From positions 1 to 64,000 of the forward strand of contig JAIXWM010000132.1 of the NCBI GenBank assembly GCA_027491255.1: a DNA stretch of 64,000 nt. Reading direction: 5' to 3'. Source of the stretch: Rubrivivax sp. Its GTDB lineage: Bacteria > Pseudomonadota > Gammaproteobacteria > Burkholderiales > Burkholderiaceae_C. Of the stretch, positions 1 through 64,000 are shown piece after piece (positions within the stretch are counted from its first letter, which is position 1; each line of letters starts with the position of its first letter). Made by a program: the position numbers and the translations under genes. The notes beneath the pieces were generated by a model. It was not told where the DNA came from. It ran no database searches and saw nothing but the letters and a program-made list of their open reading frames with translations.

Positions 1-203
1 GCCCTGGGCGGCCTTGCGGTTTGCTCTGCGCCACTCGCTGCCTCGCTTCGCTGCATATCGATCACAGCATAACGCACGAGACGTTGATTACGTTTACACC
101 CTCTGAGAGGCTGAGAGTCTTTCCCCAAGACCGCCTTGCACGCCCCACCATTGTTCGAGATCCCTTTCCCCTTCCCACCCACCTCTTGCCGAGGAGACAC
201 CCG
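1..203. other. Non-coding leader upstream of the sugar ABC operon
   Basis: No gene is supported here. The stretch carries a direct repeat ACGTT at 81-85 and 90-94, which could be a regulator half-site pair. From about 109 to 146 it carries a partial copy of the interspersed element found complete at 54143-54298 and 56666-56828. The ribosome-binding sequence GAGGAGACAC at 191-200 precedes the first gene; the same ten bases precede the ATPase gene of this operon (3226-3235). Confidence 0.4.
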
Positions 204-1454
204 ATGAAGACCGTCACCCCGCTGGCCCGCCCGATCGCCGTGGCCGCCGCCGCCCTCTTCGCCGCCGCCGCGGCCCAGGCCCAGCAGACCGTCGAAGTGC
301 TGCACTGGTGGACGACCGGCGGCACCGCCGTTGCGGCCGCCAAGCTCAAGGAAGCCGCCCAGGCCGCCGGCGTGACCTGGAAGGACGTGGCCGTCGCTGG
401 CAACGAGAACCAGCGCACGCTGCTGCGCACCAAGCTGATGAAGGGCGACGCCCCGGGCGTGGCGCAGATCGTCGGCGACATCGAGCAGTTCGCCGACCAG
501 CGCGACAAGCTCTTCGACCTGAGCGCCATCGCCAAGGAGGAGAACTGGGACGCGGTGCTGCCCAAGGTCATCCAGGAATACGCCAAGATCGGCAGCGGGC
601 AGTACGCCGCCGTGCCGCTGAACGTGCACCGCCTGTCGGTCATGTACACCAACAAGGCCGTGCTCGACAAGCTGGGCGAGAAGCAGGCCCCGACGACCTG
701 GGACGACTTCTTCCGCGTCGCCGACAAGGCCAAGGCCGCCGGCATCAACCCCATCGCCTGGGGCAACCCGCAGGTCATCAGCGTGATGTACACGCAGACC
801 GTCTTCGGCACCATCGGTGCCCAGGGCTACCGCAAGGCCTTCGTCGAGGGCGACGCGGCCACCATCCAGGGCGCCGGCATGGTCAAGGCGCTGGAGAACT
901 TCCGCCGCCTGAGCAACTACGCCGACAAGAGCTCGGTCACCAAGCGCTGGAACGAGGGCACGCAGAGCGTGATCGCCGGCGAGACGCTGTTCCAGATCAT
1001 GGGCGACTTCGCCAAGGGCGAATTCACCCGCGCGGGCAAGAAGCCGGGCGTGGACTTCCTGTGCACGGCCTCGCCGGGCACCGTGGGGAGCCTGCACTTC
1101 ATCACCGACGGGTTCGTCTTCTTCAAGCAGCGCAAGGACGCGCCCCAGGCCCAGGCGGCCCTGGCGCGCGTGCTGATGAGCAAGAAGACCCAGGAGGAGT
1201 TCAACCTGCTGAAGGGTTCGGTGCCGGCGCGCACCGACGTCGACATGAGCCGCTTCGACGAGTGCTCCAAGGCCACCTACGCCGAGTTCAACGCCGCGGC
1301 CAAGGCCGGCACGCTGCACCCCTTCGTGGACATGCTGATCCCGGCCTCGCGCGCTGGCGCGATCCGCGACGTGTTCGTCGAGTTCCACTCCAAGGCGGAC
1401 ATGACGCCGGACCAGGCCGTCAGGAAGCTGCTGGCCGCCGTCAAGGTCAACTGA
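204..1454 (+). CDS. Sugar ABC transporter substrate-binding protein (CUT1, GtsA-like)
   Basis: Periplasmic receptor, 416 residues, of a carbohydrate ABC importer. Residues 1-28 form a signal peptide (Lys near the start, Ala-rich core, cleavage after AQA). The mature start VEVLHWWTTGG and the following VAVAGNE segment resemble glucose receptors of the GtsA type in pseudomonads. The ATG at 204 is chosen because it directly precedes the signal peptide and has GAGGAG eight bases upstream; the open frame continues further upstream without conserved sequence. It heads an operon with two permeases and an ATPase. The family assignment is strong; glucose or another aldose as substrate is inference. 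Confidence 0.9.
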   Translation: MKTVTPLARPIAVAAAALFAAAAAQAQQTVEVLHWWTTGGTAVAAAKLKEAAQAAGVTWKDVAVAGNENQRTLLRTKLMKGDAPGVAQIVGDIEQFADQRDKLFDLSAIAKEENWDAVLPKVIQEYAKIGSGQYAAVPLNVHRLSVMYTNKAVLDKLGEKQAPTTWDDFFRVADKAKAAGINPIAWGNPQVISVMYTQTVFGTIGAQGYRKAFVEGDAATIQGAGMVKALENFRRLSNYADKSSVTKRWNEGTQSVIAGETLFQIMGDFAKGEFTRAGKKPGVDFLCTASPGTVGSLHFITDGFVFFKQRKDAPQAQAALARVLMSKKTQEEFNLLKGSVPARTDVDMSRFDECSKATYAEFNAAAKAGTLHPFVDMLIPASRAGAIRDVFVEFHSKADMTPDQAVRKLLAAVKVN

Positions 1455-1479
1455 GCCCGCACCCGCGCAGGAATCCGCC

Positions 1480-2379
1480 ATGAGTGCCCAGGCATCGTCG
1501 GCCCAGCGCCTGGAGCGCTGGCTGCCCCGGCTGGTGATCTCGCCCGCCTTCGCGTTGAGCGTGCTGTTCTTCTACGGCCTGTCGGTGTGGATCGGCGCGC
1601 TGTCGCTGACCAGTTCCACCTCCACCGTGCAGTGGAACTGGGTCGGCCTGGAACAGTACCAGCGCCTGTTCGCCGACGAGACCTGGTGGCTGTCGGTGCG
1701 CAACATGGTGGTCTTCCTGCCGCTGTCCATCGGCGTGCCGCTGGTGCTGGGCGCGCTGCTGGCCATCCTGCTGGACCAGCAGGTGCGCTTCGAGGGCTTC
1801 CTGCGCACGCTCTACCTGTACCCGCTGGCGCTGTCGTGGATCGTCGCCGGCACGCTGTGGCGTTGGATGCTGGCGCCCGACGTGGGCTTCGAGTCCTTCC
1901 TGAAGCGCCACGGGCTGCCCAATGCCAGCTTCGACTGGCTGGTCAACCCCGACTACTCGATCTACACGATCGCCCTCGTCGCCGTCTGGCACTCCACCGG
2001 CTTCGTGATGGCGATGTTCATCGCCGGGCTGCGCAGCATCGACGACTCCATCATCAAGGCCGCGCGCATCGACGGCGCGAGCATGCCCCGCGTCTACTGG
2101 AGCGTGATCCTGCCGGCGCTGCGGCCCACGGTGTTCAGCGCGCTGATCATCCTGCTGCCGGCCATGATCAAGACCTACGACCTGATCGTGGTGCTGACCC
2201 AGGGTGGGCCGGGTCATTCCAGCGTGCTGCCGGCCTACTTCATGTTCGAGCGCTTCTTCGCCCGCGAGCAGATGGGCCTGGGCGCAGCCGCCGGCACGAT
2301 CATCCTGATGTCGTGCATCGCGGTGGCCCTGCCCTACATCGTGCTCGAGCTGCGCCGCCAGAAGAACCAGGGGGACTGA
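1480..2379 (+). CDS. Sugar ABC transporter permease (MalF/GtsB-like)
   Basis: Inner-membrane permease of 299 residues in the CUT1 importer. Several hydrophobic segments are visible. The cytoplasmic EAA loop that contacts the ATPase is seen as IIKAARIDGASMPRVYW followed by SVILPALRP, about residues 191-212. It begins 25 bases after the receptor gene and is followed one base later by the second permease, so the three are surely co-transcribed. Length is normal for the family, with no sign of truncation. Confidence 0.92.
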   Translation: MSAQASSAQRLERWLPRLVISPAFALSVLFFYGLSVWIGALSLTSSTSTVQWNWVGLEQYQRLFADETWWLSVRNMVVFLPLSIGVPLVLGALLAILLDQQVRFEGFLRTLYLYPLALSWIVAGTLWRWMLAPDVGFESFLKRHGLPNASFDWLVNPDYSIYTIALVAVWHSTGFVMAMFIAGLRSIDDSIIKAARIDGASMPRVYWSVILPALRPTVFSALIILLPAMIKTYDLIVVLTQGGPGHSSVLPAYFMFERFFAREQMGLGAAAGTIILMSCIAVALPYIVLELRRQKNQGD

Positions 2380-2380
2380 G

Positions 2381-3226
2381 ATGCGAAGCCACCGCGTGCT
2401 GATCTACGCCGTGCTGCTGCTGGCGCTGGGCTTCTTTGCCCTGCCGGCGTGGTTCGCGCTCGTCAACTCCTTCAAGCCGCTGGACGAGATCTACGCCGGC
2501 AACGTCTTCGGCCTGCCGGCCACCTGGACGCTGGAGCCCTGGGCCAAGGCCTGGAACCAGGCCTGCACCGGCGCGGCCGAGTGCCGCGGGCTGTCGGGCT
2601 ACTTCCTGAACTCGGCGCTGACGGTGCTGCCGGCCACCGCCATCGGCACGATCTGGGGCTGCTGGAACGGCTACATCCTGGCCAAGTGGCGCTTCAAGGG
2701 CAGCGAGGCCATCCTGTTCGTGCTGATGTTCGGCAGCTTCATCCCGATCGGGCTGTTCCTGTTCCCGCTGACGGTGATCTTCGACCGCCTGGGGCTGTCG
2801 TCCAGCCTGGCCGGCCTGATCGTGGTCTACTTGATCTACAGCCTGCCCACGGCGCTGTTCTTCAAGAACTACTTCGTCGGCTTCCCGGGCGAGCTGATCA
2901 AGGCTGCGCGCATAGACGGCGCCGGGCTGTTCAGGATCTTCTGGAGCGTGGTGCTGCCCACCGCGCGCCCGATCCTGATGGTGGTGGTGATCATGAGCTT
3001 CACCAACATCTGGAACGACTTCCTGTTCGCGCTGGTGCTGGCGCCCTACGACAACCAGACCGTCACGGTCGGGCTGAACAACCTGATCAACGTCGTCGAG
3101 GAGCGCGCCGAGTACAACGTCCACATGGCCGCGGCGCTGATCGCAGCGCTGCCCACGGCCATCGTCTACGCGGTGGCGGGCAAGCACTTCGTCAAGGGCC
3201 TGACTTCGGGCGCCGTCAAGGGTTGA
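2381..3226 (+). CDS. Sugar ABC transporter permease (MalG/GtsC-like)
   Basis: Second inner-membrane permease, 281 residues, partner of the preceding one in a heterodimeric channel. A hydrophobic N-terminal helix comes first, and the EAA loop appears as ELIKAARIDGAGLFRIFW near residues 171-188. The extracytoplasmic segment contains a Cys pair (QACTGAAECRG), which occurs in glucose-type permeases. It ends just before the ribosome-binding site of the ATPase gene. Confidence 0.92.
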   Translation: MRSHRVLIYAVLLLALGFFALPAWFALVNSFKPLDEIYAGNVFGLPATWTLEPWAKAWNQACTGAAECRGLSGYFLNSALTVLPATAIGTIWGCWNGYILAKWRFKGSEAILFVLMFGSFIPIGLFLFPLTVIFDRLGLSSSLAGLIVVYLIYSLPTALFFKNYFVGFPGELIKAARIDGAGLFRIFWSVVLPTARPILMVVVIMSFTNIWNDFLFALVLAPYDNQTVTVGLNNLINVVEERAEYNVHMAAALIAALPTAIVYAVAGKHFVKGLTSGAVKG

Positions 3227-3237
3227 GGAGACACACC

Positions 3238-4308
<1,071 letters not shown>

Positions 4309-4341
4309 GGCGACCGCGAGCCCACCTCACCGCCCGTGGCT

Positions 4342-4374
4342 CCATCCGTGCCGGGCGCGCGCCGGCACGGATGG
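4342..4374 (+). terminator. Perfect 13-bp inverted repeat after the ABC operon
   Basis: Arms 4342-4354 (CCATCCGTGCCGG) and 4362-4374 pair perfectly around a seven-base loop. There is no T-run after the stem, so it may stabilise the 3' end or assist termination without being a classical intrinsic terminator. It lies 33 bases after the ATPase stop codon. Confidence 0.55.
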
Positions 4375-4566
4375 CGGCGTGCCCGTTCCTTGGCCGTCGT
4401 GATGCCGTGGCCCGCCCGGTGGCCGAGGGGATACTCGGCGGATGGAAAGACCGGCACCGACCTTCGTCAGCGCAGACGTGCCGACGCTGCACGCACGGGC
4501 CGGCCAGCGTGAGGACCGGTGGGTGCCGAGCGCAGCGCATTCATCCTGTCGGCGATGATGCACGCG

Positions 4567-5235
4567 ATGACACACCCTCAGATCCACGCCGACCTCGGCC
4601 TGCACGCCCGGGTCGACACCACCTCGCTGCCCTGGGTGGCGGCACCGAGCCCGGGCGTGCACCGGCGGATGGTCGAACGTGACGGCGGTGAGGTCGCGCG
4701 CGCCACGTCCATCGTCCGCTACGACCCGGGCTCGACCTTCCCGACCCACACCCACGCACTGGGCGAGGAACTGCTGGTGCTGGAAGGCGAGTTCGCCGAT
4801 GAGACAGGGCGCTACGGCGCGGGCACCTTCATCAAGAACCCCCCAGGCTCGGCGCACGCGCCGCGCTCGGAACCCGGTTGTGTGCTCTTCGTGAAGCTGC
4901 GTCACCTCGAGCCGGACGATGCCGGCCGGGTCGTCGTGGACAGCCTGCACGGGGCCTGGCGCCCCGGCCTGGTGCCGGGGCTTTCGGTGCTGCCCGTGCA
5001 TGCCTTCGGGGCCCGGCACACCGCCTTCGTGCGCTGGGCGCCCGGCACCTGCTTCCAGCGGCATCGGCACTACGGCGGCGAAGAGATCTATGTGATCGAC
5101 GGCGTGTTCGAGGACGAGCACGGCCGCTATCCGGCAGGTACCTGGTTGCGCAGCCCGCACCTGAGTGAGCACACCCCCTTCAGCCGGGAAGGCTGCACCA
5201 TCCTGGTCAAGACCGGTCACCTGCTGACGCCGTGA
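4567..5235 (+). CDS. Double-cupin protein (ChrR-cupin type)
   Basis: A protein of about 222 residues made of two cupin halves. The first has HTHALGEELLVLEG, the second RHRHYGGEEIYVIDG followed by YPAGTWLRSP; both carry the His-x-His and Glu ligands expected for a bound metal (Zn, Mn or Fe). The arrangement resembles the cupin part of ChrR anti-sigma factors and related metal-binding cupins, but the N-terminal anti-sigma domain is missing. The start is uncertain: ATGs at 4555, 4558 and 4567 and a GTG at 4519 are in frame, and 4567 is chosen for compactness. Substrate or partner unknown. Confidence 0.75.
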   Translation: MTHPQIHADLGLHARVDTTSLPWVAAPSPGVHRRMVERDGGEVARATSIVRYDPGSTFPTHTHALGEELLVLEGEFADETGRYGAGTFIKNPPGSAHAPRSEPGCVLFVKLRHLEPDDAGRVVVDSLHGAWRPGLVPGLSVLPVHAFGARHTAFVRWAPGTCFQRHRHYGGEEIYVIDGVFEDEHGRYPAGTWLRSPHLSEHTPFSREGCTILVKTGHLLTP

Positions 5236-5324
5236 GGGCGCCGATGCGCTTGCTTGCACCGCGCACGCGACCAACGGCTGCGCTGCACCGCGCGTAGGGG
5301 CCCGGCGCAAGCCGGCTCACGGCA

Positions 5325-5618
5325 TCAGCCCGGACCGAAGCCGCCCGCCACCCAACCGACCGCACGCGCGGCGTTGAGCAGGAAGCTTGGCGCCACACGG
5401 CGGCGGGCGAGTTCCTCGCCGAAGGCGTCGACCGCGGGCAGCCAGGCATGCAGGTGCTGCCCGTGACCGCGATTCACCTCCAACACGGTCGTGACCAGGG
5501 TGTCGAATGCCGCGCTGTCCAGCGGCTGGGGGTTTTTCTTGTCGCGCCACAGTCGGGGTTCGTTCGGGGTGTCTTCTGCCTCTTCGGCCTCTTCGGCCTC
5601 TTCTGCCTCATCGGGCAT
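5325..5618 (-). CDS. Small hypothetical protein with acidic repeat
   Basis: An unrecognised protein of 97 residues. It begins [18 protein letters not shown], where the EAE triplets come from a nine-base microsatellite (cctcttcgg units at about 5575-5606), and continues into a normal-looking soluble domain ending in [12 protein letters not shown]. It is convergent with the cupin gene and divergent from garD. No family is recognised; the balanced composition after the repeat argues for a real gene, with moderate certainty. Confidence 0.45.
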
Positions 5619-5744
5619 GTCTTGCGCCCTGCGGCAGGGTGGCGCCGCCAAAGCTCAGGCCTTGGCGCTTTTCCCGCACGGCGGGGCCCGCCCTCCCAAC
5701 GGTGCGCCAGGGCGCTGGGCCGTGCCCGCGAATATCATGCCCAC

Positions 5745-7346
5745 ATGCTTGACCCTGCCATGCCGAAAGCCGAGGCCCAGCCCAGCGGCACGCCGAACGC
5801 GCCTCTCGCCCCCGTGCTCGTGCGCATGCACCCCGCCGACAACGTGGCCATCGTCGGCAACGACGGCGGCCTGCCCGCGGGCACGGTGCTGACAGACGGG
5901 CTGGTGCTGCGCGAGCGCGTGCCGCAGGCGCACAAGGTGGCGCTGGTGGACATTCCCGAGGGTGGCGCGGTCACGCGCTACGGCGTCACCATCGGGCAGG
6001 CGATGCGCGCACTGCCTGCCGGCAGCTGGGTGCACGAGCGCCTGCTGCGCATGCCCCCGGCGCGCGGCCTGGAAGACCTGCCTCTGGCCACTGCGCCCGG
6101 GCCCGTCGCGGAGCCGCTGAAAGGCTACACCTTCGAGGGCTACCGCAATGCCGACGGCAGCGTGGGCACGCGCAACCTGCTGGCCATCACCACCACCGTG
6201 CAGTGCGTGGCCGGCGTGCTGGACGTCGCGGTCGGGCGCATCAGGCGCGAGCTGCTGCCGAAGTACCCGCACGTGGACGGCGTGGTCGCGCTCGAGCACG
6301 CCTACGGCTGCGGCGTGGCCATCGACGCGCCCGAGGCCGTGATTCCCATCCGCACGGTGCGCCATCTGGCGCGCAACCCCAACTTCGGCGGCGAGGTCAT
6401 GGTGCTCAGCCTGGGCTGCGAGAAGCTGCAGCCCGAGCGCCTGCTGCCGCCGGGCAGCGTGCCGCTGCGGGTGGACGGCGAGGACGCCTTCTCCCATGTG
6501 CGCCTGCAGGACGAGCACCATGTCGGCTTCGCGTCGATGATCGACGACATCCTGGCCACGGCCGAGGTCCACCTGAAGCGGCTGAACGCGCGCCGGCGCG
6601 AGACCGTGCCCGCCAGCGCGCTGGTGCTGGGTGTGCAGTGCGGCGGCAGCGACGCCTTCAGCGGTGTCACCGCCAACCCGGCGGTGGGCGTGTGCGCCGA
6701 CCTGCTGGTGCGCGCCGGCGCCACGGTGATGTTCTCCGAGACCACCGAGGTGCGCGACGCCGTCGAGACCCTGACCGCGCGCTGCGCCAGCCCCGAGGTG
6801 GCGCAGAAGATGGTGGCCGAGATGGCCTGGTACGACGCCTACCTGGCGCGCGGCGAGGTCGACCGCAGCGCCAACACCACGCCCGGCAACAAGGCCGGGG
6901 GGCTGTCCAACATCGTCGAGAAGGCGATGGGCTCGGTCGTCAAGAGCGGCTCGATGCCGATCGCGGCCGTACTGTCATCGGGTGAGCGCGCCACCACCCG
7001 CGGCCTGATCTACGCCGCCACCCCGGCCAGCGACTTCATCTGCGGCACGCTGCAGCTGGCCGCCGGCATGAACCTGCACGTCTTCACCACCGGCCGCGGC
7101 ACGCCCTACGGCCTGGCCGAGTGCCCGGTGGTCAAGGTGGCCACGCGCACCGAACTCGCGCAGCGCTGGCACGACCTGATGGACCTGAACGCCGGCGCCG
7201 TGGCCGACGGCGAATGCAGCGTCGAAGAGATGGGCTGGCGCCTGTTCCGCCTGCTGCTGGACGTGGCCAGCGGCCGCCGCACCTGGGCCGAGCAGCACCG
7301 GCTGCACAACGCGCTGGTGCTGTTCAATCCGGCGCCAGTGACCTGA
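5745..7346 (+). CDS. garD: Galactarate dehydratase
   Basis: Converts galactarate (mucate) to 5-dehydro-4-deoxy-D-glucarate, the first step of galactarate breakdown in the cytoplasm. 533 residues, close to the roughly 523 of the enterobacterial enzyme. An N-terminal SAF-like part ([12 protein letters not shown]) is followed by the UxaA/GarD core with [13 protein letters not shown]. The C-terminal third contains [18 protein letters not shown] and [12 protein letters not shown] and ends [12 protein letters not shown], a GarD-specific tail that distinguishes it from altronate dehydratase. ATG at 5745 or 5760 are both possible. No other galactarate gene is adjacent, but a sugar importer lies upstream on the same strand. 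Confidence 0.93.
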
Positions 7347-7688
7347 CCCGGCAGCAGGCTGGGGGCTCCTGGGCAGGTGGCGCCTGGGCCCGGGCCCGGC
7401 GCTGTCGTACACTTCTTCACGCATCAAGAGCACAGGCCGCCTGCCTGTCGCCAACCTGCCGTCCTGCGGCAAGGTGGCCACCGGGTCTTCCGGGATGAGG
7501 CGCCAGGGTCACGAGCCCCGGCGCAAACACAGCAGGCCAGCGGCCCTCGTTCTCGAGGGCCGTTTTGCTTTCATCGCCCGTTAATCGACAACTTGCGGGG
7601 CGATTCACAAATGCCGCTAAAGCGTCGGCTGCGCCCTGCCCGTCCGGCGCCGCCTGCGCCGCTCGCGTGGACGGTGGAGAAGACGAAG
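7347..7688 (+). ncRNA. Possible structured leader between garD and the MoxR operon
   Basis: No gene is seen. The DNA can form successive hairpins: about 7448-7485 (GCCAACCTGCCG against CGGCAAGGTGGC, two mismatches), a short CCGG/CCGG stem near 7480-7495, and a GCGCC/GGCGC stem at about 7500-7525. The intrinsic terminator at 7541-7566 then follows. After the terminator a weak promoter TTGCGG-N17-GCTAAA is possible near 7594-7622. The order hairpins-terminator-operon resembles a riboswitch or attenuator, but no known class was recognised; it may simply be the 3' end of the garD transcript. Confidence 0.3.
7541..7566 (+). terminator. Intrinsic terminator
   Basis: A perfect nine-base-pair stem (CGGCCCTCG at 7541-7549, loop TTCT, CGAGGGCCG at 7554-7562) is followed directly by TTTTGCTTTC. 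It lies about 195 bases after garD and 120 before the MoxR start, so it can end garD transcription or act as an attenuator for the downstream operon. Confidence 0.85.
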
Positions 7689-9455
7689 ATGGCGCAGAAG
7701 ACACCCGGCCCGGCAGGCGGATCGGCATCGGCATCGGCACCCGGATCGACATCCGGATCAGCACCCGGGAAGACAAGCCCGCGGGCCGCGGGCCACGAGC
7801 AGATGGCGGCACCGCAGCCCGCAGCGCCGCGGACGGCGCCGCCGCCGGCCGCACCCGTCGCGCTGCTCTCAGCCCTGGGGCTGCACGGCCTGGCGCACCT
7901 GGACGCGCCGGTGCTGGCGGCACTGGCGTCGCAGACGCCGATGCTGCTGATCGGCCCGCACGGCAGCGCCAAGAGCGCGCTGCTCGAGCGGCTGGCCGCC
8001 GCGCTGGACCTGGAGCACCGCCACTACAACGCCAGCCTGCTGTCCTTCGACGACCTGGTGGGCTTTCCGGTGCCCGAGGGCGACGGCCTGAAGTACCTGA
8101 AGACGCCCGCCACGCTGTGGGGGGCGCAGAGCGTGTTCCTCGACGAGATCAGCCGCTGCCGGCCCGAGGTGCAGAACAAACTGTTCTCCATCGTGCACGA
8201 GCGCCGCGTGCAGGGCATCGCGCTGCAGGCGCTGCGCTACCGCTGGGCGGCGATGAACCCGCCGGCCGACCCCGACGGCGCCGAAGATGCCGACGTCTAC
8301 GCCGGCTCGCTGCCGCTGGACCCGGCCCTGGCCGACCGCTTCGGCTTCGTGCTCAGCCTGCCCGCGCTGGAGGACCTGCCGCCACAGGCGCGCCGCAGCG
8401 TCATCCGCAGCGGCCTGGACGCGGCGGGGCAGGTGTCTGCCGTGCCCGCGGCGCCCGACCTGCCCGCCCTGGTGAACCGCAGCCGCGAGCGCAGCGAACT
8501 GTGCGCGCTGCTGCACGGCGACTGGATCACGGCCTACACCGCCGCGCTGGTGGTGCCGCTGCGGCAGGCCGGCCTGGGCATCTCGGGCCGGCGCGCGGCG
8601 ATGCTGGCGGCCAACATCGCGGGCGTCCACGGCGCGCGGTGCGCGCTCGGGCCTGGCGACGCGGCGGCGGGTGAGACCCCCGGCGGGAACATCACCGGCA
8701 CGACGGTCGGTCGGACCGTCACTCCGACCGTCACTCCGACCGTCACTCCGACCGTCACTCCGACCGTCACCCCGACCGTCACCCCGACCACCCCCCCTGC
8801 ATCCACCCCAACCACCACCCCCGCCACCTCGATCGCCGACTCCGCCCTGATCGCGCTGCGCCACTCGCTGCCGCACCGCGCGCAGGGCCGGCCGGTCGAG
8901 GCCGGCGTCGTCGCCACCATCCACCGCAAGGCTGTCGACGACGCCTCGCAGGCCCAGGCTGACGCCGCGCTCGCCCGCATCCTGGACGAGGCGCACCCGG
9001 TGCGGCGCGTCGGCCTGGCGCTCGCCGCGCTGGAAAAGCGCCCGGGGCAGGTGCCCCGGCACACGATGTCGATGCTGGTGGCCGACGCGCTGGCTTCGAT
9101 GGAGAAGCAGCCGCGCTGGATCCTGGCGCAGGAACTGCTGCCCCGGCTGGTGGCGCTGGACTGCGTCGATGCGCCCACGCTGGAAATGCTGGCCGAGCCC
9201 TTCACCGCCCAGGTGGCCTATGAGCAGCGGCCGAACCTGACGCACCAGCTGCCGCGCAGCCGCATCGCGCCCTTCAACGCGCTGGTGGCCACGCTCGGCG
9301 CGCTCGATACCCGCGACCCGGCGCAGGTGGCGCTGGGCAACCTGGGGGCCGCGCTCTACGCCCACGACGAGGGCGCCTGCGTGCCCGCCGCGCTGAAGCG
9401 CCAGCAGGGCGTGCTGCGGGCGCTGCTCGACGAGGGCGAGCGCCATGCACACTGA
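7689..9455 (+). CDS. MoxR-family AAA+ ATPase
   Basis: A predicted ATP-driven chaperone or remodelling enzyme, 588 residues. After a low-complexity Ser/Ala/Pro-rich N-terminus (to about residue 60) the AAA core begins: Walker A GPHGSAKSALL near residue 89, Walker B FLDEISR near 150, sensor-1 WAAMNPPAD near 188. MoxR ATPases typically pair with von Willebrand A (vWA) proteins, and one lies two genes downstream. An insertion at residues 343-366 consists of six VTPT units encoded by a 12-bp tandem repeat. The start is uncertain (ATG 7689 or 7803). The gene overlaps the next one by 11 bases. Confidence 0.88.
   Translation: MAQKTPGPAGGSASASAPGSTSGSAPGKTSPRAAGHEQMAAPQPAAPRTAPPPAAPVALLSALGLHGLAHLDAPVLAALASQTPMLLIGPHGSAKSALLERLAAALDLEHRHYNASLLSFDDLVGFPVPEGDGLKYLKTPATLWGAQSVFLDEISRCRPEVQNKLFSIVHERRVQGIALQALRYRWAAMNPPADPDGAEDADVYAGSLPLDPALADRFGFVLSLPALEDLPPQARRSVIRSGLDAAGQVSAVPAAPDLPALVNRSRERSELCALLHGDWITAYTAALVVPLRQAGLGISGRRAAMLAANIAGVHGARCALGPGDAAAGETPGGNITGTTVGRTVTPTVTPTVTPTVTPTVTPTVTPTTPPASTPTTTPATSIADSALIALRHSLPHRAQGRPVEAGVVATIHRKAVDDASQAQADAALARILDEAHPVRRVGLALAALEKRPGQVPRHTMSMLVADALASMEKQPRWILAQELLPRLVALDCVDAPTLEMLAEPFTAQVAYEQRPNLTHQLPRSRIAPFNALVATLGALDTRDPAQVALGNLGAALYAHDEGACVPAALKRQQGVLRALLDEGERHAH
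8715..8786 (+). repeat. Six tandem 12-bp repeats inside the MoxR gene
   Basis: Six units of accgtcactccg (the last two with one C change) encode Thr-Val-Thr-Pro repeats between the ATPase core and the C-terminal region. The unit is a multiple of three, so unit gain or loss keeps the frame and only changes a linker length. Confidence 0.95.
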
Positions 9456-10200
9456 AACCGCCGCGCCGGCACTGGCCAACATGAGCGCGCCGCCGCGCTC
9501 CACCGTGACGTTGCCGCGCCTGGTGTCGGGCCGCGCGGCCAGGCGCCTGGCGCTGGCGTCGATGGGGGCGACGCTGCCCGACGACGAGGCGCCACCGCTG
9601 GCCGAGCAGCGGGTGGGCCCGGGCGGCGGCGCGCTGGTGTCGAACGCGCTGTGCCTGGCCCACGTTGCGCTGCCGGCGGCGCTGGGCGCCCACCTGCGCA
9701 TGGGCCTGGGCTCGGCCCTGCTGACCGAGCCGCTCGGGCTGGCGCGCGCCCTCGTGGCCGTGGCACGCCAGTCCGGCGCCACGCGCAGCCCCCGCAACCC
9801 GGGCCGCGCCGCCCGGCTCGAACTGGACCGCGTGGCGGAGATGCCGGAAGGGGCCCTGGTGCAGGAGCTGACCGAGCGGCTCGAGTCCGTCGCCTGGCCC
9901 GCCTGGGTGCCGCGGGTGGCCTTCGTACTGCCGCGGGGCGAGGACATCGCCACGGCCGTCGACCGCCGCCGCGCGCCAGCCCCGCCGCACGGCGTCACCT
10001 GCCCCCTGCTTTCCGCGCGGCTGGTGGCGGCCGTCCGTGGGCCGGTGTTCCTGCGCGACGCGGCGCCCAGCCTGTCGGGCCTGCTCGACCTCTGGACCGG
10101 CGCCGCGCCCACGGCCCACTGGGAACTCTGGCTGCCGGTGCGCCCGGGCACCGTGATCCCCGTGCCTGCCATTGACCCCACCCCCGCTGGAGACCGCTGA
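9445..10200 (+). CDS. Unknown protein between MoxR and vWA genes
   Basis: A 251-residue protein with no recognised family. It is Ala/Arg/Leu-rich, soluble-looking, with no signal peptide or membrane segment; a conserved-looking C-terminal part includes LDLWTGAAPTAHWELWLP. It starts within the end of the MoxR gene (ATG at 9445) and its TGA stop shares bases with the ATG of the next gene (TGATG at 10198-10202). This tight coupling argues for a stoichiometric partner of the ATPase and the vWA protein, for example an adaptor. That role is inference from position only. Confidence 0.7.
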   Translation: MHTETAAPALANMSAPPRSTVTLPRLVSGRAARRLALASMGATLPDDEAPPLAEQRVGPGGGALVSNALCLAHVALPAALGAHLRMGLGSALLTEPLGLARALVAVARQSGATRSPRNPGRAARLELDRVAEMPEGALVQELTERLESVAWPAWVPRVAFVLPRGEDIATAVDRRRAPAPPHGVTCPLLSARLVAAVRGPVFLRDAAPSLSGLLDLWTGAAPTAHWELWLPVRPGTVIPVPAIDPTPAGDR

Positions 10201-11834
10201 TGGACAACGCCACTGCCCCCGCCCCCGCCGCCGCCGCCGCCGCCGCCGCCGACGCCGACGCCGCAACTGCCGCAACTGCCGCAACTGCCGCAACTGCTGC
10301 TTCTGCTGCTTCTGCTGCTGCCACCACCACCACCACCACCGCCACTGCCACTGCTACCGGCACCGACACCGGCACCGACACCAGTACCGGCAATGCCACC
10401 CCCACCGACTCTGCGACGGCAATCACCACTGCGGCCCGGCCCCTGCCTTCACCTACCGGTGCGCCGCTTCGCCCCACCGCGCCGCCCACCGAAGTCGACA
10501 GCCGCCTGCTGGCCGAGCGCGTGCGCCAGTGCGTGCCGCTGCGCCACCCCGCCTTCGGCACGCTGCTGCAGCTGCTGTCCATCGAGGCCAGCGACACCGT
10601 CCCCACCGCCGCGGTGACCGTGGGCGCGCGCTCGCGGTTGCTGCTCAACCCGGCCTTCGTGGCCGAGCGCTGCCGCACCGACGCCCACCTGGCCATGCTG
10701 GTGATGCACGAGCTCTACCACGTGTTGCTGGGCCACACCCGGCTGGTGCGCCGCGCCACGCTGGCGGCCAACTGGGCTTTCGACTGCATCATCAACGCGC
10801 AGCTCTGCCGCCTGCACCCGCGCGTGGAGTTCACCTCCTTCTTCTCGGCCGGCGCCGCGCCCGAGGGCCTGTGGAGCCTGATCGGCCCGCCGCCGGGCTG
10901 GCCGCTCGCGCCCCGCTATGCCGACGGTCGGCTGGGCCAGGTGCACCGCCACCTGTACGACGACGAAGGGGCCACCACGGCCGAGCTCTTCGCGCTGCTG
11001 GGCCCGGTGGGTGCGGCGCTCGAGGCCGACGGCGCCGATGCCGAGCGGCTGCTCGGCAACCACGCGCCCGAGCCCGAGGACGGCGACCCGCTGCACGCCG
11101 ACCCCGAGCTGATGGCCGAGGCCCGGCGCATCGTCGCCCGCTGGCCCATGGTCGACCGGCGCGGCGGCGTGGACGACGGCGGCGAGGCGTCCGCGCAGCA
11201 CGTCGGCCTGCGCCACCACCACGCCGCGCGCCAGGCCGTGCGCCGGCTGCTGCTGGCCGCGGCCTTCGGCAGCGACGGCGGGCCGCGCGTGCACCGGCCG
11301 TTGGAAGGCCCGGCTTTCACGCCGCTGCCGCAGCCAGGGGACCGTCGCGCGCAACTGCTGCGCCTGCTGGGCACGCCGCCGTTGTGGTGGCAGGGCCGGG
11401 TGCAGCAACCGGGGCACGAGCGGGCGGGCCAGGTGGCCGTCTACCTGGACGTCTCGGGCTCGATGGAGCCCTGGCTGCCGGTGCTGCTGCAGGCGCTGAC
11501 CGATGCCGCCGCGCTGGTGCGCTGGCCGCTGCTGGGCTTCTCCACCGAGGTGCACCCGGTCACCCGCGCCGACCTTGCCGCCGGCCGCTTCCAGTCCACC
11601 GGGGGCACGCACATCGCCTGCGTGGCGCAGCACCTGGCCGACTCGGGCGCGCGCCGCGCCGTGGTCATCACCGACGGCGACGTGCAGGAGATCCCCGCCG
11701 CGCTGGCCGACCGCCTGCGCCGCGCCCGGGCGCGCGTGCGCGTGGGCCTGCTGGACGGCTGCAACGGCAGCTTCTGCGCCCGCCTGGGCTGGCCGGTGGC
11801 GCGCATACCGGCACTGGACCATGCAGACCCTTGA
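10200..11834 (+). CDS. Putative metallopeptidase with C-terminal vWA domain (DUF2201-like)
   Basis: A 544-residue protein. Residues 1 to about 90 are an Ala/Thr-rich low-complexity tail built from trinucleotide repeats. A zinc-metallopeptidase-like segment carries HELYH at 170-174 with a third His at 179 (HExxHxxxxH). The C-terminus is a vWA-like domain with the metal-site motif DVSGS at 417-421, STGGTH near 466 and ITDGD near 490, so the MIDAS residues look intact. This domain order is that of the COG3864/DUF2201 proteins that sit next to MoxR ATPases. It probably works with the upstream ATPase; its target is unknown. It is followed 82 bases later by a MetK-like gene. Confidence 0.85.
   Translation: MDNATAPAPAAAAAAAADADAATAATAATAATAASAASAAATTTTTTATATATGTDTGTDTSTGNATPTDSATAITTAARPLPSPTGAPLRPTAPPTEVDSRLLAERVRQCVPLRHPAFGTLLQLLSIEASDTVPTAAVTVGARSRLLLNPAFVAERCRTDAHLAMLVMHELYHVLLGHTRLVRRATLAANWAFDCIINAQLCRLHPRVEFTSFFSAGAAPEGLWSLIGPPPGWPLAPRYADGRLGQVHRHLYDDEGATTAELFALLGPVGAALEADGADAERLLGNHAPEPEDGDPLHADPELMAEARRIVARWPMVDRRGGVDDGGEASAQHVGLRHHHAARQAVRRLLLAAAFGSDGGPRVHRPLEGPAFTPLPQPGDRRAQLLRLLGTPPLWWQGRVQQPGHERAGQVAVYLDVSGSMEPWLPVLLQALTDAAALVRWPLLGFSTEVHPVTRADLAAGRFQSTGGTHIACVAQHLADSGARRAVVITDGDVQEIPAALADRLRRARARVRVGLLDGCNGSFCARLGWPVARIPALDHADP
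10215..10415 (+). repeat. Trinucleotide repeat tract encoding the vWA protein N-terminus
   Basis: Runs of GCC, four 9-bp units gccgcaact, two units gctgcttct, a run of CAC triplets and repeated accggcacc-type units follow one another. They translate to poly-Ala, Ala-Thr and poly-Thr. All units are multiples of three, so slippage changes length but not frame. Confidence 0.9.
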
Positions 11835-11916
11835 AGGTCTGCGCCACACCACGACACCGGCCACCCCAGCCCCCAGACCGCCCCGCAAACCCGCCCCAAC
11901 GTACCAGGAAGCTCGC

Positions 11917-13101
11917 ATGTACCCCCACCGTTCCTCGACCCACTCCGCCGCCCACACCGTTGCCGAATGGGTGCTGCCCGGCCACCCGGACAAGCTGTGC
12001 GACGCGCTGGCTGACCGCATCGTCGGCGAGGTGCTGCGCGCCGACCCGCAGGCCCAGTGCGGCATCGAGGCCGCGTGCGCCTTCGACCATGTCTTCGTCA
12101 CCGGGCTGATCGGCCTGAACCGCACCACCCTGCCCGACCTCGAGCAGCGCCTGGCCGGCTGGGTGCGCGATACGTACCGCAGCGCCGGCTACGGCGGGCG
12201 CTGGGACCCGCAGCCCGAGGCGCTGCAGATCGACCTGCGCGCGCTGCGCATCGAGCAGCGCGGGCGCGAGTGGCAGGAGCTGCGGCACCTCTCCGACGAC
12301 CAGTGCATCTGCGTGGGCTACGCGCAGGCCACGCCGCGCACCGGCCATCTGCCGGGCGCGCTGTGGGCGGCGCGGCGCATCGCGCAGGCCCTGCACGCCC
12401 GGCAGCAGGCGGCGCCGCAAGGCCCGGTGGGGCCCGACGGCAAGGTCATCGTGCGCGGCGTCGAGGGCGATGACGGGGTCTTCACGCCGCAGGCCGTCTC
12501 AGTCTCGCTGCACCACGCCGAGGATGCCGACTGGCTGGAACTGCAGCGCCACGCCCAGGCCGCGCTGCGCGACGCACTGGCAGGCCCCGGGGGCCCGGAA
12601 GCCGGCGGCGACGGCACCACCCCGCTGCCCGAGCTGACCGTCAACGCCGCGGGCATGTTCCTGTGCGGCGGGCCCACCGGCGACAACGGCACCACCGGCA
12701 AGAAGCTGGTGATGGACGCCTACGGCCCCGGCGTGCCCATCGGCGGCGGCGCCTGGAGCGGCAAGGACTTTCACAAGCCCGACCGCGTGGGCGGCCTGCT
12801 GGCACGCCGGCTGGCGCTGCAGTGCGTGCAGGCCGGCATCGGACAGCGCGTGCGCGTGCAGCTCGAGTACCGCCCCAACTCGGCGCAGCCGGAGTCGGCC
12901 TCGGTCTGGGCCGACGGCCACCCGGCCGCCCTGCCGCCCGGCGCCCACCCCGTGCCCACCCTGCAAGCCGCCCACGCGATGCTGGCCGAGCTGCGCCGCG
13001 CCGACTTCGCACCGCTGGTGGAGGCCACGCTGGCGCGGTGGGGGCACCTGGGGGCGGGAGGGTGGTGGTGGGAGTGGGGTCGAAGCGGTGGGATCAAGTA
13101 G
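11917..13101 (+). CDS. Divergent S-adenosylmethionine synthetase homologue (MetK-like)
   Basis: A 394-residue relative of methionine adenosyltransferase. Landmarks in order: GHPDKLCD at about 22-29 (catalytic His23), SDDQCICVGYA matching the GAGDQG segment with its Asp kept, GGPTGDNGTTGKK at 251-263 and GGGAWSGKDFHKPDR near 273-287, which keep the ATP/phosphate-binding Asp and Lys residues. The usual ESVSEGHPDK start is replaced by EWVLPGHPDK, the glycine loop is altered and the C-terminus is Trp-rich and atypical. AGGAAG lies five bases before the ATG. Co-directional with and 82 bases after the vWA gene, it is more likely an operon-specific paralogue than the housekeeping MetK. Confidence 0.85.
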   Translation: MYPHRSSTHSAAHTVAEWVLPGHPDKLCDALADRIVGEVLRADPQAQCGIEAACAFDHVFVTGLIGLNRTTLPDLEQRLAGWVRDTYRSAGYGGRWDPQPEALQIDLRALRIEQRGREWQELRHLSDDQCICVGYAQATPRTGHLPGALWAARRIAQALHARQQAAPQGPVGPDGKVIVRGVEGDDGVFTPQAVSVSLHHAEDADWLELQRHAQAALRDALAGPGGPEAGGDGTTPLPELTVNAAGMFLCGGPTGDNGTTGKKLVMDAYGPGVPIGGGAWSGKDFHKPDRVGGLLARRLALQCVQAGIGQRVRVQLEYRPNSAQPESASVWADGHPAALPPGAHPVPTLQAAHAMLAELRRADFAPLVEATLARWGHLGAGGWWWEWGRSGGIK

Positions 13102-13120
13102 ATGAGGCGAGATTGGATCA

Positions 13121-13136
13121 GATTGTCAATACAATC
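13121..13136 (+). promoter_or_regulatory. brnTA operator overlapping the -10 box
   Basis: A perfect inverted repeat GATTGT-CAAT-ACAATC contains a good -10 box TACAAT (13130-13135). Transcription would start near 13142, exactly at the brnT start codon. BrnA-type antitoxins repress their own promoter, so this is the likely operator. Confidence 0.55.
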
Positions 13137-13141
13137 AGAGT

Positions 13142-13420
13142 GTGTGGATAGAGTTCGACCCGATCAAGGATGAGCGCAACATCCGCGAGCGTGGCCTGAG
13201 CTTCGAGCGTGCAGCGGCGTTTGATTTCGCGAGCGCAACCATCGATCAGGACGACAGGAAGATCTACCCCGAGGTGCGTTATGTGGCCGTCGGCCCGCTC
13301 GACGGACGCCTGCATGTCTTGTGCTTCACACCCGTGGCGGATGGCATCCGCGTCATCAGCTTCCGCAAGGCCAACTCCCGAGAGATCAGCCACCATGAGC
13401 AAGCGCACCCCACTGACTGA
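13142..13420 (+). CDS. brnT: BrnT-family ribonuclease toxin
   Basis: Toxin of a type II toxin-antitoxin pair, 92 residues, a RelE-like ribonuclease that stops translation under stress. The start WIEFDPIKDERNIRERG, the R-Y-V-A-VGPLDGR strand and the terminal RVISFRKANSRE are family hallmarks; the last contains the basic catalytic residues. The GTG at 13142 is the only sensible start and lies about seven bases after a -10 box with no ribosome-binding site, so the mRNA may be leaderless. It overlaps brnA by 26 bases, the usual toxin-first order. Confidence 0.9.
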   Translation: MWIEFDPIKDERNIRERGLSFERAAAFDFASATIDQDDRKIYPEVRYVAVGPLDGRLHVLCFTPVADGIRVISFRKANSREISHHEQAHPTD

Positions 13421-13691
13421 TGCACAAGGCGAGGTACGCGAGTTGACGGCCGCGGACCTGGCCCGGTTCAAGCCGGCGCAGCAAGCGCTACCCGCGAAGC
13501 TCTACGAGGAGCTTGTGAATACCAATCGGCGCGCTGGCGTCCGCGGGCCGCAGAAAGCACCGCTGAAGAAGCCCACCACCATCCGCCTGGATGCAGACGT
13601 TCTGGCAGCACTGAAGGCCACTGGCGACGGCTGGCAGACACGACTCAACGAGATGGTGCGCGCGTCACTGCGGATGACCGGGCAGATCTAG
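13395..13691 (+). CDS. brnA: BrnA-family antitoxin
   Basis: Antitoxin of 98 residues that neutralises BrnT and represses the operon. The C-terminal half KKPTTIRLDADVLAALKATG followed by GWQTRLNEMVRASL is a ribbon-helix-helix-like DNA-binding region typical of BrnA/CopG-type antitoxins; the N-terminal half binds the toxin. The ATG at 13395 lies inside the end of brnT. Confidence 0.9.
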   Translation: MSKRTPLTDAQGEVRELTAADLARFKPAQQALPAKLYEELVNTNRRAGVRGPQKAPLKKPTTIRLDADVLAALKATGDGWQTRLNEMVRASLRMTGQI

Positions 13692-13882
13692 ATGCACCCG
13701 CCGCCGAGCCTTGTTGTCGAGGAGAGGCAGTTGCCAAGACGCAGCGTAAGCGGCGCCAGCGGTTGAAAGCCGCGCAGCGGTCAGCCGGCTCGCGGTGACC
13801 GCGAAGGAATTGACTCCACCAAAGGAGAGCCGTCTTCGCTGGTCGCGTACCGGGTCAGCAACATGGCTTACGCTTCGTCCCG

Positions 13883-14296
13883 ATGACCCAAGGCCTGCAC
13901 TGCCCGTTCTGCACCCTGCCCGACGACAGGGTGCTGGCGCAGAACACCCACGGCAAGGTCCTCCGTGATGCGTACCCGATCTCGTCCGGGCACACGCTGG
14001 TGATCCCGCACCGTCACGTGGGCAGCTTCTTCGACCTGAGCGCCGAAGAACGCGCGTCGCTGCTCGCGCTGCTCGACGAGGCCCGCCGGTCCATCGAAGT
14101 CGAGCATCGGCCGGATGGCTACAACATCGGCATCAACGACGGTCCGTCGGCCGGGCAGACGGTGCCGCACCTCCACGTCCACCTGATACCGCGCTACGCC
14201 GGTGACCGTGCCGACCCGCGCGGCGGGGTGCGCTGGATCTTCCCGGACAAGGCCGACTACTGGAGCGCGCGTGCGCCGGCTTCCCCCGACCCGTGA
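13883..14296 (+). CDS. HIT-family nucleotide hydrolase
   Basis: A 137-residue histidine-triad protein. It begins with a Cys-x-x-Cys pair (CPFCTLPDDRV) of the zinc-binding type, has SSGHTLVIPHRHVGSF and the active-site triad HLHVHLIPR near residues 93-101. HIT enzymes cleave nucleotide phosphoramidates, adenylated amines or diadenosine polyphosphates. Its 3' end overlaps the start of the helicase fusion gene by 26 bases, so the two are translationally linked, which is unusual for a housekeeping HIT gene. Confidence 0.92.
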   Translation: MTQGLHCPFCTLPDDRVLAQNTHGKVLRDAYPISSGHTLVIPHRHVGSFFDLSAEERASLLALLDEARRSIEVEHRPDGYNIGINDGPSAGQTVPHLHVHLIPRYAGDRADPRGGVRWIFPDKADYWSARAPASPDP

Positions 14297-17200
14297 GAAG
14301 CTGATCCGGGACCGGATCCCGGCACTGGCTGCCGCCCAGGGGCGCAGCCTGCCGCTGCGCACGGCCGACCCGACCGAAATGGCGCGGCTGCTGGGGCTCA
14401 AGCTCGTCGAGGAGACGCACGAGGTGCTCGGCGCGATCGGCACGGGCTGCACGCCAGACGTGCTGGACGAACTGGCCGACCTGCAGACCGTGATCGACGA
14501 GATCGCCGCGCAGCACGGCCTGAGCCGGCAGGATGTCGAGCGGCGCGCGGCCGACAAGCGCGCTCAGCGTGGGGGCTTCGACCAGCGCCTGGTGCTGCGC
14601 GAGGCCCCGCCGGCGGCCCAGCGCCTGCATGTGGGCGGCAGCGTCACGCTGCTGGACGCGCTGAAGCGCGAGTTCGAGGCCTGCGCCGTGGCCCGCATCG
14701 CGGTGGCCTTCGTGATGAACAGCGGCCTCGATCTGATCGAGGGGCCCGCGCTGGCGGCCCTGCTGCGCGGGGCCGAAGTGCGCCTGCTGACGACCGACTA
14801 CCTGAGCGTCACCGAGCCCGAGGCGCTGGAGCGTCTGTGCCGCTGGCACGGACGGCTGCAGGCCCGCGTCTTCAGCCATGAGCGCCGCAGCTTCCATCCC
14901 AAGGCCTACCTCTTCGAGCGGGCCGACGGCACCGGCCGCGCCTTCATCGGCTCGGCCAACCTGAGCCGCATGGGTCTGGTCGAAGGCGTCGAGTGGACAT
15001 GGACGGTCCTCGATGTCGACGCTGGCCAGCCGATGCACGAGTTGTCCACGCGCTTCGAGGAGATCTTCGACGGCGATGCCGCACGCGAGCTGACGCCGGC
15101 CTGGATCCAGGATTACGCGGTGCGCCGGCTCGCCCGGGGCGTCGTGCCGGTTCTAGAGGAACCTCGCGCGCCCTACTCGCTGGAGACGGTGAAACCGCGC
15201 GAAGTGCAGCAACTGGCGCTGCGCGAACTCGACCGTCTGCGCCAGGACGGCGAATCGAAGGCGCTGGTGGTCGCGGCCACCGGTCTGGGCAAGACCTTTC
15301 TGGCGGCCTTCGACGCGCGCGACGCCGACCGGGTGCTGTTCATCGCGCACCGCGAGGAATTGCTGCATCAGGCCGAGGCCGCGTTCGAGCGCGTCTACCC
15401 GGCGCGCAGCCGCGGCTTTCTCGCCGACGGGCGCGCGGAACTCGATCGCGACGTGGTGTTCGCGTCGGTCCAAACGCTGTCGAGGCCCGAGCACCTGGCC
15501 CGCCCGGAACTGGCGCGCTTCGACCATGTCGTCGTCGACGAGTTCCACCACGCGGCCGCGGACAGCTACCGCAGGGTGCTGCAGGCGCTGTCCCCGCGCT
15601 TCCTGCTTGGCCTGACGGCCACGCCCTTTCGCGGCGACCAGCGCGACATCCTGGAGCTGTGCGACGGCAACCTCGCCTACCAGGTGAACCTGCTGGAAGC
15701 CATCGCCTTCGGCTGGCTCGTGCCCTTCCGCTACCACGGCATCGCGGACGTCGTGACCTACAGCGACGACCTGCTCACCGCGCGCAAGACCTACGACACC
15801 GTCAAGCTGACGCTGCGCTTCAACACGGCCGAACGTGCGGGCCTCGTGCTCGACCGCTACCGCGGGCATGCTTCAGCCGCCGCGCTGGGCTTCTGCGTAT
15901 CGATCGGGCATGCGGACTTCATGGCGGCCCAGTTCAACGCGGGCGGTGTGGCGGCCGCCGCCGTGCACTCCGGCCCGGGCTCGGCGGACCGGGTCGAAGC
16001 GGTGCGCCAGCTCGCCGAGGGCCGGCTGAAGGTGCTGTTCACCGTGGACCTCTTCAACGAAGGCGTGGACATCCCGGCGGTGGACCTGGTGCTCTTCCTG
16101 CGGCCCACCGAGTCGATGACGATCTTCCTCCAGCAGTTGGGGCGGGGCCTGCGGCTTCATCCGGCCAAGTCCTTCCTGACCGTGCTGGACTTCATCGGCA
16201 ACTACCGCAACGCGCACCACAAGCTGCCGCTGCTGGCCGGCCAGGACCTGTCGCAGGACCAGGATCCGGGCCGGGCGCTGAAGGCGCTGACGCGCTGGCA
16301 GGCCGAAGGCCTGCGGCCCGACGGCGTTCCCGAGGGCTGCGAGGTCGTGCTGGAGCCGGTGGCGCTGTCGGCGCTGCGGGCGTCGCTGCAAGGGTCGAGC
16401 CCGCTGAGGCAGATGGTGCTCGACGACTTGAGGGACATCGCCGAAGCGCTGGGCCGCGGGCCCACGCTGCGGGAGTGGCAACGCCAGAGCCGCTACTCGC
16501 TGAGCACCGCGCGTGCGGCGCTCGGAGTCGATCGCTGGCACCACCTGCTCGAGGCCGCGGGCCTGCTGACCGAGGAAGACCGCGCGCTCGAAGCAGCGGT
16601 GGGGGACTTCCTGCGTGAAGTCGAAACGACCGCGATGACGAAGTCCTTCAAGATGGTCGTCCTGCTGTCGCTGTGCGAAGAGACCGCGTTCAAGCGCTCG
16701 GTCAGCGGCGCCGAGCTGGTGACTGCCTTCCGGGCCTATTTCACCGAGGAGCGGCACAGAGAAGACGTGGCCGGCACCGAGGTGGAGGATGTGGCTGCGG
16801 TCGACTCGGCAGCGTTGCTGCGCTACATCGAGAAGAACCCCATCAAGGCCTGGACAGGGTCAGGCCGGGCCGCGGTCTCGCCCGTCTTCTCGTGGCAGAA
16901 GGCCGCGCCGGCACTGTCATACGTCGGCCCGCAGCCCACAGACCCGGCCCTCACCACGCCCTTTGTACGTGCCATCAAGGATCGAGCCCTGGCACGGTTG
17001 GATGCCTACTGGCAGCGCCCGGGGCCGACGCGGATGGTGTTCCCGGTCATCCCGGCAGGCAGCGCCAGCGAAGGGCAAGCATCTGCTGCAGACAGAAGGC
17101 ACTGCATCATGTTTGGCAAAGCGCGCCAGGGCCTGCCTGAAGGTTGGCACCTCGTTTCCATCAACGGCAGGAACCTTTACGGCAAGTTCGTCGCGGTCGC

Positions 17201-17360
17201 CTTGAACGTGCTGAAAGCCGCGCCGGTCGACTCGCACGAGGTGCCCAACGTGCTGACGGAGGAACTGCGCGCGCTCTTCGGCGGCCAGCTGCCGGGCAAG
17301 CCCCGCGTGCGCTTCGTCAGGCAGACCGCGGCGGCGGTCTGGGAGATCCTGGCGGCATAG
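14271..17360 (+). CDS. MazG-like / phospholipase D-like / SF2 helicase fusion protein
   Basis: A three-part protein of 1029 residues. Residues 8-105 look like a MazG/phosphoribosyl-ATP-pyrophosphohydrolase helical domain (KLIRDRIP, KLVEETHEV, DELADLQTVID). Residues ~125-290 form a PLD-type nuclease domain with FHPKAYLFE and GSANLS. From ~310 an SF2 helicase follows: Walker A ATGLGKTF (~335), DEFHH (~423), LTATPF (~448), QQLGRGLRLHP (~621). The C-terminal 350 residues are unassigned. The GTG at 14271 is chosen because GGAG lies five bases upstream and it precedes the MazG-like domain. PLD-helicase proteins are common in restriction/defence loci; a role in anti-phage defence is inference. Confidence 0.85.
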   Translation: MRRLPPTREKLIRDRIPALAAAQGRSLPLRTADPTEMARLLGLKLVEETHEVLGAIGTGCTPDVLDELADLQTVIDEIAAQHGLSRQDVERRAADKRAQRGGFDQRLVLREAPPAAQRLHVGGSVTLLDALKREFEACAVARIAVAFVMNSGLDLIEGPALAALLRGAEVRLLTTDYLSVTEPEALERLCRWHGRLQARVFSHERRSFHPKAYLFERADGTGRAFIGSANLSRMGLVEGVEWTWTVLDVDAGQPMHELSTRFEEIFDGDAARELTPAWIQDYAVRRLARGVVPVLEEPRAPYSLETVKPREVQQLALRELDRLRQDGESKALVVAATGLGKTFLAAFDARDADRVLFIAHREELLHQAEAAFERVYPARSRGFLADGRAELDRDVVFASVQTLSRPEHLARPELARFDHVVVDEFHHAAADSYRRVLQALSPRFLLGLTATPFRGDQRDILELCDGNLAYQVNLLEAIAFGWLVPFRYHGIADVVTYSDDLLTARKTYDTVKLTLRFNTAERAGLVLDRYRGHASAAALGFCVSIGHADFMAAQFNAGGVAAAAVHSGPGSADRVEAVRQLAEGRLKVLFTVDLFNEGVDIPAVDLVLFLRPTESMTIFLQQLGRGLRLHPAKSFLTVLDFIGNYRNAHHKLPLLAGQDLSQDQDPGRALKALTRWQAEGLRPDGVPEGCEVVLEPVALSALRASLQGSSPLRQMVLDDLRDIAEALGRGPTLREWQRQSRYSLSTARAALGVDRWHHLLEAAGLLTEEDRALEAAVGDFLREVETTAMTKSFKMVVLLSLCEETAFKRSVSGAELVTAFRAYFTEERHREDVAGTEVEDVAAVDSAALLRYIEKNPIKAWTGSGRAAVSPVFSWQKAAPALSYVGPQPTDPALTTPFVRAIKDRALARLDAYWQRPGPTRMVFPVIPAGSASEGQASAADRRHCIMFGKARQGLPEGWHLVSINGRNLYGKFVAVALNVLKAAPVDSHEVPNVLTEELRALFGGQLPGKPRVRFVRQTAAAVWEILAA

Positions 17361-17492
17361 GCGGTCCGTTCTCGGACCCTCGCCCGCACGGGGGGAGTGA
17401 AATGGAACTCCCGCCCAGCAAGACGCGCAGCCGCATGTCCAGGATTGACATGGATGGATGTCATGCCCGCACCCTGCGCAAGGAGTGCTCCC

Positions 17493-17753
17493 GTGGGCAT
17501 GAACGTCAATCTGACACCGCAACTCGAGGAACGGGTCAGGACCAAGGTGGCTTCGGGCCTGTACACATCTGCCAGTGAAGTGGTCAGGGAGGCGCTGCGC
17601 CTGATGGACGAACAGGATCGCCTGCGTGCGGCCAGGCTCGAGCAATTGCGCGAAGACGTTCGTCACGGTCTGGACAGCGGCCCGAGCAAGGCGTGGAACG
17701 CCGAGAAAGTCAAAGGCGAGGGTCGGGCTCGGCGCGCGCGCAAGGCGACCTAG
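17493..17753 (+). CDS. ParD/CopG-family antitoxin without partner
   Basis: A ribbon-helix-helix antitoxin of 86 residues, starting NVNLTPQLEERVRTKVASG and SASEVVREALRLMDEQ, the standard ParD DNA-binding half, followed by a basic tail. AAGGAG at 17480-17485 is seven bases from a GTG at 17493, with an ATG at 17499 also possible. ParD genes are normally followed directly by parE, but the next 200 bases encode no RelE/ParE-like protein on either strand, so it appears orphaned. It could still act on a toxin elsewhere. Confidence 0.8.
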   Translation: MGMNVNLTPQLEERVRTKVASGLYTSASEVVREALRLMDEQDRLRAARLEQLREDVRHGLDSGPSKAWNAEKVKGEGRARRARKAT

Positions 17754-17794
17754 CCTGGATTCGGCAGTTGGGCGCGCCCGAGCGGGCTGTCATC

Positions 17795-17875
17795 TGCCGC
17801 GATGGCATGACGCGAACCGTAGCCATGGCCTGTGCCATGGCGAGGATACGCAACGCCGCCAGCGTGGTCGAGGGC
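17795..17875 (-). repeat. Core-only copy of the interspersed element
   Basis: The segment around GCCATGGCCTGTGCCATGGC and the following GAGGAT resembles the central part of the element at 56666-56828 read on the other strand. Flanks do not match, so this is a decayed or partial copy. Confidence 0.4.
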
Positions 17876-17984
17876 AGTTCGATCGGGTGTGCAGCGCCGT
17901 CACCCGACTGGTGAGGCAACACGCCGGCCAAGTTAATTGTCGTCAGCCAGAAAGGCATGGCAAGGGAGCGAAAGCGCTCCCCAG

Positions 17985-18366
17985 CCTGCACAGGCGCTTC
18001 GCGCGACGTTATCCAGCGGTCGAGCAGCGGGCCGACCACATCGCGCCCGAGCATGTGCCCTCGCCCGGGCACCACCGTCACGGAGATGCCCAGCGGCGGG
18101 CCGAAGAGCATCAGCTTGTCGGCCTGCTCGAAGGCGCTGACGATGGGCGACAGCAGCAGCACCCGGCCCGGGTAGGCGGGCATCTGCGCCTGCGCGTGCA
18201 GGAACGGGTAGGCGCCGAAGGGGTTGTTCACCACCTGCGCGTCTGCGTGCCAGAAGCGCGCGCGCAGGACCTGCCCGACGGTGTCCACCTGCTGCTGGAA
18301 GCGCAGGGCCCGGAACTCCCTCGCGGTCTCGCGCCCCGTGACGTCCCAGCCGCTGTGCCTGCGCAA
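17985..18366 (-). pseudogene. Remnant of an alpha/beta hydrolase
   Basis: Read on the minus strand, the segment contains NNPFGAYPFLHA, PGRVLLLSPIVSAF and VTVVPGRGHMLGRD followed by VGPLLDRW. This is the pattern of a serine hydrolase: strand and nucleophile elbow, core strand, then the catalytic His. The nucleophile position (normally GNSFGAY) reads NNPFGAY, so Ser is lost. The N-terminal half is missing, and the region between the core strand and the His is much shortened. The fragment begins ten bases after the hipA stop codon, as if the toxin locus had inserted into or deleted the gene's front. Confidence 0.6.
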
Positions 18367-18375
18367 CGTGCGGTG

Positions 18376-19860
18376 CTACGCCACAAGACGGGGCACCATC
18401 TCCGGCAGCACGATATGCCGCAGCACGCGAAGAAGCTTGAGTTGCTGGGCCCGCTGCAGCGCAGCGCCTGGTGCGACTGCGTCGTCCAGGCCTGAGGCCG
18501 CCGGCTCGTCCGGGGCGTCGAGCTTCGGCATCTTGAAGCCCCTGGCCTCGGACTTCAGCGATTCCATCAAGCGCTCCTGCTGCGGGTCGTGCCGGGCATA
18601 CAGGGCATCGAAGGCCGTCAGCACCCGCGTGACCACCTCCCGGACGGTCCGGCGTGCCAGCTTTTCCGGCACGCCCAGCGTGGTCGCTGCAGCCAAGACC
18701 GCTTCAGGCGTGACCTGATCGAAGCGTGCGACCTCGGGCGACAGCCGCACGGCCAGAGGCACCGCCGGCCAGCGCGCCCGCTCGTCCGCAAAGGCCCGCG
18801 TGTGATAGACCCCCGTGGCCAGCAGGTCGTAGTGCGGCGCGAGGTCCACGCGGCCCGGTGTGACGAGGAAGGAAAGGTTCTTCAGGTGGCAGTCGTCATT
18901 GGCCACCAGCAGGTTGAACACCAGCCACCGGAACAGGCGCACGGGAGTGGTCAGCTGGTCCTCGCAGGCCTGAGACAGCTCGCGCAGCACCTGCACGCCC
19001 GCGCCGTACTTGAACAACCGCGACTTGTTGAGCAATTGGCACGCGTCGATGACGTGTACCCGCTGCACCGCCGGGGGCCCGGCAGCCGTCTCGGGTGCGA
19101 AGTCCGCACGGTCGAACTGGCGGTCGAAACGCTCGACGACATACACCGGCTGCGGCACCTGCAGCAGTTGCACCAGCGGCGTGGCCAGCTTCGCGGCGGT
19201 GGCCAGCCGCATCGTCAGCCACTCCAGGTAGGCCGACGCCGGGTAGCTGTCGCTGTCAGGATGGTCAGGCTTGAGAATGTGGGTCGAGGGCGTGGAGCCC
19301 ACCGGCTCATAGACGTCCGGCCCCTTGAGCACCGCCGGCATCTTGTGCTGGGCGCCCGCCAGGGACATCCGCTTCGGGGCATCGCGCGTGAGCGGCGTGC
19401 GCGGCAGCCCCTGGATGCGCCGGCTCAGCGCCTCGTAGGGCAAAGGCTGCAGGTCGGGGCGGCTCTGAGGCGCCTCGCCCGGTGGCAGCAAGGTGAGCGA
19501 GCCCGCCGACTCCGCGCCCAGGTACTGCAAGAGCGCAAAAGCGTCATCATGGCTGCGCAGCTGCGCGTCCGCCGCGATGATCTCGCGCAGCCTCTCCTCG
19601 GGCAGCAGGTTGTCGAAGTACCACTGCACCGGGCGCAGCGTCGCGCCGTCGCGATGCACCGGCTGGCTGCGGGGCAGTGCCGGCGACAGGTCGAAACTGT
19701 CAGGCCGGTTTGCCCACTGCGGCAGGTACACGAGGCTCCACAGGTCGTTGGCCTCGTGCAGGGTGCCCAGCTGCACCTGGTTGATGAAAATGTCCAGCCG
19801 CCGGCCCTCCCGGGGCAGCGCGGGTGGCTCGACAAGCACCTGGGGTGTAACTTCAGGCAC
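18376..19860 (-). CDS. hipA: HipA-family serine/threonine kinase toxin
   Basis: Toxin kinase of a HipBA-type pair, 494 residues. HipA proteins phosphorylate targets such as glutamyl-tRNA synthetase and induce dormancy. Visible features: an N-terminal HipA domain (IFINQVQLGTLHE), MSLAGAQHKMP corresponding to the SxAGAQxK nucleotide-binding loop, catalytic NLLVANDDCHLKNLS and the metal-binding APHYDLLA. The usual GNxDxHxKN is here ANDDCHLKN, with Asp, His, Lys and Asn kept. The C-terminus is longer than in E. coli HipA (about 440). It overlaps hipB by eight bases. Confidence 0.9.
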   Translation of the reverse strand: MPEVTPQVLVEPPALPREGRRLDIFINQVQLGTLHEANDLWSLVYLPQWANRPDSFDLSPALPRSQPVHRDGATLRPVQWYFDNLLPEERLREIIAADAQLRSHDDAFALLQYLGAESAGSLTLLPPGEAPQSRPDLQPLPYEALSRRIQGLPRTPLTRDAPKRMSLAGAQHKMPAVLKGPDVYEPVGSTPSTHILKPDHPDSDSYPASAYLEWLTMRLATAAKLATPLVQLLQVPQPVYVVERFDRQFDRADFAPETAAGPPAVQRVHVIDACQLLNKSRLFKYGAGVQVLRELSQACEDQLTTPVRLFRWLVFNLLVANDDCHLKNLSFLVTPGRVDLAPHYDLLATGVYHTRAFADERARWPAVPLAVRLSPEVARFDQVTPEAVLAAATTLGVPEKLARRTVREVVTRVLTAFDALYARHDPQQERLMESLKSEARGFKMPKLDAPDEPAASGLDDAVAPGAALQRAQQLKLLRVLRHIVLPEMVPRLVA

Positions 19861-20152
19861 CCTGGCTCCCCTTCGAAGACATCGCGCGACGTGCCCTGGC
19901 CTTGGACAGCTCCAGCTGGTAGGCCGCGATGTCAGCCGGCGGCAGTTCCAGGCCCACCTTGACGCCCAGACGCTGCAGCAACTGCAGCACCTTGCCCATC
20001 TGCACGGTCGACTTGCCGTTTTCCAGGTCGGTCATGAACTGCTTGCTCACCCCTGCGGCCATGGCGAAGTCGTCGATGCGGATGCCCGCGCGCTTGCGCA
20101 GCGTTCGAATCGCAATACCGGCCTCGAGTACAGACGTGAGGGAGATGCTCAT
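19853..20152 (-). CDS. hipB: HipB-family antitoxin and repressor
   Basis: A 99-residue XRE-type DNA-binding protein. The helix-turn-helix runs from about residue 14 to 62 (IRTLRKRAGIRIDDFAMAAG, VSKQFMTDLENGK, VQMGKVLQLLQRLG), very close to HipB family members. It binds HipA and represses its own promoter. First gene of the pair; three matching palindromes sit directly upstream, one of which also provides the Shine-Dalgarno bases AGGAA. Confidence 0.92.
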   Translation of the reverse strand: MSISLTSVLEAGIAIRTLRKRAGIRIDDFAMAAGVSKQFMTDLENGKSTVQMGKVLQLLQRLGVKVGLELPPADIAAYQLELSKARARRAMSSKGSQGA

Positions 20153-20157
20153 AAATG

Positions 20158-20175
20158 TTCCTGGTTTCGCAGGAA
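20158..20175 (-). promoter_or_regulatory. HipB operator site 1
   Basis: Inverted repeat TTCCT-N8-AGGAA at 20158-20175, immediately downstream of the predicted -10 box and covering the likely transcription start and ribosome-binding site of hipB. The geometry (five-base arms, eight-base spacer) matches the known TATCC-N8-GGATA plan of E. coli HipB operators with different arm bases. Confidence 0.75.
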
Positions 20176-20203
20176 TGATCTGTCATCCAGGCCCATAGGT
20201 CAA
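20175..20203 (-). promoter_or_regulatory. hipBA promoter
   Basis: On the minus strand TTGACC (20203-20198) and GATCAT (20180-20175) are separated by exactly 17 bases, a fair sigma-70 promoter. It lies between operator sites 1 and 2, giving a leader of about 16 bases before the hipB ATG. Confidence 0.65.
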
Positions 20204-20207
20204 ACAG

Positions 20208-20227
20208 ATTCCTTTGAACATAGGAAT
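20208..20227 (-). promoter_or_regulatory. HipB operator site 2
   Basis: ATTCCT-N8-AGGAAT, perfect, just upstream of the -35 box. Its centre (20217.5) is 51 bp from that of site 1. Confidence 0.75.
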
Positions 20228-20258
20228 TCTCGGGTCCGCGGGGCCACGAACGACTCTT

Positions 20259-20278
20259 ATTCCTATCATTGAAGGAAT
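20259..20278 (-). promoter_or_regulatory. HipB operator site 3
   Basis: ATTCCT-N8-AGGAAT, perfect, identical arms to site 2. Its centre (20268.5) is again exactly 51 bp further, i.e. about five helical turns, so all three sites face the same side of the DNA. Confidence 0.75.
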
Positions 20279-20380
20279 TATTTGGCTGACGCAGGGGCGT
20301 GAGACCGGGCCCCTCCGCTGCCAGAGGCCGGGGAATGAACCAAAGCCCCCCGCCGCCCGCAGCAGAGACCGATGCAGCGC

Positions 20381-20875
20381 TCAAACCAGCTCGAACACCC
20401 GCACCAGCACCGCCGCCGCCTGGGGCCGCAGGGGATGCAGCGTGCCCACCAGCCGGCGCCGGCTCAGCCAGGCCCAGGGGCCTTCGGGGGCGGTGACTTC
20501 CACCTGGGAGCGCGCATTCCGGGGCTGGACGAATTCGTCGATCAGGACGCGGTTGCGGATGGTGAGCACCGTGCCGTCGTGCACCTGCAATTCGTACAGC
20601 GCATCGAGTTCCTTGGCACCGTCGGTGCGCAGCAGCTGCCGATCGGCCCCGCCGGGCCGTACCCGGCCGTGCAGCGCCTCGAAGCCGGACGCCCCCCAGA
20701 ACTGCCCCCCCAGGATCGGCACGATGAAGCGCTCGCCCAGGGGGCCGCGTCCAAGCACCTCGCGCTCGCCGACGAGGACGGCCGCCTGCCACAGCAGACG
20801 GCAGGCGGGGACTTCCATCGCCTGACGCTCGGCAAGCGCCCGCAGGGCGGGATCGTGGTCATCGTCGGGGCTCAT
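20381..20875 (-). CDS. DUF3237 (UPF0311) family protein
   Basis: A 164-residue cytoplasmic beta-barrel family protein of unknown function. Recognisable segments: GPLGERFIVPILGGQFWG, DGTVLTIRNRVLIDEF and the C-terminal WLSRRRLVGTLHPLRPQ. Members often sit in aromatic or organic-acid catabolic operons. Here it is the last gene of a minus-strand set with a hydrolase (58 bases upstream) and a Bug receptor, so a role in the same pathway is likely but unspecified. Confidence 0.8.
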   Translation of the reverse strand: MSPDDDHDPALRALAERQAMEVPACRLLWQAAVLVGEREVLGRGPLGERFIVPILGGQFWGASGFEALHGRVRPGGADRQLLRTDGAKELDALYELQVHDGTVLTIRNRVLIDEFVQPRNARSQVEVTAPEGPWAWLSRRRLVGTLHPLRPQAAAVLVRVFELV

Positions 20876-20933
20876 CGCAGGGCTCTCCTGTTGCGCTTTG
20901 CAGCGCGCGCTGGGGCAGGCCTGGCGCACGCAC

Positions 20934-21851
20934 TCATGCCGCAGTGTCCATGCGGGCGCGGTGCTCTGCAAGAAAGTCCAGGGCCAGCGCATTGAAGCGC
21001 TCCGGCTGATCCCGGGCCACCGCATGGCCGGCGCCAGGCACGCGCGCAATGCGCGCCTGCGGCATCGCCCGCGCGACGTTGGCGAAGGTGTGGGCGTGGA
21101 TCGGCGGCGTGTCCTCACCGCTCACCAGCAGCACCGGCATCTTCAGCGCCGCCAGTTGCTGTGGCGGCAGCAAGGGGAATTCATTGCTCGAAAGCGCCAG
21201 CATCCGCATGGCCTGCGCGTTCTGCAGGCGGCGCTCCAGGGCAGCCCCCCGGTTCAGCGGCGAGCCACCGCTATTGATGCCGCCCGTCATCAGGGCCACG
21301 CCAAGCGCATCGTCGCCACGCCGGAAAGCAGCATTCGCCGGCTCGATGGTCTGGGCACGAAATCGCTCCCGTTCGGCCCGACCGTCTGCGGAAAAGTCCG
21401 CGTAGCAGAGCATCGCAGGCTCCACGGCCACGAGGGCGGCCACCCGGTGCGCATCGGTGCAGGCCAGCGCCAGCGCGGCGAAGGCGCCGTAGGAGCTGGC
21501 CACCAGCACCGCGCGCGCCATACCCAGGCCGTCGAGCAGGCCCCGGAGATCTTCGGCGTCCAACAGCGCGGAATGGTCGGGCGACGGCATGGCGTTGCGG
21601 TTCGGCCAGTTGTAGCGCCGGCTGTAGCTCACGCAACGGAAACGCTCGCAGAACGGCACCCACTGCGGGCTCCAGGAGCGCCAGTCGCCCATCACCCCGT
21701 GGACGAAGACCAGGTGCGGCCCGTGGCCAGCGGCCACATGGTGCAGTTCGACCCCCGTGGCCAAGCGCAGAGGCTGGGCCTGCAGGTCCTCGAGCGCCTG
21801 GGACGCGCCCGCACGGGCCGGTGCCGCTCCAACAGCCACTTCAGACCTCAT
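20934..21851 (-). CDS. Alpha/beta-fold hydrolase
   Basis: A 305-residue hydrolase. HHVAAGHGPHLVFVHGVMGD carries the oxyanion HG region, VLVASSYGAFAALA has the nucleophile elbow (Ser in SSYGA), VLLVSGEDTPP the acid region, and VPGAGHAVARDQP the catalytic His. The start overlaps the stop of the receptor gene (ATGA at 21848-21851), showing translational coupling. Probably a C-C hydrolase, esterase or lactonase for the compound taken up by the neighbouring receptor; substrate unknown. Confidence 0.85.
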   Translation of the reverse strand: MRSEVAVGAAPARAGASQALEDLQAQPLRLATGVELHHVAAGHGPHLVFVHGVMGDWRSWSPQWVPFCERFRCVSYSRRYNWPNRNAMPSPDHSALLDAEDLRGLLDGLGMARAVLVASSYGAFAALALACTDAHRVAALVAVEPAMLCYADFSADGRAERERFRAQTIEPANAAFRRGDDALGVALMTGGINSGGSPLNRGAALERRLQNAQAMRMLALSSNEFPLLPPQQLAALKMPVLLVSGEDTPPIHAHTFANVARAMPQARIARVPGAGHAVARDQPERFNALALDFLAEHRARMDTAA

Positions 21852-22843
21852 TCCGGCTTGATCCCCGCCGCCTTGACGATGCGGGACATGCGGGCGTGCT
21901 CGCTGCGCAGGAAGGGCGCCACTGCGTCCGCAACCGCGAGCCGCTCCGGTGCCAGCATGCCCAGGTCGTCGAGCTTCTGGCGCAAGGCCGGGGCCATGCG
22001 GGCCTTGGACCACGCGGCTTGCAGGGCCTGCACCACCGCCGGCGGGGTGGCCGACGGCGCGAACGCGATGATCCAGCCCAAGTACTCGAAATCCGGCACG
22101 CCGCCCTCGATCATCGTCGGCACATTCGGCAGCCCGGAAAGCCGCTCGCGCGATGTCACCGCGAGGATGCGCAGGCGGCCCGACTTGGCATGAGGGATCG
22201 CCACGTTGGGGGCTGTGAACATCACTTGCAACTGCCCGCCCAGCAACTCGTTCATCGCTGGGCCGTCACCCTTGTAGGGCACGTGGGTCATGCGCACCCC
22301 CACGGTCTGGCTGTAGAACTCCCCGGCAAGGTGGCCTGAGGAGCCGATCCCGCCCGAGCCGAAGTTCAGCATGCCGGGATTGGCGCGGGCGTAGGCAGCC
22401 AGTTCGTCCAGCGTGCGGATGGGCAGGCCGGCGTTGACCGCCAGCACGAACGCCCCCGCCCCCAGCACCGCCACGGGTGCCAGGTCCCGGGCGGGGTCGT
22501 AGGTCAGGCGGGCCATCACATGCGGCGCGTTCACCGTCGCCGCCGGGCCGCTGATGAGCAGCGTGTGCCCGTCTGGCGCCGACTTGGCAACCGCGTCGGC
22601 GGCAAACGTGCCGCTGGCACCGGGCTTGTTTTCGACCACCAGGGGCTGGCCAAGGTGCGGAGACATGGCCTCGGCCGTCAGGCGGGCCAGAAAGTCCGCA
22701 GGACCGCCGGGCGCAGCACCCACGAGCAGCTTGACCGGCCGGCCCGGACTGGCCTGCGCGGCACACAGATGGGGCCACAGCCCTGCAGAGCCGACCGAAG
22801 CGGCCCCGAACGCACGGGTCAGGAACTTTCTACGCAGCAGCAT
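21848..22843 (-). CDS. Tripartite tricarboxylate transporter receptor (Bug/TctC family)
   Basis: Periplasmic binding protein of 331 residues for a carboxylate. A Tat-like or Sec signal peptide (LLRRKFLTRAFGAASVG) ends at AAQA; the mature part starts RPVKLLVGAAPGGPADFLAR and contains the family's VVENKPGASG and VPYKGDGPAMNELLGGQ. AAGGAAG lies just before the ATG at 22843. Membrane partners TctA/TctB are not encoded nearby, as is usual for Bug genes. Operon leader for the hydrolase and DUF3237 genes, divergent from a LysR regulator. Confidence 0.92.
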   Translation of the reverse strand: MLLRRKFLTRAFGAASVGSAGLWPHLCAAQASPGRPVKLLVGAAPGGPADFLARLTAEAMSPHLGQPLVVENKPGASGTFAADAVAKSAPDGHTLLISGPAATVNAPHVMARLTYDPARDLAPVAVLGAGAFVLAVNAGLPIRTLDELAAYARANPGMLNFGSGGIGSSGHLAGEFYSQTVGVRMTHVPYKGDGPAMNELLGGQLQVMFTAPNVAIPHAKSGRLRILAVTSRERLSGLPNVPTMIEGGVPDFEYLGWIIAFAPSATPPAVVQALQAAWSKARMAPALRQKLDDLGMLAPERLAVADAVAPFLRSEHARMSRIVKAAGIKPE

Positions 22844-22964
22844 GGGGCTTCCTTTCAGGCACGGAGACGGCCGGCTCGGCAACGTGGCGTCTCAGCGGAC
22901 GGCCGAGCGTCGTCGCCCTGTTCGACTGCAGATTCTGGGTGTCCGGCGAAAAGCGAGTGATCAA

Positions 22965-22984
22965 ATGATCGATCGTGCGATCAT
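22965..22984. promoter_or_regulatory. Palindrome between the Bug receptor and LysR gene
   Basis: A perfect inverted repeat ATGATCG-N6-CGATCAT lies in the divergent promoter region, eight bases before the LysR start. It is a reasonable operator for autoregulation and control of the receptor operon. Confidence 0.5.
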
Positions 22985-22992
22985 GTTTGCTT

Positions 22993-23946
22993 ATGAGTGC
23001 ATCCGCCAACACCCTCCTGAACCGGCTTCTGGCGCGGGCTCGGCTGCGTCACCTGCAGGTGCTGACCACGGTCGCCGAGTTGGGCAGCTTGCGCCGCGCG
23101 GCGGCGGCGGTGGGCGTGTCGCAGCCCGCCGTCTCCCACGCCTTGGCGGACCTGGAATCGCTGCTGGCCGCCCCACTCTTCCACCGCCATTCGCGGGGCG
23201 TCAGGCCCACCGACGCGGCGCTGCAGTTGCTGCCCGTGGCGCGCCGGATGCTCGCGGCGCTGGCCGACGGCGTCGAGGGGGTGGCGGCCCAGTTGGCCGA
23301 TGCACGCGAGGTCGTCCGCATGACGGCCTCCACCTCGGCGCTGAATGGACTGATGGCCCCCCTGCTGCCGGCCTTGGTCGATGCCGAACCGCGCCTGCGC
23401 CTGCTGGTGGCCCATGCCGAGGCCGCAGAGGCCCAGCTCCGGATCACGCGCGGTGACATCGACGCGGCCGCCTGTCGGCGTCCGGCCGTCCTGCCCGCGG
23501 GATGGCAGTTCCATGTCCTGCTGAACGACGAGCTGGTGGTGGTGGCCGCGCCGTCTCATCCACTGGCCGCCCGGCGCCGACTCTCGGTGTCGCAGTTGGC
23601 TGATCAGCACTGGGCCGTGCCGCCCGCGCCCAGTCTGGCGTGCCAGGCCTTGGATGCCCTGGTCGTCGAGCAGGGCTGGACGCCCCGCGTCGCGCCCATC
23701 GTCACCCGGGAACTGGCGCTGACATGGGCGCTGCTGCGCTCGCCACGCACGCTGGCGCTGGTGCCGGCGTCAGTCGTGCGTCTGCTGCTGGAGACCCGTC
23801 AACTGGTGCAGTTGCCGGTGGAGCGGCGCTGGCCGATCGAGCCGCTCGGGCTGCTGCTGCCGCAGGAGGCGGGGGTGCCCGAGGCAGGCCATCCCGCCAC
23901 CCGGCTGCTGGCCTTCGCGCGCAGACATCTGGGGGTCATGCCCTGA
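22993..23946 (+). CDS. LysR-family transcriptional regulator
   Basis: A 317-residue regulator. The winged helix-turn-helix covers about residues 15-75 (LRHLQVLTTVAELGSLRRAA, VGVSQPAVSHALADLE, LFHRHSRGVRPT), followed by a two-lobed effector domain. Divergent from the Bug receptor/hydrolase operon, which it probably activates in response to the transported acid. An ATG at 22993 fits the usual short N-terminus of the family. Confidence 0.9.
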   Translation: MSASANTLLNRLLARARLRHLQVLTTVAELGSLRRAAAAVGVSQPAVSHALADLESLLAAPLFHRHSRGVRPTDAALQLLPVARRMLAALADGVEGVAAQLADAREVVRMTASTSALNGLMAPLLPALVDAEPRLRLLVAHAEAAEAQLRITRGDIDAAACRRPAVLPAGWQFHVLLNDELVVVAAPSHPLAARRRLSVSQLADQHWAVPPAPSLACQALDALVVEQGWTPRVAPIVTRELALTWALLRSPRTLALVPASVVRLLLETRQLVQLPVERRWPIEPLGLLLPQEAGVPEAGHPATRLLAFARRHLGVMP

Positions 23947-24004
23947 TCGCAAGCCCCCAGGCCTTCGGGTGGGCCGCAGCCCTGGGAGATAGACCCCGAA
24001 CCGC

Positions 24005-24466
24005 TCACGTCCTCAGCGATTGCGCCGCCGAGTGGATCGCCTGCCGGATGCGCGGGTAGGTTCCGCAACGGCACAAGTTACCGCTCATCGCGGCGTCGAT
24101 GTCGTCATCGGTGGGCTTCGGGTTGGCCGCCAGCAGCGCGGTTGCGGCGAGGATCTGGCCCGACTGGCAATAGCCGCATTGCACGACGTCGACCTCGAGC
24201 CAGGCACGTCGAACGGCGTCGGCCGTCGGGCCGGCCAGGCCTTCGATGGTCGTGACCTGGCGGCCGACGGCGGCCGACACCGGCGTGGTGCACGAGCGGC
24301 TGGGGGCTCCGTCAAGGTAGACCGTGCAGGCGCCGCACAGCGCCATGCCGCAGCCGAACTTGGTGCCGGTCAGGTTCAGCAGGTGCCGCAAGGCCCACAG
24401 CAGCGGGGTGTCCGGCTCGGTGTCGATCGAGACGTCCTTCCCGTTGACGTTCAGGGTGATGGTCAT
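24005..24466 (-). CDS. Small [2Fe-2S] subunit of a molybdenum hydroxylase (IorA-like)
   Basis: A 153-residue electron-transfer subunit with two [2Fe-2S] clusters. The plant-ferredoxin-type cluster is bound by [17 protein letters not shown] plus a later Cys (SRSCTTP); the second by [10 protein letters not shown] and [11 protein letters not shown]. This is the standard layout of isoquinoline 1-oxidoreductase alpha and related subunits. It lies 91 bases after the large subunit on the same strand. Confidence 0.93.
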
Positions 24467-24557
24467 GGCGAGGTCTTCCTGGGGGTGTGCCGGGCCAGCG
24501 CGCGCCAGGCTCGGGTGTCGATCGTGACCACGCGGCCCCTTGCGCAATGCGGTCGGG

Positions 24558-26843
24558 TCACGCGGCGGCGAGCCGCAGCGGGAGCTCACGCAGCCGCTGG
24601 CCAGTGAGCGCGAACAGGGCATTGGCCAGCGCCGGCGCCACTGGCGGCAGGCCGGGCTCGCCGATGCCCTCGGGGTGCCGGTCGCTGGCCACGATGTGCG
24701 TCTCGATGACCGGCGTCTGGCCCATGCGCAGCATCGAATAGTCGTGGTAGTTGCTCTGCGCGACCTGTCCCTTGTCGAAGGTGATGTCGCCGAAGAGCGC
24801 CGCCGACAGGCCGAAGATCACCGCGCTCTCGATCTGCTGGGCAATGATGTTCGGGTTCACGGCAAAGCCGCAGTCCACCGCGCAGACCACGCGGTGCACA
24901 CGGATCGCGTTCTCCTTCGACAGCGAGGCCTCGACGACCTCGGCGACGATCGAGCCGAAGGACTCGTGCAGCGCGATGCCGCGCGCGGTCTTCGCGCCGT
25001 CGGCCGCCGGCGCCGGTGGCTGACCCCAGCCCGCCTTGTCGGCGGCGAGCTTGAGCACCGCGAGATGACGCGGGTGGCGCGCCAGCAGCGCCGCCCTGAA
25101 GGCCACCGGATCGGCCTTGGCGTGGGCCGCGGCCTCGTCGATGAACGACTCCTTGAAGAAGGCCTGGTGCGAGTGGCCGACCGCGCGCCAGAAGCCCACC
25201 GGGACGGGCAGCTCCAGCGCCACGTGGCCGATGCGCGCGTGCTCGAACTCGTAGGGCTGGTCGAACGAACCTTCCGAGGTGGTCTTGTCAGGCCCGGCCG
25301 CCGGCCATCCCATGGCACGCGGCAGGTACTGCGGCTGTATGGCCTGGCCGGCCGACACGTTCACCCAGCTCAGCAGCTTGCCGGCGCCGTCGAAGCCGGC
25401 GCGAAAGCGCGACACCGCCGCGGGCCGGTAGAAATCGTGCCTCATGTCCTCTTCGCGCGACCAGATGGTCTGCACCGGTACGCCCGGGACCTGTCGGGCG
25501 ATGAAGGCCGCCTGCGCGATGAAGTCGACGTCGAGCCGGCGGCCGAAGCCGCCGCCGAGCATCTGCACGTGCACGCGGACCTGGTCCTTCGACAGACCGA
25601 GTTGGCCGCAGACCGCGTCGCGCGCCATGCCGGGGACCTGGGTCGACACCCAGACGTCGGCGCGGCCGTCCTTGAACTGGACCGTGCAGTTCATGGGCTC
25701 CATCGGCGCGTGCGCGAGGTAGGGCGCGCGGTAGACCGCCTCGATCCTGCTCGCGGCACCGGCCAGGCGCTCGTCGGCCTGGCCCTTCTCGTGGAAGTTG
25801 AACTCCCGGCCGGAGTCGAGCGCCTGCGTCATCTGCGCGTACAGCGCCGGGGTCGACACACCCGCGGCGGCGCCGGGCTCCCAGTCGATGGCCAGCGCGG
25901 CCAGCGCCTTGCGCGCCCGCCAGTACTGGTCGGCGATGACGGCCACGCCGCCGCTGCCGCCGTGCAGGGCCGGGAAGCTCGCGACCTTCTTCACGCCGGG
26001 CAGGCCCTGCGCCTTGCTGGCGTCGACCGTGCGGACCGTGCCGCCGATGACCGGGCTCATGACCACGGCCGCGTACAGGCAGCCCGGCGGCTGCACATCG
26101 AGCCCGAAGCGCGCGCTGCCGTCCAGCTTGCCCGCCGCCTCGAAGCGCTTCTGTGGCTTGCCCAGCAGCCGGAACTGCGCCGGGTTCTTCAGGGTCCAGG
26201 ACGCCGCCGGCGCCAGGCCGCCGCTCTTGGCTGCGTCGGCCACCAGTTCGCCGAAGCGCACGCTCTTGCCGCCGCCGCTGACGACGCCCAAGGCGACGGT
26301 GCACTGCGCGGCTTCGACACCCAGCCGCCGGGCCGCGGCGTTGACCAGCGTCGCCCGGGCCATCGCGCCGGCGTCACGCATCGGCAGCCAGAGGTCCTTC
26401 ACCGTGGCCGATCCGCCGGTCATCATCACGCCGACCTCGCGCATCAGCTTGCCGACCATCCACTGCGCGCCGCGCTTGACCACGCCCTGGTCGTCGGGGT
26501 GGAAGGGCAGGCCATCGACCATCGCGGCGATGTTGTTGTAGATGTGATCGACCGGCGAATGCTCGATGCGCACCCGGGCCGGGTCGCAGTCGAGTTCCTC
26601 GCAAAGGAGTGATACGAGCGTGGTGTGCGCGCCCTGCCCCATCTCGGAGCGGCCCATGATGACGGTCACGGCATCGTCGGCGCCGAGCTTGACCCAGCCG
26701 TTGAGCGCGACCTGGCCCTCGGCAGTCGGCAGCGGCCGCGCGCCATGCAGCCGCGATCGTGCCGGCACGAGGCTCCAGCCGACCACCAGCGCACCCGCCA
26801 GGCCCAGCCCGGAAAGCAGGAAGGTTCGTTTCTTCATGGGCAT
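24558..26843 (-). CDS. Molybdopterin-binding large subunit of a xanthine-dehydrogenase-family enzyme (IorB-like)
   Basis: A 761-residue catalytic subunit that probably hydroxylates an aromatic N-heterocycle or oxidises an aldehyde. The N-terminus [19 protein letters not shown] looks like a membrane anchor or twin-arginine-like signal with KK in place of [26 protein letters not shown] and GIGEPGLPP are cofactor-binding segments; the last carries the Glu typical of the active site. The large and small subunits form an IorAB-type pair without an FAD subunit. The ATG at 26843 overlaps the stop of the DUF924 gene (TGATG), so expression is coupled. Confidence 0.9.
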
Positions 26844-27379
26844 CAAAAGCTCGAGCCGGGTTCCTTCAGAAATGCCTCTTCCTGCGGCGTGGATAGCCGG
26901 CCGAGGATGGCGTTCCTGTGAGGGTAGCGCCCGAAGCGGGCAATGATGTCCTTGTGCCGGAGTTCGGCTTTCAGGTTGTCGGTCAGCCCGGAAGCCATGA
27001 ACAGTTGCTCGGCCAAGCCATGGATGACGATGGACTCGCTGTGCATGTACGGCATGTAGAGGAAGGCACGCTGGTGGAGCGGGAGCGTTTGATCAGCACC
27101 GACGGACACCGCCTCCTGCGCCAGGGCCAGTGCCAACGGGTCTGCGGCGAAGGCCGCAGGCGTGCCCCGGTGGATGTTGCGCGAGAACTGGTCCAGAACG
27201 ATCACTTCCGCAAGCCGCCCCTCGGGGCTTGCACGCCAGGGGTACAGCTCGCAGGACTTGGCGGCATCCAGTGTTCGGCCGAAGCGGTCGCGGATCGCCT
27301 CGTCGAGCGCCGGATCGACCCGCCACCACTGCGAGGGCTGAAGTTCATGGAACCAGAAGGCGATGACTTGCTGATGCAT
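26843..27379 (-). CDS. DUF924 family protein
   Basis: A complete DUF924 (TPR-like fold) protein of 178 residues: MHQQVIAFWFHELQPSQWW, VIVLDQFSRNIHRGTPAAFA, FLYMPYMHSES and ARFGRYPHRNAILGR are family signatures. Function unknown; members are widespread in proteobacteria. It precedes and overlaps the molybdenum hydroxylase gene. A truncated paralogue lies at 28203-28430. Confidence 0.9.
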   Translation of the reverse strand: MHQQVIAFWFHELQPSQWWRVDPALDEAIRDRFGRTLDAAKSCELYPWRASPEGRLAEVIVLDQFSRNIHRGTPAAFAADPLALALAQEAVSVGADQTLPLHQRAFLYMPYMHSESIVIHGLAEQLFMASGLTDNLKAELRHKDIIARFGRYPHRNAILGRLSTPQEEAFLKEPGSSF

Positions 27380-27519
27380 CGGGTCAAGGCTAGGGGGCAC
27401 CTTGGATGGGTGGTTGATCACAGGCGCACAGGCCGGTGCCGAAAAGCACGACCGACAGTTCCGGGCCTGCGCGACACCCTCGTCGATAATGTTACGGCAT
27501 CGATGCGTAATGCTGGCCG

Positions 27520-27602
27520 CTGCGCAAGGCGCGGCGACAAGGCCGCTGTCTACAAGCCCTCATCCAGCGCGACCACCGAGATGCGGTCGACGCCAGTCGC
27601 GG
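27520..27602 (-). pseudogene. Fragment of a second nadC gene
   Basis: Read on the minus strand the segment encodes GVDRISVVALDEGL followed by a stop; the intact nadC at 28572 reads GVDRISVGALIKDV at the same place. DNA similarity continues through the following bases that correspond to the nadC C-terminus (CGCTGCGCAAGGCGCGGCGA against CGCTGCGCGAATCGCATCGA). Only the last ~80 bases of the gene remain. Confidence 0.7.
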
Positions 27603-27612
27603 CATCAGCACC

Positions 27613-28083
27613 TCAGGCGTCGTCCGGCCTGCGGACCATGAGGGACACGAGCTCACCGTTCACGTTTTCTGCACCGATCTCACGCCAGCCCAATCGCGCG
27701 TACAGGCGCTGCTGATCGGGGGTGTAGAGGTAGAGCGCGCTCACCCCGTGTCCAAAGGCGTGGGCCGTCAAGGCCGTCGTGACGCGGGAACCCAGGCCCT
27801 GGCGCCGGTGCTCTTCGAGCACGAAGATCTCGCCCAGCCAGTGCTTCTTGTCGGCGTGGTGCGCAAGCTCGTCGAGCTTGAGCGATCCTGTCGCCGCCAC
27901 TACGTTGTGGTCGTCGATCGCGACCACCGTGTGCGGGAACACCGCCGCAGACGCGCCGCTCTCCAGCCGCGCACGGATCAAGCGCCGATCAGACCAAGGG
28001 GGCAGCTCGCCCCAGGCGGAGTGAAGAGTCTCCGCCAGGGCATCGATCAGGTGTCGATGCTGCGCGAGCTTCTCTATGCGCAT
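27613..28083 (-). CDS. GNAT-family N-acetyltransferase
   Basis: A 156-residue acetyltransferase. The acetyl-CoA-binding motif A is EIFVLEEHRRQGLGSRV (Q/R-x-x-G-x-G/A), followed by LYLYTPDQQRLYARLGWREI, the family's motif B. Substrate unknown. It sits between two decayed gene fragments, so it may have arrived or been trapped during the rearrangement of this locus. Confidence 0.88.
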   Translation of the reverse strand: MRIEKLAQHRHLIDALAETLHSAWGELPPWSDRRLIRARLESGASAAVFPHTVVAIDDHNVVAATGSLKLDELAHHADKKHWLGEIFVLEEHRRQGLGSRVTTALTAHAFGHGVSALYLYTPDQQRLYARLGWREIGAENVNGELVSLMVRRPDDA

Positions 28084-28134
28084 GCTGTCGGGCCGGCAGG
28101 AGTGCAGCGGACCCGACCGGCCCCTGTACGGCGC

Positions 28135-28202
28135 TCAAATCCCATAAGTCTCGTAGGTGGTCGGGTGGAAGATCTCCTCCACCGCCAGGCGGCGCGACCA
28201 AA
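28135..28202 (-). pseudogene. 3' end of a decarboxylase-like gene (paralogue of 29556-30545)
   Basis: The minus strand reads LWSRRLAVEEIFHPTTYETYGI and a stop. The intact gene at 29556 ends LSSRRLAVDEIFHPATYETYAI. The substitutions show a diverged paralogue, not a recent copy. It is joined directly to a truncated DUF924 reading frame upstream. Confidence 0.8.
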
Positions 28203-28430
28203 GGCCGCGGGCGTGCCGAGATGGATGTTGTGCGAGAACTGATCCAGAACGATGACATCGGCCAGCCGTCCCTCGGGGCTCGAGCGCCAGCCGTAGAGCT
28301 CGTAGGCCTTTGCGGCCCCCAGCGTCTTCGCGAACCGGGCACGGATGGCCGAGTCCAGCGCGGGGTCGACCCGCCACCACTGAGCGGGCTTGAGTTCGTG
28401 GAACCACAAGGAGAGAACTTCTTGATGCAT
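28203..28430 (-). pseudogene. Truncated DUF924 gene
   Basis: The minus strand encodes the first 76 residues of a DUF924 protein (MHQEVLSLWFHELKPAQWW to NIHLGTPAAFG), clearly related to the intact gene at 26843-27379 but not identical. The match ends abruptly at about 28203 where sequence of a different gene begins. The frame runs on into unrelated sequence. Confidence 0.8.
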
Positions 28431-28571
28431 GGAGTCAACCGTCGGTTACGGCCTCGCATGCCATTCGACACCAACCGCGAAGGCCGCCGGTGCGAGACCG
28501 AGCGGCAGCGACACCACGGTTGACATCACCTCTCCTGTCGGGGCCGGGGTCAGGGAACAGGGCTGCGACCG

Positions 28572-29498
28572 TCAGGCCGCCTCCACCGGCCGCTGCGCGA
28601 ATCGCATCGAGAAGTCCACCGCCTTCACGTCCTTGATCAGCGCGCCCACCGAGATGCGGTCGACGCCGGTCTCGGCGCAGGCGCGCAGGGTCTCGAAGGT
28701 GACGCCGCCGGAGATCTCGAGGCTGCAGCGGCCACCGGCCATGCGCACCGCTTCGCGGATGGTTTCCAGCGGCATGTTGTCCAGCAGCACCATGGTCACG
28801 CCCGCGTCCAGCGCCTCCTGCAACTGACGCAGCGTCTCCACCTCCACCTGGATGAAGCTCGCGCGCGGCCCCACCGCCTGCGCGGCGCGGAAGGCGGCCG
28901 TCAGGCTGCCGGCGGCGGCGATGTGGTTCTCCTTGATCAGGATCGCGTCGTACAGGCCCATGCGGTGGTTCTTGCCACCGCCGCAGCGCACCGCGTACTT
29001 CTCGGCCAGGCGCAGCCCCGGCAGCGTCTTGCGCGTGTCGAGGATGGCCGCGCGCGTGCCCTGCACTTCGCCCACGTGGCGCGCCGTCTTGGTGGCCACC
29101 GCGCTCAGCGTCTGCAGGAAGTTCAGGCAGGTGCGCTCGGCGGTCAGCAGTTCGCGGGCCGGGCCGCGGATCTCCACGATCTTCTGCCCCGGCGTGCAGC
29201 GCTGCCCGTCGCGCACATGCCAGGTGGCCTGCGCGGTGGGCGAGAGCTGGCGCAGGACCTCCGTGACCCAGGGCTCGCCGCAGATCACGGCAGCCTCGCG
29301 GCAGACGATCGTGGCCAGCACCTGGCGTTCGGCCGGCACGAGTGCGGCGGTCAGGTCGCCGCTGCCCACGTCCTCGTCGAGCGCGCGCTTCACGTCGGTG
29401 GCCACGGTCTCGGGCGGCGGGGCTTGCAGGGCAGGCGCTGACGGAGTGTCAGCAGCCGATGGGGGCGTGGGGTGGGTGCTTATCGTCATGAACGTCAT
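28572..29498 (-). CDS. nadC: Nicotinate-nucleotide pyrophosphorylase (carboxylating)
   Basis: Quinolinate phosphoribosyltransferase, 308 residues, which makes nicotinate mononucleotide from quinolinate in NAD synthesis. Signatures: EDVGSGDLTA near the start, LTAERTCLNFLQTLSAVAT, ILDTRKTLPGLRLAEKYAV, GGGKNHRMGLYDAILIKENH and DNMPLETIREAV, SGGVTFETLR, GVDRISVGALIKD. All active-site Arg, Lys, Asp and Glu segments are present. The N-terminal 30 residues are a Pro/Ala-rich extension. nadA and nadB are not in the window; the neighbours are aromatic-acid catabolism genes and a fragment of a second nadC. Confidence 0.95.
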   Translation of the reverse strand: MTFMTISTHPTPPSAADTPSAPALQAPPPETVATDVKRALDEDVGSGDLTAALVPAERQVLATIVCREAAVICGEPWVTEVLRQLSPTAQATWHVRDGQRCTPGQKIVEIRGPARELLTAERTCLNFLQTLSAVATKTARHVGEVQGTRAAILDTRKTLPGLRLAEKYAVRCGGGKNHRMGLYDAILIKENHIAAAGSLTAAFRAAQAVGPRASFIQVEVETLRQLQEALDAGVTMVLLDNMPLETIREAVRMAGGRCSLEISGGVTFETLRACAETGVDRISVGALIKDVKAVDFSMRFAQRPVEAA

Positions 29499-29555
29499 TG
29501 TCCTGAGTGCCTCTCACACGGGCAGCCCGGCCCTGGCGGAAGAACTCCCCGCTGA

Positions 29556-30545
29556 TCAGATCGCGTAGGTCTCGTACGTTGCCGGGTGGAAGATCTCGTC
29601 CACCGCCAGACGGCGTGACGACAAGCCCTGCGCGTGATGATGGCGCAGGAAAGTCTCGAGCGTGGCGCGGTTTCGCCCCACGCCGTAGGACCAGAAATCC
29701 TCGCCCAGGGTCTCGCGCGCGGCCTTGAGCTGCTCTTCCACGAAGGGCAGCGTCACCTTGGTGGCCGAGGTGTCGGACAGCGCCTCCAGTGCCGCGGCCT
29801 TGGCCTGCGTGAAGGCCTTGAGCACGGCGCCCGGCAGCCAGGGATGCTGCTCGGCCAGGGTCTTGCGCACACCCACCACGTGCATGATGGGAAAGATGCC
29901 GGTGCGGCGGTAGTAGTCCTTGGCCACGGCGGTCGGGTCGTCGAACAGCCAGCCCACGTTCGGGTTGGCCAGCGCCTGCGGGCCGGGCGGGCGCGGGGCC
30001 ATGAAGCCGTCGATGTCGCCGCGGTCCAGCAGCTCGGTGATGGTGGTCCCCTCGGGCGCGTTCTCCAGGCGTACGCCCGGCGGCAGCTTCAGCGCGATCT
30101 TCTCCGGACGGCCCGGCGTCTCGATGCCGCCGCGCACCCAGGTCACGTCCTCGGGCGCGACGCCGTAGTCGTCGTGCAGGATGGCACGCGCCCAGACGTT
30201 GGCGCTGAGCTGGTACTCGGGCAGGCCCACCCGCCGGCCCTTCAGGTCCTCGGGGCGGCGGATGCGGTCCTTGCGCACGTAGATCGACGTGTGGCGGAAG
30301 GCGCGCGACAGGAACACCGGCACCGCCACGTACGGGCAGTCGCCCTGCGCGGTCTTGACCGTGTAGCTCGAGAACGACAGCTCGCAGATGTCGAACTCGC
30401 GCCCGCGCATGGCACGGAAGAACATCTCCTCGGGGTACAGCGTCATGTAGACCGGGTCGACGCCGTCGATCTGCACGCGGCCGTCGAGCAAGGCGCGCGT
30501 GCGGTCGTAGTCGCCCATGGCGACGGAGAGCTGGAGCTTGCTCAT
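29556..30545 (-). CDS. 4,5-dihydroxyphthalate decarboxylase-like protein
   Basis: A 329-residue protein of the Pht5/periplasmic-binding-protein-like fold that includes 4,5-dihydroxyphthalate decarboxylase. Segments LSVAMGDYDRTRALLDGRV, EEMFFRAMRGREFDICELSF, RRPEDLKGRRVGLPEYQ and EIFHPATYETYAI are characteristic; there is no signal peptide, which favours the cytoplasmic enzyme over a transport receptor. It follows the Rieske oxygenase gene by 16 bases. In the phthalate pathway it would remove CO2 from the catechol diacid to give protocatechuate. Confidence 0.85.
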   Translation of the reverse strand: MSKLQLSVAMGDYDRTRALLDGRVQIDGVDPVYMTLYPEEMFFRAMRGREFDICELSFSSYTVKTAQGDCPYVAVPVFLSRAFRHTSIYVRKDRIRRPEDLKGRRVGLPEYQLSANVWARAILHDDYGVAPEDVTWVRGGIETPGRPEKIALKLPPGVRLENAPEGTTITELLDRGDIDGFMAPRPPGPQALANPNVGWLFDDPTAVAKDYYRRTGIFPIMHVVGVRKTLAEQHPWLPGAVLKAFTQAKAAALEALSDTSATKVTLPFVEEQLKAARETLGEDFWSYGVGRNRATLETFLRHHHAQGLSSRRLAVDEIFHPATYETYAI

Positions 30546-30561
30546 GGTGGCGGTCTCGGGC

Positions 30562-31881
30562 TCAGGCCTTGACGGCGTAGGAGGGTTCGAAGGTGCCCGC
30601 GGCTGCGGACTCGGCCCAGACCGGCGCCACCGGATGGTCACGCCAGTCCACCGCCTTGGGCACGATGGCCTGGAAGGCGCAGGTGCCCCGCGGCGCGGCC
30701 AGCGGCCCGGTGCCGACGGCCAGGCTGCCCGCCGCGAAGGCGCGGGCCGCGTCGATCATCTTGCGCCGGAACTCGACGATCGCCAGATCGCTCGCGCCCA
30801 GGCGTTCCCGCATGCGGTCGGCGACCGGGCCCATGCTGACCCACATGGCCAGGTCCTGGTTAGGAAAGCCGCTGATGCCCGTGAAGTTGCCCGCCTTCAT
30901 CGCCGCGCGGTCCTGCCAGAAGCGGTTGTCGTGCGTGCGCAGCGGCCGGTAGCGCTCGTCCAGATCCACCCCCACGGTCTGGCGCAGGAAGCGGCGCCAG
31001 GTCTCGGTCTCGGGCGTGCGCGAGGGGTGCCCCCAGGCGATGAAATAGAACGCCGTGTTCGTGTCGTCCATCGGCACGTTCACGTTGGCCACGTTGTACT
31101 GGTCGTTCGGCGGGATCAGCACCGTGTACGGCGCCACGAACACCGAGGAGCGCACGTAGTCGTGCGTGCCGGCGTTCTGGATCGGGCGCCGGATCGCGGC
31201 GTAGCGGAAGCCCCAATCGGTGGCCATCACCTGCAGCCGCGGCGCCTTGTCCGTCGACGGGCGCAGCCACAGCTGCGCGGTGGCCTTGGCGCCATCCACA
31301 CGCGCCGGCACGAAGTCCGACGAATGCAGGCTGGAGCTGTGCGCGGAATCGATGGCTCCCTCCAGCACCTGCGCCCAGTTGCACGGCAGCAGCACCTTGG
31401 CGATGCTGACACGCACCTCGGCCGTCGGAGCCCAGGGGGGTGGCACGAAGGGCGGCACCTGGTCGGCGGGGCCGAACCACGCCCAGACCATGCCGCCCCA
31501 CTCCTGCACCGGGTAGGCACGGTGCTGGACGCGCTCGGTCAGGCCGCTGGCCGCCGGCTCCGAGACCATCTCGAGCACGCGGCCCTCGACGTCGAACTTC
31601 CAGCCGTGATAGAGGCAGCGCAGGCCGCCCTCCTCGTTGCGGCCGTAGACGAGCGAGGCCCGCCGGTGGGGGCACTGCTCCTCCAGCACGCCGAGCCGGC
31701 CGTCGCTGTCACGAAAGACGACGAGGTCTTCGCCGTAGACGCGTGCGTGCACCGGCGTGCCGTCGGGCTCGGCGACCTCCTCGAGAAGGCACACCGGCGT
31801 CCAGTGCCGGCGCATGAGCTGGCCCATCGTCGCCTCGCCGGTGACGCGGCAAAGCAAGTCGTTGTCCTGCGCGCTGATCAT
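30562..31881 (-). CDS. Rieske oxygenase large subunit (phthalate 4,5-dioxygenase type)
   Basis: A 439-residue terminal oxygenase. The Rieske [2Fe-2S] centre is CPHRRASLVYGR with the second pair CLYHGW near residues 70-92; the mononuclear iron site is IDSAHSSSLHSSDF (D-x2-H-x4-H). The length and the single-subunit arrangement match the phthalate/OhpA branch. Partner reductase and dehydrogenase genes are transcribed divergently from about 33.0 kb. Likely to dihydroxylate an aromatic or pyridine dicarboxylate; the exact substrate is inference. Confidence 0.92.
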   Translation of the reverse strand: MISAQDNDLLCRVTGEATMGQLMRRHWTPVCLLEEVAEPDGTPVHARVYGEDLVVFRDSDGRLGVLEEQCPHRRASLVYGRNEEGGLRCLYHGWKFDVEGRVLEMVSEPAASGLTERVQHRAYPVQEWGGMVWAWFGPADQVPPFVPPPWAPTAEVRVSIAKVLLPCNWAQVLEGAIDSAHSSSLHSSDFVPARVDGAKATAQLWLRPSTDKAPRLQVMATDWGFRYAAIRRPIQNAGTHDYVRSSVFVAPYTVLIPPNDQYNVANVNVPMDDTNTAFYFIAWGHPSRTPETETWRRFLRQTVGVDLDERYRPLRTHDNRFWQDRAAMKAGNFTGISGFPNQDLAMWVSMGPVADRMRERLGASDLAIVEFRRKMIDAARAFAAGSLAVGTGPLAAPRGTCAFQAIVPKAVDWRDHPVAPVWAESAAAGTFEPSYAVKA

Positions 31882-31894
31882 CGCCGCCGCGTCC

Positions 31895-32878
31895 TCACTC
31901 CGCCTTCAGGCTGGCCACCCGCGCCGCGCGCGCCATGGCCTCGTTCTCGCGCTCGATCACGCGCCCGTACTCGGCCGGGCCGGCGCCCACCGCGTCGATG
32001 GCCTGGACCTGGAAGACGCGCACCACCTCGGGGTGCTTGACCACTTCGGCGATCTCGCGGCTCAGGCGGTCGATGGCGGACTGGGGCGTGCCGGCTGCGG
32101 CCATCGCTCCGATGACGCCGGAGAAATCAAAGCCGGGGATCGTCTCCGCGATGGCCGGAATCTCGGGCGCCTGGCTGGAGCGTGTGGCGGCATTGCTCGC
32201 CAGCACCCGCGCCTGCCCGTTCTTCACGAAACCCGCCATCGAGGGGAGCGCCGCCACCGAGAACTCGACCTGTCCGCCGATCAGGGCCGGCGTGGACTGC
32301 CCCGAGCCGCGGTAGGGCACGTGGCGGATGTCGAGGTTGAGCGCCGCTTTCAGCGCCTCCATCGTCAGGTGGTGCGTGCTGCCGATGCCCGAGGAGCCGT
32401 AGGCGAACTCGCCCGGCTTGGACCGCGCCAGCGCGACGAACTCCTGGAAAGTGTTGACGCCGGTCTTCGGGTGCGCAACGACGAACAGCGGCGAGCGCGC
32501 GATCAGCGCCGCCGGCAGGATGTCGACCCCATAGCGGTAGGGCATGGCCTTGTTCACCAGCGGCGTGATCGACAGCATCGAGCCGTCGGACACGATGTAG
32601 GAGTGCCCGTCGCCAGGGCTGCTCTGCTGCAGCGCCTGCCAGGCCACCACGCCGTTGCCACCCGGCTTGTTCTCGACCACGACGTTCTGACCCAGACGCT
32701 CGGTCAGGCGCTGCGCGACCACGCGCGCCACCGTGTCGGGCAGGCCGCCCGGCGCATAGGGCACGATGAACTTCACCGGCTTGCTCGGCCAGGGGGCCTG
32801 GGCCTGGGCCAGGCCCGTGGACAAGGCGAGGAAGGCGCCCGCGGCGCAGGCAAGGGCTATCAGGTTTCTGCGGTGCAT
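31895..32878 (-). CDS. Bug/TctC-family receptor of the phthalate-type cluster
   Basis: Periplasmic receptor of 327 residues with signal peptide (cleaved after AQAQ) and family motifs KFIVPYAPGGLPDTVARVV, VVENKPGGNG, VPYRGSGQSTPALIGGQ. Fourteen bases upstream of the Rieske oxygenase gene, so it probably captures the aromatic acid that the operon degrades. Confidence 0.92.
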   Translation of the reverse strand: MHRRNLIALACAAGAFLALSTGLAQAQAPWPSKPVKFIVPYAPGGLPDTVARVVAQRLTERLGQNVVVENKPGGNGVVAWQALQQSSPGDGHSYIVSDGSMLSITPLVNKAMPYRYGVDILPAALIARSPLFVVAHPKTGVNTFQEFVALARSKPGEFAYGSSGIGSTHHLTMEALKAALNLDIRHVPYRGSGQSTPALIGGQVEFSVAALPSMAGFVKNGQARVLASNAATRSSQAPEIPAIAETIPGFDFSGVIGAMAAAGTPQSAIDRLSREIAEVVKHPEVVRVFQVQAIDAVGAGPAEYGRVIERENEAMARAARVASLKAE

Positions 32879-33042
32879 GAGGGATCCTCGGGAGTGGAAC
32901 GGGTGCCGGATCCGCGGTGGCCGGCGCAGCAGCCCGCGACCGGGCTTGCTCGATAATCGGGCCGCGCGTATGTCCTGGTGTCGAGGCGGGAAACCCGTGA
33001 CTGTAGCGAACCGCTGTCCAGGCCCGCGTCCCCAAGACCTCC

Positions 33043-34011
33043 ATGTCCACGCAGAACACTCCCCTGATCGTGCGCGTCGCACGCGCGGAACCAGCCGCCC
33101 GCGACATCCAGCTCTTCGAGTTGCGGGCGCCGGACGGCGGTGAACTGCCCCCCTTCACCGCCGGCGCGCACCTGCGCGTGAAGACGCCCGCGGGCGACCA
33201 GCGCCACTATTCGCTTTGCAACGACCCGGCCGAACGAGACCGGTACTGCATCGCCGTGAAGCGCGAAGCTGCGGGGCGCGGCGGCTCCCGCAGCCTGGTC
33301 GACGGGGTGTACGCGGGCGATCTGCTCGAAGTCTGCGCGCCCCAGAACCAGTTCGAGCTCGACCCACGCGCGCGCAGCCTGCTCCTGGTGGCCGGCGGCA
33401 TCGGCCTGACACCGCTGATGGCGATGGCACGCGCCCTGCGGGCCGAGGGCACGCGCCGGTTTCGTCTGGTGGTGCTGACGCGCGACGAAGCGTCCACACC
33501 CTTCCTGGACGAGTTGCGCAGCCCCGAATTCGCACCCCACGTCACGCTCCACCATGACGGCGGTGACCCGGCCCGCAGCCTCGATCTGTGGCCGCTGCTC
33601 GAGAAGCCCGGCAGCGCCACGGGCGTGCACGTCTATTGCTGCGGCCCCAAGCCGCTGATGGACGCGGTGCGCGACATGACCGGGCACTGGAGTTCGGCCG
33701 CCGTGCACTTCGAGAGCTTCGGGGCCGACACCGCACCGCGCGCCGAGGACACCGCCTTCGAGGTGCAGTTGGCGCGCAGCGGCCGCTGCCTGACCGTGCC
33801 GCCCGGGCGCACGCTGCTGCAGACCCTGCGCGAGCAAGGCCTGGAGGTGCCCTCCTCCTGCGAAAGCGGCACCTGCGGCTCCTGCCGCACCGGGCTGCTC
33901 GGCGGCGAGGCCGACCACCGCGACCTGGTGCTGCTGGACGAGCAGAAGTCTTCGCAGATCATGGTCTGCGTGTCGCGCGCCGCGCGCGGCCCGCTGGTCC
34001 TGGACCTGTGA
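33043..34011 (+). CDS. Phthalate dioxygenase reductase-like protein (PDR/VanB family)
   Basis: A 322-residue iron-sulfur flavoprotein that passes electrons from NADH to the Rieske oxygenase. Order: flavin-binding barrel with HYSLCNDP, NAD domain with LLVAGGIGLTPLMAMA, and a C-terminal plant-type ferredoxin CESGTCGSCRTG plus a later Cys (MVCVSRA). Domain order is that of phthalate dioxygenase reductase. The next gene starts within its stop codon (GTGA). Confidence 0.93.
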   Translation: MSTQNTPLIVRVARAEPAARDIQLFELRAPDGGELPPFTAGAHLRVKTPAGDQRHYSLCNDPAERDRYCIAVKREAAGRGGSRSLVDGVYAGDLLEVCAPQNQFELDPRARSLLLVAGGIGLTPLMAMARALRAEGTRRFRLVVLTRDEASTPFLDELRSPEFAPHVTLHHDGGDPARSLDLWPLLEKPGSATGVHVYCCGPKPLMDAVRDMTGHWSSAAVHFESFGADTAPRAEDTAFEVQLARSGRCLTVPPGRTLLQTLREQGLEVPSSCESGTCGSCRTGLLGGEADHRDLVLLDEQKSSQIMVCVSRAARGPLVLDL

Positions 34012-35249
34012 GGCTCCAGCCTTTGCCGGCCCACGCGTCGGCCCCGCTGCGCATCGGCGTCGTCGGTCTCGGGCGCGCCTTCACGCTGATGCTGCCGACC
34101 TTCGAGCAGGACCCGCGCGTGCGCCTCGTGGCGGCACACGACCCGCGCCCCGGCGCGCAGGCTGCGTTCACGGCGCGCTTCGGCGGTCGCGCGCACGACA
34201 GCGCCGAGGCCGTCTGCGCCGACCCCGCGGTCGAGTGGGTCTACGTGGCCACGCCGCACCAGATGCATGCCGAACATGCGGTGCAGGCTGCACGCCACGG
34301 CAAGCACGTCCTGGTCGAAAAGCCGATGGCACTGAGCCTGGAGGACTGCACGCGCATGATCGAGGCCTGCGCGCAGGCAGGCACCCAGCTCCTTGTCGGC
34401 CACAGCCACAGCTTCAACGCACCCGTGCTGCGCGCGCGCCGGCTCATCGACAGCGGCCGCTTCGGGGCCGTTCGCATGCTGCACGCCATGCAGTACACCG
34501 ACTTCCTCTACCGGCCGCGCCGGCCCGAGGAACTCGACACGGCGCGGGGCGGTGGCGTGGCCTTCAGCCAGGCGGCGCACCAGGTCGACATCGTGCGGCT
34601 GCTGGCCGGAAGCCCGGTCGAGCGCGTGCGCGCCTACACCGGCCGCTGGGATCCGCAAAGACCCACCGAGGGCGCCTACAGCGCCCTGCTCGGCTTTGCC
34701 GGCGGCGCTTTCGCGAGCCTGACCTACAACGGCTACGGCCACTACGACACCGACGCGCTCATGGAAGGCGTCGGCGAAATGGGCCGACCCAAACCCGCCG
34801 GCGCGCACCAGCGCACCCGGGCACGCCTGCAATCGGTGCTGGAGGCCGCAGGCCCCGAAGGCGCCGCAGCGGCCGAAGCAGCCGAGGCCGCCCTGAAGGC
34901 CGAGCGCAACTTCGGCGGCAGCCTCCACGAGGCTGCGCCCGCCGACGCACCCGAGGCCTGCCAGCACTTCGGACCCGTCATCGTCAGCTGCGAGCGCGCC
35001 GACCTGCGGCTGACGCCCCACGGCGTCGAGGTGATCGACCTCAGCGGCACCCGCTTCGAGCCGGCACCGGTGCCGGCTGTCCCGCGCGCCGAGGTGATCG
35101 ACGAACTCTGGGCCGTCGCACGCGAGGGCGCGGCCCCCGTGCACGGCGGCGCCTGGTCGCGCGACACGCTGGCCGTGTGCCTGGCCATGCTGGAATCCCA
35201 GCGCCTGGGCACCGACGTCGCGCCGGCGCTTCAGGGGGCTCCGGCCTGA
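34008..35249 (+). CDS. Gfo/Idh/MocA oxidoreductase (phthalate dihydrodiol dehydrogenase-like)
   Basis: An NAD(P)-dependent dehydrogenase, 413 residues. Rossmann motif RIGVVGLGRAF, then HGKHVLVEKPMALS (EKP motif) and HSHSFNAPVLRARRL. Pht4, the 4,5-dihydro-4,5-dihydroxyphthalate dehydrogenase of pseudomonads, belongs to this family. The GTG start at 34008 overlaps the stop of the reductase. An Ala/Glu-rich stretch near residue 285 is an insertion relative to short family members. Confidence 0.88.
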   Translation: MRLQPLPAHASAPLRIGVVGLGRAFTLMLPTFEQDPRVRLVAAHDPRPGAQAAFTARFGGRAHDSAEAVCADPAVEWVYVATPHQMHAEHAVQAARHGKHVLVEKPMALSLEDCTRMIEACAQAGTQLLVGHSHSFNAPVLRARRLIDSGRFGAVRMLHAMQYTDFLYRPRRPEELDTARGGGVAFSQAAHQVDIVRLLAGSPVERVRAYTGRWDPQRPTEGAYSALLGFAGGAFASLTYNGYGHYDTDALMEGVGEMGRPKPAGAHQRTRARLQSVLEAAGPEGAAAAEAAEAALKAERNFGGSLHEAAPADAPEACQHFGPVIVSCERADLRLTPHGVEVIDLSGTRFEPAPVPAVPRAEVIDELWAVAREGAAPVHGGAWSRDTLAVCLAMLESQRLGTDVAPALQGAPA

Positions 35250-35569
35250 GCGCGGACGCGCAACTGGTCTGAACGCGAACGCGCGCAGGCGCGGCTGGCC
35301 TCCTGGCGCGCTCCCTCCCCCCCGGGAAACGGCGGGCCTCAGAGACCAAGCTGGAGGTCATCGGCACATCGGCGACAGCGTTGCCCCCTGCGCAAGGCCC
35401 CTTCGCCTAGAATCAAACAGTCCGGACCTTCCAGTCGCCCGGGCAGCGCCGAACCCGGCGCACTCCCCTGACCCTCGCGCCTTCGGACTGGTGGGACCCG
35501 CGTGCAACACACGCCGGGCTCACGGCAGGCAGCGAACCACGGCCCCCCCCCACACGGGCCTTTCCGCGA
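35250..35569. other. Non-coding region upstream of rhlE
   Basis: A 320-base stretch with no supported gene. A TAGAAT box at 35408-35413 could be a -10 element, but no -35 sits at the right distance (TTGCCC at 35381 is 21 bases away). That would give rhlE a long leader of about 150 bases, which is common for RNA-helicase genes that control their own mRNA. Confidence 0.35.
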
Positions 35570-36949
35570 ATGAACTTCACTGAACTCGGCCTGGCCGAGC
35601 CGCTCCTGCGCGCCGTGCGCGACCAGGGCTACGACATCCCCACCCCGATCCAGGCGCAGGCGATCCCGGCTGTGCTGAAAGGCGGCGACCTGATGGCCGG
35701 CGCGCAGACCGGCACCGGCAAGACCGCCGGCTTCACGCTGCCGATGCTGCACCGCCTGGCAGCCCAGGGCCCCAAGCGCGACGCAAGGGGCCGTGTTGCC
35801 ATCCGCGCGCTCATCCTCACCCCCACGCGCGAACTGGCCGCGCAGGTCGAGGAGAGCGTGCGCACCTACGGCAAGTACCTGCCGCTGACGAGCATGGTGA
35901 TGTTCGGCGGCGTGGGCATGCAGCCGCAGGTCGACCGCCTGCGCAAGGGTGTGGACATCCTGGTGGCCACGCCCGGGCGGCTGCTCGACCACCATCAGCA
36001 GGGCACCCTCGACCTGAAGCATGTGGAGATCTTCGTCCTCGACGAGGCCGACCGCATGCTGGACATGGGCTTCATCCACGACATCAAGAAGGTCCTGGCC
36101 ATCCTGCCGGTCCAGAAGCAGAGCCTGCTGTTCTCGGCCACCTTCAGCGACGACATCAAGGCCCTGGCCGACCGCCTGCTGAACCAGCCGGCGCTGATCG
36201 AGGTGGCACGTCGCAACGCCACCGCCGACACGATCGCGCAGAAGGTCCACCCCGTGGGCCGTGAGCGCAAGAAGGAGTTGCTGGCGCACCTGATCAAGGG
36301 CGGCGACTGGCACCAGGTGCTGGTGTTCACGCGCATGAAGCACGGCGCGAACCGGCTCACCGAGTACCTGAACGACCACGGCATCAGCGCCATGGCCATC
36401 CACGGCAACAAGAGCCAGGGTGCACGCACCAAGGCGCTGGCCGACTTCAAGAGCGGCGACCTGCAGGTGCTGGTGGCCACCGACATCGCCGCGCGCGGCA
36501 TCGACATCGACCAGTTGCCGCACGTCGTCAACTTCGAGCTGCCCAACGTGCCCGAGGACTACGTGCACCGCATCGGCCGCACCGGCCGTGCCGGGGCGAC
36601 CGGCGAGGCCGTCTCGCTGGTGTGCGTGGACGAGGACATCTTCCTGCGCGACATCGAGAAGCTGATCAGGCGCAGCATCCCGCGCGAAACAGTCCCCGGC
36701 TTCGAGCCGCCCGCGGGTGAGAAAGCCGAACCCATCGTCCTCGGGCGCATGACCATCGGCGTCGGCGGCACGCGCCGGGGTGGTGGTGGCGGGGGTGGCG
36801 GTGGTGGTCGCCCGCACTCGGGGTCGGGCGCCGGCCGCCCGGGCTCTGGATCTCGGCCCGCATCTGCAGGCGGGCGACCTGGCGGCGGCGGCGGTGGCGG
36901 CGGACGCCCCGGCGGCCCGGCCCGGCCCGGCGGAAGCGGCCGTCGCTGA
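35570..36949 (+). CDS. rhlE: DEAD-box RNA helicase (RhlE type)
   Basis: A 459-residue ATP-dependent RNA helicase. Motifs in order: Q motif ([14 protein letters not shown] with [10 protein letters not shown]), [12 protein letters not shown], Ia [46 protein letters not shown] and [10 protein letters not shown]. The C-terminal ~60 residues are Gly/Arg/Pro-rich, as in RhlE proteins, and bind RNA non-specifically. Involved in ribosome maturation and mRNA turnover, especially in the cold. Confidence 0.92.
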
Positions 36950-37023
36950 GCCTGCGAAGAGTTCCCCGCCCGGGCCCGATCTGGGTCTGGTGAGCGCCCG
37001 GTAAGGGCCCGGTCAGGGCTTGG

Positions 37024-38541
<1,518 letters not shown>

Positions 38542-38700
38542 TGCTGGATCCTTTCCAAGCGGGCTTGCGGTCCGGCCGGAACCGCCATGGCAGCTTACCA
38601 GGGCCATGCCCGACGCACACAGGTGCGCGCGTCGATAAGCCCCTTCATTTCCGCCCACGCGCGCGTCGGCCGCGGACGCGCAACCCGCGCAGCCGGCGCT

Positions 38701-39399
38701 TCAGGCCACGCGCACGCTGATCTCGCCCAGGCCGTCGATGCCGCCGCGCATGGTCTGGCCGCGCGCCACGGCGCCAACCCCTTCGGGCGTGCCGGTGTAG
38801 ACCAGGTCGCCGGGCACGAGTTCGAAGTACTCCGACAGGGTGGAGACCGTCTCCGCGACCGACCAGATCAGGTGCTTGACCGTGCTGCGCTGGCGGTCGA
38901 CGCCATCGACCTGCAGCCAGATCTGCGCGTCATGGACTGCGGGCACGCTGGCCGCCGGGTGCAGCAGGCCGATAGGCGCGGACTGGTCGAAGGCCTTGGC
39001 CACATCCCAGGGCCGGCCCTTGTCGCGCAGTTGGAACTGCAGGTCGCGCCGCGTCATGTCCAGACCCACCGCGTAGCCGAACACATGCTCGAGCGCGGTG
39101 TCCACCGGGATGTTGCGCCCCCCGCGGCCGATGGCCAGCACGAGTTCGATCTCGTGGTGGAAGTTGGCGGTGCGCGGCGGGTAGGCGATCTCGGCCGTCT
39201 GCCCGGGAGCGGCAACGACGATCGCGTCGGCCGGCTTGCAGAAGAAGAACGGCGGCTCCCGGTCGGGGTCGAAACCCATTTCGCGGGCGTGCGCGGCGTA
39301 GTTGCGGCCCACGCAGTAGATGCGGCGCACCGGGAAGACGGCGCCGCTGCCGGCCACGGGCACGGTGACGGCGGGAACGGGCGAGACGGCGTAGTTCAT
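38701..39399 (-). CDS. Fumarylacetoacetate hydrolase-family enzyme (fumarylpyruvate hydrolase-like)
   Basis: A 232-residue hydrolase or isomerase of beta-keto acids. IYCVGRNYAAHAREMGFDPD and PPFFFCKPADAIV are close to gentisate-pathway fumarylpyruvate hydrolases; metal ligands appear in FHHEIELVLAIG (Glu-x-Glu) and the later GLDMTRRDLQ (Asp). No gentisate dioxygenase is adjacent, so the pathway is not certain. Divergent from a MarR-type regulator that probably controls it. Confidence 0.85.
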   Translation of the reverse strand: MNYAVSPVPAVTVPVAGSGAVFPVRRIYCVGRNYAAHAREMGFDPDREPPFFFCKPADAIVVAAPGQTAEIAYPPRTANFHHEIELVLAIGRGGRNIPVDTALEHVFGYAVGLDMTRRDLQFQLRDKGRPWDVAKAFDQSAPIGLLHPAASVPAVHDAQIWLQVDGVDRQRSTVKHLIWSVAETVSTLSEYFELVPGDLVYTGTPEGVGAVARGQTMRGGIDGLGEISVRVA

Positions 39400-39412
39400 C
39401 GGAAAGATCCTG

Positions 39413-39424
39413 TCAGCATGCTGA
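39413..39424. promoter_or_regulatory. Palindrome between hydrolase and MarR genes
   Basis: A perfect 12-base palindrome TCAGCATGCTGA lies in the divergent intergenic region, 14 bases upstream of the hydrolase start. MarR proteins bind such short palindromes, so it is a candidate operator. Confidence 0.4.
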
Positions 39425-39500
39425 ATATCACCATAATGACTGTATCAGGCTGCAGACTCGGGCTGCGCCGATCCGCCTCACGACCAGCGACCCGCACCAC

Positions 39501-39983
39501 ATGTCCGCGCCCCCACCCTGCCCGGCCCTGGAACAGCAGCCCGGCCACCTGATACGCCGCCTGCAGCAGATCGCCGTGGCGCTGTTCATGGACGAAACGC
39601 AGGCGCTGGACCTGACCCCGGTGCAGTTCGCCGCGCTCGCCGCCGCGCAAGGCCAACCCGGCATGGACCAGCGCACGCTCGCGCGCGTCATCGGCTTCGA
39701 CACCTCGACCACCGGGGGCGTGATCGACCGGCTGGAGGCACGCGGCCTGCTGCGCCGCCAGCCCGCGCCCGAGGACCGGCGCGTGCGCCGCATCCACGTC
39801 ACACCGCAGGGCGAGGCGGTGCTCGGGCAGGCGGTGCCCGCGATGCTGCAGGCCCAGCAGCGCATCGTCGGCCCGCTCGGGCCGGCCGAGCGGACGCAGT
39901 TCATCGGCCTGCTGCAAGCGCTGGTCACCGCGCACGAGGGTGATGCTGGAGGCCCGGTGCGGCCCGCCAGGCGCACAGGCTAG
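39501..39983 (+). CDS. MarR-family transcriptional regulator
   Basis: A 160-residue winged-helix regulator: LTPVQFAALAAAQGQPGMDQ, RTLARVIGFDTSTTGGVIDRLEARG and the wing PAPEDRRVRRIHVTPQG. Divergent from the fumarylacetoacetate hydrolase-family gene, whose expression it probably represses until an aromatic acid binds. Confidence 0.9.
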   Translation: MSAPPPCPALEQQPGHLIRRLQQIAVALFMDETQALDLTPVQFAALAAAQGQPGMDQRTLARVIGFDTSTTGGVIDRLEARGLLRRQPAPEDRRVRRIHVTPQGEAVLGQAVPAMLQAQQRIVGPLGPAERTQFIGLLQALVTAHEGDAGGPVRPARRTG

Positions 39984-40024
39984 ACGCCTCGCAGATTCGA
40001 CGCAGACCCCACCAGGAGCCGACG

Positions 40025-41581
40025 ATGCGCATCACCTTCCTCGGCGCGGCCGACACCGTGACCGGCTCGCGCCACCTGGTGGAAATCGGCGGCCGGCGCG
40101 TGCTGCTGGACTGCGGCATGTTCCAGGGCTTCAAGGTCTTCCGCGAGCGCAACTGGACCCCGCCCGAACCCGCGCTGCACGGGCTGGATGCGGTGGTGTT
40201 GAGCCACGCCCACCTGGACCACTGCGGCTGGCTGCCCGTGCTGATGCGCCACTGCGCGCCCGCCAGCGTCTACGCTTCGCCGGCCACGCGCGACCTGGCC
40301 GAGGTGCTGCTGCTGGACAGCGCGCACCTGCAGGAGGAGGACGCCCGGCGCGCCAACCGCCTGGGCTACTCCCGTCACGCGAAGGCGCTCCCCCTGTACA
40401 CGACCGCCGAGGCCCGGCGCACGATCGGACGTATCCGCGCGCTCGAGCCCGGCGTGGCCCATGCGCTGGACGGCGCGGCACCAGTGCCCGCCCGCGCCAG
40501 GGCCCACGCCGCCGCGACCGTCCGCGGGCAAGCGACAGCACCTGCACCGAGCCCATCCGCGGCTGCGACCACGGCTGCCGGCGCTGCCGACACCACCCGT
40601 GCTGCGGGTCCTTGGGCCGAGGCCGAGCCCGCAGCCGGCACGAGCCGGCGCCGCGGTGGCTCCAGGCAGGGCGGCGTCCAGGTGGAACTCACACCTGCCG
40701 GCCATCTGCTGGGTGCCTGCTCGGTGACGCTGCGCGCCGGGGGCGAGACGCTCGTGTATTCGGGCGACCTCGGCCGCAGCGCCGACCTGCTGATGCCACC
40801 GCCGCGCCGCATCACGCGCGCCGACGTGCTGATCATCGAATCGACCTACGGCAACCGCCGGCACCCGGCCGAGGACCCGGCGGAGCGCCTGGGCGCGATC
40901 ATCCGCTCGACCATCGACCACGGCGGCAGCGTGCTGCTGCCGAGCTTCGCTGTCGGACGGGCGCAGGCGCTGCTGCTGGTATTGCAGCGGTTGAAGGCCG
41001 CGGGCACGCTGCCGCGCGGGCTGCCGATCTTCCTGGACAGCCCGATGGCCGCCCAGGCCACCGCGCTGTACCGCAGCCACCGCGATCTGCTGCGGGTGGA
41101 CGGAGGCGAGATCGAGGGCCTGCTCGACGGTGTGCGCGTGGTCACGACGCCGGCGGAGTCCGCGCGCCTGTCGCGGCTGCGCTACCCCGCGGTCATCATC
41201 TCGGCCAGCGGCATGGCCACCGGCGGGCGCGTGCTGCACCACCTGAAGGCGCTCGCGCCGGACGCGCGCCACCATATCGTCTTCGCCGGCTTCCAGGTGG
41301 CGGGCAGCCGCGGCGCCCGCCTGGTGGCAGGCGCCACCGAGGTCAAGATCCACGGCGAGTACGTGCCCGTGCGCGCGGCCGTCACCCACCTCGAGGGCTT
41401 CTCGGGCCACGCCGACCGCGACGAGCTCATGGCCTGGCTGCGCGGCTTTCGCACGCCGCCACGCCAGACCTTCGTCGTCCATGGCGACCCCGAGGCCAGC
41501 GACACCCTGCGCATGCGCATCCAGGACGAACTCGGCTGGGCCGTGCGCGTACCGGCACATGGGTCCACCTTCGAACCCTGA
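40025..41581 (+). CDS. Metallo-beta-lactamase/beta-CASP nuclease
   Basis: A 518-residue RNA-processing exonuclease/CPSF-like protein. The metallo-beta-lactamase part has GAADTVTGSRHLVE and SHAHLDHCGWLP (zinc-binding HxHxDH); the beta-CASP part has ESTYGNRRHP, LPSFAVGRAQALL and SASGMATGGRVLHH; the terminal zinc ligands are in FSGHADRDEL and FVVHGDPE. Residues about 150-225 are an Ala/Thr/Arg-rich low-complexity insertion not seen in compact family members. The role is probably mRNA 3'-end trimming or decay. Confidence 0.88.
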   Translation: MRITFLGAADTVTGSRHLVEIGGRRVLLDCGMFQGFKVFRERNWTPPEPALHGLDAVVLSHAHLDHCGWLPVLMRHCAPASVYASPATRDLAEVLLLDSAHLQEEDARRANRLGYSRHAKALPLYTTAEARRTIGRIRALEPGVAHALDGAAPVPARARAHAAATVRGQATAPAPSPSAAATTAAGAADTTRAAGPWAEAEPAAGTSRRRGGSRQGGVQVELTPAGHLLGACSVTLRAGGETLVYSGDLGRSADLLMPPPRRITRADVLIIESTYGNRRHPAEDPAERLGAIIRSTIDHGGSVLLPSFAVGRAQALLLVLQRLKAAGTLPRGLPIFLDSPMAAQATALYRSHRDLLRVDGGEIEGLLDGVRVVTTPAESARLSRLRYPAVIISASGMATGGRVLHHLKALAPDARHHIVFAGFQVAGSRGARLVAGATEVKIHGEYVPVRAAVTHLEGFSGHADRDELMAWLRGFRTPPRQTFVVHGDPEASDTLRMRIQDELGWAVRVPAHGSTFEP

Positions 41582-41611
41582 GGCCCTGCGGACGGTGCGT
41601 GGGGCTCGATG

Positions 41612-41670
41612 CCGTTCGGGCTGAGCCTGTCGCAGCCCTCGCGGCACTTCGACAAGCTCAGTGCGAACGG
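41612..41670. repeat. REP-like extragenic palindrome, copy 1
   Basis: CCGTTCGGGCTGAGCCTGTC and the facing arm TTCGACAAGCTCAGTGCGAA pair to form a long imperfect hairpin. A second copy lies at 58538-58599. Such elements are dispersed between genes in many Burkholderiales. Confidence 0.75.
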
Positions 41671-41825
41671 GGGTGTGAGCAAGCCCTGCGAATGAATGCT
41701 TGTGAGCATCCCAGAGCCCGCGCGCAGGGTCCGGCGTTCACGAAAGGACAAGGACTTGGCATATCTGTTTCTCAAGAGCCCACCCGCCGTCCGCAGCCGG
41801 ACCCTGACCGTGGGCCCGGGGCCGG

Positions 41826-42731
41826 TCAGTCGAATGACTGCTCACGCAGCCACTTGGTGGCGACCCACTTCTCGCCCGAGAGCACCGGCGCGCCGCCGTG
41901 CAGCGTGAGCGTGGAGGCGTGCGGACGGTCGTAGCTGAAGAAGACGGCGCCGCCGCGCACCGGGCCGATGCCGAGGCCGGCGGAGGGGAAGACCGTGTCG
42001 CCGCCGCGCGCAGGCGTGTTCAGGTACATCACGAGCGTGCCCACGCGCTGACCGCCGCGCTCGAGAATGCGCGGCGTGCCGGGCTTGGCCGGATCGAAGT
42101 AGTCATGGTGCGGCTCGTACTGCGCGCCCGGGCGGTAGCGCAGGATCTGAAGGCCTTCGCCACTCTCGACCGGCCAGTTCACGAGCGCAGCGATCCGGCG
42201 CTCGATGCGGTCGATCAACGGCGTCTCGCCGCGCCCGAAGAACATGCCGTCACTGGTGCGCGAGGTGTTGACCTCGGTGCCGCCGGTGGACGTGTCCACC
42301 GTCTCGGAGCGCGCCAGGCGCGGGCGCGCGAGCGCAATCAGGGCGTCGCACTCGTCGCCGGTCAGCAGACCGCCGAACAGCACCACGCGCGGCAGGCGCA
42401 GGCTCATCAGCACCTGCACCGGGTGCCCGTCGGCCAGGATCACGGTGGCGCCCTCTTGCAGGTCGGGCTCGGGAACCGCAGCCGCGGCCTGCGCCACGCC
42501 GGCTTCGGCCTGGCCCGGCCGGAGTGGCGGCGACACACCCGTACCCGCTTGCAGCGCCTGCAGGTGCTCGCGCAGCGTCTGCTCCAGGGCCTCGACAGCC
42601 ACGTCTTCGTGCCAACCGCTGGCCACCATGGCCTTGACCACGTCCTCGGGCATGCAGCCGGCCTGGGCCTGGGCCACGATCCACTGGCGCAGTTCCTCGG
42701 TGACGACCTGGGTGATGGCGGACGTGTTCAT
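41826..42731 (-). CDS. Prolyl 4-hydroxylase-like 2-oxoglutarate/Fe(II) dioxygenase
   Basis: A 301-residue oxygenase. The iron site is YEPHHDYFDP (His-x-Asp) with the distal His in RPHASTLTLHGGAPV and the 2-oxoglutarate Lys/Arg in the GEKWVATKWLRE tail. Upstream is a helical N-terminal region. Bacterial relatives hydroxylate proline in proteins such as EF-Tu; the target here is unknown. Confidence 0.88.
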   Translation of the reverse strand: MNTSAITQVVTEELRQWIVAQAQAGCMPEDVVKAMVASGWHEDVAVEALEQTLREHLQALQAGTGVSPPLRPGQAEAGVAQAAAAVPEPDLQEGATVILADGHPVQVLMSLRLPRVVLFGGLLTGDECDALIALARPRLARSETVDTSTGGTEVNTSRTSDGMFFGRGETPLIDRIERRIAALVNWPVESGEGLQILRYRPGAQYEPHHDYFDPAKPGTPRILERGGQRVGTLVMYLNTPARGGDTVFPSAGLGIGPVRGGAVFFSYDRPHASTLTLHGGAPVLSGEKWVATKWLREQSFD

Positions 42732-42771
42732 GGCAAGGCCCTGTGCGGGGTGGTGGAACGATCGGCGAAGG

Positions 42772-43560
42772 TCATTCGTCGCTCAGCCGGCGCCGGAACA
42801 CCAGCCGGTCGCCGCCCGAGGCGGCGGCGTCGAAGGCATAGCCCTCGGCGTCAAAGTCGCGCAGCGCCTGCGGCGTGCGCGCGCGTTTCTCGATGGCCCA
42901 GCGGCACATCAGCCCGCGCGCGCGCTTGGCGAAGAAGCTGATGATCTTGTAGCGCCCGGCCTTCCAGTCCTCGAACTGGCAGTCGACGACTCGGGCCCGA
43001 AGCGCCGGACGCAACGCGGTCCGGGCATATTCCTGCGAAGCGAGGTTGACGATCACCGGGTTCGGCTCACCGGCCTGGCGCTCGTTCAGCCATTCAGCCA
43101 CGGTGTCGCCCCAGAAGGCGTAGAGGTCGCGGCCGCGCGCGTTGGGCAGCGCCGTGCCCATCTCGAGCCGGTAGGGCTGCAGCCGGTCCAGCGGCCGCAG
43201 CGCACCGTACAGGCCCGACAGGATGACCACATGCTCCTGCGCCCAGGCCAGATCGGCGGTCTTCAGGGTGTTGGCGTCCAGCCCCTCGTAGACGTCGCCG
43301 TTGAAGGCCAGCACCGCGGGCTTGCTGTTGTCGGCCGTAGCCTCGCGCTGCCAGGCGGCGTAGCGGCCCACGTTCAGCGTGGCCAGCGCGTCCGACAGTT
43401 CCATCAGCGTGGCCACCTCGGCCGGCGTCTTGTGCCGCATCAGCCCGATCAGCTCGGCGGCGTGGTCGGTGAACAGCGGGTCGGTCGCCTTCTTCGCCAC
43501 CGCGGCCGGCACCGGGGTGTCGTAGTCGAGCGTCTTGGCAGGGGAAAGCAGAAAGAGCAT
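42772..43560 (-). CDS. yaaA: YaaA (DUF328/UPF0246) peroxide stress protein
   Basis: A 262-residue member of the YaaA family: MLFLLSPAKTLDYDTPVP, LAFNGDVYEGLDANT, ILSGLYGALRPLDRLQPYRL, YKIISFFAKRARGLM. In E. coli YaaA limits free iron during hydrogen peroxide stress, reducing damage to DNA and proteins. It lies downstream of dnaE2 on the same strand with a 245-base gap in which no gene is seen. Confidence 0.95.
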   Translation of the reverse strand: MLFLLSPAKTLDYDTPVPAAVAKKATDPLFTDHAAELIGLMRHKTPAEVATLMELSDALATLNVGRYAAWQREATADNSKPAVLAFNGDVYEGLDANTLKTADLAWAQEHVVILSGLYGALRPLDRLQPYRLEMGTALPNARGRDLYAFWGDTVAEWLNERQAGEPNPVIVNLASQEYARTALRPALRARVVDCQFEDWKAGRYKIISFFAKRARGLMCRWAIEKRARTPQALRDFDAEGYAFDAAASGGDRLVFRRRLSDE

Positions 43561-43805
43561 GGCAGCGCGATACGAGGGAGGATGGTGGCGACAGCACCGC
43601 GATCGGACAGCAGGAATTGTGGCGGCAAAGGCCGCAACGGGTGCGCGACGGTCCATGGACGCCGGTGACCGGCCTGAAGCCGCACCGCCGTTCAGGCCGA
43701 CGCAGCCACCGCCGGTGCGCCAACGGGTCTTTTTCGCCCTGGAGTGGACCGCTGCCTTGCGCGGGCAAGGGCTTGACGGGGCGGGTGATCGAGGCCACGA
43801 CCGGC

Positions 43806-47162
<3,357 letters not shown>

Positions 47163-47282
47163 GGTGAAGCGGCCCCACGCGCCGTGCGCGGCCAGGGCCC
47201 GAAGGATGGAGGCCGCGCGCGCCAGCGGGTGAAGCGACGGTGCGCACGGCGTCGGTGGAGCAAGGTTCCGATCGGCAGAATA

Positions 47283-47298
47283 CTGTACATAAACACAG
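47283..47298 (-). promoter_or_regulatory. LexA (SOS) box upstream of dnaE2
   Basis: CTGTACATAAACACAG fits the CTG-N10-CAG proteobacterial LexA consensus. It lies 121 bases before the dnaE2 start, so the polymerase should be induced by DNA damage. Confidence 0.75.
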
Positions 47299-47419
47299 TC
47301 ACTTGCACCATCCCCCATTCCCGGAACGATCTTCACCAGGCCCAGAGGCCCCGGCACTGCGGACCCCCGCGGGATCTCCCGCAGAATGCGCGCCCACTCG
47401 TCTGCAGGAGCATCCCGTC

Positions 47420-47503
47420 GTGAGCGCCATGGCCCTGGTCCGCGCCGTTCATCCCCCCATCGCCCCGATGACCGCCCCCCGCCCCAAGGCCCGGCGGCGC
47501 TGA
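47420..47503 (+). CDS. Possible 27-residue leader peptide
   Basis: A short frame MSAMALVRAVHPPIAPMTAP followed by basic residues starts at a GTG, with AGGAG nine bases upstream (47406-47410), and ends ten bases before the flavoprotein ATG. It could be a translated leader coupled to the next gene or chance; no family can be assigned. Confidence 0.25.
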   Translation: MSAMALVRAVHPPIAPMTAPRPKARRR

Positions 47504-47513
47504 GGTGGGTGCG

Positions 47514-48962
47514 ATGGCTGAGAACGCCTTGGCAGGCACCTTCGACACCGCCGTGCTCGGCGCCGGCGCAGCAGGCATGCTGATCGCGCTGGCAGCGCAG
47601 GCGCGCGGCCAGCGCGTGCTGCTGGTCGAGCCGCGCGCCGGCGCAGCGAGCAATTTCGCCATCAGCGGCGGACTGTTTCCGGCGGCAGGCTCACGCCTGC
47701 AGGCCGCAGTCGGCGTGCGCGACAGCCCCGAGGACTGGCTGCGCGATCTGCGCGCCTTTGCGCCGGAAGGCGCTGTCAACGAGCGCATCGCCACCGCCGT
47801 AGCCGAGGCCCTGCCCCGGGTCGTCGATTTCCTGCTCGACCAGGCCGGGGCCCCCGTGCGCTTCCTGCCCGACACCGTGGCGCCGGGGCACCGGGTGCTG
47901 CGCTTCCACAGCGTGCAACCGGCCTCGGGCGCCGCCTTCGCGGCCTGGTTCCGCAGCGCGGTCCAGGCTCGGTCAGGCATCGTCTTCGCCCCGCACCGGG
48001 CGCGGCCAAGGCGCTGCGCCAGTGGCTTCGAGATCGACTGGGAGGACGGCGGCCCGGCGGCCCGCGCCGACGCGCTCGTACTCGCCGGCGGCGGCTTCGG
48101 CGGCGACGCGGCGATGGTGGCGCGCCACATCCCGGCGATGGCCGGGGCGCTGCACAACGGCTCGGCGACGAACGACGGCAGCACGATCGCTCTCGGTCTG
48201 GCCTGGGGCGCGGCCTTGTGGGGCATGGACGGCTATCAGGGTCAGGGGCACACCAACCCCGGCGGGGCGACGCGGCTGGGGATGTCGATCCCGCCGCTGG
48301 GCGGGGTGCTCGTCAACCGGGACGGCCGGCGCTTCGTGCGCGAGGACGTGGGCCCCTCGGCGCTGGCGGCACACGTGCTCGCCCAGCCCGGCGGGAGGGC
48401 GCTGGAGGTCTTCGACGCGGCGATCGAAGCCCATCTCGGCAACGCCTCGGCCTACCAGGCCGCGCGTGCGGCCGGTCAGGTGCTCGAGGCCGACTCCGTG
48501 GACGGCCTGGCGCGTCAGGCGGGGGTGGACGCGCAGGCGCTGCGCCGCACGCTGGCGGACGTGGCCGTGTGGGCTGCCCGCAGCGCGGCGTCCGCCGACG
48601 GCAGCATGCACCCCGGTGCGGGTCGCGCCCGGGACGCCAGCGCACAGGGCGATGTCGCAGCCGGCGCCGACGAGCGCCCGGGAGCCGATCCGCTCGGGCG
48701 GGAACGCTTCCCGCGCGCGCTGGTGCCGCCTTACCGGGCTTCCTGGGTGACGGGTGCGCTGTCGCACACCCAGGGTGGGCTGCTGACCGACGCCGACGGG
48801 CGTGTGCTCGGCCCCGACGGCCGCCCCCTGCCCGGCCTGTATGCCAACGGCGGTTGCGCCGCCGGCCTGGTGGCCCGCGGCGGCGAGGGCTACCTGCCCG
48901 GCAATGGACTCGCCCAGGCTTTCGGCCTGGGCTGGCGGGTGGCGCAGGCGCTGGGTCGCTGA
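47514..48962 (+). CDS. FAD-dependent dehydrogenase (fumarate reductase/ketosteroid dehydrogenase-like)
   Basis: A 482-residue flavoprotein. The dinucleotide fold AVLGAGAAGMLIALAAQARG lies at the start; the catalytic domain includes GHTNPGGATRLGMSIPPLGG and DGRRFVRED, and the C-terminal FAD segment is LYANGGCAAGLVARGGEGYL with LPGNGLAQAF. GAGGT is seven bases before the ATG at 47514. No heme-binding or iron-sulfur partner is encoded beside it. The substrate is probably a dicarboxylate or a ring ketone; not resolved. Confidence 0.85.
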   Translation: MAENALAGTFDTAVLGAGAAGMLIALAAQARGQRVLLVEPRAGAASNFAISGGLFPAAGSRLQAAVGVRDSPEDWLRDLRAFAPEGAVNERIATAVAEALPRVVDFLLDQAGAPVRFLPDTVAPGHRVLRFHSVQPASGAAFAAWFRSAVQARSGIVFAPHRARPRRCASGFEIDWEDGGPAARADALVLAGGGFGGDAAMVARHIPAMAGALHNGSATNDGSTIALGLAWGAALWGMDGYQGQGHTNPGGATRLGMSIPPLGGVLVNRDGRRFVREDVGPSALAAHVLAQPGGRALEVFDAAIEAHLGNASAYQAARAAGQVLEADSVDGLARQAGVDAQALRRTLADVAVWAARSAASADGSMHPGAGRARDASAQGDVAAGADERPGADPLGRERFPRALVPPYRASWVTGALSHTQGGLLTDADGRVLGPDGRPLPGLYANGGCAAGLVARGGEGYLPGNGLAQAFGLGWRVAQALGR

Positions 48963-49045
48963 CGCACGACCAGGGCCCCTCCCCCTTCCGCGGCCTGACC
49001 TGGTTTCGACCGCGGGCCGCGCCGTCGGCGCCGCCGACGGGCGCC

Positions 49046-50071
49046 TTACTCGGCCTTGGCGCCCGAAACCTCGACCGCGCGCTTGAACTTGGCCATCTCG
49101 CGCTGGTGGAAGGTCCCGGTGTCGGCGGGGCCGGCGGCCACCAGGGTCGCGCCCTGGCTCTCGAGTTGCTGGCGCACGCCGGGGTCGTCCATCGCCTTCT
49201 TGACCTCGGCGTGGATGCGCGCCACCACCGCCGGCGGGGTGCCGGCCGGGGCCATCAGGACGATCCACGCCGTGGCGTCGAAGCCGGGGATGAACTCCGA
49301 CATCGCCGGCACGTCCGGCAATTGAGGAGAACGCCGCAGCGAGGTCACGGCCAGCGGCACGATGGAGCCTGCCTTGATCTGCCCGACCAGCGAGGGCAGC
49401 CCTTCGACACCCGTCTGGACCTCGCCCGCCATCACCGCCTGCATCGCCGGCGCGCCGCCACGGTACCCCACATGCGTCATCGTCAAGCCGGCATCGGCCT
49501 TGATCAGCTCGAACACCAGGTGCGAGGTCGTGCCCGGGCCGGACGAGGCGTGCGCCAGGCGGTCAGGCTGGGCCTTGGCCGCGGCGATCAGCTCGGGCAC
49601 GCTCTTGAACGGCTGCTTCGGGCTGGTGACGACCACCTGCGGGAAGGACACCAGGTGCGACACCGGCGCGAAGTCCTTCAGCGCGTCGTAGGGCAGCTTG
49701 GCGAAGAGGTAGGGGTTGATCGCCATCGTGCCGGGCGAACCCAGCAGCAGCGTGTGGCCGTCAGCCTGGGCACGGGCGGCGAAACCGGTGCCGATGTTGC
49801 CGCTGGCGCCGGTGCGGTTGTCGATGTTCATCGCGAAGCCGGTGTTGGTGGCGACCTTCTGCGCGATCGTGCGCGCCACCACGTCCACGGCAGAGCCGGC
49901 GGCGAAGGGGTTGACCCAGGTCACGGCCCGGGTGGGCCAGGCCGCGCCGGCGCCCTGCGCGAGCGCCGGGCCGGCGGACAGGGCCGCAAGCATGGCCAGG
50001 CAGGACCAGCGGGCGAGCGCGCCGCGGCGGGCGGGGGTGGACGGGACGGCGGGATGCGAGACCGAAGGCAC
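49046..50071 (-). CDS. Bug/TctC-family receptor
   Basis: A 341-residue periplasmic carboxylate receptor. The signal peptide ends at ALAQ; the mature protein has VTWVNPFAAGSAVDVVART, DNRTGASGNIG and VGYRGGAPAMQAVMAGE. The GTG at 50071 is supported by AGGAG nine bases upstream. It is the third gene of a minus-strand set after an oxidoreductase and a flavin/iron-sulfur reductase. Confidence 0.9.
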   Translation of the reverse strand: MPSVSHPAVPSTPARRGALARWSCLAMLAALSAGPALAQGAGAAWPTRAVTWVNPFAAGSAVDVVARTIAQKVATNTGFAMNIDNRTGASGNIGTGFAARAQADGHTLLLGSPGTMAINPYLFAKLPYDALKDFAPVSHLVSFPQVVVTSPKQPFKSVPELIAAAKAQPDRLAHASSGPGTTSHLVFELIKADAGLTMTHVGYRGGAPAMQAVMAGEVQTGVEGLPSLVGQIKAGSIVPLAVTSLRRSPQLPDVPAMSEFIPGFDATAWIVLMAPAGTPPAVVARIHAEVKKAMDDPGVRQQLESQGATLVAAGPADTGTFHQREMAKFKRAVEVSGAKAE

Positions 50072-50193
50072 GGTGTGGAGCTCCTGATGAGGGGGTCGGT
50101 GGGAAATCAAGCGAGGCGCCAGACAGGGCTGCAAGCGCAGCGGTGACCGGCGCCGCCCCACGCGCCTGCCACCCGTCGTCCGATCTGCCGCAG

Positions 50194-52371
50194 TCATATC
50201 GTCCATCCGACGCGATAACCCTGCGTGGTTGCAGACATCGTATCGCCCGGCTGCAGGCAATCGCCCACGAGGTGCACCGTCAGCCCGGCGTCGCGCAGCG
50301 GCTGCAGCAGTGACGTGTCGGGCCGGCGCGGTGTGGCATAGGTCAGCAGGGCCAGGTTCTCGACGACCCCTGCGGCGCCGCCGAACACGCTGTCCAGGCC
50401 CAGCGCGCCGCTCGCCTCGACACGCTCGTCCCAGCGCGGCTGCACGTGGGTGCGAACTTCCACGCCGGCGGCATGCATGCGCCGCCACACACCCTGGCGG
50501 GTCACGAGGCTGCAGTCCTGGGCGATGCTCTCGCGCGGCGTGAGCAGCACCACGCGCTCGAAGCGCTGCGCCAGGAACTCGGCCATCGCATAGGTGCCCT
50601 CGACCGGGTCCAGGTCCCACACGACGGCAGCGCCGGGCTGGCACGCGGGTGCGGCCGCCACCGCGGCGCCCGGACGGGCGAGCAGTTGCTGCGCCAGCAG
50701 GCGCAGGTCCGGCACGAGGCCGCTGTCGGCGAGCTCGGCAGGCAGCTCCAGCGGCCAGTGCGGCGCCGCCCCGGTGGCGAGCACGACCTCGTCAGGCCGC
50801 AGCGCGAGCACCGCCTGCGCGCCGACGGGGCGCCCGAGCTCGAAGCGCACGGCGTTCGCCTGCGCCTGCAGCCATTGATGGTCGTAGACGCTGGACATCG
50901 ACTGCAGCGCCGGCAGCCCGGCGGCCAGCCGGGCCTTACCGCCCGGCTCGGGGCCCGCGCCGAGCACCACAACCTCATGCCCCCGGGCGGCCGCGACCCA
51001 GGCCGCTTCGAGGCCGGCGATGCCCGCCCCCACGACGACGATGCGCTTGCGCCGCGCCACGGGCGGCAGAGGCCGGTCCTCCAGCATCAGACCGAGTGCG
51101 GGGTTGTTGTCGCAGGCGATCGGGCGGTCCTCGACGATGGTCTTCCAGCACGAGTTGCACGAGACGCAGGCGCGGATCTGCCCCGCGCGCCCGGCCAGGG
51201 CCTTGGCGGGCCAGTCGGGGTCGGTGATCAGCGGCCGGCCCAGGCCGACGAGCTCGACCCCAGGGTCGGCGAGCTGCGCCTCGGCCTCGGCCGGGTCGGT
51301 GATGCGCCCGAGCGTCACCACCGGCACGCCGCCGGCCTGCGCCGCGAGCGTGCGCACCAGCGCGGCATAGGGCACCCGCGGCCCGGCGGCGTCGGGCAGG
51401 TGCATCTCGAGCGTGCGCGCGTGCGCTCCCTGGGCAAAGCAGAGGTAGTCGGGACGCCCGGACTGCAGCAGCGCCTGCAGCAGCCGCTGCGCCTGCGCCG
51501 GCGGCACGCTGTCGGGCAGTCCGTCGTCGCCGGGCAGCTTGACGCCCACGACGAAACCCGCCCCGCAGGCCGCGCGCACGGCCTGCACCATCTCGGCCAG
51601 GAAGCGCGTGCGCCCGACCGCATCGCCACCGTAGGCGTCGTCGCGCCGGTTGGCGCGCGGCGACAGGAAGAGGTGGAACAGGTGCCCGTGACAGGCCGAC
51701 AACTCCACGCCGGAGAAACCGGCGCGCTGCAGGCGCTGCGCGCGCTCGCCCACCATCTCGACCCAGTCACGCACCTCGGCGGCGCTCATCGCGCGCGGCA
51801 TCGTGCCGCTCAGGTCGTCGGGCAGCGCACTGGGCGCCAGCGCCGCGGCGCCCCGCCCCGGTACGTGGCGGCCACGGCCGGGGTCCTGGATCTGGGCCAC
51901 GAGGCGGCAGCCCGCGCCCTCCACCGCATCGGCCAGTTGCCGCAGCTCGCCCATGAAATCGTCGGACCACACCGGCAGCCGCGCCGCCGCCTGCGCGGGC
52001 AGCAGACGCACAGGCTCTGTCACGAGCATTGCCGCACCACCGCGCGCGCGGCGAGCGCAGTAGCGCAGGTAATCGGCGCCGAGCCCGCCGGGCCGGCCGA
52101 GGCGGGCCGAGATCGATGCATGGACGACGCGGTTGCGCAGGCGGGCGCCGGCCAGCTGCAGCGGCGCGGCCAGCCGCGGATAGGGCGCCGCGGCAAGCCC
52201 GACGGGGGCCGCAGGGCCCACCGGGGCGCCGGTGGCGGATACGGGGCTCACCAGGGCCCCGGTGACGGACACGGAACCCGCCGGGAGCCCGGAGAACGGC
52301 ACCGTGCACGCCGGGAGCCCAACGACCGGCGCCGTGCCCGCCGGGGGCGTGCCGGCAATCCGGGCGCTCAC
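50194..52371 (-). CDS. Old-yellow-enzyme/[4Fe-4S]/NAD(P)-binding reductase (2,4-dienoyl-CoA reductase-like)
   Basis: A 725-residue three-domain flavoprotein. An FMN-binding TIM barrel (SACHGHLFHLFLSPRANRR) is followed by a [4Fe-4S] site CVSCNSCWKTIVEDRPIAC and an FAD/NAD(P) domain (IVVVGAGIAGLEAAW). The cluster spacing C-x2-C-x2-C-x11-C is nearer to trimethylamine dehydrogenase than to FadH (C-x2-C-x3-C). The first ~55 residues are an unusual Pro/Ala/Val repeat (AGTAPVVGLP, GSVSVTGALV) with no family counterpart. The GTG start at 52371 overlaps the upstream stop. Reduces an activated double bond or demethylates an amine; substrate unknown. Confidence 0.85.
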   Translation of the reverse strand: MSARIAGTPPAGTAPVVGLPACTVPFSGLPAGSVSVTGALVSPVSATGAPVGPAAPVGLAAAPYPRLAAPLQLAGARLRNRVVHASISARLGRPGGLGADYLRYCARRARGGAAMLVTEPVRLLPAQAAARLPVWSDDFMGELRQLADAVEGAGCRLVAQIQDPGRGRHVPGRGAAALAPSALPDDLSGTMPRAMSAAEVRDWVEMVGERAQRLQRAGFSGVELSACHGHLFHLFLSPRANRRDDAYGGDAVGRTRFLAEMVQAVRAACGAGFVVGVKLPGDDGLPDSVPPAQAQRLLQALLQSGRPDYLCFAQGAHARTLEMHLPDAAGPRVPYAALVRTLAAQAGGVPVVTLGRITDPAEAEAQLADPGVELVGLGRPLITDPDWPAKALAGRAGQIRACVSCNSCWKTIVEDRPIACDNNPALGLMLEDRPLPPVARRKRIVVVGAGIAGLEAAWVAAARGHEVVVLGAGPEPGGKARLAAGLPALQSMSSVYDHQWLQAQANAVRFELGRPVGAQAVLALRPDEVVLATGAAPHWPLELPAELADSGLVPDLRLLAQQLLARPGAAVAAAPACQPGAAVVWDLDPVEGTYAMAEFLAQRFERVVLLTPRESIAQDCSLVTRQGVWRRMHAAGVEVRTHVQPRWDERVEASGALGLDSVFGGAAGVVENLALLTYATPRRPDTSLLQPLRDAGLTVHLVGDCLQPGDTMSATTQGYRVGWTI

Positions 52372-53432
52372 GCGGCCACGTCCACCGTCCCGCCTTCGCG
52401 CGCGCTGCGCAGCACGGCCCCCATCGTCGCCGCCAGGTCCAGGCTGGCCTGGGCGGCGCGCTCGATGGCCGGACGGTCGCGCTCGCGCACCACCTTCGCG
52501 AAGGCCTCGGCAGCGAAGCGGAAACCGCTGCCGGCCGGGCTGTATAGGCTTTCGTAGGGCACCTGATTGCTCACCCCGCGGCGCACGCGCAGCGGACTTG
52601 CCACGTAGCCCCAAGGGTGGGACGCGCCGGGCTCGGCGGTGTGGTTCAGGAACTCGCACTCGATCGTGCCCTGGCTGCCGGCGATCACGGCGCGGCGCAC
52701 ATAGCCCACGTCCATCGCCGCGGAGATCTGGGCCCGGCGGCCGTCGGCAAAGTGCAGCGTGGCAGCGATGGCGATGTCCACGCCGGTGGGCGACCAGGTG
52801 GCCTCGGCGCTGACGCGGCGCGGGGCGCAGCCCATCACCAGGCGCACCAGGCTCAGGGGGTAGCTGCCGATGTCCAGCAGCGCGCCGCCGCCGAGCTCGG
52901 GCACGAGGCGGATGTCGCTGGCCGGGTTGCGCAGCGTGAAGCCGGCGCAGGCCTGCATCCAACGCACCTCGCCGATGGCGCGCCCGCGCAGCAGCTCCAG
53001 CAACTGGCCGGTCTGCGGCTGGAACCAGTAGGGATAGGCCTCGAGCAGGAAGCGGTCGTGCCGGCGCGAAGCCTCGACCATCTGCCGCGCCTCATCGAGA
53101 CTGCACGCCAGCGGCTTCTCGCACAGCACGTGCTTGCCGTGCGCCATCGCGCGGATCGCCCACTCGGCGTGCAGCGCGTTGGGCAGCGGCACGTAGACCG
53201 CATCCAGCGACTCGTCGGCGAGCAGGGCCTCGTAGCTGCCCAAGGAGCGCGCCAGGCCGAACTCCGCTGCGAAGGCGGCGGCGCGAACGGCGTCGCGGCT
53301 GGCGACGGCGTCCACGCGCACCGCAGGACTGGCAGCGACGTCTCGGCAGAACTGGCGTGCGATGTTGGCGCAGCCGAGCACGCCGATACGCAGCGGCGGT
53401 GGGGTTTCAGGGCGGGTCTTGCGGGTGGGCAT
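52368..53432 (-). CDS. Gfo/Idh/MocA family oxidoreductase
   Basis: A 354-residue NAD(P)-dependent oxidoreductase: RIGVLGCANIARQF, YVPLPNALHAEWAIRAMAHG, KHVLCEKPLACS and the C-terminal sheet with GGGALLDIGSYPLSLVR. First gene of the operon with the flavin reductase and the Bug receptor. The family acts on sugars, inositols and related polyols, so this operon may handle such a compound. Confidence 0.88.
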   Translation of the reverse strand: MPTRKTRPETPPPLRIGVLGCANIARQFCRDVAASPAVRVDAVASRDAVRAAAFAAEFGLARSLGSYEALLADESLDAVYVPLPNALHAEWAIRAMAHGKHVLCEKPLACSLDEARQMVEASRRHDRFLLEAYPYWFQPQTGQLLELLRGRAIGEVRWMQACAGFTLRNPASDIRLVPELGGGALLDIGSYPLSLVRLVMGCAPRRVSAEATWSPTGVDIAIAATLHFADGRRAQISAAMDVGYVRRAVIAGSQGTIECEFLNHTAEPGASHPWGYVASPLRVRRGVSNQVPYESLYSPAGSGFRFAAEAFAKVVRERDRPAIERAAQASLDLAATMGAVLRSAREGGTVDVAA

Positions 53433-53559
53433 GGGTATGGTTTCTCCTCGGGGGCGCAGTATCGGTCCCGCGCGCGCCCGCGACGCGCGCTGGTCGCTCG
53501 CGCCCCGGCCCTGCGGACGATCAATCGGCGCGCGCCGTCGCGGCGCACAGTGCGTGCTC

Positions 53560-54129
53560 ATGAGCCACGCCATCGAAGACCTGAAGCAGGAACACGACGC
53601 GATCCTGTTTGCGCTCGACATCCTGGAGCGCATGGTCGCGCGCATCGACGCCGGCCGACCCGTGGACCCGCAGAAAATCGGCTCGCTGCTGGCCTTCCTG
53701 CACGAGTTCGCCGACGCCTGCCACCACGGCAAGGAGGAAGGCCTGCTGCTGCCTGCGCTGCAGGAGTCCGGCCTGAACCGGGACGCCGAACCGCTGCACC
53801 GCATGCTCGACGAGCACCGACGGGGGCGCGAACTGACGCAGCGCATGCACGCCGCGGCGCTGCCGATACTGCGCGGACCGGAGTTCGCCGCCGCAGCCCG
53901 CGCCTACGTGGCTTTGCTGCGCAGCCACATCGCACACGAGCACGAGGTGCTGTTCGAGCTGGCCGAGAGCCGGCTGTCGACGGCGCAACTGGACAACCTG
54001 TTCGACGCCTTTGCCATCCACGAGAGCGAGGTCATCGGCCCCGGGCGGCACGAGGCCCTGCACGAGATGCTCGGCGATCTGGGCGAGGCATTCACCGGCA
54101 CCGCCCCTTTGGCAGTGCCGCACCGCTGA
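53560..54129 (+). CDS. Hemerythrin-like (HHE) domain protein
   Basis: A 189-residue helical di-iron protein. Ligand residues lie in LKQEHDAILFALDILE, EFADACHHGKEEGLLLPAL, LLDEHRRGRELTQRM-type helix and SHIAHEHEVLFELAE. Such proteins sense or store oxygen, nitric oxide or iron. It stands alone, divergent from the oxidoreductase operon. The ATG at 53560 directly precedes the conserved first helix. Confidence 0.88.
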   Translation: MSHAIEDLKQEHDAILFALDILERMVARIDAGRPVDPQKIGSLLAFLHEFADACHHGKEEGLLLPALQESGLNRDAEPLHRMLDEHRRGRELTQRMHAAALPILRGPEFAAAARAYVALLRSHIAHEHEVLFELAESRLSTAQLDNLFDAFAIHESEVIGPGRHEALHEMLGDLGEAFTGTAPLAVPHR

Positions 54130-54142
54130 TGGCCGTGTCGGC

Positions 54143-54298
54143 GGCTGAGAAGTTCTCAGCCGTGCCTGAAAGGCGCACCGGTAGGGCCTGCATCCCCGCG
54201 CAGCCCGCCGCCAGGGCTCAGGCCATGGCGAGGATGGGCAGCGACGAGTCAGGGTGCCTTGGCGCGCTGGACAGGCGCTGGGGCAGAGGCTCTCAGCC
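54143..54298 (-). repeat. Interspersed ~160-bp element, copy B
   Basis: Bounded by GGCTGAGAAG and GCTCTCAGCC; related along its length to copy A at 56666-56828 in the opposite orientation, with shared blocks such as GCCATGGCGAGGAT and CCGTGCC-GAAAGGCGC. It fills the space between the convergent hemerythrin and Bug receptor genes, and the receptor's stop codon lies inside its end. Confidence 0.7.
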
Positions 54299-55294
54299 CT
54301 CGGTCTGGTACAGATTGAGCTGGCGCGTCGTGCGTTCCCAGAAGGCAGTGTCCTGCCGGACGAACTCCGCGAACTCCGCAGGCGTGCCCGGGGGGACCGC
54401 GGCGATGCCCAGCGCGCGCATGCGGGCCTGGAACTCGGGCGCATAGATCACCTGGCGCAGGTCGGCGTCGAGCTTGTCGACCACGGCTGCGGGCGTGGCG
54501 ACGGGTACGAAGAAGCCGTACCAGCCCCCCACGGGCAGCCCGTTCACACCCTGCGAGATGGCCGTCGGGATGTCGGGCAGCACGCTGGAGGAGCGCACGC
54601 CGGTGGTCGCCACGGCGCGAATGCGACCGGCCTGGATGTTGGCCATGGCACTTGGCAACGCGTCGGCCATGAGCTGGATCTGCCCGCCCATCAGGTCGGT
54701 CATCGCCGGGCCGCTGCCCTTGTAGGGCACGTGGGTGAGCTGGGCGCCGGTCAGGCGCATCAGCAACTCCATCGTCATGTGGCTCGTCGAACCCACGCCC
54801 GGCGAGCCGAAGCTGTACTTGTTGGGGTTGGCCTTCAGCAGCGCGACGAGCTCGGGCAGGGTGCGCGCCGGCACCTGGGGGTGCACGACGATGGCCAGCT
54901 CGACCATCCCCGCCAGCGTGACCGCCTTCAGGTCGGCCGCGGGGTTGTAGGCCAGCTTCTTGTACAGGTTGGGGTTGATGACGATGGGCGAGTTCGACGT
55001 CACCAGCACCGTGTGCCCGTCGGGCGCGCTGCGCGTGACCTCGCTGACGGCCAGCGCGCCGTTGGCGCCAGGCCGGTTGTCGACGAGAACCGACTGCCTC
55101 CACACCGGGGCGATGCGCTCGCTCATGACGCGCCCGATCACGTCCGAGCCCTGCCCCGGCGTGAAGGGAATGACGAAGCGCACGGTGCGCTGCGGGTAGG
55201 TGTCAGCGCGGGCGGCCGTGCCGGCCAGCCCGGCCAGCGCCACGGCGCCGGCGCTGCGCAGCCAGGCGCGGCGGTTGGGGTGTTCCTGCTCCAT
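54293..55294 (-). CDS. Bug/TctC-family receptor of the CoA-pathway cluster
   Basis: A 333-residue periplasmic receptor. An N-terminal signal (NRRAWLRSAGAVALAGLAGT) is of the Tat-like type; the mature part has VRFVIPFTPGQGSDVIGRVM, VDNRPGANGALA and VPYKGSGPAMTDLMGGQ. AAGGAG precedes the ATG at 55294. Divergent from the CoA-transferase gene, so it likely binds the dicarboxylate that the enzymes downstream process. Confidence 0.92.
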   Translation of the reverse strand: MEQEHPNRRAWLRSAGAVALAGLAGTAARADTYPQRTVRFVIPFTPGQGSDVIGRVMSERIAPVWRQSVLVDNRPGANGALAVSEVTRSAPDGHTVLVTSNSPIVINPNLYKKLAYNPAADLKAVTLAGMVELAIVVHPQVPARTLPELVALLKANPNKYSFGSPGVGSTSHMTMELLMRLTGAQLTHVPYKGSGPAMTDLMGGQIQLMADALPSAMANIQAGRIRAVATTGVRSSSVLPDIPTAISQGVNGLPVGGWYGFFVPVATPAAVVDKLDADLRQVIYAPEFQARMRALGIAAVPPGTPAEFAEFVRQDTAFWERTTRQLNLYQTEG

Positions 55295-55421
55295 CGTCTT
55301 GCTCCTTGGTGACGGCGGTTGGGCGGGGTGAGCACTGGGCGGGGCGCCGGTGTCGGATGCTCGCGGCCCCGGCTGCCACGCCTGTCGGCGGCAGCTGCCC
55401 GGTTGTTCTGCCTGACCCCTC

Positions 55422-55437
55422 GTGGTATTGTTATCAC
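55422..55437. promoter_or_regulatory. Candidate GntR operator
   Basis: GTGGTA-TTGT-TATCAC is a near-perfect inverted repeat in the divergent region between the receptor and CoA-transferase genes. It resembles the short GT-N-TA-N-AC palindromes bound by HutC-type GntR regulators, one of which is encoded 1.4 kb downstream. Confidence 0.5.
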
Positions 55438-55472
55438 AAATCAATCGAACGACAAGAAGGATTCCACTCCCC

Positions 55473-56663
55473 ATGGCGCTGTTGAACGGCATCCGCATCC
55501 TCTCGGTCGAGCAGTACGGCGCCGGCCCCTTCGGCACCCAGTTCCTCAGCGCCCTCGGCGCCGAGGTCATCAAGGTCGAGCAGCCCGAGGAAGGCGGCGA
55601 TGTCTCGCGCCAGGTGGGGCCGCACTTCCACGCCGGGCTGCCGCAGACGGCGGCCAGCCTGTTTTTCCAGGGCCTGAACGCTGGCAAGAAGAGCCTGACG
55701 CTGAGCCTGCGCGACGCGCAGGGCCGCGAGCTCTTCCACCGCCTGTGCCGCGGCGCGCACGCGGTGGCGAGCAACCTGCGCGGGGACGTGCCGGCCCGCC
55801 TGGGCCTGACCTACGAGCAGCTGCGCGAGGTGAACCCGGCCATCGTCTGCGCTCACCTCACCGGCTACGGGCGCGAAGGCGAGCGCGCCAACTGGCCCGG
55901 CTATGACTACCTGATGCAGGCCGAGGCAGGGTACTTCGCGCTCACCGGCGAGCCCGACTCCCCGCCGGCGCGCATGGGCCTGTCCATGATCGACTACATG
56001 ACCGGGGTGCTGATGTCGCTCGGTCTGGTCAGCGGCGTGCTGGACGCGCAGCGCACCGGCCGGGGCTGCGATGTCGATGTCTCGCTGATGGACGTGGCGC
56101 TGTCCAACCTGAACTATGTCGGCCTGTGGCAGCTCAATGCCGGCGCCGAGACGACGCGCCAGCCGCGATCGGCGCACCCCTCGCTCACGCCCTGCCAGCT
56201 CTACACCACGCAGGACGGTTGGATCTTCCTGATGTGCAACAAGGAGAAGTTCTGGCACGCGCTGTGCGAACGCATCGGCCAGCCCGGGCTGGCACGCGAG
56301 CCGCGCTTTGCCGACTACCCCGCGCGCCTGCGCCACCGCGACGAGCTCACCGTGGTGCTCGACGCGGCGCTGCGCGAGCGCACGACGGCGCAGTGGATGG
56401 CCGTGCTCGGTGGCCACGTGCCCGCGGCGCCGGTGAACTCGGTGGCGCAGGCGCTCGAGCACGCGGGCGCACACGCCCTGGCCGAGGTGGCTGTGCCGGG
56501 TGCGCAGGCGCTGCGCCTGCTGCGCTCGCCGCTGCGCGACTCCAAGCCCAGCGCCGAGCCCACGGCCGCACCCGCGCTCGGGCAGCACACTGCCGAGCTG
56601 CTGGCAGAAGTCGGCGTCGACGGGCCGGCCCTGGCCGCGCTGCGCGCGCGCGGCGTCGTCTGA
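55473..56663 (+). CDS. Class III CoA-transferase (CaiB/BaiF family)
   Basis: A 396-residue enzyme that moves CoA between carboxylic acids. GIRILSVEQYGAGPFGTQFL and LGAEVIKVEQPEEGGDVSRQ are the start signature; YDYLMQAEAGYFALTGEPD and ARMGLSMIDYMTGV carry the substrate-binding core and the Asp region of the active site. Members include succinyl-CoA:mesaconate and itaconate-type transferases. Followed by a regulator, a CitE-like lyase and a MaoC-like hydratase, a set expected for a C5-dicarboxylate pathway. Confidence 0.9.
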   Translation: MALLNGIRILSVEQYGAGPFGTQFLSALGAEVIKVEQPEEGGDVSRQVGPHFHAGLPQTAASLFFQGLNAGKKSLTLSLRDAQGRELFHRLCRGAHAVASNLRGDVPARLGLTYEQLREVNPAIVCAHLTGYGREGERANWPGYDYLMQAEAGYFALTGEPDSPPARMGLSMIDYMTGVLMSLGLVSGVLDAQRTGRGCDVDVSLMDVALSNLNYVGLWQLNAGAETTRQPRSAHPSLTPCQLYTTQDGWIFLMCNKEKFWHALCERIGQPGLAREPRFADYPARLRHRDELTVVLDAALRERTTAQWMAVLGGHVPAAPVNSVAQALEHAGAHALAEVAVPGAQALRLLRSPLRDSKPSAEPTAAPALGQHTAELLAEVGVDGPALAALRARGVV

Positions 56664-56665
56664 GC

Positions 56666-56828
56666 GGCTGAGAGTCCTTCCCCCATGCCCGCCTTGCACG
56701 CCCAAACCCCCTGGCTCATCGTCGCAAATCCTCGCCATCGCCCGGGCCATGGCTGTGGGTTGCGCATCGATCCAGGGCGTTTGGACGCGCCTTTCGGGCA
56801 CGGCGGAAAAACGCTCAGTCTCTGAGCC
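56666..56828 (+). repeat. Interspersed ~160-bp element, copy A
   Basis: Bounded by GGCTGAGAGT and TCTCTGAGCC, i.e. with inverted ends. It begins three bases after the CoA-transferase stop and ends 28 bases before the GntR start. Copy B (54143-54298) and partial copies at about 109-146 and 17795-17875 share its blocks. Confidence 0.75.
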
Positions 56829-56855
56829 GCAGGCACGCCCCCCCAGCCCCACACC

Positions 56856-57584
56856 ATGCCCCGGACCGCCCCCCCGCGCTACGCGCACCTGGCGCAGGTG
56901 CTCAGCCGCCAGATCCAGGACGGCCAATACGCCATCGGCACGCTCCTGCCGACGGAAGAGTCGCTGTGCGAGCGCCACGGCGTCAGCCGCATCACCGTGC
57001 GCGGGGCGATGCGCGAGCTCGAGCGCCAGGGCATGATCAGCCGCAAGCCGCGTGTGGGCACGCGCGTGCTCGCGCGCAGCCCGCAGGGCGTGTTCACGCA
57101 CGAAGGCGGCTCCATCGACTGCGTGCTGCAGTTCACGCAGTCGCTGACCTTCCGCTGCATCGCCATGGAGACGGTGCAGCTCGACGCGCAGCGCGCCCGC
57201 CGCGAGGACCTGCCCACGGGTGGGGACTGGGTCGAGGTGCGCGGCGTGCGCGAGCGCACCCCCGACGAGCCCGTGCTCTACAGCGTCCATCTGGTGCCCG
57301 GACCGCTGCGCGAGCGGCTCGAGGGCCTGGACGGCCGCCTGGGCTCGATCCCGCAGTGGCTGGCGCAGCAGGAGGGCGAGGAGATCGTCGAGATCCGCCA
57401 GGAATTCGACGCCGTGCGCCTTCCCCGCGCGGCAGCGCTGGCCCTGCGCGTACGCGCCGGCACGCCGGCGCTGCGCACGCGACGCTGGTACCGAACCCGC
57501 GCCGGCGCCGTGGTGCTGATGGCCACCTCGCTGGCGCCCCAGGGGCGGTATGTGTTCTCGTCGGTGCTGCGGCGACAAGGCTGA
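56856..57584 (+). CDS. GntR-family regulator with UTRA domain (HutC type)
   Basis: A 242-residue regulator. The N-terminal winged helix YAHLAQVLSRQIQDGQYAIG, LPTEESLCERHGVSRITVRG, MRELERQGMISRKPRVGTRV is followed by a UTRA ligand-binding domain from about residue 90. Placed between the CoA-transferase and lyase genes, it most likely responds to the acid or its CoA ester. Confidence 0.92.
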   Translation: MPRTAPPRYAHLAQVLSRQIQDGQYAIGTLLPTEESLCERHGVSRITVRGAMRELERQGMISRKPRVGTRVLARSPQGVFTHEGGSIDCVLQFTQSLTFRCIAMETVQLDAQRARREDLPTGGDWVEVRGVRERTPDEPVLYSVHLVPGPLRERLEGLDGRLGSIPQWLAQQEGEEIVEIRQEFDAVRLPRAAALALRVRAGTPALRTRRWYRTRAGAVVLMATSLAPQGRYVFSSVLRRQG

Positions 57585-57610
57585 CACCGCCGCCAAGCCC
57601 AGGAGCCTGC

Positions 57611-58447
57611 ATGACCCCACGCCCGTCCACCCTGCTCTTCTGCCCGGCACACCGGCCCGAACGCTTCGACAAGGCCCTGCAAGCCGGGGCGCCGGGCATC
57701 GTGCTCGACCTGGAGGACGGCGTCGGCGCCGACGCGAAAGACACCGCGCGCGATGCCGCATTGGCCTGGCTGGCCGGCCCGTCCGCGCTCGCCACGGCCC
57801 AGCACATCTGCCTGCGCGTCAACGACCCGCTCACCGCGGCCGGGCTCGAAGACCTGCACCGGCTCGTCCACGCCACGGCCCTGCCGGCGACCGGCTGGCT
57901 GATGCTGCCCAAGGTGGAGGACGCGGCGCTGCTGCGCTGGGCCGCCTCGCACCTGCAGCGAAAAGCCCCGGGCTGGCGCCTGTGCGCGCTCATCGAGTCC
58001 GCGGCCGGCCTGCGCGGCGCACACCAGATCGCGCGCGCGCACCCGGCGCTCGCAGCCCTGGGCTTCGGCGGCGCGGACCTGCGCGCCGAGCTGGGCGCGG
58101 CCGACACCTGGGAGGCGTTGCTGCACGCGCGCTCCAGCCTGGTTGTCGACGCCGCAGGCACGGGGCTCGCGCTGCTGGACGTGCCGCACATCGCCATCGA
58201 CGACGAGGCCGGACTGCGCGAGCAGGCGCTGCGCGCGCGTGCCCTGGGCTTCCACGGCAAGCTCGCCATCCACCCGCGCCAGGTGCGCCCCATCCTCGAA
58301 TGCTTCGGCCCGACGAGCGCCGAGCGCGAGGCCGCGCGGCGCGTCGTCGCAGCCTATGAGGCCTGCGCCGGCAACGCCTGCCAGGTCGACGGGCGCCTGG
58401 TCGACGAACCGATCTACCAGCAAGCGCGCGCGCTGCTCGCGTCCTGA
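57611..58447 (+). CDS. CitE-like CoA-ester lyase (HpcH/HpaI aldolase family)
   Basis: A 278-residue TIM-barrel lyase. TLLFCPAHRPERFDKALQAG, VLDLEDGVGADAKD (metal-binding Glu/Asp), LCALIESAAGLRGAHQIA, GFGGADLRAELGA and KLAIHPRQVRPI are those of citramalyl-CoA / malyl-CoA lyases. Expected reaction: cleavage of citramalyl-CoA or a relative to acetyl-CoA plus pyruvate (or glyoxylate products). AGGAGC lies six bases before the ATG. Confidence 0.9.
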   Translation: MTPRPSTLLFCPAHRPERFDKALQAGAPGIVLDLEDGVGADAKDTARDAALAWLAGPSALATAQHICLRVNDPLTAAGLEDLHRLVHATALPATGWLMLPKVEDAALLRWAASHLQRKAPGWRLCALIESAAGLRGAHQIARAHPALAALGFGGADLRAELGAADTWEALLHARSSLVVDAAGTGLALLDVPHIAIDDEAGLREQALRARALGFHGKLAIHPRQVRPILECFGPTSAEREAARRVVAAYEACAGNACQVDGRLVDEPIYQQARALLAS

Positions 58448-58537
58448 GCCCGAGACGCTCCCATGCCCCTGCCGGCCAATCGTGTTCGAGCAGACCCGTT
58501 CAGGCGGAGGCCGGACCTAATCGGGCGGAGCCCGGAC

Positions 58538-58599
58538 CCGTTCGGGCCGAGCCTGTCAAAGCCCCTCGCGAGCCCTTCGACAAGCTCGGTGCGAACGGG
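58538..58599. repeat. REP-like extragenic palindrome, copy 2
   Basis: CCCGTTCGGGCCGAGCCTGT and the facing arm CTTCGACAAGCTCGGTGCGA form the same imperfect hairpin as copy 1 at 41612-41670. Shorter degenerate pieces (GACCCGTTCAGGCGGAG, TCGGGCGGAGCCCGGACC) lie just before it. Confidence 0.75.
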
Positions 58600-58643
58600 G
58601 ACGTGCGCGGGCCGGACCACCTGCTCTCATGAGGTATTCACAC

Positions 58644-59654
58644 ATGCACACGAACTACTATGTCGCCGGCCCCAGCCTGTACCAGGAGACCTTCGGTCTT
58701 GCCCCGGCGCACCTGCAGCCGGGGCAGCGCTTCGTCCACCGGCCCGGCGTGACGCTGAGCCAGCAGGACAACGTCGACGACGCGCTGGACACCGTGAACT
58801 CGGCCATGATCCATTACGACTCCCGCTACGCGCAGCAGACGACCTGGAAGCAGCCGCTGATGGTGAGCACCGTGACGCTGCAGCGGCTCATCGGCATGAC
58901 GGCCAAGACCTTCGGCCGGCGCCGCCGCATCGTGCGCTTCGGCAGCCTGGCGATGAAGCGGCCGGTCTTCGGCGGTGACACGCTCTACGCCGAGACCGAG
59001 GTGCTGGGCGTGGACGGCGCGCACGCTTCGTTGCGCACCACGGGTCTGAATCAGCGCGACGAGGTGGTGGCGCAGATCGAGTGGCAGGCCGAACTGGACC
59101 CGGCACTGCTGCCGCCGAACCCGGCGCTCGAGCCGCGCTTCGCCTCGCACCGCCAACGCGAGGACGGCGCCTGGGTCGAGCAGGTGGGCCTGTTCTTCGA
59201 GGACCTGCGCGAGGGCGAGACCTTCGTGCACTGGCCGCGGCGCAGCATCACCGCCCACGAGGCCCAGCGCCAGGCGCTGCGCTCGCTCGAGATCTCGCCG
59301 CAGTTCCACGACCTCGAGGTCGCGGCCAGCCTGTCGCAGCCCGACCCCGAGGTGCCGCAGACCTGGGTGCTCGCAGCGGTGACGGCCCTGACCACGCGCA
59401 CCTTCGGCCGCGTCAACGCCAACCTGGGCTGGGTGGACGTGGAGTTCGGCGCCGACGTGCGCAGCGGCGACACGCTGGAGGCACGCTCGACGATCCGCCA
59501 GGCGCGCGGCTCGGCCTCGCGTCCGAACGAGGGCATCGCCACCGTGGACACCGAGGCCCGCAACCAGCGCGGCGAGCGCGTGATCTCGTACACGCGCACG
59601 CTGCTGGTGTACCGCAGAGACGCCGACAACCCCTACCGGGCCGCCGGGTACTGA
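58644..59654 (+). CDS. MaoC-like hydratase (mesaconyl/itaconyl-CoA hydratase type)
   Basis: A 336-residue double hot-dog enzyme. The first half has FVHRPGVTLSQQDNVDDALD and VNSAMIHYDSRYAQQ, the hydratase-type active-site region of mesaconyl-CoA hydratases; FGGDTLYAETEVLGV and a second related half follow. GAGGT is eight bases before the ATG at 58644 (another ATG at 58629 is less well placed). Likely hydrates a C5 unsaturated CoA ester to the substrate of the adjacent lyase. Confidence 0.88.
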   Translation: MHTNYYVAGPSLYQETFGLAPAHLQPGQRFVHRPGVTLSQQDNVDDALDTVNSAMIHYDSRYAQQTTWKQPLMVSTVTLQRLIGMTAKTFGRRRRIVRFGSLAMKRPVFGGDTLYAETEVLGVDGAHASLRTTGLNQRDEVVAQIEWQAELDPALLPPNPALEPRFASHRQREDGAWVEQVGLFFEDLREGETFVHWPRRSITAHEAQRQALRSLEISPQFHDLEVAASLSQPDPEVPQTWVLAAVTALTTRTFGRVNANLGWVDVEFGADVRSGDTLEARSTIRQARGSASRPNEGIATVDTEARNQRGERVISYTRTLLVYRRDADNPYRAAGY

Positions 59655-59695
59655 GGGACCGGCCGGCTCGGGCGCCAGCCCAGGGCCTCGGGCTC

Positions 59696-61318
59696 TCAGG
59701 CGCTGCGCCAGCCCGCCGCCCGCACCGCCGCGATGGCCAGGAAGGGCAGCACCAGCCCGATCAGCGTGACCGTGATCATCAGCACACCGAGCTCGCTGTA
59801 GTCGGCCGGCACCTGCACCGCGCCGGTGGCGCGGTCCTTGACCTCGCGCGTGACGGCGAACACGCCGTTCAGGTACTTGGTGCCGAGCTGCGCCGCCGAC
59901 AGCGCAAGGTTGGTGAACGAGGCCATCACCGCGAAGAAGGTGGCCTTCAGGTGCTCGGGCGCCGAGTTGGCGATCCAGGCCAGCATCGGGATCATCGCGA
60001 TCTGGCCCAGCGGCGACTGCAGCGAGGTGTCGACGATGGCGATGAAGCGTGCGTCGACCACCCCGCCGGTGCGTGCGGCCGTCCACTCGTGCAGGCCGTA
60101 GAACATGCCGATGTTCGTCAATGACAGCAGCGTGCCGGCGATGGTGAGCACGCCCACGATGCGGGCGATCGAGCGCTCGGCGATGAAGCGCCGGAAGGCG
60201 AACAGGCCCAGCAGCGTCAGCGCGCTCGAGATCAGCGACAGCGTGGCGACGAACTGCTGGTCGAACTTCAGCACGTCGATCGACCACCAGGTGGCTCCGG
60301 CGCCGACATCGGGCACGGCGCGGAAGGCGAAGATGACGACCGCGGTGCCGATGAGCACGCGGCGCGCGGCGGCGTCCAGTTCCCGGACGATGCGGCTGAT
60401 CAGGAAGATCACGATGGCCATCGAGACCGCGAAGACCCACTCCTGGGCATAGGGCACCTTGGCCAGGCCCAGGCTGATGGAGACCACCGCGAAGCCCAGG
60501 CCACCGCCGAGGATCCACCAGTTCACCGGCGGGCGCTCGACGTGGCGCAGCGTCAGCGCATCGACCTGCGCCGCATCCAGGCCCCGCGCAGCCAGGCGCT
60601 GGCGTTCGCGGCGCAGCAGCACGCTGGCCAGCGCCACACCGGCCACCGACACGAGGGGGATCAGGAGCGCGAGCTCGTACACGCGCTGGTAGGCCTGCAC
60701 GCGCTGCGCCTCGGGCAGCTGGCCCACGCCGGCCATCAGCACGACGTTGGCGCCAGCCACGAGCAGGCTGCCGCCGATGATGGCCACCCGGCCCAGCGTC
60801 TGCATCGTGGTGTGCATCAGGCGGCGCTGGTCCTCGCCCAGCAGCTGGCCGGCGTCGTCGTGGCGCGGCACGGCCTCGACCGTCATCGCGTCGGCCACGA
60901 CGTCCTGCACCACGTAGCCCACCGGCGCCAGCAGCGCGGCCAGCACGAACCAGGCCTCCACCGGCATCAGCGGCGTCAGGCGGGCCGGGTCGCCGATCAG
61001 CACGATCATGATCAGCAGGCTCGCGGCGATCAGCCCCGCGCCCAGCCACACCAGCAGGCCCTTCCAGCGCCAGATCAGGTCCACCAGATGCCCCACCGGC
61101 ATCTTCAGCGCCCACGGCAGCCCGGCCCAGAAGCCGAGCGCGGCCAGGAACTCGGCCGACAGGCCCAGGCGCTCCTTGACGAAGAACGTGCCGACGATCC
61201 CGGTCAGCCCCGAGATGCCCGCGGCCACGTAGACCATCAGCGGCGGCAGGTAACTCAGCCGCATCTGCCGCCCAAGGTCGATGAAGTTGCGGTCGATCCA
61301 GTCCAGGAGATGGCGCAT
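59696..61318 (-). CDS. BT1/folate-biopterin-type major facilitator transporter
   Basis: A 540-residue integral membrane protein with about twelve hydrophobic segments. FFVKERLGLSAEFLAALGFW, GLPWALKMPVGHLVDLIWRW and VVQDVVADAMTVEAV resemble the FBT/BT1 branch of the major facilitator superfamily. A soluble loop near residue 235 carries an acidic/Arg-rich stretch. The substrate could be a pteridine, folate or organic acid; it is convergent with the CoA-pathway genes and not obviously part of them. Confidence 0.75.
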   Translation of the reverse strand: MRHLLDWIDRNFIDLGRQMRLSYLPPLMVYVAAGISGLTGIVGTFFVKERLGLSAEFLAALGFWAGLPWALKMPVGHLVDLIWRWKGLLVWLGAGLIAASLLIMIVLIGDPARLTPLMPVEAWFVLAALLAPVGYVVQDVVADAMTVEAVPRHDDAGQLLGEDQRRLMHTTMQTLGRVAIIGGSLLVAGANVVLMAGVGQLPEAQRVQAYQRVYELALLIPLVSVAGVALASVLLRRERQRLAARGLDAAQVDALTLRHVERPPVNWWILGGGLGFAVVSISLGLAKVPYAQEWVFAVSMAIVIFLISRIVRELDAAARRVLIGTAVVIFAFRAVPDVGAGATWWSIDVLKFDQQFVATLSLISSALTLLGLFAFRRFIAERSIARIVGVLTIAGTLLSLTNIGMFYGLHEWTAARTGGVVDARFIAIVDTSLQSPLGQIAMIPMLAWIANSAPEHLKATFFAVMASFTNLALSAAQLGTKYLNGVFAVTREVKDRATGAVQVPADYSELGVLMITVTLIGLVLPFLAIAAVRAAGWRSA

Positions 61319-61731
61319 CACGGGCTCTTCAGTGTTCGTTGTTCACGCCAGGGCGTAGGCTTGCGATGTTGCCAAGGTTTTGGCGCAGGCGCTGCCGAGG
61401 GGATGCCGCAGCCCGGTGGCGGCCGTGTGCGGGGACGACCTGCAGTCACGGCATGGAGCGCAAGATCCGCGGGCGGCTGCGCCGGCCCGGCGGGGCAAAC
61501 ATTGATGACGAGCGCCAACAGGCGTCAACCCTTCACGAAATCGCCAGTCAAGTTCGCGCCTTGCAACCCCGCTGGAGCGGCACGCAGGCCGTTTGCCGTT
61601 CCCCCTTGCGCCCCCGTTGCCAAACCCACAGAATCGGGCCGCTCTTGTCTGCGTTGCCGCTGCGAGCGGCTTGTGTCGAACACGGCTTGGCTTCTGTGCC
61701 ACCACGCCGCCGCCCCCCCGAAAGGACGAAG
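61319..61731. other. Non-coding region between divergent transporter and receptor genes
   Basis: No gene is supported on either strand. A weak promoter TTGCGC-N17-CAGAAT (61606-61634) could serve the receptor gene at 61732. The remainder looks like control DNA or decayed sequence; nothing else was recognised. Confidence 0.35.
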
Positions 61732-62691
61732 ATGCTCTCCAGACGACACTTTGCCGCCGGGCTCGGCGCCACCCTGGCCGCTCCGGTGCTGCGCGCGCAG
61801 GATGGTCGGGCCCTTCGCATCGTCATCCCCTTTGCCGCCGGCGGCAGTTCCGACGCGATGGCCCGGCTGCTGGCCACGCCGCTGCAGGCCGAACTCGGCC
61901 GTCCCGTGATCGTCGACCCCACGCCCGGCGGCAGCGGGCTGCTCGCGGCACGCAAGCTGCTCAACGCGCCAGCCGACGGGACGATGCTGCTGAACATCTC
62001 GCCCACGACGATGATCATCCTGCCGAAGACGACCAAGATCGGCTTCGACCCGCACGAGGAATTCATGCCCGTGACGAACATGGGCTCCAACCCGCTGGTC
62101 CTGGGCGTGCACCGATCGGTGCCGGCGACCACGCTGGGCGAGTTCATCGACTGGGTGAAGTCCCGGCCCGCGAAGTCGGTCAACTTCGCTTCGGGCGGCA
62201 CCGGCACCTCCACCCATCTGGTGGCGGAACTGTTCTTCAAGCGCGCCGGGCTGCAACTCAACCACGTGCCCTACAAGGGCGGCGCCCCCGCCCTGCAGGA
62301 CCTGCTTGCCGGTCATGTATCGGCCTACTTCGGCAACCCGGCGGAGTTCCTCGCGCAGATGGGCAGCGGCCACATCCGTGTGCTCGCCACATCGGGGGAC
62401 CGGCGCCTGCCGGAGCTGCCCAACACGCCGGCGCTCAACGAGAGCATCCCGAACCTGTCGCTCGTCACCTGGAACGGCCTGGCCTTCCGCAAGGGCACAC
62501 CGCGCGAGGACGTGGAACGCGTATCGCAGGCGGTGCAGAAGGTCTCGCGGCAGGCGGACTACATCGCCGGCATGAACAAGATCGGCATCTCGCCAATCGG
62601 CGATACCCCCGCGCAGTTCGCAGCCACGATCCGCCGCGACCGTCTTCTCTGGGACGAGGCGATCGAGCTGGCCGGCATCAAGCCCGAGTGA
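61732..62691 (+). CDS. Bug/TctC-family receptor
   Basis: A 319-residue periplasmic receptor. Signal MLSRRHFAAGLGATLAAPVL has the twin-arginine RRHFAAG pattern and is cleaved near LRAQ; the mature part has LRIVIPFAAGGSSDAMARLL, VDPTPGGSGLLA and VPYKGGAPALQDLLAGH. AAAGGA lies seven bases before the ATG. The next gene starts in its stop codon. Confidence 0.92.
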   Translation: MLSRRHFAAGLGATLAAPVLRAQDGRALRIVIPFAAGGSSDAMARLLATPLQAELGRPVIVDPTPGGSGLLAARKLLNAPADGTMLLNISPTTMIILPKTTKIGFDPHEEFMPVTNMGSNPLVLGVHRSVPATTLGEFIDWVKSRPAKSVNFASGGTGTSTHLVAELFFKRAGLQLNHVPYKGGAPALQDLLAGHVSAYFGNPAEFLAQMGSGHIRVLATSGDRRLPELPNTPALNESIPNLSLVTWNGLAFRKGTPREDVERVSQAVQKVSRQADYIAGMNKIGISPIGDTPAQFAATIRRDRLLWDEAIELAGIKPE

Positions 62692-63755
62692 AGCCCGATC
62701 ACACCCCCGGGCCGCTGAGTGACGGACGCGCCGACTGGCGCCCCGATGAGGTGCGTGACGACCCCGGTCTCGAGCACACGCTGTCGCCACGCGAGCTCGC
62801 GACGCTGGAAGCAGCGCTCGCGCAGGCCCGTGGCACAGGCATCGGTCTGGACGCGCTCACCCCCGAGGTCTTTCCGCTGCCGGGGCTGGAGCCCCTGTTG
62901 CACCGCGTGCTGCAAGAGCTCGAGACCGGCCGCGGACTCTTCCTGCTGCGGGGCTTCCCGGTGCACCGCCAATCGAAGGACGACCTGCGCTACATGTATG
63001 TGGGGCTGAGCCGCCACCTGGGAGCGACCCTGGCACAAAGCCCCGGCGGCGACCACCTGGGCGACGTGCGCAACCTGAATGTCGACGTCAACAGCCCGCG
63101 CGGGCGCGCCTACACGAGCAAGCAAAAGCTCACCTTCCACGCCGATCAGGCCGACGTGGTCGGCCTGCTGGTGCTGCGCGTGGCGAAGTCCGGCGGCCTG
63201 AGCATGCTGGCCAGCGCGCTGGCGATCCGCAACGAGATCGCGCGCACCCGGCCCGACCTGCTGGCGGTGCTGCACCAGCCCCTGTGCTGGAGTTGGCAAC
63301 AGCAGCAGCCCCCAGGCCAGCCCGACTGGTACAGCCAGCCCATCTACACCGAGCGCGAGGGGCGTTTCTCGAGCTGCTACATCCGCACCCACATCGTGTC
63401 GGCCCAGCGCTTCGAGCAGGTGCCGCGCCTGAGTCCGCTGCAGGTCGAGGCCATGGACCTGATCGACCGCCTCGCGCACAGCCCGGAATTTCACCTGGCC
63501 ACGATGTTCCAGCCCGGCGACCTGCAGTTCCTGAACAACCACGTGATCCTGCATTCGCGCACCGCCTTCGAGGACCACGACGAGCCCGACCGCCAGCGCC
63601 ACCTGCTGCGCATCTGGCTGGCCGTGGGCAACAGCCGTCCGCTGCACGAAAGCCGGCGCACCTTCTACCGGGAGACCGCGCCCGGGGCGCTGCGCGGGGG
63701 CTACACGGCACGCGACGGCCGCCGCGTCTACGAGACGACGGCTGCGATGACCTAG
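62688..63755 (+). CDS. TauD/TfdA-family 2-oxoglutarate dioxygenase
   Basis: A 355-residue Fe(II)/2-oxoglutarate oxygenase. Iron ligands: His151 and Asp153 in TFHADQADVVGLL, distal His in NNHVILHSRTAFED; the 2-oxoglutarate Arg is in RHLLRIWLAVGNSR. The family hydroxylates or cleaves small acids, amines and sulfonates. The GTG start at 62688 overlaps the receptor stop (GTGA), so the receptor probably supplies its substrate. Confidence 0.88.
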   Translation: MKPDHTPGPLSDGRADWRPDEVRDDPGLEHTLSPRELATLEAALAQARGTGIGLDALTPEVFPLPGLEPLLHRVLQELETGRGLFLLRGFPVHRQSKDDLRYMYVGLSRHLGATLAQSPGGDHLGDVRNLNVDVNSPRGRAYTSKQKLTFHADQADVVGLLVLRVAKSGGLSMLASALAIRNEIARTRPDLLAVLHQPLCWSWQQQQPPGQPDWYSQPIYTEREGRFSSCYIRTHIVSAQRFEQVPRLSPLQVEAMDLIDRLAHSPEFHLATMFQPGDLQFLNNHVILHSRTAFEDHDEPDRQRHLLRIWLAVGNSRPLHESRRTFYRETAPGALRGGYTARDGRRVYETTAAMT

Positions 63756-63769
63756 CACCCGGGCCGCCG

Positions 63770-64000
63770 ATGAAGATCAATCGCGTTGCACACATCGCCG
63801 TCGCCGCCGAGCACCTCGAATCGGCGCAGGCCGTCTTCGGCGGGCTGCTGAGCCTGCCGGTGCTCAAGGAGGACCGCTTCCCCTCGGGCACGCGCATGGC
63901 GATGTACGAGGCTGGCAACCTGCATGTGGAGGTGCTGCACAACCCCTCGCCCGAATCGCTGCCCGGCGCTTTCGTGCAGGCACGGGGCAGCGGCTACTTC
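63770..64000 (+). CDS. VOC-family protein (glyoxalase / methylmalonyl-CoA epimerase-like), partial
   Basis: The first 77 residues are visible before the window ends: MKINRVAHIAVAAEHLESAQ, FGGLLSLPVLKEDRFPSGTR, AGNLHVEVLHNPSP. His near residue 8 and Glu in HVEVL are typical metal ligands of the VOC fold, and the start resembles methylmalonyl-CoA epimerases. Co-directional with the dioxygenase gene, 14 bases away. Confidence 0.75.
   Translation, partial: MKINRVAHIAVAAEHLESAQAVFGGLLSLPVLKEDRFPSGTRMAMYEAGNLHVEVLHNPSPESLPGAFVQARGSGYF

Follow-up and report, generated by a model that had tools for sequence, protein, structure and literature searches.

A candidate SAM-depletion-induced operon in Burkholderiales joins a MoxR–vWA pair to a divergent MetK-like protein

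The MoxR–vWA pairs NorQ/NorD, CoxD/CoxE and CbbQ/CbbO are activases or remodellers of their own enzymes, and pairs of the CoxD/E type mature metalloenzymes. To our knowledge, many MoxR–vWA pairs have neither a known client nor a known trigger. Passages of PMC7159879 describe MoxR–vWA pairs, among which CoxD–CoxE and RavA–ViaA are named, as chaperone pairs that also occur in conflict systems, including ternary ones that combine MoxR, vWA and a third protein. Here we describe an operon from Rubrivivax sp. (Burkholderiales) in which such a pair is encoded together with a relative of the SAM synthetase MetK. The window, that is, the whole stretch of DNA analysed, comprises 64,000 nt (GCA_027491255.1, contig JAIXWM010000132.1, positions 1 to 64,000). 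A preliminary description of this DNA had claimed four head-to-tail genes, and the coordinates, the 11-base overlap between moxR and the middle gene, the TGATG boundary between the middle and vWA genes, and the 82-base gap before the MetK-like gene (AGGA ahead of its ATG) all hold (Table 1).

Table 1. Features of the operon and its leader in the Rubrivivax window.
Feature	Positions	Strand	Basis
SAM-I/IV riboswitch aptamer (RF01725), predicted	7416..7540	+	44.1 bits against an Rfam gathering score of 41.1
Intrinsic-terminator-like hairpin GGCCCTCG..CGAGGGCC, then four T	7542..7566	+	Read from the sequence
SAM-II riboswitch aptamer, divergent, predicted	7572..7633	+	Covariance model of same-order SAM-II RNAs
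Proposed expression platform, a GC-rich hairpin covering the ribosome-binding site of moxR	7634..7688	+	Minimum-energy folds
moxR, MoxR-type AAA+ ATPase (588 aa)	7689-9455	+	AAA_5 over cut-off; Walker A and B
Middle protein (251 aa), without known family	9445-10200	+	No family match
DUF2201_N (HExxH) plus VWA_CoxE protein (544 aa)	10200-11834	+	Both Pfam cut-offs passed; HELYHVLLGH, DxSGS
MetK-like protein (394 aa), altered methionine site	11917-13101	+	Pfam N and C domains, residue census, isolated clade

The locus resembles CoxD/CoxE, NorQ/NorD, CbbQ/CbbO and RavA/ViaA in that an AAA_5 MoxR protein (41.4 bits; Pfam cut-off 22) adjoins, in the same operon, a VWA_CoxE protein with a MIDAS motif (28.7 bits; cut-off 26.4). 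Features that it does not share with these activase pairs are an HExxH domain of the DUF2201_N family (27.5 bits; cut-off 23.2), a third protein of no known family, a MetK-like partner and apparent control by SAM riboswitches. The motifs GPHGSAKS, VFLDEI, HELYHVLLGH and DVSGSM are all present, the last two bearing out the earlier assignment of an HExxH/vWA protein. Two parts of the window proteins are absent from their aligned relatives: the Ala/Thr-rich start of the vWA protein (three relatives) and the TVTP repeat of MoxR (seven relatives). The middle protein matched nothing in Pfam, NCBIfam, PADLOC, PHROGs or PDB sequences, and its structure prediction (mean pLDDT 42.8) was too poor for use.

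We collected ten loci, nine of them close and one at ~38% identity in another family of the same order (G270). The four genes stand in order at seven of the ten (the window, L010, L011, L015, L016, L022 and L087); of the remaining three, L023 has decayed and contig ends truncate L009 and L019. The order persists down to ~38% identity, in G270. Because this order recurs, we reject a chance clustering of the genes. Since, in addition, a separate canonical metK lies elsewhere in all ten genomes carrying the operon, the MetK-like gene is neither the sole metK of its genome nor linked to its neighbours in one strain only, and the dedicated paralogue in a conserved four-gene unit that had been proposed is well founded. 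The L023 copy has an intact MetK-like gene, has lost most of moxR and carries a stop in the vWA gene, so either the MetK-like protein may work without MoxR and vWA, or the locus is dying. We did not accept the second gene of G270 as a homologue of the middle protein, since the similarity fell short of significance (probability of 0.2% in hhalign; z of at most 0.8 in shuffles with six middle proteins).

The operon is rare and patchy. Counting the window's own genome each time, real hits to the middle protein were found in 4 of 300 genomes of the order, 2 of 81 of the genus and 1 of 369 of the class. A further match in G080 (E 3.0e-4) was discarded as a shadow reading frame; the 20 kb examined there contain nothing that matches MoxR, vWA or the MetK-like protein. 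A scan of genome contigs returned nothing with the window's middle protein alone and eight loci with an alignment as query. When the phylum was searched with the MetK-like profile, the next best matches were canonical MetKs (152 bits against 780) and no new operon appeared. Viral contigs held no copy detectable by the middle protein, and the MetK-like profile retrieved from them only two distant MetKs (30-35%); the vWA protein had no match in phage records, and the operon was absent from plasmids at high identity.

Among the neighbouring genes we observed toxin–antitoxin genes: BrnTA beside the window copy, BrnA beside G104 and BrnT beside L023. As potential partners we also weighed Nudix and phosphatase genes (L016 by eye, L017 by Pfam) and HIT genes (the window copy and L021, by Pfam), but dismissed them because each was seen at two loci only. 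The flanks also bear on a reading in which the MoxR, middle and vWA proteins mature, or insert metal into, another enzyme, the MetK-like protein merely supplying an adenosyl compound. The VWA_CoxE and DUF2201_N matches would suit this, as would the maturation of metalloenzymes by CoxD/E-type pairs, but no other enzyme gene was seen to recur beside most loci (seven loci and G270); this is a weak point, because the flanks were judged by eye from reading-frame lists, with Pfam applied to few genes. We regard such a role as improbable.

A role in signalling or conflict, at which the preliminary description had hinted, is not borne out. Like the ternary systems in the passages of PMC7159879, the operon combines MoxR, vWA and a third protein; however, the window MoxR, at 26.5 bits, falls just below the Pfam threshold of 27 for the bpMoxR conflict family (G270, 22.3), and Pfam finds no other part of those systems among the four proteins. 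PADLOC yielded no anti-phage defence match beyond two weak ones of MoxR (E 0.017). A related possibility is that mobile islands carry the operon as a response to SAM loss, caused by SAM-degrading enzymes of phages or by rivals, its product being protective or growth-halting. The rarity of the operon, the toxin–antitoxin genes that adjoin some copies and the conflict systems just mentioned speak for this, but so few defence matches, the searches of viral contigs, phage records and plasmids, and the fact that toxin–antitoxin genes are common island passengers count against it, and we consider it quite improbable.

The leader upstream of moxR contains two predicted SAM riboswitch aptamers, an assignment that is well supported by the comparison of sequences. 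Neither these nor the terminator-like hairpin had been noticed in the preliminary description. In the window, the SAM-I/IV match has an E value of 7.7e-06 (701-base stretch searched); the aptamer precedes the operon at all ten loci and exceeds the gathering score at nine, L016 falling below it at 39.7 bits. The terminator-like hairpin that follows is a pattern common to the nine close leaders; in G270 we read by eye a hairpin AGCCCTCC..GGAGGGCT whose T run is poorer. The SAM-II element was recognized with a covariance model (R1) built from 28 SAM-II RNAs of the same order, which it matches in CUUGC, GCUAAA and P1. It scored 35.5 bits in the window (E 1.5e-08), where the next best match reached 6.7 bits, and 34 to 49 bits in the other nine leaders. 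With the Rfam model SAM_alpha (gathering score 36), the window element scored 9.4 bits and that of L010 17.7, both below threshold. A SAM-II RNA on the metX side in the same genome as the window has a core in common with the operon element. The G270 leader carries both aptamers and possibly another, SAM-II- or SAM-V-like, between them. A hairpin over the moxR ribosome-binding site may serve as expression platform: in minimum-energy folds, taken without a shuffle control, at least 9 of the 13 bases at positions -17 to -5 are paired in nine of ten leaders (9 in the window) and 5 in G270, where the proposal is weak. The tandem order of SAM-I/IV followed by SAM-II is already published, with two examples in the passages of PMC9481103. 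Our loci share the classes and order of those tandems, whose genes are not named there; the ten described here all lie upstream of this operon, and one may include a third aptamer.

The MetK-like protein shares with MetK (TIGR01034; PF00438/PF02772/PF02773) the N and C domains of S-AdoMet_synt (47.9 bits, cut-off 33.1; and 71.4 bits, cut-off 25), whereas its central domain misses the Pfam cut-off (18.6 against 29 bits) and the whole protein falls far short of the TIGR01034 metK equivalog (138.5 against 309.4 bits). We compared residues in nine MetK-like proteins, 23 canonical MetKs and nine phage MetKs. Thirteen ATP, tripolyphosphate and metal sites are retained in all nine MetK-like proteins (E8, H14, D16, E42, D118, D163, K165, F230, D238, K245, K265, K269 and D271); these include catalytic residues such as D238 and K269, and the tryptophans previously reported for the tail are also present. 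Arg244 is replaced by Lys in all nine and Lys17 by Arg in one. Of the methionine site, Asp238 and Lys269 are kept, but Glu55 (Leu in eight, Arg in one), Gln98 and Ile302 (Pro in all nine) are lost throughout, although all 23 canonical and all nine phage MetKs keep the three. Note that the Gln98 column adjoins a gapped loop and is less surely aligned than Glu55, which is gapless from E42. In the tree, the MetK-like proteins form one clade (support 100/100), far from the 32 canonical and phage MetKs, with about six changes per column between them. Their structure prediction (mean pLDDT 55.6) was too poor for use.

Phage MetKs (phrog_1569, to whose profile the MetK-like protein scores 130.5 bits) are likewise MetK paralogues on accessory DNA. 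They differ in their methionine residues, kept in all nine examined. In the tree they fall on the canonical side, so a phage origin of the MetK-like gene is unsupported. Five annotated phage MetK neighbourhoods list no MoxR or vWA gene among genes that are often hypothetical; three contain DNA methyltransferases.

The losses in the methionine site are not proof of a new substrate. In passages of PMC1282579 and PMC3853416, Glu55, Gln98 and Asp238 of Escherichia coli MAT contact methionine; however, methionine binding in archaeal MATs involves neither Glu55 nor Gln98 (PMC3853416, same passages), and human MAT2A with Gln113Ala, the Gln98 equivalent, has about 76% activity left according to passages of PMC6850014. 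The chief rival reading is a plain backup SAM synthetase with a rebuilt pocket and SAM feedback, which the MoxR and vWA proteins help to fold or assemble. For it speak the archaeal MATs and the catalytic residues that are kept, Asp238 and Lys269 included. Genes for SAM synthesis are commonly under SAM riboswitches, metK being the usual feedback target, and of 26 SAM-I/IV matches in the same order, three (in three genomes) lie ahead of a canonical metK. Against a backup stand the loss of three residues in nine of nine proteins and their retention in 32 of 32 others, a divergence above what a redundant enzyme would be expected to show, and the constant presence of a canonical metK. We judge it unlikely but by no means remote.

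Our preferred reading, to which we give slightly less than an even chance, is a SAM-depletion-induced accessory operon for a remodelled adenosyl-transferring enzyme with its own MoxR–vWA activase. When SAM is plentiful, the SAM-I/IV riboswitch would end transcription at the terminator hairpin, and transcripts that escape would be held untranslated by the SAM-II riboswitch, if both behave as is known of their classes; when SAM falls, the four proteins would be made. Together, MoxR and the HExxH/vWA protein would form a dedicated activase or remodeller comparable to NorQ/NorD, CoxD/CoxE and CbbQ/CbbO, for which the middle protein would probably serve as adaptor; judging by the gene neighbourhood, its client would be the MetK-like protein. 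Because its ATP, tripolyphosphate and metal residues for adenosyl transfer are kept and the usual hold on methionine is gone, the MetK-like protein would most likely adenosylate a methionine-like or methionine-containing acceptor in place of free methionine, or else bind methionine by other residues. In favour of this reading, passages of PMC6850014 report that SAM formation and tripolyphosphatase activity can be separated. We hold a narrower joint claim to be rather unlikely: a MetK-fold enzyme that MoxR–vWA drives, that is made only under SAM scarcity and that passes adenosyl from ATP not to free methionine but to something else, such as a methionine that is N-blocked or bound in a peptide, or a thioether lacking the amino group.

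The SAM-related role suggested in the preliminary description thus gains a strong link through the two riboswitches, and its modified product gains weight from the changed methionine site. Its view that no such system is described stands for the gene set, of which we found no description in the open-licence literature searched; the order of the riboswitches is in print.

The two RNA sensors suggest low SAM as the trigger, and a candidate client for the MoxR–vWA pair is encoded in the operon itself. A relative of MetK that has retained its ATP site and lost parts of the usual methionine site may make something new at low SAM, and would be a sign of adenosyl chemistry beyond the known SAM pathway. 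If this is true, the operon would yield a new adenosyl product, and its MoxR–vWA pair would be the first such activase known to us with a client in the SAM synthetase family.

As the preliminary description had supposed, the MetK-like protein is a dedicated paralogue and not the sole metK: an ordinary (canonical) metK lies elsewhere in all ten genomes carrying the operon. A MetK-like profile run against 398 genomes of the phylum scored the window gene at 780 bits and everything else at 152 bits or less. A maximum-likelihood tree of 41 proteins placed the nine MetK-like proteins in one group (support 100/100), with roughly six changes per column separating them from the 23 canonical and nine phage MetKs; the branches are so long that their lengths, and the placement inside the group of G270 (a diverged operon from another family of the order), are approximate. 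The clearest result comes from the residue census. The thirteen ATP, tripolyphosphate and metal sites are retained in all nine MetK-like proteins, and Asp238 and Lys269 are also kept. Gln98, whose column adjoins a gapped loop of the alignment, is lost from all nine; Glu55, in a column gapless from Glu42, has become Leu in all but one, which has Arg; and Arg244 is replaced by Lys, and Ile302, a residue of the methionine site, by Pro in every case. All four residues are retained in every canonical (23/23) and phage (9/9) MetK.

Passages of PMC1282579 and PMC3853416 name Glu55, Gln98 and Asp238 as methionine contacts, with the carboxylate contacted by Gln98 and Lys269, and the relevant portions of PMC6850014 and PMC7271947 give the human equivalents Glu70, Gln113 and Asp258 the same role. 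A new substrate for the MetK-like protein is possible from these replacements. It is unproven, because some of the same excerpts describe archaeal MATs without Glu55 and Gln98 (PMC3853416) and a human Gln113Ala protein in which three quarters of the activity remains (PMC6850014). The chief rival reading is that the MetK-like protein would be a backup SAM synthetase.

The gene layout of the operon, with its overlaps and gap, stood as first described; both leader riboswitches had been overlooked there (SAM-I/IV found by Rfam, SAM-II by a lineage model). The operon products are a MoxR-type AAA+ ATPase, a middle protein of no known family, an HExxH protein with DUF2201_N and VWA_CoxE matches, and the MetK-like protein. 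The MoxR proteins carry Walker A and B motifs (four scanned, eight aligned), and all seven vWA proteins inspected, including that of G270, carry HExxH..GH and DxSGS motifs. Two stretches are missing from aligned relatives: TVTP low-complexity repeats in the MoxR gene (window 8700-8830) and the Ala/Thr-rich start of the vWA gene (window 10210-10430).

Features of the operon, its leader and its downstream flank
Feature	Positions	Strand	Location or evidence
SAM-I/IV riboswitch	7416-7540		Directly upstream of operon; Rfam 44.1 bits, gathering score 41.1
GC-rich hairpin and four T	7542-7566		3' of SAM-I/IV
SAM-II element	7572-7633		Lineage model, filters off: 35.5 bits, E 1.5e-08
Four-gene operon	7689-13101	+	Head to tail
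BrnT/BrnA, ParD, HipA/HTH toxin-antitoxin genes	13142-13691, 17397-17753, 18376-20152		Downstream of operon
HIT protein gene, then 1052-aa frame	13883-17360		PLD-like, ResIII helicase and weak MazG matches in 1052-aa frame

The terminator-like hairpin was checked at the nine close loci and recurs in all of them. The leader has another conserved element, placed between this hairpin and moxR; its best match among 4227 Rfam families was SAM-II, with scores (9.4 bits in the window, 17.7 at locus L010) far under the cut-off. SAM-II matches at E 1e-4 or better occurred in 44 of 120 order genomes. The lineage covariance model was built from 28 of 30 fetched SAM-II loci (21 above the Rfam cut-off, seven below), the two omitted being identical to one retained at 72/77 and 73/77 bases; no operon leader is among the 28, one of which comes from the window's own genome. 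With this model the runner-up site in the 64 kb reached 6.7 bits, and the SAM-II elements of the other nine operon leaders scored 34.2 to 48.7 bits. The core UUCACAAAUGCCGCUAAA is common to the leader element and a same-genome SAM-II RNA (38.8 bits) preceding a MetX-like gene, assigned by eye. Helix P1 pairing, also read by eye, is retained where the elements vary (AUCGCC/GGCGAU in the window, GCGCC/GGCGC in most of the 28, GCCGCC/GGCGGC in G270). By minimum-energy folds alone, in a GC-rich stretch, at least 9 of the 13 bases from -17 to -5 of moxR are paired in nine of ten leaders, the G270 leader having 5/13.

Searching 300 order genomes for SAM-I/IV gave 26 matches in 21 genomes: five precede the operon, the fifth being G270 from its different family, seven precede DUF3293-like genes, three stand directly before canonical metK (L077, L078, L081), and 11 were left unassigned. 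At locus L026 (G000:C33, 1925-2650), a DUF3293 gene is preceded by a terminator-like hairpin and, before that, a second SAM-I/IV riboswitch (52.4 bits), with a weak SAM-II-like element (9.4 bits, E 0.49 by R1, the lineage model) before the small gene next to it. Also on this contig (L026 3762-10970), a further MoxR and DUF2201 pair is preceded, on the same strand, by a gene for a 1039-aa reverse-transcriptase-domain protein. A DUF3293 module with SAM-I/IV and SAM-II (R1 27.1 bits) at L060 (G104:C229) is convergent to the MetK-like gene and just past it, with a BrnA gene between.

Middle-protein searches found three further genomes (G060, G104, G242) among 300 of the order, own genome included, and one (G375) among 80 others of the genus; a match in G080 was dropped as a shadow frame. 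Among 369 genomes of the class, only the own genome matched. Scanning 84,980 species genomes with the window middle protein alone gave no matches, and with the middle-protein alignment eight loci, of which L016, L019, L022 and L023 were new, for a total of nine close loci, window counted. All four genes are fully visible in order at seven of ten loci; at L009 and L019 the contig ends inside the vWA gene, and the MetK-like gene is on other contigs of the same genomes. As every one of the eight named records is metagenome-assembled or uncultured, certain taxon labels and contig ends cannot be relied on. The labels of L016 (planctomycete) and L019 (Bordetella parapertussis) look doubtful, perhaps reflecting binning or label errors.

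The G270 proteins are 37% (MoxR), 37.5% (vWA) and 38.8% (MetK-like) identical. Its second gene matches the middle gene in position and is of similar size (about 215 versus 251 aa), with no significant similarity to the middle protein. Its leader has SAM-I/IV (66.3 bits) and, adjoining moxR, SAM-II (41.1 bits). The interval separating these two may contain a third aptamer, which falls short of the Rfam cut-offs for SAM-V (24.4 bits) and SAM-II (20.1 bits) and matches part of the lineage model at 10.6 bits. A profile including G270 matched eight of 399 order genomes at E 1e-50. Five of them carry the operon (in G104 it is spread over two contigs), two have a copy truncated where the contig begins, and in one the copy is decayed. 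The decayed copy (G102; L137 7711-8445) has an in-frame vWA-like YLDVSGS stub, then a MetK-like fragment; the lineage model detected no SAM-II in it, the top score being 6.6 bits, and the order-wide SAM-I/IV search listed none for G102. L023 retains the leader, middle and MetK-like genes, with most of moxR gone and a stop in the vWA gene, and L011 has an additional fragment from the end of the MetK-like gene. The operon is accessory: it comes and goes.

BrnT or BrnA also stands beside the operon in L023 and G104. MoxR-vWA pairs act in remodelling or maturation of partner enzymes. Excerpts of PMC7159879 name the CoxD-CoxE and RavA-ViaA pairs. The adjoining toxin-antitoxin genes and the MoxR-vWA precedent are circumstantial points for another reading, in which the operon would be a SAM-loss alarm or a defence system.

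SAM-I/IV and SAM-II riboswitches generally switch genes off on SAM binding, and for this reason the operon should stay silent while SAM is plentiful and come on when SAM falls. SAM-I/IV, through its terminator, would control transcription, and SAM-II, beside the moxR start, would control translation. The order is that of two cases, SAM-I/IV then SAM-II, of the tandem 'bi-mechanism' arrangement in the available sections of PMC9481103. The simplest candidate for the MoxR-vWA client would be the MetK-like protein, whose product, judged from its sequence, should be an adenosyl compound made instead of SAM or in addition to it.
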